Part shown: in pieces, positions 1 to 36,755 of the stretch | Numbering within the stretch: the stretch's first letter is position 1 | Layout: every line of letters starts with the position of its first letter | Position numbers and translations under genes: made by a program | NCBI GenBank assembly: GCA_949298805.1 | Contig: CASFXY010000016.1 | Span: 1 to 36,755, forward strand | DNA from: an uncultured bacterium | Lineage (GTDB): Bacteria; Cyanobacteriota; Vampirovibrionia; Gastranaerophilales; Gastranaerophilaceae | DNA: 36,755 bases | Direction: 5' to 3' | Notes under the pieces: model-generated | The model's input: only the letters and a program-made list of their open reading frames with translations | What the model was told of the DNA's origin: nothing | The model's database searches: none

Positions 1-58
1 GTGCGCCAATAGTACTTTTTACTAATTTTATTTTTATTTTTTCTTCTTTTTTAGCCAT
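1..58 (-). CDS. rpmD: 50S ribosomal protein L30 (uL30), N-terminal part only
   Basis: The minus strand from 58 reads MAKKEEKIKIKLVKSTIGA and runs off the window edge. The 'KIKLVKSTIG' segment is the typical start of bacterial L30, a small 50S protein. The ATG lies about 14 bases after the rpsE stop, matching the usual rpsE-rpmD order of the spc operon. Only 19 codons are visible, so the assignment rests on this motif plus gene order. Confidence 0.85.
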   Translation of the reverse strand, partial: MAKKEEKIKIKLVKSTIGA

Positions 59-72
59 TTCTTACCTGCTTC

Positions 73-729
73 CTAACCTAACATTTTCTTCATATCAATA
101 CCGCGGGCACGAGCTACATCAGGGAAAGACCTTAAACTTTTTAGAGCATCAAGTGTAGCATTTGCAGCATTAAGAGGTGATTTTGAACCTAAAGATTTTG
201 ATAAAATGTTTTCAATACCTGATAATTCAAGAACAGCACGAACAGCGCCACCTGCAATAACACCGGTACCTTGTGAAGCCGGTTTTAATACAACAGAACC
301 AGCACCTGAACGACCTGTAACCATGTGAGGTATTGTGGTTTTAAAAATAGGCACGCTAATAAGATTTTTTCTTGCATCGGCTACAGCCTTTTGAATAGCA
401 ATAATAACTTCTGCTGCTTTTGCAACACCCATGCCGACTTGACCTTTTTTGTTGCCCACAATAACAATGGCTCTAAAGCTCAGTTTCTTACCACCTTTTA
501 CAACTTTTGTTACACGGCGGATTTGAACAACTTGTTCTTTCCATTCGGATTCAACAGGTTCAACAGTTTCAATTTTTCTTCTTCTTTGACCTCTTTTTTG
601 GGGCTTTAATTGTTGAACTTCAATTTCTGTTTCTTGTTCTTCCACAACAGCTTCTTCAGTTGCAGTTTCAACTTCAACGGTCTCAACAACTTCTTCAACT
701 GTTTCGTTTTGAATTTCTTTTTCTTCCAC
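73..729 (-). CDS. rpsE: 30S ribosomal protein S5 (uS5) with acidic N-terminal extension
   Basis: S5 is a 30S protein involved in decoding accuracy. The conserved core runs from about residue 62 to the end: the dsRNA-binding-like S5 domain ([15 protein letters not shown], then [11 protein letters not shown] near 98-108) and the C-terminal domain with [18 protein letters not shown] near 151-168. E. coli S5 is about 167 residues; this one is 218. The extra ~60 residues at the N-terminus are Glu/Val/Thr-rich (1-40) and then basic (QKRGQRRRK, 44-52). The start is GTG, chosen because GAAAGG sits about 8 bases upstream and the frame is open without interruption. The upstream neighbour is plsY, not rplR, so the spc operon appears split here. 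TATAAT- and TATATT-like boxes lie at about 746-758 on the minus strand. Confidence 0.97.
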
Positions 730-823
730 GTTTTATACCTTTCAAATTATATAATATATACCTTTTTTATTTCCCTAAAAAGTAAAAACAGCAAAACAAA
801 CCTTTTTTAGGCTTATTTTAACT

Positions 824-859
824 ATTAGAGATGTCGGGAATTTTTCTGACATCTCTAAT
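824..859 (-). terminator. 12-bp hairpin between plsY and rpsE
   Basis: Bases 824-835 and 848-859 are perfect complements (ATTAGAGATGTC with GACATCTCTAAT) around a 12-base loop. It lies after the plsY stop and about 95 bases before the rpsE start. On the minus strand no U-run follows it, so it is not a textbook intrinsic terminator. It could be a terminator of another type, an RNA-processing site or part of an rpsE leader. On the plus strand a T-run follows at about 872-880, but no plus-strand gene lies upstream. Confidence 0.45.
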
Positions 860-889
860 AATACATGTTCATATTTTTTTTGCAAGAGT

Positions 890-1543
890 TTATCTCACTT
901 TATTTTCGTTACCTTTAATCAATCTTTTTATATTTTCCCTGTGAAGGTACACAATATATATTGCAGCAAGTGCACAATATACTACATAAGCAACGGGAGA
1001 ACCCAAAAAATACATTATAAACGGAGATAAAACAAGAGCCACAATAGAACCCAATGAAACATATTTGCTTATATAAGTTATAATACCCCAAATTAAAGCA
1101 ATTAACAGACCGGCAAGGGGTGAAAGAGCAAGAATTGTACCAACTCCCGAAGCCACTGACTTTCCGCCCTTAAAGTTTAAAAACAAAGGCTTTGAATGCC
1201 CAATAATTACAAAAATTGCACAAAATACCGCATAAATTCCGTAAGGGTCCAACAGCAAACCTGCCTGCAAAGACATTTTAGCCAAAATTACAGGTAAGGC
1301 GCCCTTGAGTGCATCAAGAATCATAACAATGAAAAACCACTTTTTGCCCAAAACCCTCTTAACATTTGTAGCACCGGTTGAACCCGAGCCGACTTCTCTT
1401 ATATCCTTGCCTGTTTTTAATTTTACAACAATATACCCTGTCGGAATTGAACCTATTAAATAGGCAAGAATACAAAAACCTGCCAAGAATTTAAGAGATT
1501 CCATTGAATAAAACGATAAAAAGGCATTAAGTATAAACTCCAT
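890..1543 (-). CDS. plsY: glycerol-3-phosphate acyltransferase PlsY
   Basis: PlsY is an inner-membrane enzyme that transfers the acyl group of acyl-phosphate to glycerol-3-phosphate, the first step of phospholipid synthesis. Several hydrophobic segments are visible. The three family motifs are present: GSGSTGATN at about 52-60, GHSKPLFLNFKGGKSVASG at about 115-133, and YLHRENIKR near residue 200. At 217 residues it is slightly longer than usual (~200); a second Met at residue 14 is an alternative start. The first ATG directly follows the der stop, with GGGAGAT as ribosome binding site inside the der end, so der-plsY are probably one transcript. Confidence 0.96.
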   Translation of the reverse strand: MEFILNAFLSFYSMESLKFLAGFCILAYLIGSIPTGYIVVKLKTGKDIREVGSGSTGATNVKRVLGKKWFFIVMILDALKGALPVILAKMSLQAGLLLDPYGIYAVFCAIFVIIGHSKPLFLNFKGGKSVASGVGTILALSPLAGLLIALIWGIITYISKYVSLGSIVALVLSPFIMYFLGSPVAYVVYCALAAIYIVYLHRENIKRLIKGNENKVR

Positions 1544-2860
1544 TTATTTATCTCCCTTCTGTCTGAAAGAAATTCTTATCGGAACTCCAAAAAATCCGAA
1601 TGCATCTCGTAATTTCTTTAACAAATATCTTTTATAAGAATCTTTTATTAAATCTTTATTATTTATAAACAACACAAATGTCGGCGGCTTTGTTTTAGGC
1701 TGGGTAGTGTAGTAAACCCTCAACATTTTTCCTTTTACCGAAACCGGAGGATTAAGCGCAAAAGCCTCATTTACGGTCTTATTTAAAAGACCTGTCGAAA
1801 TTCTTTTTGCTCTTTCAAAAGCAACTTCTCGCGCCGTATCAAAAATTTGATTCAATCTTTGCCCTGTTTTTGCACTTACAAAAAGCTTTTTGGCATAATT
1901 TAAAAACGGGGCTTCTTTTTCAATTACATTTTCATAAGTATGAGTTTGTACTCCTTTTTTTAAGTCCCATTTATTAAATGCTAAAATCAAACCACAACCT
2001 GCCTCTTGAGCAATTTGTGCAATCTTTTTATCCTGATCTGTAAGACCTTCCATACAATCAACAACCAAAAGCGCAACATCAGCTTCTCTTATTGCTCGAA
2101 TTGCCCTATCGACTGCAAAAGCTTCAATACCGTAATCAACTTTTGATTTTTTTCTTATTCCCGCAGTATCAATTAAAATATACTCCTGATTTTGATATGT
2201 AATACCAGAATTGATACTGTCACGGGTTGTTCCTGAAACATCGCTTACAATAGCTCTTTGTTCATTTAAAAGATTATTTAATATTGAACTTTTACCCGCA
2301 TTAGGTTTGCCTACAATTGCTATTTTAATAGTATCTTGCGTATCTTCAAGTGTTTTTTTAGGCTCAATATCTTTTACAATTTTATCCAGCAAATCTCCGA
2401 CTCCGCCACAACCATGCAAGGCACTAAGAGGATGAGCTTCGCCAAAACCCAAAGCGAAAAACTCGCTTAAGTCATCTCTTTGGGCATTTGAATCAACTTT
2501 ATTTGCAACAAGCAAAACTTCTTTTTTTGATTTTCTTAAAATATTAGCAATGTCATAATCGTAAGGACTCAGACCCGACTTGGCATCAACAAGAAAAATG
2601 ATTACATCGGCTTCATCAACTGCTAATTTTGCCTGAATAAGTATATTATTCACAAATTCATCGTCATCATCAGTTATAATTCCGCCGGTATCAATAATTG
2701 TAAACTCTTTACCCTGCCAGCTTGCATCAAAATATATTCTGTCGCGGGTAACACCGGGCATATCATCCACTATTGATTTTCTGGCACCGACAATTCTATT
2801 GGTAAGAGTTGATTTGCCTACATTTGGACGTCCGACTATTGCTACAATTTTATCTTTCAT
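1544..2860 (-). CDS. der: ribosome assembly GTPase Der (EngA)
   Basis: Der is a tandem-GTPase factor for 50S subunit maturation. Two G domains are visible: the first begins GRPNVGKST near residue 10 with DTGG and NKVD motifs, the second has GKPNAGKSS, DTAG and NKWD. A C-terminal KH-like domain follows, ending at about residue 438. I chose the ATG at 2860 (MKDKIVAIVGRPN), which gives the usual length. An in-frame ATG at 2878 would add only MFYNLL, which lies over a promoter-like TATAAT. The -10 box at 2867-2872 ends 7 bases before the chosen ATG and no Shine-Dalgarno is visible, so the mRNA may be leaderless. plsY follows immediately. Confidence 0.97.
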   Translation of the reverse strand: MKDKIVAIVGRPNVGKSTLTNRIVGARKSIVDDMPGVTRDRIYFDASWQGKEFTIIDTGGIITDDDDEFVNNILIQAKLAVDEADVIIFLVDAKSGLSPYDYDIANILRKSKKEVLLVANKVDSNAQRDDLSEFFALGFGEAHPLSALHGCGGVGDLLDKIVKDIEPKKTLEDTQDTIKIAIVGKPNAGKSSILNNLLNEQRAIVSDVSGTTRDSINSGITYQNQEYILIDTAGIRKKSKVDYGIEAFAVDRAIRAIREADVALLVVDCMEGLTDQDKKIAQIAQEAGCGLILAFNKWDLKKGVQTHTYENVIEKEAPFLNYAKKLFVSAKTGQRLNQIFDTAREVAFERAKRISTGLLNKTVNEAFALNPPVSVKGKMLRVYYTTQPKTKPPTFVLFINNKDLIKDSYKRYLLKKLRDAFGFFGVPIRISFRQKGDK

Positions 2861-2866
2861 AAGTAA

Positions 2867-2872
2867 ATTATA
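2867..2872 (-). promoter_or_regulatory. -10 box (TATAAT) immediately upstream of der
   Basis: On the minus strand a perfect TATAAT ends 7 bases before the der ATG at 2860. That would put the transcription start at about the A of the start codon. No clear -35 or ribosome binding site is seen. The leaderless reading is inferred from spacing alone. Confidence 0.5.
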
Positions 2873-2915
2873 AAACAAAAAATATAAAGATGATATTAAA
2901 ATTTGTAAAACAGGG

Positions 2916-2944
2916 TTGACATGGTTGTTTTAGAGTTATAAAAT
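2916..2944 (+). promoter_or_regulatory. near-consensus sigma-70 promoter for the 2999 small gene
   Basis: TTGACA at 2916-2921 is separated by 17 bases from TAAAAT at 2939-2944. The predicted leader (about 2951-2998) contains a 6-bp hairpin, CAGCCT at 2965-2970 with AGGCTG at 2977-2982, followed by a purine-rich stretch holding AAGG before the ATG. This is one of the most consensus-like promoters in the window. Confidence 0.7.
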
Positions 2945-2998
2945 AAAAATCCGTTGAAGAACGACAGCCTATAATCAGGCTGGGGAAGGGTAAGGAAA

Positions 2999-3181
2999 AT
3001 GATAAGACCCATTCAGGCAATTGCCGCAAAAACACAATGCTCAAAACCTGTAACGTTTGGCATTGGTCAGAAGTACCAAAGCGCAATGAACCGTTTTGAG
3101 AAAGGTGAAAAATTAAACATCAATTGCTGCGGAGGACGCGAATTAAGCGTTAACGGGCAAAAACTTGATGTATTAGCTTAG
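2999..3181 (+). CDS. small conserved-looking protein of unknown function (60 aa)
   Basis: I do not recognise this gene. It encodes 60 residues beginning MIRPIQAIAAKTQCSK, with PVTFGIGQKY at about 17-26, a charged middle (RFEKGEKLN) and ICCGGRELSVNGQKLDVLA-type C-terminus containing adjacent cysteines. Only three Cys are present and there is no membrane segment or signal peptide. Reasons to call it real: its own TTGACA-N17-TAAAAT promoter, an AAGG-type ribosome binding site, and a strong terminator 25 bases after the stop, with nothing else in the unit. The 'TFG' motif recalls the N-termini of the proteins at 9685 and 10671. An RNA function for the transcript cannot be excluded. Confidence 0.7.
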   Translation: MIRPIQAIAAKTQCSKPVTFGIGQKYQSAMNRFEKGEKLNINCCGGRELSVNGQKLDVLA

Positions 3182-3205
3182 TTGAAGCACTGACAACGCA
3201 TTAAC

Positions 3206-3240
3206 AACACAGAGAGCAACCCCTCTGTGTTTTTTGTTTT
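3206..3240 (+). terminator. intrinsic terminator of the 2999 gene
   Basis: A 9-bp stem (AACACAGAG at 3206-3214 with CTCTGTGTT at 3223-3231) is followed by a T-rich run to 3240. The extended -10 of ribE begins 3 bases later. Confidence 0.9.
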
Positions 3241-3242
3241 TA

Positions 3243-3251
3243 TGGTAAACT
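3243..3251 (+). promoter_or_regulatory. extended -10 (TGGTAAACT) directly before ribE
   Basis: TGG followed by TAAACT ends 7 bases before the ribE ATG at 3258, directly after the previous terminator's T-run. No Shine-Dalgarno fits between, so the transcript would start at or next to the A of the ATG. Confidence 0.5.
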
Positions 3252-3257
3252 GTTATT

Positions 3258-3887
3258 ATGTTTACAGGATTAATCGAAGAAATAGGAACTGTCGAAAAAA
3301 TTGAACCTAGAAGCGGCGGGAAAATATTTAAAATTGCAGCAACATTTTCACAAAAACTAAAAATTGGTGAATCAGTTGCAATAAACGGCGCATGTCAATC
3401 TGTTACAGATAAAGCTCAAAATACTTTCAATGTTTTTTGCATGCAAGAAAGTCTTGCACGCACAAACTTAGATATACTTAAAATAGGTGATTTTGTTAAT
3501 CTTGAAAGAGCAATGATTTTAGGGCAAAGACTGGATGGACATATAGTGCAGGGGCACATTGATTCAAAAGCAAAATTTAAAAATTTAACCTCCATAGGAG
3601 AGGCAAAAATTTTTGAATTCGAATATAATACAAAGTACATTGTAAAAAAGGGGTCAATAGCAATAAACGGAATAAGTCTTACTATAAGTGAGGTTAAAAA
3701 TAATTCTTTTTGTGTAAGCGTTATACCTCAAACTTTTGAGAGAACAAACCTGCATTTTTTAAAGGCGGGCGATTTTGTCAATATAGAAATTGATATATTT
3801 GCAAAATATGTTGAAAAATTTTTGTCAGCAAACGATAATAAAAAAGAAAATATAACCTTAGAATTCCTTGAGGAAAACGGGTTTTAA
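3258..3887 (+). CDS. ribE: riboflavin synthase, alpha chain
   Basis: The enzyme dismutates two 6,7-dimethyl-8-ribityllumazine molecules into riboflavin. At 209 residues it has the usual length. It shows two tandem lumazine-binding repeats: MFTGLIEEIGTV at the start with GACQSVT, then LDGHIVQGHID near 94-104 and GISLTISEV near 137-145. ribBA follows after 15 bases in the same direction. ribD and ribH are not in the window. No FMN riboswitch fits upstream, because the previous terminator and an extended -10 leave almost no leader. Confidence 0.95.
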   Translation: MFTGLIEEIGTVEKIEPRSGGKIFKIAATFSQKLKIGESVAINGACQSVTDKAQNTFNVFCMQESLARTNLDILKIGDFVNLERAMILGQRLDGHIVQGHIDSKAKFKNLTSIGEAKIFEFEYNTKYIVKKGSIAINGISLTISEVKNNSFCVSVIPQTFERTNLHFLKAGDFVNIEIDIFAKYVEKFLSANDNKKENITLEFLEENGF

Positions 3888-3902
3888 ATAAAAGGGATAT
3901 TT

Positions 3903-5144
3903 ATGAATAATATTATTTTTAACGACATTGAAGATGCGGTTTTAGACTTCAAAAACGGTAAGGGTGTTATTGTTGCCGATGATGAAGACAGAGAAAATGA
4001 AGGTGATTTACTTTTTCCGGCATCTTTTGTTACGCCTGAAATCATTAATTTTATGGCAAAAGAATGCCGCGGACTTATATGCCTCGCACTTAACGATGAA
4101 TTGGCAGATAAAATCGGTATAAACCCAATGGTTGAACATAACACGGATGTCAAAGGAACTAATTTTACGCAAAGTGTGGATGCTGACCCTAAATATGGTG
4201 TAACAACAGGTATTAGCGCCTATGACAGAGCCAAAACAATACAAGTTATACTTGAAGAAAATTCAAAACCTGAAGATTTAAGACGTCCCGGACATATTTT
4301 CCCGATTATTGCAAGAAAAGGCGGCGTATTAAAACGCAGCGGACACACGGAAGCAGGGGTTGACTTGGCACGTCTTGCAAATATAAAGCCGGCTGCTGTT
4401 ATGTGTGAAATTATGAAAGAAGATGGCACAATGGCACGTCGAGATGACTTGGTAAAATTTGCAAAAAAACATGATTTGAAATTTATAACTGTAGCTCAAC
4501 TAATTGAATATCGCCTAAAAGAAGAAAGATTTGTAAAAAGAGAGATTAAAACATCTCTACCCACTATTTTTGGCGAATTTGAAATATACGGATACATAGA
4601 CGAATTAACCAAAAAAGAACACGTTGCGCTTGTGAAAGACGACGGAACAGACAAAATTCCGCTTGTCAGAATGCACTCTTGTTGCTTAACCGGCGATGTT
4701 TTTCACAGTTTAAAGTGCGATTGCAATCAGCAACTTCACTCATCGTTAACTATGATTAATGAATATGGAAAAGGTGCATTGGTTTATATCTTAGACCATG
4801 AAGGACGCGGAATTGGTCTTATAAATAAACTCAAGGCTTATGCTTTGCAAGACAAAGGGCAAGACACAATTGAGGCAAATATTTCGCTTGGTTTTAAAAG
4901 TGATATGCGAAATTACGGTGTCGGCGCACAAATTTTATATGACTTAGGCTACAAAAAAATAAAATTAATAACAAATAACCCTACAAAAATTATTGCCCTA
5001 AAGGGTTATGGAATTGAGATACTGGAAAGGGTAGCCATAGAACCTGATATCAATAAATTCAATGAACGTTACATAATGACAAAAAAAGAAAAAATGCATC
5101 ATTTGATATCAGAGCATCACTGTGATATAATTGCAACAAATTAA
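3903..5144 (+). CDS. ribBA: bifunctional DHBP synthase / GTP cyclohydrolase II
   Basis: This protein makes both riboflavin precursors: 3,4-dihydroxy-2-butanone 4-phosphate from ribulose 5-phosphate, and the pyrimidine precursor from GTP. The N-terminal RibB half (1 to ~205) carries DDEDRENEGD at 26-35 and HTEAG at 148-152. The C-terminal RibA half carries the zinc site in HSCCLTGDVFHSLKCDC (Cys 260/261, 272, 274) and DHEGRGIGL near 298-306. At 413 residues both domains look complete. The ribosome binding site is AAAGGGAT, just upstream. It sits between ribE and a GNAT gene with short gaps, so it is probably in the same operon. Confidence 0.97.
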   Translation: MNNIIFNDIEDAVLDFKNGKGVIVADDEDRENEGDLLFPASFVTPEIINFMAKECRGLICLALNDELADKIGINPMVEHNTDVKGTNFTQSVDADPKYGVTTGISAYDRAKTIQVILEENSKPEDLRRPGHIFPIIARKGGVLKRSGHTEAGVDLARLANIKPAAVMCEIMKEDGTMARRDDLVKFAKKHDLKFITVAQLIEYRLKEERFVKREIKTSLPTIFGEFEIYGYIDELTKKEHVALVKDDGTDKIPLVRMHSCCLTGDVFHSLKCDCNQQLHSSLTMINEYGKGALVYILDHEGRGIGLINKLKAYALQDKGQDTIEANISLGFKSDMRNYGVGAQILYDLGYKKIKLITNNPTKIIALKGYGIEILERVAIEPDINKFNERYIMTKKEKMHHLISEHHCDIIATN

Positions 5145-5160
5145 TTAAGGAAGCTTAGGG

Positions 5161-6156
5161 ATGTACCAAACTCAGGTTTTGAGCGAAAAATATTTCAAAA
5201 TTTTTGCAGGCGTTTATAACGACTTTAGATTAAAATGTGCCTCAGATTATAAATTTGAAATTGAACCCCTTGAATATAATGAATTTATAGAATATTTTAA
5301 TAAAAAACTTATAAGCTGTATTATTTTGCTTGAAGATAACATTCCTACAGGGTTTCTTGCATATTCAAATGCAAATTCTAATGTCATTGAACTTTTTTTA
5401 ATTCATATTTTGGGTAATGAAAATATTGACGAAAAACGCGATTCGTTAATGGAAAAGTTCATGTTGGAAACTTGCGAAAAAAGAAAACAAGCACTTGTAA
5501 GCTACCCAATGCTAGGTGTTCAAACAAATTACAAAGAAAAAGCATCAACATTCGGTTTTAAATTTGTAGAACTGGGTGTAATGGTATTTGATGTTAATGA
5601 CAAAAAATTAATAAAAGAAATAGAACAACTTAACTTGTATTCATTGCCGATAGGTTATAAAATTGTTCCTTATAGCGATATATATGCTGATGAATTAGCA
5701 GGAGTTATTTTAAAAAGTTTCAATGAAGCGAGCGATATTAATTTTGATATCAGATTTGGTTCTATTGAGGGTTGTAAAGATATTGTAGAAAAAATCACAA
5801 AATCAATTTATGGCAGATTTTTGACACATTCTTCAAAAGTTTTATTACATGAAAATAAATTAATAGGTTTTTGTCTCTCAAATGTCACGGGAGAGTATAT
5901 AGGCAACATTCCGCTTGTGGGAATTTTAAAAGAACACCGCGGCATGGGACTGTCTAAACTGCTTTTAAAATCGGTGGTCGGCGATGTTATTAAACTAAAC
6001 CAGTCAGGGCTTGTAAATCTCACTGAAATAAATGCAAGTGTTGACCTTGACAACTCCAATGCCGTTAAGATGTACAAAGATGCGGGTTTCATACGATCGT
6101 ACAGCTACCCACAGGCATATTTGCCAAAAAGTTTTGATAGTAGTTTAGCTTTATAA
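5161..6156 (+). CDS. GNAT-family N-acetyltransferase, two-domain
   Basis: The C-terminal part (about 165-331) has the GNAT acetyl-CoA motif GILKEHRGMGLSKLLLKS near 252-269 and the later DLDNSNAVKMYKDAGF segment typical of this fold. The N-terminal ~150 residues also resemble a degenerate GNAT half (IPTGFLAYSNANSNVIELF), without a clear acetyl-CoA loop. The substrate cannot be told from the sequence. A purine-rich GGAAGCTTAGGG precedes the ATG, 16 bases after ribBA, and the aminotransferase starts 11 bases after its stop, so it is in the operon. A link to serine or riboflavin metabolism is only positional. Confidence 0.8.
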   Translation: MYQTQVLSEKYFKIFAGVYNDFRLKCASDYKFEIEPLEYNEFIEYFNKKLISCIILLEDNIPTGFLAYSNANSNVIELFLIHILGNENIDEKRDSLMEKFMLETCEKRKQALVSYPMLGVQTNYKEKASTFGFKFVELGVMVFDVNDKKLIKEIEQLNLYSLPIGYKIVPYSDIYADELAGVILKSFNEASDINFDIRFGSIEGCKDIVEKITKSIYGRFLTHSSKVLLHENKLIGFCLSNVTGEYIGNIPLVGILKEHRGMGLSKLLLKSVVGDVIKLNQSGLVNLTEINASVDLDNSNAVKMYKDAGFIRSYSYPQAYLPKSFDSSLAL

Positions 6157-6167
6157 AGGAAGAAAAA

Positions 6168-7268
6168 ATGAAAGACAAAGATTTTTTAATGATTCCGGGA
6201 CCAACTCCGGTACCTGAAAGTGTGCTTTTGGCAATGGCAAAACACCCAATGGGACATAGAAGCAGTGAATTCTCAAAAGTTGTAAGAAGGGTTGAAGAAG
6301 GTCTAAAATGGGTCTTTCAAACAAAATATGATGTACAAATATACACATCTTCAGGCACAGGCGCTATGGAATCAGCAATATCTAACCTTGTAAATGCCGG
6401 CGATAAAGTTCTGTCACTTATAATCGGCAACTTTGGGGCACGCTGGGCTAAAATTGCTGCCATGAGGGGTGCGGATGTTCAAAAATTGGAAGTTCCTTAC
6501 GGTAAAGCAATTAACCCCGATGAACTTAAAAAAATATTAGATGCTGACACAAAAAAAGAAATAAAAGTAGTTACCCTAACACACAATGAAACTTCAACAG
6601 GTGTTACAAACCCCGTTAAAGAACTTGCAAAAATTATTCGCGAACACGGTGCAATATCGGTGGTCGACGGAATAACGTCAATCGGTGCTATAGACTGCAA
6701 AATGGATGAATGGGGTATTGATGTACTTATTTCCGGTTCCCAAAAAGGTTTTATGATACCGCCCGGGCTTGCATTTTTAGTAGCAAACGATAGAGCATGG
6801 GAACTTCACAAACAATGTAAATACCCCAGTTTTTATTTTAACTGGGATGATTATAAAAAGAATTTAGATAAAGACACAACACCTTGGACACCGGCAGTAA
6901 ATTTATTTATTGCTCTGGATAAAGCACTTGAGATGATGAGAGAAGAAGGTCTTGAAAATATATTTGCACGCCACAAAAATAATGCAATGCTTTTAAGAAA
7001 AGGTATAAAAGATATGGGTCTTAAGCTTTTTGTTGAGGATGAATCTATTGCAAGCTATGCAATAACATCGGTGTTACCTCCGGAAGGCATAAATGTACCT
7101 GATATCAGAAAAACTCTAAAAGAGGATTACAACATTGTTGTTGCAAACGGTCAAAATGACCTGAAAGATAAAATATTCAGAATGGGCACTTTGGGATTTG
7201 TAACCGAGCGTGATGTCTTAACGGCACTTGCAAGCCTTAAAGCTACAATAGACAAATTAAAAAAATAA
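6168..7268 (+). CDS. class V PLP aminotransferase, probable phosphoserine aminotransferase role
   Basis: This is a fold-type I aminotransferase of the alanine/serine-glyoxylate group. Visible features: MIPGPTPVPESVL at 8-20, SSGTGAMES at 61-69 contacting the cofactor phosphate, VVDGITS near 166-172 with the PLP-ring Asp, and SGSQKGF at 189-195 with Lys193 as likely Schiff-base lysine. It ends 10 bases before serA. That context suggests it supplies the phosphohydroxypyruvate to phosphoserine step in place of a classical SerC, as has been proposed for related enzymes. A serine/alanine-glyoxylate activity is the alternative. AAGGAAGAAAAA precedes the ATG. Confidence 0.88.
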   Translation: MKDKDFLMIPGPTPVPESVLLAMAKHPMGHRSSEFSKVVRRVEEGLKWVFQTKYDVQIYTSSGTGAMESAISNLVNAGDKVLSLIIGNFGARWAKIAAMRGADVQKLEVPYGKAINPDELKKILDADTKKEIKVVTLTHNETSTGVTNPVKELAKIIREHGAISVVDGITSIGAIDCKMDEWGIDVLISGSQKGFMIPPGLAFLVANDRAWELHKQCKYPSFYFNWDDYKKNLDKDTTPWTPAVNLFIALDKALEMMREEGLENIFARHKNNAMLLRKGIKDMGLKLFVEDESIASYAITSVLPPEGINVPDIRKTLKEDYNIVVANGQNDLKDKIFRMGTLGFVTERDVLTALASLKATIDKLKK

Positions 7269-7278
7269 GGGAATAAAC

Positions 7279-8889
7279 ATGGCAAAAGTATTAATTACGG
7301 ATAAAATAAACGAAGCTGCCGTTAAAATTGTTGAAAAAGCAGCACATGTAGACAATCTTCCCACAATGGAAGAAGATGAATTATGCAAAATTATTGGTGA
7401 ATATGATGCGCTTTTAGTAAGAAGTCAAACAAAAGTTACGGAAAAAATAATAGAAGCCGGAAAAAATCTTAAAATAATCGGAAGGGCAGGAGTTGGTGTA
7501 GATAATATTAATCTTGATGCGGCAACTGCAAAAGGTATTATTGTTGTAAATTCACCCGACGGTAATACAAATGCTGCTGCTGAACACACTGTCGCAATGA
7601 TGTTGGCAATGGCCCGTAACATTCCCGAAGCAGTAAAATCCGTTAAAGAGGGAAAGTGGGAACGCTCGAAGTTTACCGGAGTTGAAGTTTTTGGCAAAAC
7701 ATTGGGCATAATAGGACTTGGCAAAATAGGTCATCACGTTGCTGAAGTTGCCCTTGCCCTTGGTATGAAAATTGTTGTATTTGACCCGTATACTTCGCGC
7801 GAAGCAGTTGAGAATATGGGTGCAAAATATATTGAACATCTTGACGATTTTTGGGGTCAATGTGATTTTATTACAATTCATACACCTAAAACAAAAGAAA
7901 CAACTTCCTTAATTAATAAAAATACAATTAACAGAATGAAAAAAGGCATAAGAATAGTTAATTGTGCCAGAGGCGGTATTATTGATGAAATAGCTCTCAA
8001 AGAAGCCCTTGAATCAGGTCAAGTAGCTTCATGCGCTCTTGATGTCTATGAAGATGAAAAGAATATTCAAGACAATGTACTTTTGGAATTTGGTAAAAAC
8101 GTAATACTTACTCCACACTTGGGTGCAAGTACGGATGAAGCACAAATTAATGTTGCTCTTGATGTTGCAAATCAAGTTGTATCAGTGCTTTCAGGAGGCG
8201 ATGCAACAAGCGCGGTAAATATTCCATCGCTAAAACCGCAAAAACTTGAACCCGTCAAAGACTACATGCCAATAGCAGAAAATATTGCTCAAATGGCATC
8301 ACAAATTTCAAAAGGAAATTTAAAATCTATTGAAATAGAGGTCAAAGGAACACTTGCGCAACTTGATACATCGCCGCTTGAAACCGCAATATTAAAGGGT
8401 GTTTTATCAAGTAATATAACAGGTGTAAATTATGTAAATGCGCCACTTCTGGCTAAAAAACGCGGAATAGATATTTTAACGAAAAAGTCGCAACAATCTA
8501 CGGACTACATTGGTTCAATCTCTGTAAATTTAAATACCGACAGCGGATGTACAAGCGTTTCCGGTGCATTAATTGCAAAACATATAAAAAGAATTGTTAA
8601 GATTAACGATTACAATACTTCAATAAAACCGGAAAAACACATGTTGCTGGTACCACATGAAAATAAACCAGGCATGATTGCAGCTGTTGCAACTGTCTTA
8701 GGCGATGATGGAGTAAATATTTCACGTATGCAAGTTGCTCAAAAATCGTATGCAAAAGGCGAAGCAAGAGTGGATGAAAAGAGCATTATGATTATAAATA
8801 CTGATGACAAAGTTGAGCAAAACACTCTTGATAAAATCGCCAAAATCAATGGAATATACGAATCAAACTATATAAGACTAAATGTTTAA
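7279..8889 (+). CDS. serA: D-3-phosphoglycerate dehydrogenase
   Basis: SerA oxidises 3-phosphoglycerate to 3-phosphohydroxypyruvate, the first step of serine synthesis. At 536 residues it is the long form. It has a catalytic and NAD-binding domain with GLGKIG at 146-151, NCARGGIIDE near 235-244 and HLGAST near 278. An intervening ASB-type domain covers about 320-450. A C-terminal ACT domain (about 454-536, HENKPGMIAAVATVLGDDG) is the usual serine-sensing module. It is the last gene of the operon; a terminator follows at 8912. Confidence 0.97.
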   Translation: MAKVLITDKINEAAVKIVEKAAHVDNLPTMEEDELCKIIGEYDALLVRSQTKVTEKIIEAGKNLKIIGRAGVGVDNINLDAATAKGIIVVNSPDGNTNAAAEHTVAMMLAMARNIPEAVKSVKEGKWERSKFTGVEVFGKTLGIIGLGKIGHHVAEVALALGMKIVVFDPYTSREAVENMGAKYIEHLDDFWGQCDFITIHTPKTKETTSLINKNTINRMKKGIRIVNCARGGIIDEIALKEALESGQVASCALDVYEDEKNIQDNVLLEFGKNVILTPHLGASTDEAQINVALDVANQVVSVLSGGDATSAVNIPSLKPQKLEPVKDYMPIAENIAQMASQISKGNLKSIEIEVKGTLAQLDTSPLETAILKGVLSSNITGVNYVNAPLLAKKRGIDILTKKSQQSTDYIGSISVNLNTDSGCTSVSGALIAKHIKRIVKINDYNTSIKPEKHMLLVPHENKPGMIAAVATVLGDDGVNISRMQVAQKSYAKGEARVDEKSIMIINTDDKVEQNTLDKIAKINGIYESNYIRLNV

Positions 8890-8911
8890 TTAATATTTCT
8901 TAATAAAATTT

Positions 8912-8946
8912 AAAATCCTGTCAATTTTATAGGCAGGATTTTTTTT
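8912..8946 (+). terminator. intrinsic terminator after serA
   Basis: AAAATCCTG at 8912-8920 pairs with CAGGATTTT at 8934-8942, with T's continuing to 8946. It closes the riboflavin-serine operon. Confidence 0.9.
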
Positions 8947-8987
8947 ATTAAAACATAGGTGAAGTTTACGGAAGGAAGGTTATATTT

Positions 8988-9485
8988 ATGTCAATGAACA
9001 GTGTTTACGGATATTCTTACAATCCTTATGCGTATAATAACGCATATATGAATTCTACAAATTTTCAAGGCAGCACAACAAATTCAACTCAAAAAGAAGA
9101 AGGAAATGCACTTGGTACAATTGCTGCAATTGGTGCAGGAGTAGCCGCAGTTGGAACTGCAATTTATGCAGTTAAAAAAGGTAAGAGCATAAACGGGGCA
9201 GATTCTTCAATTTTTAAAAACTTAAAAACCGGTTTAAGCGAAATAGGCAAAACAATTACCAAAAAAATCGGAAGTATTTTTGGAAAAAAATCAAACGCAA
9301 ATGAAGATTTAACAAAAGCCGCGGAAGAAATAATAAAAACCAGTAAAGCGCCATATTCAAACGAAGCTTTTAACAATGCAGTAACAAACTACAAAGATAT
9401 CATCATAGAAAAAGGTAACAAAATCTGGGAAGAAATATCAAGTCCTACATATAGGGTAAATTATGACCAGTTTTTAGGCCGCTAA
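8988..9485 (+). CDS. lineage-type small membrane-anchored protein, paralogue 1
   Basis: Function not recognised. The 165-residue product starts with a Tyr/Asn-rich stretch (SVYGYSYNPYAYNNAYMN) containing NFQGS at about 25-29. A Gly/Ala-rich hydrophobic segment (about 42-63, LGTIAAIGAGVAAVGTAIYA) is followed by a basic VKKGK. The next part, NLKTGLSEIGKTITKKIGSIFGKK, lines up with NLKTGVVSIF in the 9685 product and KLKEGFKSFFGE in the 10671 product. The same order (FG/FQG motif, hydrophobic segment, basic KRG/KKG, amphipathic helix) makes the three likely paralogues. GGAAGGAAGG precedes the ATG; a terminator follows directly. Confidence 0.75.
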   Translation: MSMNSVYGYSYNPYAYNNAYMNSTNFQGSTTNSTQKEEGNALGTIAAIGAGVAAVGTAIYAVKKGKSINGADSSIFKNLKTGLSEIGKTITKKIGSIFGKKSNANEDLTKAAEEIIKTSKAPYSNEAFNNAVTNYKDIIIEKGNKIWEEISSPTYRVNYDQFLGR

Positions 9486-9501
9486 AAAATTAACTAAATT
9501 C

Positions 9502-9541
9502 AGCATAAAAACTCTCAAAATCTTTTGAGAGTTTTTATGCT
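9502..9541 (+). terminator. long terminator hairpin whose right arm runs into the next promoter
   Basis: Bases 9502-9520 and 9523-9541 form a perfect 19-bp inverted repeat (AGCATAAAAACTCTCAAAA and its complement) with a 2-base centre. The GAGAG part is followed by TTTTT. The end of the right arm (TATGCT) is also the start of TGCTATAAT, the extended -10 of the 9685 gene. Confidence 0.85.
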
Positions 9542-9546
9542 ATAAT
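9538..9546 (+). promoter_or_regulatory. extended -10 (TGCTATAAT) for the 9685 gene
   Basis: TGC plus perfect TATAAT overlaps the terminator's right arm. The predicted transcript has a leader of about 130 bases, part of which is repeated before the next gene. Confidence 0.65.
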
Positions 9547-9604
9547 TAAACACAAGTTAGGTTTTAGATGTTACAATTTTATATAACTAGTTAAAATTAA
9601 ATAC

Positions 9605-9652
9605 AAAAGCGGTAGCAATTTTAATTATTTACATGATTTATAGTATCAGAAG
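9605..9652 (+). repeat. conserved leader block, copy A
   Basis: These 48 bases (beginning AAAAGCGGTAGCAATTTTAA) match 10591-10638 with one mismatch (T9644 against C10630). The offset to the downstream ATG is identical in both copies (986 bases apart). Similarity continues through the ribosome binding site (AAGGGAAATTAT) and about 31 codons. Confidence 0.9.
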
Positions 9653-9684
9653 AAAAATTGATGATATTTGGGAAGGGAAATTAT

Positions 9685-10470
9685 ATGCAAGTTAACGGTA
9701 TTAAATCTTACAGTACACCACATGTAACTTTTGGCAACAACGACTCAACAGAAAAAAAACAAATTAACAAAAAAGCACTTATTGCGGCAGGTGCAGGTGC
9801 TGCAGCAATTGCAGTCGGCACAATCTATAGTGTAAAAAGAGGCAAAAAAATTAATACCGCAGGACTTACAAAAGAACTGATAAAACAAGATGATAGCTTG
9901 AAAGGGCTTAAGGGCTTATGGGGGAACCTAAAAACAGGCGTTGTATCAATCTTTACAAAAACAGGCAGAAAAGAATATAAATATTCAAAAAGTGTAGCAA
10001 AATCAATAAATGTACTTGAAGCGGCTAGTGAAAATAAATTAACCCAAGAAATGACAGAGAGATTAACACAAAACGCAGCAAAAAGCAAAGCTGTAAGGCA
10101 AATCAAAACCGGAAGAGTTGCACTTGCATCGTTATACGATGATGCAGGCAACAGATTAACAGGCGAAGCACTTGAAAATGCAAAAAAACTTCGTAAAGCG
10201 GAATTTGCAAAAGCAGTAGAAGAAGCCAAAAAAACTTTAACCGAAGAAGATATTGCGCAACAAGCAATATCAGAAGCATTTCATCCTGCCACAAAACTCG
10301 GCTTGCTCAGAGCTGCAAAATCTATGCTAGATGAAATTAAAAAAGGCAACACTCCGGACGCACAAACTATAGAAGAATTTTTTAACGGCACAAATCTTGT
10401 AAATAAAATTATAAACGATGACAAAGTGGACATGGAAACATTAAAATTCATTTTAGAAAAATTAATTTAA
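9685..10470 (+). CDS. lineage-type small membrane-anchored protein, paralogue 2
   Basis: Function not recognised. I use the ATG at 9685 (MQVNGIKSYSTPHVTFGNND) because GGGAAGGGAAATTAT precedes it. The first ~31 residues nearly match those of the 10671 product; an upstream TTG frame would read through the conserved ribosome binding site. The 261-residue product has the VTFGNN motif at about 14-19 and KKQINKKA. A hydrophobic Gly/Ala segment (about 32-50) is followed by VKRGKK, then by a long Lys/Glu/Ala-rich, probably helical C-terminal region of about 200 residues without Cys. It is terminated by the hairpin at 10492. Confidence 0.75.
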   Translation: MQVNGIKSYSTPHVTFGNNDSTEKKQINKKALIAAGAGAAAIAVGTIYSVKRGKKINTAGLTKELIKQDDSLKGLKGLWGNLKTGVVSIFTKTGRKEYKYSKSVAKSINVLEAASENKLTQEMTERLTQNAAKSKAVRQIKTGRVALASLYDDAGNRLTGEALENAKKLRKAEFAKAVEEAKKTLTEEDIAQQAISEAFHPATKLGLLRAAKSMLDEIKKGNTPDAQTIEEFFNGTNLVNKIINDDKVDMETLKFILEKLI

Positions 10471-10491
10471 TTAATAAAATATAAAAATATT

Positions 10492-10524
10492 AAATCTCCG
10501 AGCACTTCCCTCGGAGATTTTTTT
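10492..10524 (+). terminator. intrinsic terminator after the 9685 gene
   Basis: AAATCTCCGAG at 10492-10502 pairs with CTCGGAGATTT at 10510-10520 (11 bp), with T's to 10524. The extended -10 of the next gene starts two bases later. Confidence 0.9.
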
Positions 10525-10525
10525 A

Positions 10526-10534
10526 TGGTAAAAT
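10526..10534 (+). promoter_or_regulatory. extended -10 (TGGTAAAAT) for the 10671 gene
   Basis: It has the same position relative to the terminator and the same leader as the 9538 promoter. The nearby AGTTAGGT is also shared with the 9685 leader, supporting a common origin. Confidence 0.6.
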
Positions 10535-10590
10535 AAATACGAGTTAGGTAATATTTTTATTAAGTTATGTAACAAATTAAAATAAAATAT

Positions 10591-10638
10591 AAAAGCGGTA
10601 GCAATTTTAATTATTTACATGATTTATAGCATCAGAAG
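10591..10638 (+). repeat. conserved leader block, copy B
   Basis: Second copy of the 9605-9652 block, 47 of 48 bases identical by eye. It lies at the same distance from the start codon as copy A. Confidence 0.9.
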
Positions 10639-10670
10639 GAAAGTTGATAATACTTGGAAAGGGAAATTAT

Positions 10671-11141
10671 ATGCAAGTTAACGGTATTAAATCTTACAGC
10701 GCACCACATGTAGCTTTTGGCAACAACGATTCAACAGAAAAAAAACAAATTAACAAAAAAGCTGTTGCAGCAGGTGTTGGTATTGCAGCTGCAGCTATAG
10801 GTACAACTGCTTATGCCCTAAAACGCGGTGGCGCAGTAAGTGAAGATGGTGCAAAATTCTTCACAAAATTAAAAGAAGGCTTCAAATCATTCTTTGGTGA
10901 AAATCGCGTTAAATACTTAGAAACAGTTAAAGCAAATCTTGATGATTTAATTGCAAACGGCAAAAAAGGCAAAGATGGCGCAATTGAAGAATTAAGCAAA
11001 GAAGCTAAAGAAGCAGCAACCAAAAAATCTCAAAAAATTGCTGACAAAATAAAAGACTTAAAAGATGCAATAGCTAAAAAAGCTGAAAAGGCTGCACAAG
11101 GTGCACAAAAAGCAGGCGAACAAGCAGCTGAAACAGTTTAG
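10671..11141 (+). CDS. lineage-type small membrane-anchored protein, paralogue 3
   Basis: Function not recognised. The ATG at 10671 is chosen by the ribosome binding site and by alignment with the 9685 gene; a TTG at 10644 in frame is unlikely. The first 31 residues differ from paralogue 2 at two positions (S11/A, T15/A), and the DNA is nearly identical there. After that only the layout is shared: Gly/Ala hydrophobic segment, LKRGG, then FFTKLKEGFKSFFGENR. The last ~80 residues are Lys/Ala/Glu-rich (KKAEKAAQGAQKAGEQAAE), like an amphipathic helix or coiled coil. The product is 156 residues and a terminator follows. Confidence 0.75.
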   Translation: MQVNGIKSYSAPHVAFGNNDSTEKKQINKKAVAAGVGIAAAAIGTTAYALKRGGAVSEDGAKFFTKLKEGFKSFFGENRVKYLETVKANLDDLIANGKKGKDGAIEELSKEAKEAATKKSQKIADKIKDLKDAIAKKAEKAAQGAQKAGEQAAETV

Positions 11142-11160
11142 AATTATACAATAAAATCAA

Positions 11161-11194
11161 TAATAAAACCTCACTTAAAAGTGAGGTTTTATTA
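11161..11194 (+). terminator. terminator after the 10671 gene
   Basis: A 15-bp perfect stem (11161-11175 with 11180-11194, core AAAACCTCACT) has a TAAA loop. The right arm contains TTTT but no long T-run directly follows. A second small hairpin, TGCAAATTTTTGCA, lies just after it. Confidence 0.8.
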
Positions 11195-11218
11195 TGCAAA
11201 TTTTTGCAAAAAAAATAC

Positions 11219-11232
11219 TGTTAATATAAAAT
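11219..11232 (+). promoter_or_regulatory. -10 region of the mlaE operon
   Basis: TGT plus TAATAT (11222-11227) makes an extended -10, and an overlapping TAAAAT (11227-11232) ends 7 bases before the mlaE ATG. Either would give a very short or absent leader. Confidence 0.4.
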
Positions 11233-11238
11233 TAAAGA

Positions 11239-12036
11239 ATGATAAACATTAAAAAGACATTGTTCTGGCAGTTTTTAAATCTGCTTGAATATGAGTTAAA
11301 GGAGTTTTTGATTACTCTTGGCAATATTGGCAAGGATTTTGCAAGAGTAATAAAATCTATGCTGGCTTTAAAGCTGGATAAAGGTGCACTTGTACAACAG
11401 TGCTCAAGATTTTCAATAGATTCATTGCCAATAACTCTTACAATTGTAGCTATGACTTCAATTATCATTGCTATGCAAATTGCACCGGAACTTGCAAAAC
11501 AAGGTGCAGGGAACTATGTAGGTTCATTATCCGCACTTGTAATGGTAAGAGAATTGTCGGCAATAATGTCAGGTTTTGCAATTATTTCAATGATAGGTTC
11601 TTCTTATGCTTCAGAAATTGCCTCAATGGCGGTAACCGAACAAATAAGCGCTATGAAAGTACTTCGGGTAGACCCTGTTGAATACTTAATAGTGCCAAGA
11701 TTTTTATCAGGAATCATAATGATGCCTTTTGTGGTTGTTATTTCAACTTTTTGCGGACTTGTATGCGCTGCGGTAATCTCTAATTTAACTGCAGAAATTA
11801 CATATTTGAATTTTATAACTTCCATGTGGCATGGACTTTTTATAAAAGATATTTTTGTAGCTTTGTTAAAATCATCTTTTTTTGGTGGCACAATAGCAAT
11901 AATCAGTTGTTCATGCGGATATTCAACACGCGGAGGTGCGCTTGAAGTAGGCACTTCTACCACACGTGCCGTCGTATGGTCATTTGTTGCTATAGCAATA
12001 TGGGACTATATTTTTGCGTCGATATTTTATCTGTAA
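11239..12036 (+). CDS. mlaE: MlaE-type ABC transporter permease
   Basis: MlaE is the inner-membrane permease of the MCE lipid transporter that moves phospholipids between inner and outer membranes. The 265-residue protein has about five hydrophobic segments and the family landmarks VRELSAIMSGFAIISMIGSS (about 95-115), AMKVLRVDPVEYLIVPR and TRAVVWSFVAIAIWDY near the C-terminus. The ATPase gene starts 9 bases after its stop and the MCE protein follows. MlaB, MlaC and MlaA are not in the window. Confidence 0.93.
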   Translation: MINIKKTLFWQFLNLLEYELKEFLITLGNIGKDFARVIKSMLALKLDKGALVQQCSRFSIDSLPITLTIVAMTSIIIAMQIAPELAKQGAGNYVGSLSALVMVRELSAIMSGFAIISMIGSSYASEIASMAVTEQISAMKVLRVDPVEYLIVPRFLSGIIMMPFVVVISTFCGLVCAAVISNLTAEITYLNFITSMWHGLFIKDIFVALLKSSFFGGTIAIISCSCGYSTRGGALEVGTSTTRAVVWSFVAIAIWDYIFASIFYL

Positions 12037-12045
12037 GGTATAAAA

Positions 12046-12774
12046 ATGGGTATAGAAGTTAGAAATTTAACAAAAGAATTTAATGATAAAAAGGTTTTAA
12101 ATAACATAAGTTTTAAAGTTGAGGACGGAGAAACATTGGGTGTAGTAGGTTTTTCCGGCAGCGGCAAAAGTACACTCTTAAAAATTATATGTGGATTGTT
12201 ATATCCAAATTCGGGCGAAATTATAACAACCCCGAACAATGCTGATATCGCAATGACCTTTCAATACAGCGCGTTATTTGACTTTTTAACAGTCTTTGAA
12301 AATATTGCCTTTCCTTTGATAGAGCGCAAAGAATTTAGAAATAAATACACGCAAAAAGAATTAAAAGAAATTGTCGCACAAAAACTAAAAATAGTCGGGC
12401 TGCAAGGCATAGAAAATAAATACCCTTCTGAGTTATCAGGCGGTATGCAAAAACGTGTCGGGTTTGCACGTGCAATTGTTACAAACCCTAAAATTATCCT
12501 TTACGATGAACCTACCGCCGGATTAGATCCTGTCTCATCAACATTAATTGAAAACTATATTGTTGAATTAAAAAAAGAATTAAATGCAAGCTGCCTTGTG
12601 GTAACACACCAGCTTTCAACAATCAAAAGGGCAACCGATAAAGCAATCATGCTTTATGAAGGAGAAATAGTATTTAAAGGCTCTACCCAAGAACTTTTAA
12701 AAGGCTCAAATCCCTATACGCAACAATTTGTTACAGCATCAATTAAAGGACCGATGCAAATTAAGTCACTATAA
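12046..12774 (+). CDS. mlaF: MlaF-type ABC transporter ATPase
   Basis: This is the ATP-hydrolysing subunit for the MlaE permease. It has Walker A GFSGSGKST at 35-43, the Q-loop in TFQYSALFD, the signature LSGGMQKRVGFAR near 128-140, Walker B ILYDEPTAGLDPVS and a switch His in VVTHQ. At 242 residues it is close to the usual ~260-270. The LSGGMQKR form is characteristic of MCE-system ATPases. It sits directly between permease and MCE genes. Confidence 0.93.
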   Translation: MGIEVRNLTKEFNDKKVLNNISFKVEDGETLGVVGFSGSGKSTLLKIICGLLYPNSGEIITTPNNADIAMTFQYSALFDFLTVFENIAFPLIERKEFRNKYTQKELKEIVAQKLKIVGLQGIENKYPSELSGGMQKRVGFARAIVTNPKIILYDEPTAGLDPVSSTLIENYIVELKKELNASCLVVTHQLSTIKRATDKAIMLYEGEIVFKGSTQELLKGSNPYTQQFVTASIKGPMQIKSL

Positions 12775-12802
12775 AATTTTTAATGTATAATAGGAAAGTA
12801 TT

Positions 12803-14164
12803 ATGGAACCTAAAAAATCTTCATCATCACTAAAAGTAGGAATATTGACACTAAGTGCCATATTTATCCTTATATTCACAGTTTTATGGATAAAGGGCAG
12901 AAGTTTATCTGCAGGAGAAAGGATTGATGTCATTTTTAAAGACATCAACGGTATGCGTGCAGGTTCGGGTGTTCAGATGATGGGGCTCAGAATAGGACAA
13001 GTTGAAGAAATTACGCCAATTATAAACGGTAAAGACAGCTATATTAAATTAAGATTTGTAATAACCGAAAAAGATGTTGAAATACCTCCCGCTTCAAGGA
13101 TTTCAATACAGCAATCAGGACTTATAGGCGAACAATTTTTAGAAATTACTCCCCCGGAAATTCAAACAGTTTTTGTCGAAACCATCAAAAGCACAACAGC
13201 AATTGAAAAAGGGCAGGAAATATACATGGAATTATCAGGAAGTTTGCATAAAATAGGCAATGTCGATGAATGCATTGTTTTGCCTACAAGTCAAATTCCT
13301 TTTGATTTAAAAAACAAAATAAAAACAAAGTATACACTTAGAATTAAATACACCATTACCCTGCCGGGGTTAGTTCTTGATAATGACGAAATAAGTGCAA
13401 AAATAATAAATAATCAATTAATATTTTACATGCTTGACGGAGAAAAATTATACGCGCCTAATCAAAATTTAAAATATACCGTCATTGAACCTATGCGCAT
13501 AAGTGATTTTATGGAGATAAACTACAAAGCTTCAAAATCGCTAAATGAAACAAATGAAAAAATTTCAGAAATTTTATCGGATGAAATGGTGGGCGAATTA
13601 AGGGAAAGCATTAAAAATATTAATGAATTAACGGCCAATGCTTCAACAACACTTGATAAAGCACAATTACTGTTAGACTCCTCCAAAAAAGAACTTGAAG
13701 ACGTACTTGCACAATCTAATAAACTCATTTCTAAACTCATTATTCTAACAGACAGTTTAAATGAAATAACAAACGACGATGAACTCAAAAATTCAATTGT
13801 TCAAACAACCAAATCAGTAGGTGAATTATCCAAAAATGTAAACACACTTCTGGAAGATAAAAAGACAAAAGAAATAATCACAAATCTGGATGAAATTTCA
13901 AGAAATCTTGCAGATATTTCATCCTACATGAATGAATTTACAAAAGATGATAAACTTAAAAATGATATTTCATCAACAGTATCAAATATCAATAAAATCT
14001 CGGCAAACATTAATAAAACACTCAACAATTTAAACAATCTGGACTCATGTCAAAAGGCAAGTGTAGATAATATTATATCCGACACTGTTGTAACTTCAAG
14101 GAACTTAAGAAAATTTTCGGAAAAATTAAATAAACGCTTTTTGCTGTTTAGATTAATGTTTTAA
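12803..14164 (+). CDS. mlaD: MCE-domain substrate-binding protein (MlaD-like) with long coiled-coil tail
   Basis: The N-terminus holds one membrane anchor (about 11-30, VGILTLSAIFILIFTVLWI) and one MCE domain (about 36-115, including GLRIGQVEEITP and SGLIGEQFLEI). It is much longer (453) than E. coli MlaD (~183). Residues ~240-430 are Asn/Lys/Glu/Leu-rich with heptad-like spacing, suggesting a coiled coil that could bridge the periplasm. AGGAAAG precedes the ATG. A TATAAT at 12786-12791 in the 28-base gap after mlaF could be an internal promoter. lpxK starts 2 bases after its stop. Confidence 0.88.
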   Translation: MEPKKSSSSLKVGILTLSAIFILIFTVLWIKGRSLSAGERIDVIFKDINGMRAGSGVQMMGLRIGQVEEITPIINGKDSYIKLRFVITEKDVEIPPASRISIQQSGLIGEQFLEITPPEIQTVFVETIKSTTAIEKGQEIYMELSGSLHKIGNVDECIVLPTSQIPFDLKNKIKTKYTLRIKYTITLPGLVLDNDEISAKIINNQLIFYMLDGEKLYAPNQNLKYTVIEPMRISDFMEINYKASKSLNETNEKISEILSDEMVGELRESIKNINELTANASTTLDKAQLLLDSSKKELEDVLAQSNKLISKLIILTDSLNEITNDDELKNSIVQTTKSVGELSKNVNTLLEDKKTKEIITNLDEISRNLADISSYMNEFTKDDKLKNDISSTVSNINKISANINKTLNNLNNLDSCQKASVDNIISDTVVTSRNLRKFSEKLNKRFLLFRLMF

Positions 14165-14166
14165 AA

Positions 14167-15255
14167 ATGAAAGATATTAAAGTTTTTATAAACGAATACC
14201 ATTATAAAAAAAGCGCAAAAAGCTTATTATTCTTGCCGCTAGGTTTTTTGGCGCTTTTATATTCTTTTATAATTAATACAAAAAATTTACTTTATAACAT
14301 TAAAATTCTTAAAGAGAAAAAAGTAAAACCTTACGTTATATGTGTAGGAAATTTAACAACCGGCGGAGTGGGGAAAACTCCTATCGTATGCGAAATTGCA
14401 AACTATATTGCAAATGAACTTGGCAAAAAAACAGCAATAATCTCAAGAGGTTATAGGGCAAAATTAAATAATAAAAATGTAAATGTGATTAAAGATTTCA
14501 AAAAAACATATTACGACAATGCCCTTGTTTGTGGTGATGAAGCACTTCTGTGTGCAATAAACACTAAAAATTGCATGGTTATTACTTGTCGCGACAGGGT
14601 AAAAGCAGCAAATTTTGCAAGCAATAATTTCGGCATTGAGGTTGTTATACTTGATGATGGATTTTCTAACAGAAAAATCGAAAAAGATTTTAATATTATT
14701 GTTATCGATTCAAAAAAACAATTTGGAAACGGTTTTTTACTGCCGCTGGGTCCTCTCAGAGAACCTGTTTATGAGGTAAAACGTGCCAATTACATAATTA
14801 TATCCAATAAAAATAACTCAAATATCAAGCAAATATTAGATGAAATTACAAAAAAAATTAAAACAGATAATATTACAACCTGCAATTTTGTAAAAGACTA
14901 TTTTTATAACATCAAAAACTCTTTGCAAGTCATCCCATCAAATCAAAATGCAGGCGCATTTTGCGCCATAGGACAACCTGAACAGTTCTATAAATATTTA
15001 AATAATGACTTTAATATTATATTTACAAAAACTTTTGAAGACCATCATTTGTACACACAAAAAGATATTGACAACTTAATTAAAAATGCCAAAAAAAACA
15101 ATGCAAATGCACTTATAACAACACAAAAAGATGAAGTAAAAATTACTTCTTTTATTAAAGATATAAGTTTTATAAGTTTAAAATTAAAGGCAAATTTTAG
15201 CGATTCAGGCTTATTTTGGGCAATTGAAAAGGGGATAAAAAATGAAACTCAGTGA
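14167..15255 (+). CDS. lpxK: tetraacyldisaccharide 4'-kinase LpxK
   Basis: LpxK phosphorylates the 4' position of the lipid A precursor at the inner membrane. It has an N-terminal hydrophobic helix (about 19-36), a P-loop GNLTTGGVGKTP at 61-72, ISRGYRAK near 95-102 and VVILDDGFSNRKIEKDFNIIV (split DDGF motif) near 160-180. At 362 residues it is a little longer than the ~330 norm. Its presence indicates lipid A and so a diderm envelope, consistent with the Mla genes just upstream. Its stop (TGA) overlaps the metF start by 14 bases. Confidence 0.94.
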   Translation: MKDIKVFINEYHYKKSAKSLLFLPLGFLALLYSFIINTKNLLYNIKILKEKKVKPYVICVGNLTTGGVGKTPIVCEIANYIANELGKKTAIISRGYRAKLNNKNVNVIKDFKKTYYDNALVCGDEALLCAINTKNCMVITCRDRVKAANFASNNFGIEVVILDDGFSNRKIEKDFNIIVIDSKKQFGNGFLLPLGPLREPVYEVKRANYIIISNKNNSNIKQILDEITKKIKTDNITTCNFVKDYFYNIKNSLQVIPSNQNAGAFCAIGQPEQFYKYLNNDFNIIFTKTFEDHHLYTQKDIDNLIKNAKKNNANALITTQKDEVKITSFIKDISFISLKLKANFSDSGLFWAIEKGIKNETQ

Positions 15256-16096
15256 AATATACAAAAACAACGTTAAACCCATTTTCTCCTTTGAGGTTTT
15301 CCCGCCAAAAAACGGAAATGCCGAAAGCCTTTTTGAGGAATTGGCAAAAATGAACAGACAAAAACCCGCGTTAATATCAGTAACATACGGCGCAGGAGGT
15401 TCTAACAGAAGCACATCACTTGAGATTGTTAAAGAATTAAAAAATCATCTGAAACAACCGGTAATGCCCCATTTTACATGTGTTTGCTCAAGTAAAGAAT
15501 ATATTGAAAAATATATACAAGAAATTGAAGAATTGGGAATAACAAACATTTTGGCTCTAAGAGGGGATGAACCACAAGAAATAGATGTGTGCTATCGGGA
15601 TTTTAAAAGCGCGCTTGATTTAATAGGATATTTAAAACTGCATTCCGAACTTGAATTTGCAGTAGCAGCATATCCCGAAAAACACCCGAAAGCAGAAACA
15701 TTTAACGACGATATAGATGTACTGCTAAAAAAACAAGAACTGGGTGCAAAAGTAGCCTATACACAGGTATTTTTTGAAAACCAAAGTTATTACGACTTTA
15801 TTGAATTATGTCAAAACAAGGGTGTTAAAATACCAATAATTCCGGGGATTATGCCTATTATAAGCTACAACCAATTAATAAAAATTGTAGAACTTTCAGG
15901 CACAAAAATTGATTCAAAAGTTATGCAGTACTTTGAAAAATATAAAAATTCAAAAGAGGACACAATTAAAGCCGGAATTGAATTTGCCTCCTTGCAATGC
16001 GAAAAATTAATCCGATTTGGCATAAAAGGCATTCATTTCTACACTCTCAATAAGGCGAAAAGTTCGGTCGAAGTAATAAAAAATATTACTTTGTAA
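15242..16096 (+). CDS. metF: methylenetetrahydrofolate reductase
   Basis: MetF reduces 5,10-methylene-THF to 5-methyl-THF for methionine synthesis, using FAD. It is a TIM-barrel of 284 residues. Visible family motifs are FSFEVFPPKN near 14-23, SVTYGAGGSNRSTSLEIV near 46-63, NILALRGDEP near 102-111 and AYTQVFFENQSYYDF near 174-188. It overlaps the end of lpxK (translational coupling likely) although the functions are unrelated. Its end overlaps the convergent formyltransferase gene by 11 bases with no terminator between. Confidence 0.95.
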   Translation: MKLSEIYKNNVKPIFSFEVFPPKNGNAESLFEELAKMNRQKPALISVTYGAGGSNRSTSLEIVKELKNHLKQPVMPHFTCVCSSKEYIEKYIQEIEELGITNILALRGDEPQEIDVCYRDFKSALDLIGYLKLHSELEFAVAAYPEKHPKAETFNDDIDVLLKKQELGAKVAYTQVFFENQSYYDFIELCQNKGVKIPIIPGIMPIISYNQLIKIVELSGTKIDSKVMQYFEKYKNSKEDTIKAGIEFASLQCEKLIRFGIKGIHFYTLNKAKSSVEVIKNITL

Positions 16097-16961
16097 TTTC
16101 AACAAGACAATCAAATGCACGAACAATTATTAACTTACTGTTTTCAAAAACAATTGAGCCGATTTTTGCATTCCGGTATTTTTCATCAAGTGCCATTAAC
16201 CTATGTTTTTTAATTTCAATACTTCTTGTATTATCTTTAAAAATCGGCATATACCAAGGTTTTAATGCTCTGATATGATTATGTATATTTAATTTCGGCT
16301 TATTGAAGTCAATAATTGTATCCTTATATTCTATCTGAAACTCATAAGTTGCGCGGCTGTCGTCTTGTTTTTGCGGAATTATTTCACCTTTTTCAAGCTT
16401 ATTTAAAAGTTCCCCTACCATACCTTGTGCAAATTTTGAACACCTGTCGCGCAATTGACCGGCGTTCATATCTAAATCAATTGTAACTGCTTCCTGCATT
16501 AAAATATCACCACAGTCAAACTTTTCGTTAACATAATGAAAAGTCACGCCCGTTAAATCTTCACCTGCAAAAATTGTCCAAAAATAAGGATTTGCACCTC
16601 TGTGCCTTGGCAAGAGCGAAGGGTGACAATTAATTGTTCCAAAACGAGGCAAGTTTGCAATTTCTGTTAAAATTTTTTCACTCCAAGAACCAACAAGAAT
16701 AACATCAGGCTTCAGCTTTTTAATTTCTTTAATAAAATCTTTCGAATTAACTGATTTTGCACAAATATCCTTAGAACCAAAAGCCTTTATTAAAGAATAA
16801 TCATGGCTTGGTGCAAAAATATCTTTTAAAAACAGGGTAAACTTAGAATAATTTACCCTGTCAATTCTCATCGCACCGACAACTTTATGCCCCGCATAAA
16901 CACTGCCGGAAATCAGAGCACTTAACATTTTGTCGTATCCTACAACAACAACTCTAAGCAT
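16086..16961 (-). CDS. formyltransferase-family protein (Fmt/ArnA-like)
   Basis: It contains the 10-formyl-THF-dependent formyltransferase fold with the catalytic Asn-x-His in INCHPSLLPRHRGANP (Asn111, His113) and Asp149 in KFDCGDIL. A Fmt/ArnA-type second domain begins near IDFNKPKLNIHNHIRALKP. I chose ATG 16961 (MLRVVVVGYDK); it overlaps the nusA stop as ATGCTTAG. An upstream in-frame ATG at 17033 would lie inside nusA. The product is 291 residues, shorter than Fmt (~315), and the N-terminus lacks the 'GTPxFA' motif of methionyl-tRNA formyltransferase. A sugar-nucleotide or other formyltransferase is therefore as likely as Fmt. Confidence 0.8.
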   Translation of the reverse strand: MLRVVVVGYDKMLSALISGSVYAGHKVVGAMRIDRVNYSKFTLFLKDIFAPSHDYSLIKAFGSKDICAKSVNSKDFIKEIKKLKPDVILVGSWSEKILTEIANLPRFGTINCHPSLLPRHRGANPYFWTIFAGEDLTGVTFHYVNEKFDCGDILMQEAVTIDLDMNAGQLRDRCSKFAQGMVGELLNKLEKGEIIPQKQDDSRATYEFQIEYKDTIIDFNKPKLNIHNHIRALKPWYMPIFKDNTRSIEIKKHRLMALDEKYRNAKIGSIVFENSKLIIVRAFDCLVEITK

Positions 16962-18153
16962 TTTCCTCTTGAATTTCTTCAGTGTTTTCTTGAGAAACTG
17001 TTTCCAATACTTCTTGTGCCACAGGCTCGTCATTTTCTTCTTGGGGCTGTTCTTTCATCTCCTCAAGCATTTGTCTTTCTCTTTCATCTTCCATTGCGCG
17101 CGCTTGAGATTCTGATTTAATATCAATTTTCCAACCGGTTAGACGGTGTGCTAATCGGACATTTTGCCCCTCTCTACCTATTGCAAGGGATAATTGATCA
17201 TCAGGTACAATAACAAAAACTTCTTTCCTGTTTTCATCATCCGCCAAAATGTCAACGGATATTATTCTTGCAGGCGATAAAGCATTTACTATATATTCAA
17301 CAGGGTCTTGCGAATATCTTACTATGTCTATTTTTTCATTTTTCAATTCGCCGACAATAGTCTGTATTCTTGAACCTCTGGGTCCGATACAAGCACCAAC
17401 CGAATCGACCGAGGGGTCATTCGACCAAACTGCAAGTTTTGTTCTGAAACCTGCTTCGCGGGCTATGGACTTAATTTCAACAATTCCGTCTTCAATTTCC
17501 GGAACTTCAAGCTCGAAAAGTTCTCTTACTATTTCGGAATGTGCTTGCGACACAATTACTTGAGGCAAACGAGAAGTTTCTTTTACATCAAGCACAAAAA
17601 CTCTTATTCTGTTTCCTGGTTTATAGTATTCTCCGGGAATTTGTTCGCGAGAAGGCATAACAGCATCAGTCTTGCCAATATTAACAATCACATTTCTTTC
17701 ATCTCTGCGCTGAATTATACCCGTAATTAAAGTACCTTTTTTAGACATAAACTCATCAAGAACAAGTTTACGTTCAGCTTCTCTAATTCTTTGAGTGATA
17801 ACTTGTTTTGCACTTTGTGCAGCAATTCTGCCAAAGTTTTCGGGTGTAACTTCAATTTTTACTTCATCATCCAACTCGACTTCTTCATCAATTTCTTTTG
17901 CATCGTCAAGAGAAATCTGTAAGTCTTCGTTTTCAACCTCACTAACAACAACTTTGGTTCTAAAGACACCTATTTCGCCTGTTGTTTCATCCAAAATAGC
18001 TTCAACATTTTCAGCATCCTTATCCCTTATATGTTTTTTATATGCAGCAACCAGAGCATCACAAAGGGAATTTACAAGAACATCCTTAGAAATACCTTTT
18101 TCACGCTCCAATTGTTCAGCCGCCTCAAATAACGCAGTTCCGATTTTAATCAT
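16954..18153 (-). CDS. nusA: transcription termination/antitermination factor NusA
   Basis: NusA binds RNA polymerase and modulates pausing, termination and antitermination. The 399 residues show an N-terminal RNAP-binding domain (1-~130), an S1 domain (about 135-200, KGTLITGIIQRRDERNVIVNIG) and two KH domains (ACIGPRGSRIQTIVGEL, then SLAIGREGQNVRLAHRLTGW). There are no C-terminal acidic repeats as in E. coli, but there is a Glu-rich tail of about 50 residues. It follows rimP with an 8-base overlap, the classic rimP-nusA arrangement. infB is not adjacent. Confidence 0.96.
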   Translation of the reverse strand: MIKIGTALFEAAEQLEREKGISKDVLVNSLCDALVAAYKKHIRDKDAENVEAILDETTGEIGVFRTKVVVSEVENEDLQISLDDAKEIDEEVELDDEVKIEVTPENFGRIAAQSAKQVITQRIREAERKLVLDEFMSKKGTLITGIIQRRDERNVIVNIGKTDAVMPSREQIPGEYYKPGNRIRVFVLDVKETSRLPQVIVSQAHSEIVRELFELEVPEIEDGIVEIKSIAREAGFRTKLAVWSNDPSVDSVGACIGPRGSRIQTIVGELKNEKIDIVRYSQDPVEYIVNALSPARIISVDILADDENRKEVFVIVPDDQLSLAIGREGQNVRLAHRLTGWKIDIKSESQARAMEDERERQMLEEMKEQPQEENDEPVAQEVLETVSQENTEEIQEENA

Positions 18154-18664
18154 TATCTTCTCCTTTATTTTGTTTAATTTTTACATCTTCATCCAGCCGG
18201 ACACTGAAAATGTTATCAAGGGGCACGCAAAAGCTCTTACCCTCATCTTTTGTTTGAATTTCAAGTCCCAAGCCTTCTTTATAATCAAGCAAAATTGCTT
18301 TTATTGTTTTTGAATTTATTCCTTCAAGAGGATTTTTTACTTTAATTACAATATCTTTTCCTTTGAAAATTACGTATTCTCTATTGCTTTTCATCTTGCG
18401 ATTAAGCCCCGGAGAGGATACTTCAAGGTAATATTTAAAGGGAATAAGTTCATCCAAAAAATCACCCAAACCACGGGTTATATTTTCACAATCCTGATGC
18501 GAAACAGGATGATTATTGGAATAGATAAAAATTCTTAAAAACCAATGCGCATTTTCTTTTTCAAGAGAAACCTCGATTGGTATTAAATTATATCGCATTG
18601 CGGTATTTTCCACAACAGGAATAAGTTTTTCCAATATTTCTTTTTTGTTAAAATGTTCTCGCAT
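18146..18664 (-). CDS. rimP: ribosome maturation factor RimP
   Basis: RimP assists 30S assembly. I chose ATG 18664 (MREHFNKKEILEKL), preceded by AGGAT. An in-frame start at 18745 would translate through a terminator-like hairpin. The 172-residue product has the N-terminal alpha/beta domain (GLGDFLDEL, then YLEVSSPGLNRKM near 81-93) and a C-terminal SH3-like domain (FKGKDIVIKVKNPLEG). SSPGLNR is the family's signature. It overlaps nusA. Its leader carries the hairpin at 18683-18711. Confidence 0.93.
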   Translation of the reverse strand: MREHFNKKEILEKLIPVVENTAMRYNLIPIEVSLEKENAHWFLRIFIYSNNHPVSHQDCENITRGLGDFLDELIPFKYYLEVSSPGLNRKMKSNREYVIFKGKDIVIKVKNPLEGINSKTIKAILLDYKEGLGLEIQTKDEGKSFCVPLDNIFSVRLDEDVKIKQNKGEDND

Positions 18665-18682
18665 TTTTATCCTATTTTTTTG

Positions 18683-18711
18683 AAAAAAAAGAACGGTTTT
18701 AAAAGCCGCTC
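18683..18711 (-). terminator. terminator-like hairpin in the rimP leader (possible attenuator)
   Basis: On the minus strand GAGCGG (18711-18706) pairs with CCGTTC (18696-18691, one G-U), with TTTT/AAAA inside the loop. A run of 8 U's follows (18690-18683). It lies between the predicted promoter (-10 at 18761-18766) and the rimP ATG, only about 20 bases before the start codon, so transcription must pass it to express rimP-nusA. Confidence 0.65.
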
Positions 18712-18760
18712 CGGAATTTTCTTTAAATAATCCGAGTATTTCCAAGGAAACACTAAGTAA

Positions 18761-18769
18761 AGTATATCA
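18761..18769 (-). promoter_or_regulatory. extended -10 (TGATATACT) for rimP-nusA
   Basis: On the minus strand TGA plus TATACT lies about 100 bases before the rimP ATG. It is back-to-back with the plus-strand promoter at 18806. The predicted leader is about 90 bases and includes the hairpin. Confidence 0.55.
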
Positions 18770-18805
18770 TAAAAGTAACAAAAACAAACATTTTTTTAAG
18801 TTTTA

Positions 18806-18814
18806 TGTTAAAAT
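18806..18814 (+). promoter_or_regulatory. extended -10 (TGTTAAAAT) for the porin-like gene
   Basis: TGT plus TAAAAT lies 26 bases before the ATG at 18841, divergent from the rimP promoter. No good -35 and only a weak ribosome binding site are seen. Confidence 0.5.
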
Positions 18815-18840
18815 AATTATCTAGCCTTATTTATAAAAGT

Positions 18841-20016
18841 ATGAAAAAAACTTTAATTACATTGTGTTGTTTTTTTGTATTCCCCATTTTACAAGCACCT
18901 GCAATAACCGAGAGTGAGGGTTTTGTTCCCAATGTTAAAAAAGGTGAAATTCTCGAAGATAAAATAATTACTCTTGATGAAACAATAGACGGGGACACTA
19001 CAACAGATGTTGAATTTGATGATAATGATACTTGGGATTTTAGGCTTTTTGCTCAAAAAACTTTTGCCCAGAAAAAAATGCTTGAATTTGACAATAAATA
19101 CATAAATGAAATATCGGGTGAACTTCGTTTTCAAGGAATTACAAGCTTTGAGGAAAAAAAGGGAAATCTCAACAGCACATATCCTTTTGATATAAATGCG
19201 GTAGTAGAATCAAAATTTTTAGATAATAAATACAGATTTTTTACAGAATATGTTTTTACGCGTGATGTTAGCGAATTAGACAATGCTTTTTTTGGCAAAT
19301 TTTCAAATTTATACATCGAACGTAATTTCAGTACAAATCACAAAATACGTGTTGGTGTTTCGCGCTCTCCAATTGGATTGGAAGGTTCAATGAGTTCCTT
19401 TTCGCTTCCTTTTGCAAACAGGGCTCAAATCTCAAGAGAGTTTGGAGATGCTATTTCAACAGGCATATCTTTTATAGGCAATAAAGGCGCTTTTGAATAT
19501 AACTTGGGTGGTTACACAAGTACACGCTTTACACAAGGCTTTAAAGACGGCGCGGAATTTATTGGCAGAATAGGAATTAAACCTTTTTATAATCAAGAGG
19601 GAAGCTACTTTAGAAACTTAAAATTCTACGCAGGTGCTGATGTTGGACACAGGGGAGAGAATTACGGCGTATATTCTGCAGCAATGACTTATGAATATAA
19701 AAAATTTCTTATGAATTTTGAATATGCCTATGCAGACGGTTCAAACGGGGATTACTTTGACCCCAGAAAACGTCAAGGTTTTTTTACAACATTGGGCTGG
19801 AATTTCACGCCAAAGCTACAACTTCTTGCACGTTACGATTATTTTGATACCAATCTTGAACAATCTAACAACGCAAACCATGAATACAGTATTGGTATAA
19901 ACTATTTTATCTTTAAGCAAAGATTAAAATTCGCACTAAATTATGTTTTTTCCAACAACGAAAAAACAAATACAAATAAAAACGGAATTTACTTCCTTAC
20001 ACAATTTTTCATTTAA
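18841..20016 (+). CDS. outer-membrane beta-barrel, porin-like protein
   Basis: The 391-residue product starts with a signal peptide (MKKTLITLCCFFVFPILQAPA, cleavage near 21-22). From about 65 onward alternating aromatic/hydrophobic strands with tight turns suggest a beta-barrel (FTPKLQLLARYDYFD, HEYSIGINYFI, RLKFALNYVFSN). The protein ends YFLTQFFI with a terminal hydrophobic residue. The layout resembles phosphate-selective (OprO/OprP-type) porins, but I cannot confirm the family from sequence reading alone. The substrate is unknown. It is a single gene with its own promoter. Confidence 0.7.
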   Translation: MKKTLITLCCFFVFPILQAPAITESEGFVPNVKKGEILEDKIITLDETIDGDTTTDVEFDDNDTWDFRLFAQKTFAQKKMLEFDNKYINEISGELRFQGITSFEEKKGNLNSTYPFDINAVVESKFLDNKYRFFTEYVFTRDVSELDNAFFGKFSNLYIERNFSTNHKIRVGVSRSPIGLEGSMSSFSLPFANRAQISREFGDAISTGISFIGNKGAFEYNLGGYTSTRFTQGFKDGAEFIGRIGIKPFYNQEGSYFRNLKFYAGADVGHRGENYGVYSAAMTYEYKKFLMNFEYAYADGSNGDYFDPRKRQGFFTTLGWNFTPKLQLLARYDYFDTNLEQSNNANHEYSIGINYFIFKQRLKFALNYVFSNNEKTNTNKNGIYFLTQFFI

Positions 20017-20204
20017 CCGACGTTAAAAAGCGCACAAAGACACATAAAACCTATTGTGCTGATTATAATCCAAAAGTGAGTGACAGGATGCAAATTATTC
20101 CAAATATAAGATATAAAATTTCTTTGATTCATAAAAGTATTATGGCAGTGTTTTATTCTTTTATTATCCGTCAAAAAACGTATTTTGCGGCTATCCCATA
20201 GCAT
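20017..20204 (-). CDS. possible small membrane protein downstream of mutS
   Basis: An open frame starts with ATG at 20204 inside the end of mutS (overlap of about 14 bases) and runs to a TAA at about 20017. It gives about 62 residues: basic N-terminus (LWDSRKIRFLTDNKR), then HPVTHFWIIISTIGFMCLCA, a plausible single membrane helix near the C-terminus. It fills the only gap between mutS and the convergent porin gene. There is no recognisable family and no clear ribosome binding site, so it may be chance. A shorter start at MNQRNF is also possible. Confidence 0.3.
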
Positions 20205-22533
20205 AATTTTTCGCACTTTGAATTATACTTTTGCTTATGCCCGCCTCAAGTGCAACTTCAAATGCTTCAGATGACATGCATATACCTTTTTTAATTTTTT
20301 TTGTCTTAGAGTCAACAAAAATAACATCTGTATTTATATCTTTTTCTTTCTTTTTGGCAACAGAAATAAAATGTGTTGCAATGATTGATTTTGCCATGAT
20401 TTTTTGTTCAATATCATCAGACACAGCCAGCAAAATAGCCTCGGAATCATCTTTTGTCGTGCCTTTTGCAGGTTCATCAAAAAGTATCAAACTATTTTGT
20501 GTTGCATTATTCAAAATATATGACATATTTTTCATTTCTGCAAAGAATGTTGATTCGCCATCTTTTAAATTATCGCAAATCATTGAATGAAAGAAAACCT
20601 TGTCAAAAAGTGCAATATTTGCATATTTTGCACAAGTAAATCCACACATTTGAGAAAGTATTACAGCAATTGCACTTTGTTTCAGATAAGTTGATTTACC
20701 GGACATATTTGCGCCTGTTAGTATACAAGTTATTTTATGTTTATTTAAAATTACATCATTTTTAACAAATTCGCCTTTTATTTTGTACACACAAGGGTGC
20801 ATGCAATCCCTTAATTCAAAAATACCTTGATTATTAAAATTTGTTTCGCAAAAATTATTATCCAAAATTATATTTGCAAGAGAATTAATAACATCGAGAT
20901 AAGCACTTGCCCTTGCAAAAATTCTTATTTTCTCGGTAAGTTCCATACAATAAATACGCATTTTTTCAAAAATATCTTTTTCAATTGCACTTATTGCATA
21001 TTTTTGAGAACATATTTTTTCTTCGAGTTCAAGTAATTTGGCATCAGTGTACCTGATTGAACTTGACAATCTTTGTTTAACTATAGTATCCGAATTCAAT
21101 CCATCCATTGCATTTATAGGTGCTTCATAACAATATCCGGTGTTAGGAAAATATTTTATTTTTACATCTTTATTTACAGCATTTTTCTGATTTTGAAGTA
21201 AGGTTTCAAGCTCATTATTAAATTGCGCAAGTTCGCTTCTTAAAAAATCAAGTCTTGGGTTCACTCCTTCTTTTACTGGTATATATTCATAAATTTTCTC
21301 GGCATCCTCATTGTCAAAAGTACGCAAAATAATACCCGAAAAATCATTTAAAATTTCAATACATTCTCTGTCAATTTCTAAATCAGAAAATTCAAATTCA
21401 TTAACAATTTCTCTTATTTTCAAAGATTTCGAAAGAACCGGAGAAATCTCCATTAATTCCTTATAACTTATTGTTTTATTTGAAATTTTGGCACTATATC
21501 TTAAAAGGTCACAAAAATCATCAAGAAACTCTGTTGTTTTTTTACGCAGGGAAGATTTTGCACAAAACTCTTTTATGATATTTTTTCTTTTTTGAATAAT
21601 TTCTAAATTATTTAAAGGTGCGTTCATCCACTCTCTTAAAAGCCTTCTGCCCATTGGAGTTTTTGTATAATCCAAAAACCAAAAAAGGCTGCCGCGTTTT
21701 TTAAAATCCGCCTGTGTTCTTGTTAACTCCAGTCCTCTACGGGTAATAAAATCCATAGATAAATAATTGGAAACACTGTATTTTTTGATTTTATCCAACT
21801 TTGCAATAAACTCTTTTTGATTTTCGCAAAGATAATTCATTATTGCATTAGCACATAAAAATCCTTCTTTAAAAACCCCTGTCGGCAGTTTAATTCTTGA
21901 ATCATTAAAATAAACAGGCTGCACATATACAGATTTTAAATCTATTATTGAATTTTTAAACTCAAAAATCATCTCCTCTAAATTAATAAGAATTTCTCTT
22001 GGGGATATTTTTACAATTTCACGGTTAATTTCTTCCTTTGTGCCATAAGTCACATAAAAAGAACCCTCGGAAACATCACAATATGAAAAACCGTAAATAT
22101 TTTCAGATTTAAAAATTGCGGCTAAATAACTGTTTTTATCCGAATCTAAAAATTCACTTTCATATACGGTAGCGGAAGAATATACCCTTACTACTTTTCT
22201 GTAAAATTCACCTTTCTCATCTTGAAATTGTTCGGCAAGAGCAACTTTGCAGTCATTTTCCAAAAGCTTTTTTATATAAACCGGAAGAATTTTATGAGGT
22301 ATTCCTGCAAGCGGAACCTTGCCGAGCTCACCATATTTTTTTGAAGTAAGTGTAATATTGCAAATTTTCGAAAATAAAGCGGCATCCTCAAAAAAGGTTT
22401 CATAAAAATCGCCTATCCTGTACATCAAAATTTTATCCTGATGTTGCATTTTAAGCTCTAAATAAGCTTGCATGCTTTTTGTGGCTTTTGAAAAATTCGC
22501 ATCTTTATAATTGTGTATAAATTCATCACTCAT
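20191..22533 (-). CDS. mutS: DNA mismatch repair protein MutS, divergent ATPase
   Basis: MutS recognises mismatches and couples ATP binding to repair. The N-terminal domain is of MutS1 type with the mismatch-reading Phe-x-Glu in IGDFYETFFEDA (about 40-51) and LAGIPHK near 73-79. Connector, lever (RRGLELTRTQADFKKRGSLFWFLDYTKTPMG region, near 275-305) and ATPase domains follow. Walker A is TGANMSGKST (usually TGPNMxGKST). The usual RIGASDD signature is replaced by SMICDNLKDGEST. Walker B reads ILFDEPAKGTT rather than LLDEIGRGTS. Length is 780, shorter than the ~850 norm. No mutL is nearby. It shares a 55-base divergent region with the 22589 gene. Confidence 0.88.
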   Translation of the reverse strand: MSDEFIHNYKDANFSKATKSMQAYLELKMQHQDKILMYRIGDFYETFFEDAALFSKICNITLTSKKYGELGKVPLAGIPHKILPVYIKKLLENDCKVALAEQFQDEKGEFYRKVVRVYSSATVYESEFLDSDKNSYLAAIFKSENIYGFSYCDVSEGSFYVTYGTKEEINREIVKISPREILINLEEMIFEFKNSIIDLKSVYVQPVYFNDSRIKLPTGVFKEGFLCANAIMNYLCENQKEFIAKLDKIKKYSVSNYLSMDFITRRGLELTRTQADFKKRGSLFWFLDYTKTPMGRRLLREWMNAPLNNLEIIQKRKNIIKEFCAKSSLRKKTTEFLDDFCDLLRYSAKISNKTISYKELMEISPVLSKSLKIREIVNEFEFSDLEIDRECIEILNDFSGIILRTFDNEDAEKIYEYIPVKEGVNPRLDFLRSELAQFNNELETLLQNQKNAVNKDVKIKYFPNTGYCYEAPINAMDGLNSDTIVKQRLSSSIRYTDAKLLELEEKICSQKYAISAIEKDIFEKMRIYCMELTEKIRIFARASAYLDVINSLANIILDNNFCETNFNNQGIFELRDCMHPCVYKIKGEFVKNDVILNKHKITCILTGANMSGKSTYLKQSAIAVILSQMCGFTCAKYANIALFDKVFFHSMICDNLKDGESTFFAEMKNMSYILNNATQNSLILFDEPAKGTTKDDSEAILLAVSDDIEQKIMAKSIIATHFISVAKKKEKDINTDVIFVDSKTKKIKKGICMSSEAFEVALEAGISKSIIQSAKNYAMG

Positions 22534-22541
22534 TTTTTATA

Positions 22542-22550
22542 TGATAAAAT
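22542..22550 (+). promoter_or_regulatory. extended -10 (TGATAAAAT) for the 22589 gene
   Basis: TGA plus TAAAAT lies immediately upstream of the mutS start on the opposite strand and 38 bases before the 22589 ATG. A purine-rich AAGAGAGAT follows in the leader. Confidence 0.5.
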
Positions 22551-22588
22551 AAAATTAATAAAATTAAAACAAGAGAGATTTTTTTATA

Positions 22589-23212
22589 ATGGGATGTTTG
22601 AAAAGTTTAATTAAAAAAATAATATTTATCGCACTTTTAATAGCTTTTTTCTTTTTTGGCGGATGTGATTTTGTTATTACAAAATACAATGAATTTACAA
22701 GCCCGCCAAGAGAAGAATTGTTGGAACAATCTAAAGATTTTGGAGATTTTTCTCTTGTATCAAGTGATTACAGGCTAACACGCTCAATTAACCTTTTTGG
22801 TTACAGAAAATTTAACGCGCAATATATGCCTACGGGACAAAAAATTACCATCATAGATTTAAAAGACAAAAATATAATAGAACCTGAAGATTTCAGCACA
22901 AAAAATATAGACGAAAAAATAAAAAACGCACTTGATACATTAAAAGATTCGGTAATAACACTTGAAAACCTTGAAATAACTGGGCGAGGAACTATTCTTG
23001 CAAAAGGAAAGAGTATCCCGTTTGTTAATTTTAAGGCTGATGTTAAAAATGTGCCTTTTAAAACGGTTGAAGGTACACTCGGCGCATATAAAAGTTTAAA
23101 TATAAGCAAAAAAGACAAGCCTCAAACAACCAAAGTTGTGCTCTCAATGCGCGATTGCAAAAAATACAATCAACAAATAACGGCAAATTATATGAAATCC
23201 GTAAAATTCTAA
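22589..23212 (+). CDS. unknown envelope protein with N-terminal membrane segment
   Basis: Function not recognised. The 207-residue product begins MGCLKSLIKK followed by a hydrophobic run (about 11-25, IIFIALLIAFFFFGG) and Cys26. It could be a lipoprotein (FGGC is a poor lipobox) or a single-pass anchored protein. The remainder is mixed and probably periplasmic: DFSLVSSDYRLTRSINLFGYRK, a helical KIKNALDTLKDSVITLENL stretch, and ITGRGTILAKGKSIPFVNFKA, which looks like beta structure. It is transcribed alone. Its stop overlaps that of the convergent GT11 gene by 4 bases. Confidence 0.7.
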   Translation: MGCLKSLIKKIIFIALLIAFFFFGGCDFVITKYNEFTSPPREELLEQSKDFGDFSLVSSDYRLTRSINLFGYRKFNAQYMPTGQKITIIDLKDKNIIEPEDFSTKNIDEKIKNALDTLKDSVITLENLEITGRGTILAKGKSIPFVNFKADVKNVPFKTVEGTLGAYKSLNISKKDKPQTTKVVLSMRDCKKYNQQITANYMKSVKF

Positions 23213-24075
23213 ATTAAAACCCAATCGTTAGGATACAAATCATCAGGATTGTTTTCTATTCTTTGAAACCACTTTCCAGGCGCAATAACTATTTTTTCAG
23301 GATTTGAATTTAGATATCCGCCCCACCATGAAAAGCTTGAATTTGCAATAATATTGTGCTTGCAATTCGACATCAGGCGCATATCTTCCCAAGAATCAGC
23401 ACCTTTATTATGAGAAATAAATTCAACTCTGGCAGACTTTTCTACACATTTTGTACAACCGTTAAAATTAAAATTTTCGCGCACCCAATCAATGTCGTCA
23501 GAGAAAACATAAAGAACAGGATTATCCACCTTATCTGCAAGAATTTCTAACGCCTTTGAATAATAATCAAAATCAAGATGATTGTAAACACTTGCATAGC
23601 GCCTCTTTTGAATATAATCACCGCGTCTTATGTGCAATGAGATTGAATCTTCAGAATGCATTTTCTTTATAATACTCAGGTTGTGTTCATTAGGCTCAAA
23701 TCTAAAAACAAAGTGCTTTTTAATAAGTTCTTCATTTATATACTTGTGACTTTGGAAAAAACCGTAAATATACGTATTATTTTGTATATATTCAAATCTT
23801 TTTTCCCAATTAAAATCATTTTCTCGGTATATATGCAGCCCAAAAAAATCATTTTTTAAATACTTCCTTGATGCCCATAATATCTTGTATTTTAAACCCT
23901 TAATCTCTCTTTTTTCATCTTGAAAAATATTTATTTGATATGGTCTTGAATAAGTTTGATTAAAAAAATCACAATCGAAATAAAAATCCGTATTCAATTT
24001 ATCGGCCAGAGAGGCGACGGCAGCATATTGAAACATTTGATTGCCCAAACCACCATTATAACGCATTATTAGCAT
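23209..24075 (-). CDS. GT11-family glycosyltransferase, probable alpha-1,2-fucosyltransferase
   Basis: The product begins [18 protein letters not shown], the GDP-binding start of GT11 enzymes. It carries the family's HIRRGDY (about 147-153), VLYVFSDDIDWV, then EFISHNKGADSWEDMRLMSNCKHNIIANSSFSWWG-type motifs (quoted in pieces: DMRLMSNCKHNI, ANSSFSWWG). It most likely adds fucose in alpha-1,2 linkage to a surface glycan. Starts at 24081, 24075 or 24066 are all possible; each overlaps the end of the GtrA-like gene. With rplA and gtrA upstream and overlapping, it is the last gene of a ribosomal-protein transcript. There is no terminator after it; its stop overlaps the 22589 gene. Confidence 0.88.
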   Translation of the reverse strand: MLIMRYNGGLGNQMFQYAAVASLADKLNTDFYFDCDFFNQTYSRPYQINIFQDEKREIKGLKYKILWASRKYLKNDFFGLHIYRENDFNWEKRFEYIQNNTYIYGFFQSHKYINEELIKKHFVFRFEPNEHNLSIIKKMHSEDSISLHIRRGDYIQKRRYASVYNHLDFDYYSKALEILADKVDNPVLYVFSDDIDWVRENFNFNGCTKCVEKSARVEFISHNKGADSWEDMRLMSNCKHNIIANSSFSWWGGYLNSNPEKIVIAPGKWFQRIENNPDDLYPNDWVLI

Positions 24076-24571
24076 TATCAATTCCTTTATTTTTTACTTT
24101 AAATACAAATGTCTTAAAAACAATAAAAGATAAAATCGCCATAGGTAAAACCATTATTGCTTGCGAAAGGTATTTGCCTACCCCCAAATTAACAAGTAAA
24201 TTCAGACAAACAAGGTTAATCGAATAAGTAAGAACATAGGACATAAAAAATCTCACTATTCTTGTATTGTCGTGGTTTTTAAAAACAATAACACCTGTTG
24301 TTTTGAAATTCCATAAAACCCCTAAAATGTATTGAATTGTGAGTGCAACATTGTGAGAAGCATGCAAGGTAACAAAAACTGCATATACACTGTAGCCGAA
24401 AGCAGTATTTAGTGCGCCGACAAAAAGAAATTTCATAAACTTTCTGTCTATTTTTCTAAAAACTCCAAAAAAAGCTTTTTGATGTATCCAATTAAAAAAT
24501 TTTGAAAGCACGGAGAGAATAAAATTCCCTACCGTGCTATTTTTAAATTTAGTTAATATATTAGTTAACAT
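24056..24571 (-). CDS. GtrA-like membrane protein
   Basis: This 171-residue protein has four hydrophobic segments in the second part. It shows the GtrA-family look: [19 protein letters not shown] near 47-65, [19 protein letters not shown], and a final [11 protein letters not shown]. GtrA proteins are thought to help move undecaprenyl-linked sugars across the membrane. An N-terminal extension of about 45 mostly basic/aromatic residues precedes the first segment. Its ATG lies inside the last codons of rplA (CATGTTAACTAA), so translation is probably coupled to rplA. The fucosyltransferase gene overlaps its end, suggesting a joint role in glycan assembly. Confidence 0.82.
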
Positions 24572-25286
24572 GTTCTTTTATTTCTGCAACAACGTCTTTT
24601 GGTTCAAGTTTAATAGATGGTCCCATTGTTGTTGTTAAATACATTGATTTAATATAAGTACCTTTAGCAGCAGAAGGCTTTGCTTTAATAATTGCATCAG
24701 TTAAAGTTGAAAAGTTTTTCATTAAATCATCAGTAGTAAACTTAACTTTTCCGATAGGTACGTGTATCATACCTTGTTTATCTGCACGAAATTCAACTTT
24801 ACCTGCTTTAGCATCTTTTACTGCTTTAGCTACATCAGGCGTAACCGTACCTGTTTTAGGGTTTGGCATTAAACCTTTCGGACCCAAAACACGACCAAGT
24901 TTACCTAAAGGTGCCATCATATCAGGTGTTGCGATTAAAGTATCAAATTCAAACCAACCGCCTGCAATTTTTTCGATAATTTCTTCCGCACCTGCTTCGT
25001 CAGCACCTGCTTCTTTTGCAGCTGCAGCTTTATCTGCTTTTGCAATAACACATACTCTGACTTCTTTACCAAGACCTGCGGGGAGTACTGTGGTTGAACG
25101 AATTTGTTGATCGGCATGTTTTACATCAATACCTAATCTCATGTGAGCTTCAACTGTTTCGTCAAATTTTGCCACTTCTTTTGAAATTTTTTGTAACATC
25201 TCAATTGCAGCTTTTGCGCTTGCAGGTTGAGTAAAACCTTCAAGCATTTCATTTATTTTTTGTTTTTTCTTAGTTAATTTTGTCAT
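24561..25286 (-). CDS. rplA: 50S ribosomal protein L1 (uL1)
   Basis: L1 forms the mobile stalk near the E site. I chose ATG 25286 ([10 protein letters not shown]) because GAAAGGAG lies 5 bases upstream; an ATG at 25334 in frame would translate through the intercistronic hairpin. At 241 residues it has near-normal length. Clear motifs: [23 protein letters not shown] (key part [14 protein letters not shown]) and [19 protein letters not shown]. It follows rplK, as in most bacteria. Downstream, however, come gtrA-like and GT11 genes instead of rplJ-rplL. Confidence 0.97.
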
Positions 25287-25310
25287 TTTTTCTCCTTTCG
25301 TGGTTTTAGC

Positions 25311-25325
25311 GGCAGTCAGGCTGCC
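25311..25325 (-). promoter_or_regulatory. intercistronic hairpin before rplA
   Basis: GGCAG-TCAGG-CTGCC (5-bp stem) sits between the rplK stop and the rplA ribosome binding site. On the minus strand it is followed by CTAAAACCACGAAAGGAGAAAA-type sequence, nearly identical to the segment before rplK. It may pace translation or be an L1-binding site. Confidence 0.45.
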
Positions 25326-25333
25326 TCCCATCA

Positions 25334-25771
25334 TTATTGCTCAACAGTAACACCCATTGCGCGAGCTGTACCTTCAATCATTTTAACTGCTGCTTCTAAT
25401 GAAGTTGCATTCAAATCTTCCATTTTGGTCTTTGCAATTTCTTCTACTTGAGCACGTGTTATTTGACCAACCTTTGTTTTATTTGGAACAGCAGAACCTT
25501 TTGGAAGGTTAAGTGCTTTTTTAATTAACACAGCTGCCGGAGGTGATTTTGTAACAAAGCTAAAGCTTCTGTCTTCATAAACATCGATTACAACAGGAAT
25601 AATGAAACCTGCTTGAGATGCGGTTTTTTCATTAAACTGTTTGCAAAAATCCATGATGTTAACACCTTTTTGACCCAATGCCGGACCAACCGGAGGTGAA
25701 GGATTTGCTTTACCGGCTTCAATTTGTAATTTGATTTTACCGGTTACTTTTTTGTTTGATTTTGGTGCCAT
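25334..25771 (-). CDS. rplK: 50S ribosomal protein L11 (uL11)
   Basis: L11 binds 23S rRNA at the GTPase-associated centre. It is 145 residues, near the usual ~141. The N-terminal proline-rich [20 protein letters not shown] (about 24-43) and the C-terminal RNA-binding domain ([17 protein letters not shown], then EGTARAMGV) are clear. GAAAGGAG precedes the ATG. The order nusG-rplK-rplA is the conserved one. Confidence 0.98.
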
Positions 25772-25797
25772 TATTTTCTCCTTTCGTGGTAATAGCA

Positions 25798-25812
25798 GGT
25801 AGTTTAACTACC
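25798..25812 (-). promoter_or_regulatory. intercistronic hairpin before rplK
   Basis: GGTAGTTTAACTACC (palindromic, up to 7 bp) lies between the nusG stop and the rplK ribosome binding site. It is followed on the minus strand by TGCTATTACCACGAAAGGAG, matching the module before rplA. The hairpin sequences differ while the flanks match. Confidence 0.45.
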
Positions 25813-25827
25813 CTTCCACATTTATTA

Positions 25828-26448
25828 TTATACTTTTTGAATTTGCTTATACTCCAATTCCACAGGGGTTTCGCGTCCAAAAATTGAAACATTGGCTCGC
25901 AGTTTTGATTTATCAGGATAAACTTCAGTAATGTCTCCGATAAATTCGGCAAATGGACCTGAAACAATTCTGACTTTATCACCAACTTTAACATCAAGTT
26001 CAATTTTAGGAGTCTGTGTTTGACCTCTGTGAATAATCTTTTTAATTTCCGAATCTTTTGCAGGAATTGGCTTTTTGGATGAACCTACAAATTTGGTTAC
26101 ACCGGCAGTGTGACGAACAACATACCAAGAATCATCATCCATAATCATTTCAACCAAAACATACCCCGGGAAGATTTTTTCTTCTTTTTCGGATTTCTTA
26201 CCGCCTTTAACCTGAGTAATTGTTTTTTGCGGAACCTCTACTCGAAATATCTTTTCAGACATATTCATATACTCAATGCGCTTTTCAAGGTTGACTTTAA
26301 CCTTGTTTTCATGCCCTGAATATGTATGAACAACATACCAGCGTTTTTTTGGCGCCTTATCTGTTTTCAAAGGCTCTTCTTTTTTGTCTTGAACTACACT
26401 TTCTTGTTCTTCTAAATTTTCCAGATTTTTTTCTTCTTTTTTATCCAT
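25828..26448 (-). CDS. nusG: transcription termination/antitermination protein NusG
   Basis: NusG links RNA polymerase to Rho or the ribosome. The NGN domain begins at about residue 36 (RWYVVHTYSGHENKV) and includes KIFPGYVLVEM and RHTAGVTKFVGS. The C-terminal KOW domain has GDKVRIVSGPFAEFIGDI. The first ~34 residues are an added charged stretch (Glu/Lys-rich), so the protein is 206 rather than ~180 residues. It lies between secE and rplK as usual. Confidence 0.97.
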   Translation of the reverse strand: MDKKEEKNLENLEEQESVVQDKKEEPLKTDKAPKKRWYVVHTYSGHENKVKVNLEKRIEYMNMSEKIFRVEVPQKTITQVKGGKKSEKEEKIFPGYVLVEMIMDDDSWYVVRHTAGVTKFVGSSKKPIPAKDSEIKKIIHRGQTQTPKIELDVKVGDKVRIVSGPFAEFIGDITEVYPDKSKLRANVSIFGRETPVELEYKQIQKV

Positions 26449-26480
26449 GATTTACCTTATTTAGTTAGTTATCTTAAACC

Positions 26481-26711
26481 TTAGTGGGGCAAAAGACCCA
26501 ATATGCTTTTAAAAATAATATCCATTAAATAGACAATTATTGTAAATGCAATAACAACAAAAAGTACGACTCCCGTTTCAAATATTATTTGATTTTTTTG
26601 AGGCCAAGAAACCTTGCCCCATTCTGCTTTTACACCCTTAAAATATGAAATAAAATCTTCTTTAAAGGATTTATTTTGTTCGTTCGTATGTTTTTGAGTG
26701 TTATTTGCCAT
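26481..26711 (-). CDS. secE: preprotein translocase subunit SecE
   Basis: SecE stabilises SecY in the Sec translocon. The 76-residue single-helix form is seen: MANNTQKHTNEQNKSFKED, the conserved amphipathic YFKGVKAEWGKVSWPQK (about 24-40) and one membrane helix (about 46-65, GVVLFVVIAFTIIVYLMDII). The ATG at 26711 has AAAGGAAAATT upstream. The same frame continues upstream through tRNA-derived repeats to 27128, but that extension is not protein-like. nusG follows. Confidence 0.95.
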   Translation of the reverse strand: MANNTQKHTNEQNKSFKEDFISYFKGVKAEWGKVSWPQKNQIIFETGVVLFVVIAFTIIVYLMDIIFKSILGLLPH

Positions 26712-26794
26712 AATTTTCCTTTTTGCTTTGGATTGATTTAGTTTTATGAGTGTTATTTGCCGGATTGCACTTTGTAATCTTGAAGTCCCTTCGG

Positions 26795-26958
26795 CATGTG
26801 CTTTTGCACAGATACCGAAACCGTTGTTTAGTCGGACCCTGTGGACTTGAAGTCCCTTCGACATGTGCTTTTGCACAGATACCGAAACCGTTGTAAAATC
26901 GCGCCCTGAAGGACTCGAACCCTCGACATGTGCTTTTGCACAGATACCGAAACCGTTG
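26795..26958 (-). repeat. three copies of a ~65-bp unit containing tRNA-Trp 3'-half sequence
   Basis: A 32-base core is identical at 26795-26826, 26862-26893 and 26927-26958 (period 67 then 65). It contains GTGCTTTTGCAC, a small hairpin. Between cores lies sequence equal or related to the tRNA-Trp 3' half. 26862-26929 is repeated exactly at 26927-26994, so it includes a perfect copy of the tRNA's T arm and acceptor 3' strand (26900-26929 equals 26965-26994). The two outer inter-core segments are decayed versions (GGACTTGAAGTCC instead of GGACTCGAACCC). Confidence 0.9.
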
Positions 26959-26964
26959 TAAAAT

Positions 26965-27037
26965 CGCGCCCTGAAGGACTCGAACCCTCGACATCCGGTT
27001 TTGGAGACCGACGTTCTACCAACTGAACTAAGGACGC
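26965..27037 (-). tRNA. tRNA-Trp (CCA anticodon)
   Basis: The 73-base minus-strand gene starts GCGTCCT and ends AGGGCGC plus discriminator G; the acceptor pairs over 7 bp with one G-U. The D arm reads GTTCAGTTGGTAGAAC. The anticodon loop is CTCCAAA with CCA as anticodon. The T arm GAGGGTTCGAGTCCTTC gives the usual TTCGA. 3' CCA is not encoded. It lies between rpmG and secE, a common location for tRNA-Trp. A promoter with TTGACA is directly upstream. Confidence 0.97.
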
Positions 27038-27041
27038 AACT

Positions 27042-27070
27042 TTGATACAGTTTGAATATTAATTTGTCAA
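27042..27070 (-). promoter_or_regulatory. promoter of tRNA-Trp
   Basis: On the minus strand TTGACA (27070-27065) is followed after 17 bases by TATCAA (27047-27042), with TG just before the -10. The predicted start is within a few bases of the tRNA 5' end. Confidence 0.6.
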
Positions 27071-27073
27071 CCC

Positions 27074-27136
27074 GTTCAGTTGGTAGAACATATTTTGAAC
27101 TAACGCAGCCCCGACGGTCTGCTCGCAACTGAACTA
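27074..27136. repeat. fragments of the tRNA-Trp 5' half in both orientations
   Basis: GTTCAGTTGGTAGAAC at 27074-27089 (plus) is a perfect 16-base inverted copy of the tRNA D arm at 27013-27028. CAACTGAACTA at 27126-27136 is a direct copy of tRNA bases 27020-27030. TGAACTAACGCAGC near 27095 resembles the tRNA's 5' end on the same strand. The region separates rpmG from the tRNA promoter. Confidence 0.75.
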
Positions 27137-27145
27137 ATTGTTTAA

Positions 27146-27313
27146 CTATTTAGTTTCCTTGTGAGTAGTATGTCTTTGGCATCTTGGGCAATATTTGCTC
27201 AGTTCCATTCTTTCTTTTAAGGTTTTTTTATTCTTTGTGGTTGTATAATTCCTTTCTTTGCATTCCTCACATGCCAATACAACCATTTTGTCATTTTTGC
27301 CTTTTATTCCCAT
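27146..27313 (-). CDS. rpmG: 50S ribosomal protein L33 (bL33)
   Basis: A short 55-codon gene on the minus strand: [20 protein letters not shown]..., ending TTHKETK. The two CxxC pairs (CEEC at 15-18 and CPRC at 42-45) form the zinc ribbon of the Zn-binding L33 form. NYTTTKNKK and ELSKYCPRC are typical. AAAGGAG lies 5 bases before the ATG. Its position ahead of tRNA-Trp and secE fits the conserved rpmG-secE-nusG order. Confidence 0.95.
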
Positions 27314-27353
27314 TTTATCTCCTTTGCATGACAGGGTGTAATTATCTTCTAAT

Positions 27354-27386
27354 TAATAGAATGTCCTAAATCGGGACATTCTATTA
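27354..27386 (-). terminator. 13-bp hairpin between pilT and rpmG
   Basis: TAATAGAATGTCC at 27354-27366 pairs with GGACATTCTATTA at 27374-27386 around a 7-base loop. It probably ends the pilT transcript, but no U-run follows. It resembles the hairpin at 824-859, which also lies just upstream of a ribosomal protein gene. Confidence 0.5.
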
Positions 27387-27446
27387 CAATTTTATTAACT
27401 TTATATAATTATTCTAACAAGAACAAGTTTTTATGCAAACTTTTTT

Positions 27447-28553
27447 TTATTGCCCTAAACTCATCCTTGCACTTTTTAATCCTACAGAGCCAATCATACG
27501 CTTTAATTCTTCTACATATTGGGACTTTGCAAGTGCATCTTCTTTTGTGATTAATTTTTGTTTATATAAATCACTTAATGCCATTTCGAGTGTTTGCATA
27601 CCGACTCCCGAACCTGTCTGAATAGCAGAATATATTTGAGCTGTTTTTTGTTCGCGCACAAGGTTAGAAATTGCACTATTTACAATCATTATCTCTTGTG
27701 CCATAACACGTCCTTTTTTTGTAACTCCGTCAGGTGAAAGTTTCGGCAAAAGAGTTTGAGAAAATACTGCTATTAAACTGTTGGAAAGCTGTAAACGTAT
27801 CTGCTGTTGTTGTCCTTGCGGAAAAACATCTATAATACGGTCAATTGTTTGAGAAGCTGAAGCAGTATGCAATGTACCCATGACAAGGTGACCTGTTTCA
27901 GCTGCGGTAAGCGCAAGACCTATGGTTTCAAGGTCCCTCATCTCACCTACAAGTATAACATCAGGGTCTTCACGCAGCGCCGAACGAAGCGCATTTGCAG
28001 TAGAGCGCGTATCTTGTCCGAGCTCTCTTTGATGAACTATACTCTTTTTGGAAGTATGAATATATTCAATTGGGTCTTCTATTGTTAAAATGTGCTCAGT
28101 GCGATTAGAATTAATATAATCAACCATCGCAGCAAGAGTTGTAGACTTACCTGAGCCGGTAGGACCTGTAACTAAAATCAAACCACGAGGTTTTTGTGCA
28201 ATTGTTTTTACAATATCCGGTAAACCAAGTTCGTCACAACTAGGAGGTTCTGAATTAATTACGCGGAATGCAGCAGCATAATTACCTTTATCTCTATATA
28301 CATTAACCCTGAATCGACCTACACCATGTAACCCATAGCCAAAATCAAGTTCCCAATTTTGCTCGAGTTGACGCCTTTGTTCATTTGTTAAAATCGGAAA
28401 AACAATTGTTTCTACGTCCTCACCCGATAAAACAGGCAAATTTGTTCTGACAAGTTCACCATCAATACGCAATACCGGTGGTAATTCTGCAGAGATGTGC
28501 AAATCACTTGCTTTTTTGGAAACTGTTAATTCAAGTATTTCTTCTATCAGCAT
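27447..28553 (-). CDS. pilT: type IV pilus retraction ATPase PilT
   Basis: PilT is the hexameric ATPase that depolymerises type IV pili and drives twitching. The 368 residues include a PAS-like N-terminal part (SDLHISAELPPVLRIDGEL) and Walker A GPTGSGKST at 130-138. ASP box TIEDPIEYIH, Walker B DPDVILVGEMRD (about 198-209) and the His box TGHLVMGTLHT follow. All catalytic motifs are intact. GGAG lies 9-10 bases before the ATG. It is transcribed alone; other pilus genes are not adjacent, except a prepilin-like gene starting at 36621. Confidence 0.96.
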   Translation of the reverse strand: MLIEEILELTVSKKASDLHISAELPPVLRIDGELVRTNLPVLSGEDVETIVFPILTNEQRRQLEQNWELDFGYGLHGVGRFRVNVYRDKGNYAAAFRVINSEPPSCDELGLPDIVKTIAQKPRGLILVTGPTGSGKSTTLAAMVDYINSNRTEHILTIEDPIEYIHTSKKSIVHQRELGQDTRSTANALRSALREDPDVILVGEMRDLETIGLALTAAETGHLVMGTLHTASASQTIDRIIDVFPQGQQQQIRLQLSNSLIAVFSQTLLPKLSPDGVTKKGRVMAQEIMIVNSAISNLVREQKTAQIYSAIQTGSGVGMQTLEMALSDLYKQKLITKEDALAKSQYVEELKRMIGSVGLKSARMSLGQ

Positions 28554-28580
28554 AATAACTAACTCCAGTTTATAATAACA

Positions 28581-28609
28581 ATATTACACATATTAAAACC
28601 AATTGTAAA
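28581..28609 (-). promoter_or_regulatory. pilT promoter
   Basis: On the minus strand TTTACA (28609-28604), 17 bases, then TAATAT (28586-28581), with TGTG before the -10. It lies 28 bases ahead of the pilT ATG. Confidence 0.55.
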
Positions 28610-28733
28610 GAAAATTAATATTTTAAATTGTACCAAAACTACACTTAATCAAAAAACATACAGAATAAGGCACATAAAAAAACACTAAATTTTTTTTAGT
28701 CATAAAGTGTCAAAAATACCATAAACAAAGGGG

Positions 28734-28762
28734 TTGCAGCTTTTGTAAATATGTGTTACAAT
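28734..28762 (+). promoter_or_regulatory. promoter of the phosphodiester glycosidase gene
   Basis: TTGCAG at 28734-28739, 17 bases, then TACAAT at 28757-28762, preceded by TGT (extended -10). It lies 38 bases before the ATG at 28800. Confidence 0.65.
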
Positions 28763-28799
28763 AGTAGTAGATAGAGAAAGCAAACAGACGGAGCAAAAA

Positions 28800-30116
28800 A
28801 TGAGCGCGGCAGAAATAACGACCTGTGTCAATTGCACGTCGGGACAAACGGTCCATATAAAGGAAAAAGTCCCGCCGGCCACGCTCAAAACTATAATTTT
28901 GGCCACAATAGTAACACTATGTATAACTGTAACATCGGGTGTCTGCTCTAAAGCTTTAAGTTCGAGCCACCCGATTTTTATTGAAGAAAATCAATCAAAT
29001 GAAGAAAAAATAGCATACATTTCGCCAATACAAAAAGAGGTATTAAACAGAGAAAATTTTGTCAGGAGAATTAACAAAAAATATCCCGCAAAAAATATAA
29101 CATTCCCTACTTATGGCATTGCGCACATTAAATTAACAAAATACATCAATCAAAGACCGATAAAAATTAACATCGTAGAAATTGACAAAAGTGCAAATAA
29201 TTTACTCAATATAAAACCTGAAACAGCAGGCACAAAACTTAATTCCCGCGCACAAATAAGAACAATAGCGCAAAAAAATAATTCAATAGTTGCAATAAAT
29301 GCGGGATATTTTAAACCGCAAACAGGTGTTCCTTTGGGCGCACTTGTAATAGACGGGCAAGTTCTTACAGGACCGATTTACAACAGAGTAGGCATCGGTA
29401 TAATTGAAGAAAAAAATCAAACCCGCTTTGTTATGGACAAAGTAGCAATGGATATAACAATTAAATCAAATAAATCAATTATTAAAGCAGATAACATAAA
29501 TCAACCCAGAATGTTGAGCACATATACAATAATCTACACCCCACACTGGGGAAATATGTCGCCATTTGCACCAAAATATGGAAAAGTTGCCGCAGTATCA
29601 AACGGAAAAATAATAGCAATGAGCGCAAATCAAATTGCAATTCCTAAGGACGGCTTTGTAATAAGCGCACCCGCAAAAATACTTGACAAATTAGCACAAG
29701 AAAGGAATATAACTTATGACATAAAATTAAATGAAACTTTTAAAAATGCCGACCATATAATAGGTGCAGGTCCTTATCTTGTTAAAAACGGAGAAGTATA
29801 TGTAGATGTTACAGAACAAAAATTTGCATCAATTACCGGCAGAAACCCGCGCTCTGCCATTGGGTACAATGACAAAAACGAACTTATAATTGTAACAATT
29901 GACGGACGCGAAGAAAGTTCGGTCGGTGTAACATTAACCCAACTTGCCTACATTATGAAAGGTCTTGGCTGTACTTACGCAATGAACTTTGACGGAGGAG
30001 GCTCAAGCGTTATTTATGTAAACGGCAAAATTACAAACTCGCCTGCACAAACGGGCGGCATAAGTATTTCCAATGCACTCACCATTTTTGAGACAGTACA
30101 AGAATCGCAAACTTAA
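28800..30116 (+). CDS. phosphodiester glycosidase (NAGPA-domain) family protein, membrane-anchored
   Basis: The C-terminal ~300 residues carry the pattern of the phosphodiester-glycosidase (NAGPA/DUF2233) domain: VAINAGYFKPQTGVPLGALV near 162-181, GRNPRSAIGYNDKNELIIV near 346-364 and MNFDGGGSSVIYVNGK near 396-411. Family members act on sugar-phosphodiester links, mostly outside the cytoplasm. The N-terminus has two Cys (CVNC at 9-12) and one membrane segment (about 32-50, IILATIVTLCITVTSGV). GGAG precedes the ATG. Its stop overlaps that of the convergent methyltransferase gene by 4 bases. Confidence 0.85.
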   Translation: MSAAEITTCVNCTSGQTVHIKEKVPPATLKTIILATIVTLCITVTSGVCSKALSSSHPIFIEENQSNEEKIAYISPIQKEVLNRENFVRRINKKYPAKNITFPTYGIAHIKLTKYINQRPIKINIVEIDKSANNLLNIKPETAGTKLNSRAQIRTIAQKNNSIVAINAGYFKPQTGVPLGALVIDGQVLTGPIYNRVGIGIIEEKNQTRFVMDKVAMDITIKSNKSIIKADNINQPRMLSTYTIIYTPHWGNMSPFAPKYGKVAAVSNGKIIAMSANQIAIPKDGFVISAPAKILDKLAQERNITYDIKLNETFKNADHIIGAGPYLVKNGEVYVDVTEQKFASITGRNPRSAIGYNDKNELIIVTIDGREESSVGVTLTQLAYIMKGLGCTYAMNFDGGGSSVIYVNGKITNSPAQTGGISISNALTIFETVQESQT

Positions 30117-30703
30117 ACTTTTAATGAAACAAAAAGCCCTGCCTCAAAATTTAACATTTGATTTTGATAAGCGGGATGTTCAATTAATGCTTTTAAATAC
30201 GGCTCGACTTTTTTAGCGTGTGAAATTGTGTTATCAGCGGCAATTAATCCGCCGGTTTTTAAAATGGGGTCTATTTTATGAAAATATTCAATATATTCAA
30301 GTTTATTGGCATCGATGAAAATGAAATCAAAAGGCTCGCGCAAGCCTTGTTTAACTTCGCAACTCATTTCATCTAACAGCAAAAGAGCAGAGCCGAGTTT
30401 TGTTTCTATAACATCATCAACATTGCAAAGTTTAAAATTTTCCTTTGCAATAGATTGCCTTTTATCCCAAAATTCAATAGTTGTAAGCTTACCTCCTGTA
30501 TGCCTTAGTGCATCTGCAAGCCAAATAGCACTGTAGCCGTTTGAAGTTCCTATTTCAAGAGCATTTTTTGAATTATGAATTTTTACCAGCATATTTAAAA
30601 AATTTGCCGTATCCCTGTCTATATTCCAAAATTCCTTTTGTGTCTTTTCCAAGCCCAAAAGAATTTTTTGCGCATTTGTATGAAATTCTTTCAAAACTTG
30701 CAT
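30113..30703 (-). CDS. O-methyltransferase, SAM-dependent (CCoAOMT-like)
   Basis: The 196-residue protein is a Rossmann-fold methyltransferase with the SAM motif ALEIGTSNGYSAIWLA (about 46-61), acidic LTTIEFW, FDFIFIDANKLEYIEYF (metal/active-site Asp region) and GGLIAADNTI. The pattern matches the small bacterial O-methyltransferases related to catechol and caffeoyl-CoA enzymes. The substrate is unknown. It starts just after the beta-propeller gene on the same strand, so the two are probably co-transcribed. Confidence 0.87.
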   Translation of the reverse strand: MQVLKEFHTNAQKILLGLEKTQKEFWNIDRDTANFLNMLVKIHNSKNALEIGTSNGYSAIWLADALRHTGGKLTTIEFWDKRQSIAKENFKLCNVDDVIETKLGSALLLLDEMSCEVKQGLREPFDFIFIDANKLEYIEYFHKIDPILKTGGLIAADNTISHAKKVEPYLKALIEHPAYQNQMLNFEAGLFVSLKV

Positions 30704-30704
30704 T

Positions 30705-32171
30705 TTATAAATCCTGAACCTTTGTTTTATCCATTATTATTATATTTGAAACATCAATAAGCGCAGGTTGTTTTTTAATAAGACACATTTTTTCCAAATC
30801 AAAAAGCAGAAATTTTTTAGAATTGACACCGGTTATTAAGATATTATGCTGATCCGGCACCAAGGTAATTTTTGAGTAAAATCCATCCTTATCTAATTGT
30901 TGAGAATATATTATTTTCTTTTCGACACTGTCATAAACAACCAATACACCTTCTTTTGCGCAAAGAATATATATTTTGTTCTGATACATAATCGCATCAA
31001 CGGGTTTTTCCCTTAAACTTTCTTCATCAACAAGTGCCAGAGTATTTCTGTCATATACAAACATTTTATTTTGTGTCCTGGAAATAGCATAAATAAAATG
31101 GTTATCACAAAGGACTTTTGAAATATTTTTTACCTTACCTACAGGATTAACTTGTGCGTTCTCGCCAAGTTTTAAAGTATATAAATCTCCGGAAACTCCG
31201 TCAACAAAAACAATTGATGCCCCGTCAGCAGAAACTGCCAATCGAGAAGGTGACTGCTCAAGTCTTATTGCTTTTGCCAATTTCGCAGAATTTAAATCCA
31301 CGCAATAAATTGTATTTGCATTTTGTGAACTTACATAAGCCATATTGGTATGAACGTCTATATCAACATCTTTTGCAATGTCATCAAGCGGGATTTGAGT
31401 TAAAATTCTTTCATTTTTTAAATCTATTATTTCAATATTTTTATTTGCAAAATAGACTACAAGGGCAAATTTTGTAGAATTTGAAGCAACAATTTTTGAG
31501 GGTAGCGAACTTAATTTAAGTTCATATAACGGTGCCTTTGAATTGTCATCATACACGAACATAAACTTTGAATTCGCAGTTGTAATATATGTTTTTTTAT
31601 TTTTAAATTCAGCAAGTGGGATAAACTCGTTTTTCATAAGTATATCCGATATTTTTTTGCTCTTGTCCTTGTTTAAATAAACAAGATTGCCTTCTTCCTT
31701 TGAAGGAATAACAAGATCGCCAAGTACAAGCTTTAAATTTTCAGGCATTTTCAACCCCGGCGGAACAAGCATATCTTGAGGCATAACACCCAATTTAACT
31801 TTCATGGGGAAATCCTCATAGCTTGTCAGAGTATAGTCACCTTTTTTGTCTTTAAATAACTTTAAAAGAACAAAATTATTATTAAAAACAACAATTTCTG
31901 GTTTATCTTTCAATGTTTTTCCTGAAGGATATGTATATTCAATTTTAATTTTACCGACAGCATTGGTTTGCGCGGGGTACAGAGGAATATACATAACGTC
32001 GTTAGAAACAACTACAACAGAATCAAAACGCTGGGTAGAAGAAGGTAATTGTTCTTTTATATACTCCCAAACTTCTATTGGAAGCTTTGAAGCATAAGCA
32101 CACTGGGAAAGAATTAACATTGTAAATAAAATTACAAAAAGTTTAAACCCCTTACCCCGTAATATTTTCAT
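30705..32171 (-). CDS. secreted beta-propeller (YncE/YVTN-like) protein
   Basis: It starts with a signal sequence (MKILRGKGFKLFVILFTMLI), then LSQCAYAS, which permits either lipoprotein processing at Cys24 or signal peptidase I cleavage. Residues ~190-480 contain repeating blade-like units (IEIIDLKNERILTQIPL, IYCVDLNSAKLAKAIRL, LAVSADGASIVFVDG, VYDSVEKKIIYSQQL), typical of YncE-like seven-bladed propellers. Function is unknown; such proteins are usually binding scaffolds in the periplasm. dnaJ lies 8 bases upstream. Confidence 0.75.
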   Translation of the reverse strand: MKILRGKGFKLFVILFTMLILSQCAYASKLPIEVWEYIKEQLPSSTQRFDSVVVVSNDVMYIPLYPAQTNAVGKIKIEYTYPSGKTLKDKPEIVVFNNNFVLLKLFKDKKGDYTLTSYEDFPMKVKLGVMPQDMLVPPGLKMPENLKLVLGDLVIPSKEEGNLVYLNKDKSKKISDILMKNEFIPLAEFKNKKTYITTANSKFMFVYDDNSKAPLYELKLSSLPSKIVASNSTKFALVVYFANKNIEIIDLKNERILTQIPLDDIAKDVDIDVHTNMAYVSSQNANTIYCVDLNSAKLAKAIRLEQSPSRLAVSADGASIVFVDGVSGDLYTLKLGENAQVNPVGKVKNISKVLCDNHFIYAISRTQNKMFVYDRNTLALVDEESLREKPVDAIMYQNKIYILCAKEGVLVVYDSVEKKIIYSQQLDKDGFYSKITLVPDQHNILITGVNSKKFLLFDLEKMCLIKKQPALIDVSNIIIMDKTKVQDL

Positions 32172-32179
32172 ATTCTCTC

Positions 32180-33301
32180 CTATTTTTTAAGCGTAGCTTT
32201 AACTCTTTCAAGCAAGCTTTCTTCCCTCTTAGAACCTTTTTGAAGCTCGAAAAGCTCTCTGTAAAGTTTTTCCTCCCTTTCGGACAACTTTTTGGGAGTA
32301 TTCACAATTATTGTAACATAATGTGCGCCTTTTTGGGAATCCGAACCCAAATACGGAACACCCAAATCCTTGAGTACAATTTTCTCGCCACTTTGAATTC
32401 CCTGTGGAATATTTATTTGTTTTTCCCCATATACCGTATTTATAGTTACAACATCCCCTAAAACAGCCTGAGGAACGGTAATTTCAAGTTTTGTATGAAT
32501 ATCATAAGCATTTCTTACAAATTCTTTCGACTCTTTAACATGTAAAACCACATACAAATCACCTGTTCTACCGCCATTTTTACCTGCATCTCCTTCGTTA
32601 GCAAGTCGAATTTTAGACCCCGTATCAACCCCATGAGGAATTTTAATTTTAATATTTTTTTCCTTGGGAACACTGCCTTGCCCCTTACATTTTTTACAAG
32701 CAGCTTTTGGATTTTTACCGCTTCCATGGCAAGTCGGACAAACCGTAACTGAAGTAAAAGAACCTAAAATTGTTCTTGTACTTTGCTGCACTCTGCCTTG
32801 CCCATGGCAAGTCGGACAAACCGTATCCTTTGCATCTTTGTCCAAACCGCTTCCCTGACAAACTTCACAAGGCTCAAGATGGTCAAATTTTATTTCTTTT
32901 TCGCAACCAAAAACAGATTCCATAAAATCAATTTCAATATCTAGTCTTAAATCAGCCCCCCTTTGCGGTGCGTTAGGGTTAGAACGTCCGGATGAAAAGC
33001 CGCTCATGCCTCCGCCAAAGAACGAAGAAAATATATCCCCCAAATCTCCAAAATCGAAATCAAAGGCATTGGTGTTATAACCGGCATTTTTCAAACCATC
33101 TTCACCATAACGGTCGTATAATTCGCGTTTTTGGTCATCCATCAAAGTTTCATAGGCACGTCCCAACTCTTTAAACTTTTCTTCCGCGCCTTCTTCTTTA
33201 TTAACATCAGGATGATATTTCCTTGCAAGCTTTCTAAAAGCGCTTTTTATCTCATCTTTTGTGGCATTTTTACTGACACCAAGGGTTTCATAATAATCCA
33301 T
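32180..33301 (-). CDS. dnaJ: chaperone protein DnaJ
   Basis: DnaJ is the co-chaperone that delivers substrates to DnaK and stimulates its ATPase. It has a J domain (1-70) with HPD at 30-32 and a Gly/Phe region (about 75-115, [12 protein letters not shown]). The zinc domain has four CxxCxGxG repeats ([32 protein letters not shown]), followed by C-terminal beta domains. It is a complete type I DnaJ of 373 residues. It begins 2 bases after grpE; dnaK and hrcA are not in the window. Confidence 0.97.
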
Positions 33302-33303
33302 TT

Positions 33304-33879
33304 TTATTCCTCATTAAGCGCAACATTTACAAGAGCAGGTCTTAAAACTCTATCACCCAATTTATATCCGGTTTGCATTTGTGAAATAATTGTATTATCA
33401 GGATATTCATTAGTAGGAGTTTGGGCTATGGCTTCATGTAAATTCGGGTCAAATTCCATACCTTGCGTTTCTATTATTTCCAGTCCGGCTTTTTTTAATG
33501 TATCCGTAAGTTGCTTAAAAGCAACTTCATAACTTTCTTTAACACTTTTAGCATCGTCAATATCTTTTAAAGATTCCTTTGCCCTCTCAAATGTATCAAG
33601 AACGGTTAAAAGTTTTGTCATGGTATCCGCTGCACCATATTTTAAAAGGCTTTCGCGCTCTTGAGCCTGACGTTTTCTGAAATTGTCAAAATCTGCAGCA
33701 AGCCTTAAATATTTATTATTCAAATCGTCAAGTTCGATTTTTAATTTTTCACACTCATCATCATTATTATTTTCAATGTTTTCATCCTCTTGTGTCAAAA
33801 CTTCTTCCTCTGCTGATTCAAAAGGATTGTTTGATGTTTGTATTTCTTCATTGTTAATTTCGTTATCATCAATGAACAT
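33304..33879 (-). CDS. grpE: nucleotide exchange factor GrpE
   Basis: GrpE releases ADP from DnaK. The 191 residues have an acidic, Asn-rich first ~40, a long coiled coil (about 43-90, [20 protein letters not shown], then [14 protein letters not shown]) and the C-terminal beta-wing region ([16 protein letters not shown] and [14 protein letters not shown]). AAGGAGG lies about 10 bases before the ATG. It heads a grpE-dnaJ operon. No CIRCE repeat is seen upstream. Confidence 0.96.
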
Positions 33880-33914
33880 TTAACTAACCTCCTTGAAAAC
33901 TTTAATTAATTAAC

Positions 33915-33942
33915 ATTATAAATTATCAATATACATTGTCTA
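33915..33942 (-). promoter_or_regulatory. grpE-dnaJ promoter
   Basis: On the minus strand TAGACA (33942-33937), 16 bases, then TATAAT (33920-33915). It is sigma-70-like, about 36 bases before the grpE ATG. No heat-shock sigma or HrcA/CIRCE signature was recognised. Confidence 0.6.
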
Positions 33943-34082
33943 TTTAAATTTATTTTTTATTAATAATTCGATTATGTAAAGTTTTGTTTCAAAACAAAGA
34001 AAAAATGCCAAAAAACATTAAAGAAAGAGTAAAAATTGCCGAAAAAAATACTACGGGAACAATAAAGTAAGGAGTGACCCTT

Positions 34083-34811
34083 ATGGGAATGTCCGCCAGC
34101 CAGGCAAGATTTTTAATTTTAACGGCACAAAAAAGCAACAATGAGTATCAGGCACAGCGAATTACTCATGAACGCTTAATGCTTGCGCAGGAAACAGAAA
34201 ATTGGACAATGGAATATAATGACAAAATGAACAATACGACCCTTTTGTTCAATGCAAAAACTGCCGCAGATACAGATTTATATAATTATAACCGTAAACT
34301 TGTCTATGACGACATTGTACGTTCCGAATTGGACGAAAATCCGGGTCTTGGCGGAAGATTAGTAACAACATCAGGAAAAGTTGTCGTACCAAAATTACCC
34401 GAATTTGACGAAAATGGTCTTTCGGCTGATGGCTTGAGGGAAAATCAATACTTTGTAGACCCTGAAATCGAAAGAGCAGACATGCTGCAAAATGCCTTAA
34501 CCGAAGGTATCTACTTTATAGAACTTTTAAAATATACGGGGGATCCTGACGAAGGCAATGTTTCCTGGGAAAAAGTTAACTATGCAAACACATCGGAAAC
34601 TCTCATTTCGGAAGTTCTTGATAAAACGGACGATGCAGCTGCAGAGGCAGAATATGAAGAAAGACAAAATTTATTTCAAAATAAAGATAAAATGCTTGAA
34701 TTAAGATTAAAACAACTTGAATCAGAGCATAAAGCCCTTGAAACCGAAATAGAAAGCGTTCAAAAGGTAATTCAAAATAACGTTGAAACTTCATTTAAAA
34801 CATTCGGATAA
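34083..34811 (+). CDS. lineage-type protein beginning MGMSASQAR, coiled-coil C-terminus
   Basis: Function not recognised. I chose ATG 34083 with AAGGAG 9 bases upstream (a GTG at 34074 in frame overlaps that site). The 242-residue product starts MGMSASQARFLILTAQKSNN and continues with long helical, Gln/Glu/Asn-rich stretches. The middle (ENPGLGGRLVTTSGKVVVPKLPEF) is less regular. The last ~50 residues (KMLELRLKQLESEHKALETE, then VETSFKTFG) have clear heptads. There are no Cys, signal peptide or membrane segment. From memory, proteins with this N-terminus occur in several copies in gut Melainabacteria. Transcribed alone, ending at a bidirectional terminator. Confidence 0.8.
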   Translation: MGMSASQARFLILTAQKSNNEYQAQRITHERLMLAQETENWTMEYNDKMNNTTLLFNAKTAADTDLYNYNRKLVYDDIVRSELDENPGLGGRLVTTSGKVVVPKLPEFDENGLSADGLRENQYFVDPEIERADMLQNALTEGIYFIELLKYTGDPDEGNVSWEKVNYANTSETLISEVLDKTDDAAAEAEYEERQNLFQNKDKMLELRLKQLESEHKALETEIESVQKVIQNNVETSFKTFG

Positions 34812-34845
34812 AATTAAAAACCCCTTAAAAAAGGGGTTTTTAATT
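34812..34845. terminator. bidirectional intrinsic terminator between convergent genes
   Basis: AATTAAAAACCCCTT at 34812-34826 pairs perfectly with 34831-34845 (15 bp, AAAA loop). T-runs flank the GC core on both strands, so it serves the 34083 gene and the convergent 35108 gene. Confidence 0.93.
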
Positions 34846-34859
34846 AATAACTTTTATGA

Positions 34860-35108
34860 TTAAGCCGCAAAAAATATTTTGTGGTCATCAGGGTTATTTG
34901 TTCCGCCAAGACCGTTTTGGAAATTTTGCGCCTTTTGTGCAAGCATTTGCGGGTCAAGCTCACGTTCTTGCATATCCGTTGGTTGAACATGTTTTGCACC
35001 GCCGCTTGTTCCTGCTGCACCTGTACTAAAAGGATTTACGCCCGATGTATAATTTACCGGTCGTTTATACATTTCGTAATCAGGTCCGCCTATTGATCCG
35101 ATAGCCAT
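34860..35108 (-). CDS. small protein of unknown function (82 aa)
   Basis: I chose ATG 35108 (MAIGSIGGPDYEMYKRP) because AAGGA lies 6 bases upstream; an ATG two codons earlier overlaps that spacing. The product is Gly/Thr/Asn-rich with YTSGVNPFSTGAAGTSGG in the middle. It has a more polar, helical PQMLAQKAQNFQNGLGG and ends KIFFAA. There is no signal peptide or membrane segment. It probably is a structured-tail or scaffold-type protein, but the function cannot be told. It faces the 34083 gene across a shared terminator. Confidence 0.65.
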   Translation of the reverse strand: MAIGSIGGPDYEMYKRPVNYTSGVNPFSTGAAGTSGGAKHVQPTDMQERELDPQMLAQKAQNFQNGLGGTNNPDDHKIFFAA

Positions 35109-35249
35109 AATCAATCCTTACTTTTACTACACATATATAAAAACTTTCTTAAAACAAAAATTGCACCTCAAGTTACAAAACTTTACACAATAGGGCAATG
35201 AAAAAAAGTACATTATATTTCAAAATCTATTATAAAAGGAGGAATGATA

Positions 35250-35717
35250 ATGAAATTCAGTATTATAAAAAGAGAACCGTCATATTTTTTTAACAATATG
35301 CACGAAGATTTAACAAGATTTTTAAAAGATACCTTTGGAGATATGGAATTTATGGACAAAGGACATTTTCCTGTTGAAATGACTTTTCGCCCTGCAATTG
35401 AGGTAAAAGAAACGTCAAAAGAATATAAAATTAAAGTCGAACTTACAGGTGTTAAAAAAGAAGATATAGACGTAGATTTATATGAAAACGGGCTTGTGTT
35501 ACATGCAGAATCAAAATTTGAAAAAGAAGAAGAAAAAGAAAATATACACACAAGTGAATTTCGCTACGGCAAGTTTTCAAGAACTATTCCTTTTGAACAC
35601 GCGATTAATACGGATAAAACAAAAAGCGAATTTAAAAATGGAGTATTAAAAATAACTTTAGAAAAACAAGAACCCGAAAAAAGTGAAAAAGTAAAAAAAC
35701 TGCATATAGAAGATTAG
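35250..35717 (+). CDS. small heat-shock protein, Hsp20/alpha-crystallin family
   Basis: This is an ATP-independent holdase. The second of two close ATGs (35250) fits the AAAGGAGGA site with 7-base spacing; the first (35244) is too close. The 155-residue product has a short variable N-terminus (SIIKREPSYFFNNMHEDL). The alpha-crystallin domain covers about 48-140, with FRPAIEVKETSKEYKIKVEL, GVKKEDIDVDLYENGLVL and FRYGKFSRTIPF, and GVLKITLEK near the end. Its stop overlaps the deaminase stop by 4 bases. Confidence 0.95.
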   Translation: MKFSIIKREPSYFFNNMHEDLTRFLKDTFGDMEFMDKGHFPVEMTFRPAIEVKETSKEYKIKVELTGVKKEDIDVDLYENGLVLHAESKFEKEEEKENIHTSEFRYGKFSRTIPFEHAINTDKTKSEFKNGVLKITLEKQEPEKSEKVKKLHIED

Positions 35718-36196
35718 TCGTTTGTACAGGCTGCACAATCTTTTTCGCTTAAAATAGAATTCGAAAGCTCACTTCTTATTGTTTTTGCATCAACAAACTC
35801 AATGGGTGAGTTTTCATCTTTTTGGAGGTAAATTTTTTCAATTCCTGCTTGAACAATAAATCTTTTACACAAAATACATATAAAATTATGCCCCCAAATA
35901 TACATTGTAGCACCCTTGCAACGGTCTTGACCCGCTTGAATTATCGCATTTTGCTCTGCATGAATGGAACGACAGGTTTCATACCTTGTACCGGAAGGAA
36001 TATTATTTTTTATCCTATAACAAAAACCAAGCTCTGCGCATGAAATAACTTTAGAAGGTGTCCCGTTATAACCTGTCGCCTTTATTTTTCTATCATCACC
36101 CACAATAACCGCACCCACATGTGCGCGTAAACAATTTGAACGAGAAGCACACGTTTTTGCAATCTCTAAAAAATATTCATCCCAAGGCTTAATCAT
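35714..36196 (-). CDS. deoxycytidylate (dCMP) deaminase family protein
   Basis: The enzyme converts dCMP to dUMP for thymidylate synthesis. It has the zinc site: His79 with Glu81 in HAEQNAI and a Cys107-x-x-Cys110 pair in FICILCKR; the usual Pro before the first Cys is replaced by Ile. NCLRAHVGAVIV near 21-32 and TGYNGTP near 41-47 match ComEB-type dCMP deaminases. The length is normal (160). A ComEB role in DNA uptake is not implied by context. It is transcribed alone. Confidence 0.9.
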   Translation of the reverse strand: MIKPWDEYFLEIAKTCASRSNCLRAHVGAVIVGDDRKIKATGYNGTPSKVISCAELGFCYRIKNNIPSGTRYETCRSIHAEQNAIIQAGQDRCKGATMYIWGHNFICILCKRFIVQAGIEKIYLQKDENSPIEFVDAKTIRSELSNSILSEKDCAACTND

Positions 36197-36265
36197 AAAA
36201 ATACCTTTAAATACTCAACACTTAAAAACTAACACAATATATTAAAGTTATCAAGCAAAGAAAGA

Positions 36266-36514
36266 TTATTCTCCTCCAAATCCATTCCAGTGCTTATTTT
36301 CGTCAAGTCTTACCTTATATCCCAAAAGTATGGCTATATCTTGAAATTCACTCCATTTAACCGTTTCATTAATTAATTTTCTTGAAAGATTAGATTGAGT
36401 TATATTATAGCCGAATTTTTCATTTAGCTCGCGCGCAAGAGCACTCAAAGAAACATTACGCCTCAAAAGCATCATTTTAACAATTTCTCTAACGCTGATT
36501 TTTTGTTCGGACAT
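36266..36514 (-). CDS. small helix-turn-helix DNA-binding protein
   Basis: The 82-residue product is nearly all one HTH domain: VREIVKMMLLRRNVSLSALARELNEKFGYNITQSNLSRKLINETVKW, in which ALARELN and QSNLSRKL look like the two HTH helices (segments quoted separately in families of Xre/lambda repressor type). It ends with LLGYKVRLDENKHW. It starts 32 bases from the promoter/operator region of the divergent prepilin gene, so it is a candidate regulator of that gene and of itself. No ribosome binding site is evident. Confidence 0.8.
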   Translation of the reverse strand: MSEQKISVREIVKMMLLRRNVSLSALARELNEKFGYNITQSNLSRKLINETVKWSEFQDIAILLGYKVRLDENKHWNGFGGE

Positions 36515-36545
36515 ATATTCAGTTTTCTATAAAATTCTTACTTGT

Positions 36546-36574
36546 TTGACTTGTTATATCATTATTGATATAAT
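36546..36574 (+). promoter_or_regulatory. strong promoter of the prepilin-like gene
   Basis: TTGACT at 36546-36551, 17 bases, then perfect TATAAT at 36569-36574, preceded by TGA as an extended -10. The predicted start is about 36581, leaving a 40-base leader. Confidence 0.75.
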
Positions 36575-36592
36575 TATATCGTTATTGATATG
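36555..36592 (+). promoter_or_regulatory. two operator-like repeats 20 bp apart
   Basis: TATATCATTATTGATATA (36555-36572) and TATATCGTTATTGATATG (36575-36592) are near-identical and each nearly palindromic (TATCA...TGATA). The 20-bp period places them on the same face of the helix. The first covers the spacer and -10, the second the predicted transcription start, the layout expected for a repressor. Confidence 0.7.
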
Positions 36593-36620
36593 GATAAGAT
36601 ACGAAAGGGGAGTCTTGCTT

Positions 36621-36755
36621 ATGACTCTGTACAATTATCGTGCCCAAAAATGCGGCGCTTTTACTCTTGCGGAATTACTTGTTTCCGTGCTTGTTATCTC
36701 AATTATTATGGTAGTGTTAGCACCTGTGTTAACAAAAAGGGTAGCAGGTGATAAT
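36621..36755 (+). CDS. type IV prepilin-like protein, N-terminal 45 residues
   Basis: The product begins MTLYNYRAQKCGAFTLAELL and continues into a hydrophobic helix (about 19-36, LLVSVLVISIIMVVLAPV), running past the window end. FTLAE is the prepilin-peptidase motif. Cleavage after Ala13 would give Phe at +1 and Glu at +5. AGGGGAG lies 8 bases before the ATG. It may be a pilin, pseudopilin or other protein with a type IV pilin-like N-terminus; only the full sequence can tell. Confidence 0.85.
   Translation, partial: MTLYNYRAQKCGAFTLAELLVSVLVISIIMVVLAPVLTKRVAGDN

What the first reader, a model, noticed from the sequence alone, without database searches (positions are those of the whole stretch)
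9538..11141. Duplicated promoter, leader and N-terminus joined to different C-termini
The 9685 and 10671 genes share a terminator-extended -10 layout and a leader with a 48-base block differing at one position. They also share the ribosome binding site and about 31 codons (two amino-acid changes). After that the proteins share only layout. Conservation of non-coding leader and signal-like N-terminus with diverged bodies suggests a mobile or recombining 5' cassette, or a leader RNA and N-terminal tag that are both functional (localisation or regulated expression).
Basis: partly seen in the sequence, partly recalled or inferred. Interest (0 to 1): 0.72.

Follow-up and report, generated by a model that had tools for sequence, protein, structure and literature searches.

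The report
Shared promoter-and-tag module, swapped bodies
Two neighbouring genes of an uncultured gut bacterium share the same start region, most likely because recombination joined one gene's promoter region and N-terminal tag to another gene's body, and a short element of that start region recurs in related bacteria in front of many otherwise unrelated genes.

Summary
In detail: 9579-9807 and 10565-10793 are 87% identical, and identity collapses after codon 31. Same-genus records are titled Candidatus Gastranaerophilales.

All 15 genus genomes hold a serA-[slot 1]-[slot 2]-mlaE locus. Both 5' types occur with both the alpha and the beta body. Gene 9685 carries a beta body (61% identical to G014 slot 1) behind a slot-2 leader and N-terminus: a recombinant, not a decayed duplicate.

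The leader shows no conserved RNA fold. It holds a 27-nt, strand-specific, promoter-like element (9615-9641, 10601-10627), found with up to 2 mismatches in 42 of 58 genomes searched (27 of 43 outside the genus); the reversed pattern in none. Of 68 genes with the element, 57 have it 20-48 nt before the start. Their products are enriched for a short N-terminal F-x-G-type tag, replicated outside the genus.

Elements also cluster at a second flagellar-type export operon with its own FliF and FlhA. Best reading: terminal reassortment within a lineage-specific regulon. Boldest reading: the tag is an export signal. Promoter function and export are inferred, not shown.

The parts
8988..9485 (+). slot-1 paralogue: N1-type N-terminus (MSMN..NFQG), Gly/Ala helix, alpha body; no element upstream
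9501..9542 (.). hairpin between slot 1 and gene A (inverted repeat; terminator-like on the minus strand)
9536..9546 (+). extended -10-like TATGCTATAAT upstream of gene A
   Evidence: read; promoter function not shown
9555..9562 (+). AGTTAGGT block; the corresponding block upstream of the last slot-2 gene averages 86% pairwise identity over 15 genomes
9615..9641 (+). 27-nt element, gene A copy (GCAATTTT..ACATG.TTTAT), 43 nt upstream of the start codon
9642..9684 (+). conserved purine-rich 5' UTR with ribosome binding site, gene A; no conserved fold found
9685..10470 (+). gene A, 261 aa: slot-2-type N-terminus joined to a beta body (recombinant)
9685..9777 (+). shared N-terminal 31 codons, gene A
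9778..9834 (+). Gly/Ala-rich, membrane-compatible helix, residues 32-50; region in which identity to gene B is lost and, from about residue 51, similarity to slot-1 beta genes is high
10492..10520 (+). terminator-like hairpin after gene A
10524..10534 (+). extended -10-like TATGGTAAAAT upstream of gene B
   Evidence: read
10542..10549 (+). AGTTAGGT block upstream of gene B
10601..10627 (+). 27-nt element, gene B copy, 43 nt upstream of the start codon
10628..10670 (+). conserved 5' UTR, gene B (80% mean pairwise identity over 15 genomes)
10671..11141 (+). gene B, 156 aa: slot-2-type N-terminus, Gly/Ala helix, gamma body
11160..11195 (+). terminator-like hairpin after gene B

Best explanation
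The shared block is a conserved expression-and-targeting module: a promoter-like element, a short 5' UTR without conserved fold but with a ribosome binding site, and an N-terminal tag. It belongs to a regulon found in much of this order. Shown: the element recurs in a narrow range of short distances before many unrelated genes and is strand-specific; the products are enriched for an F-x-G-type tag near the N-terminus; at the serA-mlaE locus bodies have been exchanged between two 5' types. Inferred: gene 9685 arose by one unequal homologous crossover in the DNA for the Gly/Ala-rich helix that all these paralogues share. An array [N1-alpha][N2-gamma] crossing its slot 2 with slot 1 of an array [N1-beta][N2-gamma] gives exactly [N1-alpha][N2-beta][N2-gamma], as seen in the window; the mirror event gives the three-gene array of G011. 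Inferred: the element is the promoter of an alternative sigma factor, and the module is conserved because it sets when and where the variable bodies are made or sent, while the bodies diversify.
For: Leader and N-terminus found in 13 of 15 genus genomes by DNA search; protein relatives in 15 of 15 genus genomes and 0 of 43 outside. Same synteny in 15 of 15. Body groups at E<=1e-6 (32 genes): alpha 11 N1 + 2 N2; beta 4 N1 + 1 N2 (gene A); gamma/delta 13 N2; one N2 alone: all four N1/N2 x alpha/beta combinations exist. Gene A body 61% identical to G014 slot 1; identity to B ends after codon 31. UTR 80%, codons 1-10 81%, codons 11-25 51%, serA fourfold sites 52.5%. Element: 33 matches in 15 genus genomes, reversed pattern 0; 42 of 58 genomes, reversed 0 of 58; 57 of 68 genes with it have it 20-48 nt before the start; its best-scoring position is 37-48 nt before the start in 17 of 17 slot-2 leaders, 12 of 17 over 12 bits, 0 of 15 slot-1 leaders. 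Tag, by gene family: 10 of 18 with the element against 20 of 96 without (loose), 6 of 18 against 2 of 96 (strict); outside the genus, same expressions, by gene: 14 of 28 against 35 of 205 and 5 of 28 against 4 of 205. Second case: two same-strand G010 genes of one cluster with leaders 99%, first 60 residues 97%, bodies 33% identical.
Against: No transcript start, sigma factor or protein localisation is known. The tag is short and absent from many element-bearing families (8 of 18 by the loose test, 12 of 18 by the strict one), among them proteins with what look by eye like Sec signal peptides. 28% of genes without the element also meet the loose expression (74 of 262). The element score is weak in 5 of 17 slot-2 leaders (-1.4 to 9.1 bits), and 16 of 58 genomes gave no match, the one genome of another order among them. 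A second promoter-like site (extended -10 plus AGTTAGGT) lies upstream of slot-2 genes. At E<=1e-4 single linkage merges the beta and gamma/delta body groups, so a very ancient common origin of the bodies is not excluded. The parental arrays of the crossover were not found.
Confidence: 0.72

Rival explanations
1. Plain recent tandem duplication of one gene, followed by fast decay of the C-terminal part.
For: The two copies are adjacent and 87-93% identical over the 5' block.
Against: The body of gene A is 61, 51 and 44% identical to slot-1 genes of G014, G010 and G013, whose N-termini are of the other type, and 13% to gene B; the identity change is abrupt after codon 31.
Confidence: 0.04
2. 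Gene conversion copied only the leader and N-terminus of gene B onto an older middle gene, instead of one unequal crossover making the three-gene array.
For: Gives the same present-day sequence; conversion tracts of a few hundred bases are ordinary (general knowledge).
Against: Needs a pre-existing middle gene with a beta body; no three-gene array with an N1-beta middle gene was seen among 15 genomes, only two of which have three genes.
Confidence: 0.22
3. The leader is a structured regulatory RNA (riboswitch or thermosensor) kept for its fold.
For: It is strongly conserved non-coding sequence.
Against: Consensus folding energy -0.91 against -0.30 +/- 0.60 for column shuffles, reached by 14 of 100; 3 Rfam matches at E 0.23-0.89, all below the gathering scores; the part shared with other genes is a 27-nt two-box string, not a helix.
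Confidence: 0.05
4. The N-terminal tag is a type III export signal, and the element drives a second flagellar-type export apparatus together with its substrates.
For: FlhA/SctV family in 15 of 15 genus genomes, at least three matches each; two FliF in 14 of 15; operon tag gene-SLT-FliE-FliF2-unknown-FliH-FlhA2; from SLT to FlhA2 in 11 of 11 loci, tag gene in 10 of 11, element over 12 bits before the tag gene in 8 of 10; 18 sites over 12 bits in 146 kb around this operon, reversed control 0, against none outside slot 2 in 173 kb of serA-mlaE loci and window.
Against: No secretion evidence; many element genes lie far from the operon; some products look Sec-exported; the elements before the operon's tag gene are weak (13.5-21.3 bits) and G009 and G011 show none over 12 bits; some other element genes near the operon (both in G004, the one in G012) show no clear tag; outside the genus the FliF2-FlhA2 cluster was in only 1 of 20 element loci, about 4 kb away on the other strand.
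Confidence: 0.3
5. The element is an ordinary FliA (sigma-28) promoter and the regulon is late flagellar genes.
For: A FliA/WhiG-family sigma factor passes the family's curated cut-off; total length 27 nt resembles the sigma-28 layout (recalled).
Against: Four orthologous flagellin genes lack it (best upstream scores -15.7 to -1.4; other flagellin copies not examined), as does the fliP-fliR-flhB-flhA locus (no site over 9 bits); the -10-like part does not resemble GCCGATAA (recalled).
Confidence: 0.1

Closest known systems
Terminal reassortment of type III effector genes (recalled; papers holding the term listed, none read)
   Same: A promoter plus N-terminal targeting region is found joined to different C-terminal bodies by recombination; the donor body exists elsewhere with another 5' end.
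   Different: Here the parts are tandem paralogues at one syntenic locus, exchange seems to go through a shared Gly/Ala helix, and secretion by a type III route is not shown.
Cassette exchange between tandem paralogues (antigenic-variation type loci; recalled)
   Same: Conserved 5' end, variable 3' bodies, recombination between neighbours, copy number of 2 or 3.
   Different: Variation seen between species genomes, not within a clone; no silent-copy store seen in the serA-mlaE interval.
Alternative-sigma-factor regulons with a short two-box promoter
   Same: Narrow range of distances, strand-specific, close to the start codon, heterogeneous genes.
   Different: The sigma factor is not identified; the consensus GCAATTTT..TT(Y)ACATGTTTTAT matched no promoter consensus that I recall; no motif library was searched.
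Flagellar gene sets of Gastranaerophilales (PMC3787301, PMC4040986; passages shown)
   Same: FliP, FliR, FlhB, FlhA and flagellin are present in this genus.
   Different: A second FliF/FliE/FliH/FlhA set in one operon with a lytic-transglycosylase-domain gene and a tag gene; the passages shown do not mention it. PMC4040986 says that 3 of 9 Gastranaerophilales genomes had complete flagellar gene sets, the rest only a subset.

Membership tests
Terminal reassortment | Two genes share promoter region and N-terminus but not the body | tested here: met
Terminal reassortment | The body occurs elsewhere with a different 5' end | tested here: met
   beta body with N1 in 4 genomes, with N2 in the window
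Terminal reassortment | The shared N-terminus is a secretion signal | not testable with these tools
   only genomic linkage of element and tag genes with a second export operon
Plain tandem duplication | Homology runs through the whole gene | tested here: not met
Mobile 5' cassette | Cassette found at different genomic places | tested here: not met
   long leader matches only at this locus in the own genome; slot-2 genes in the serA-mlaE interval in 15 of 15 genomes; only the short element occurs elsewhere
Structured leader RNA / riboswitch | Conserved secondary structure | tested here: not met
   Rfam
Sigma-factor regulon | Common element at short, narrow distance from starts, strand-specific | tested here: met
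Sigma-factor regulon | Known cognate sigma factor | tested here: inconclusive
   8 PF04542 matches in the own genome; types; none can be assigned
FliA regulon | Element upstream of flagellin genes | tested here: not met
   (4 orthologous flagellin loci)
Flagellar-type III export system (second set) | FliF/SctJ, FliE, FliH, FlhA/SctV homologues in one operon | tested here: met
Flagellar-type III export system (second set) | Own FliP/FliQ/FliR/FlhB and ATPase | not tested
   one fliP-fliR-flhB-flhA locus was seen (L242); second copies and an ATPase were not searched for
Known Pfam/NCBIfam family of genes A and B | Match over the curated cut-off | tested here: not met

The most novel reading that the evidence does not exclude
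Gastranaerophilales carry a second, flagellum-derived type III export apparatus (FliF2/FliE/FliH/FlhA2 with its own lytic transglycosylase), expressed from a dedicated order-wide promoter, and a fast-evolving set of substrates recognised by a short N-terminal F-x-G tag. New substrates are made by joining the promoter-plus-tag module to new bodies, as caught in the act at window 9538-11141. This would also offer another reading of the 'incomplete' flagellar gene sets reported for several members of the order.
Probability: 0.28. Interest if true: 0.85.

Novelty: new variant of a known kind. Interest (0 to 1): 0.62.

Why it matters
It turns a local oddity into a handle on a regulon of mostly unannotated proteins in an uncultured gut order: one short element finds the genes, and the tag and the linked export operon suggest where the products may go. 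It is also a clear natural case of promoter-plus-N-terminus modules being joined to new bodies. If the tag is an export signal, these non-photosynthetic relatives of cyanobacteria have a protein export route that my paper searches did not find described.

Tried and rejected
Leader as RNA structure: consensus folding gave no signal; Rfam gave three sub-threshold matches, judged chance. Structure prediction: gene A mean pLDDT 65.9 with residues 1-88 under 50, gene B 56.0; Foldseek of A against the PDB gave 0 matches at E<=0.001, so no function was read from folds. Short leader matches elsewhere in the own genome: of the six that came as loci (L003-L008) four were read; those inside a reverse transcriptase gene (L006) and inside coding sequence (L005, L007) were dismissed as chance; the stretch near aroA (L008; gene name recalled) turned out to hold the element (L099). 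Pfam/NCBIfam on the slot genes: only sub-threshold matches. FliA as the regulator: not supported. SigF-like gene near one element gene in 5 of 5 genomes looked at: noted, too weak to assign. PMC9380563 (abstract and passages): another structure linked to flagellar export; the passages do not mention this operon type. Papers on an element, tag or second export set in this lineage: the searches listed nothing that I recognised as describing them. One search found 0 papers; of the others some show only the top of their lists (8-15 rows of up to 98 papers), and I saw titles, abstract starts and the passages named.

Counting notes; 429 gene calls (simple start rule), 335 after removing identical starts; genes starting within the first 130 nt of a stretch were dropped; 68 over 14 bits, 262 under 8, 5 in between left out (all five begin like slot-2 or other tagged proteins); a family counts as 'with element' if at least half its members have it, so the slot-gene family (11 of 30) counts as without. 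P values are two-sided and one-sided. A third, wider expression made up after seeing the data gave 11 of 28 against 34 of 205; 100 distinct element instances, 62 after removing near-identical ones, 51 used for model R2; the 11 left out are two aroA-adjacent, four slot-2, one adhesin-upstream and one VKISA-type copy, and three weak or opposite-strand sites. One search counts L170 and L171, which are orthologues, separately; 52 matches at E<=2 in the own genome, 21 looked at, of which 13 had an open frame starting in the scanned stretch downstream.
Full report
What is there. Window 9579-9807 and 10565-10793 are 87% identical. The 48-base block 9605-9652 has one mismatch (9644), the first 31 codons have two amino-acid changes, and identity in 20-nt windows falls from 0.85-1.0 to 0.45 after codon 31. 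A third paralogue lies upstream at 8988-9485. In the 1.68-Mb own genome no other long match to the leader exists.

Where it lives. Records with the same locus, from same-genus genomes, are titled Candidatus Gastranaerophilales (4 of 7), Candidatus Galligastranaerophilus intestinavium (1 of 7) or uncultured bacterium (2 of 7). The leader DNA was found in 13 of 15 genomes of the genus; protein relatives in 15 of 15 in the genus and 0 of 43 outside it. In all 15 the genes lie between orthologues of the window's 7279-8889 and 11239-12036, which I call serA and mlaE (names recalled): two genes in 13 genomes, three in the window's genome and in G011.

How the genes are built. Each of the 32 genes has an N-terminal stretch of 27-58 residues, one Gly/Ala-rich helix (best 19-residue hydropathy 1.59-2.06), a K/R- or H-G-K-containing stretch and a body. 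There are two 5' types. N1 (slot 1, MS[ML]N...) has no element (0 of 15). N2 (slot 2, M[QR]VN...) has the conserved leader. Bodies grouped by BLASTP at E<=1e-6 give alpha (11 with N1, 2 with N2), beta (4 with N1, 1 with N2 = gene A) and gamma/delta (13, N2 only), with G009_2 alone; at E<=1e-4 beta and gamma/delta merge. All four combinations of N1/N2 with alpha/beta exist, so exchange between 5' ends and bodies is the simplest account. Gene A is closest to G014 slot 1 (61% over 205 residues of the body), while its first 31 residues match gene B in 29 of 31. One unequal crossover in the helix codons would explain both three-gene arrays (inference).

What the leader is. Across 15 genomes (one slot-2 gene each) the 43-nt UTR averages 80% pairwise identity, the first ten codons 81%, codons 11-25 51%, the element 73%, an AGTTAGGT block further up 86%; yardsticks are serA fourfold-degenerate sites, 52.5%, and the 75 nt upstream of slot 1, 66%. 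No consensus fold stands out and no Rfam family matches over its gathering score. Short matches elsewhere led to a 27-nt element. The pattern GCAATTTTNNTNNTTTACATGNTTTAT with up to two mismatches gave 33 matches in 15 genus genomes, 0 for the reversed pattern. The pattern GCAATTTTNNTNNTTYACATGTTTTAT with up to two mismatches was found in 42 of 58 genomes (27 of 43 outside the genus; 0 of 1 from another order), reversed 0 of 58. Of 68 genes with a site over 14 bits, 57 have it 20-48 nt before the chosen start, 5 closer and 6 further; one group next to an aroA-like gene has it 6 nt before a likely start. In 17 of 17 slot-2 leaders the best-scoring position is 37-48 nt before the start, over 12 bits in 12. 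That geometry suggests a core promoter. In the own genome a 51-instance profile gave 52 matches at E<=2; of the first 21, looked at, 13 stand before an open reading frame.

What the element stands in front of. The genes are heterogeneous: lytic transglycosylase (SLT) domains (L212, L159), alpha-amylase (L179), 5'-nucleotidase (L210), TPR (L215, L145), HEAT repeats (L141), a filamentous-haemagglutinin-type adhesin (L151) and many without any family over cut-off. Many products begin with a short tag, such as MKISAINL...ISFKG or MINKINNSINFKG. By gene, a loose tag expression was met by 48 of 68 genes with the element and 74 of 262 without. By family it was 10 of 18 against 20 of 96 (p 0.006), and for a strict expression 6 of 18 against 2 of 96 (p 0.00016). 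The same two expressions on loci outside the genus gave 14 of 28 against 35 of 205 (p 0.00025) and 5 of 28 against 4 of 205 (p 0.0016). So the tag is enriched, not universal.

A second case. In G010 seven same-strand genes of one 13-kb stretch each have an element match. Two of them share 99% of the 75-nt leader and 97% of the first 60 residues but 33% of the body after residue 100.

A link to export. The genus is flagellated by gene content (flagellin in 15 of 15) but has at least three FlhA-family matches per genome and two FliF in 14 of 15 (one in G007, whose assembly is 77% complete). The second set is an operon: tag gene, SLT-domain gene, FliE, FliF2, an unnamed gene, FliH, FlhA2. FlhA2 falls below the FlhA cut-off (690 against 772 bits) while the canonical one passes (840). 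From SLT to FlhA2 the operon was found in 11 of 11 loci examined, the tag gene in 10 of 11 (not G003), and an element over 12 bits in front of it in 8 of 10 (not G009, G011). Further element genes lie upstream of it in G008 (2), G003 (3), G004 (2), G012 (1) and G001 (1); an F-x-G-type or FGS tag is evident in G008, G003 and G001 but not in the G004 and G012 genes. In 146 kb around this operon there are 18 sites over 12 bits and 0 in the reversed control. In 173 kb of serA-mlaE loci and window there are 12 sites, equal to the 12 slot-2 leaders over that score. The canonical fliP-fliR-flhB-flhA locus has none over 9 bits, and 4 orthologous flagellin genes have none. Outside the genus, 1 of 20 element loci contained FliF2, the unnamed gene, FliH and FlhA2, about 4 kb from the element gene and on the other strand. 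The third FlhA-family protein matches only the C-terminal half of the family profile.

Reading. Shown: shared leader and N-terminus, mix-and-match bodies, no conserved RNA fold found, a strand-specific element in most genomes of the order that were searched, tag enrichment, linkage of elements to a second export operon in the genus. Inferred: promoter activity, an unidentified alternative sigma factor, unequal crossover as the mechanism, and (least certain) the tag as a type III export signal. Terminal reassortment of type III effectors is the nearest known process (recalled). Earlier work reports flagella in some members of the order and only partial flagellar gene sets in others (PMC3787301 and PMC4040986, passages); the passages shown do not mention the second set.

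Noticed in passing
G000:C18, L244:3684-5126 (-): A third FlhA-family protein that matches only the C-terminal half of the FlhA profile, with a counterpart in 15 of 15 genus genomes; it could be a docking or chaperone protein.
   Followed up: partly
G000:C13, L243:664-8893 (+): Second flagellar-type export operon (tag gene, SLT, FliE, FliF2, unnamed, FliH, FlhA2), apart from the canonical flagellar genes elsewhere.
   Followed up: yes
G010:C13:6500-19500 (L130): Seven same-strand genes, each with the element; two have near-identical leader and N-terminus with diverged bodies; five of the seven end in a related string such as YELTxxGWQKIEE, and one has a sub-threshold MORN match.
   Followed up: partly
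G000:C21, L006:154-1689: A reverse-transcriptase-like gene preceded by a short gene, resembling a diversity-generating retroelement pair (naming recalled, not tested).
   Followed up: no
window 34074-34811: Protein beginning MTLMGMSASQARFLILTAQKSNNEYQ with no Pfam match; I recall similar starts in other proteins of this lineage.
   Followed up: no
G001:C60, L138:593-1564: Tagged protein behind the element with a borderline PARP catalytic-domain match (26.0 bits against a cut-off of 26.7).
   Followed up: no
G000:C6, L199 and orthologous loci L195-L198: A SigF-like sigma factor and a prepilin-peptidase-like gene (latter name recalled) lie near an element-tag gene in 5 of 5 genomes looked at.
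   Followed up: partly
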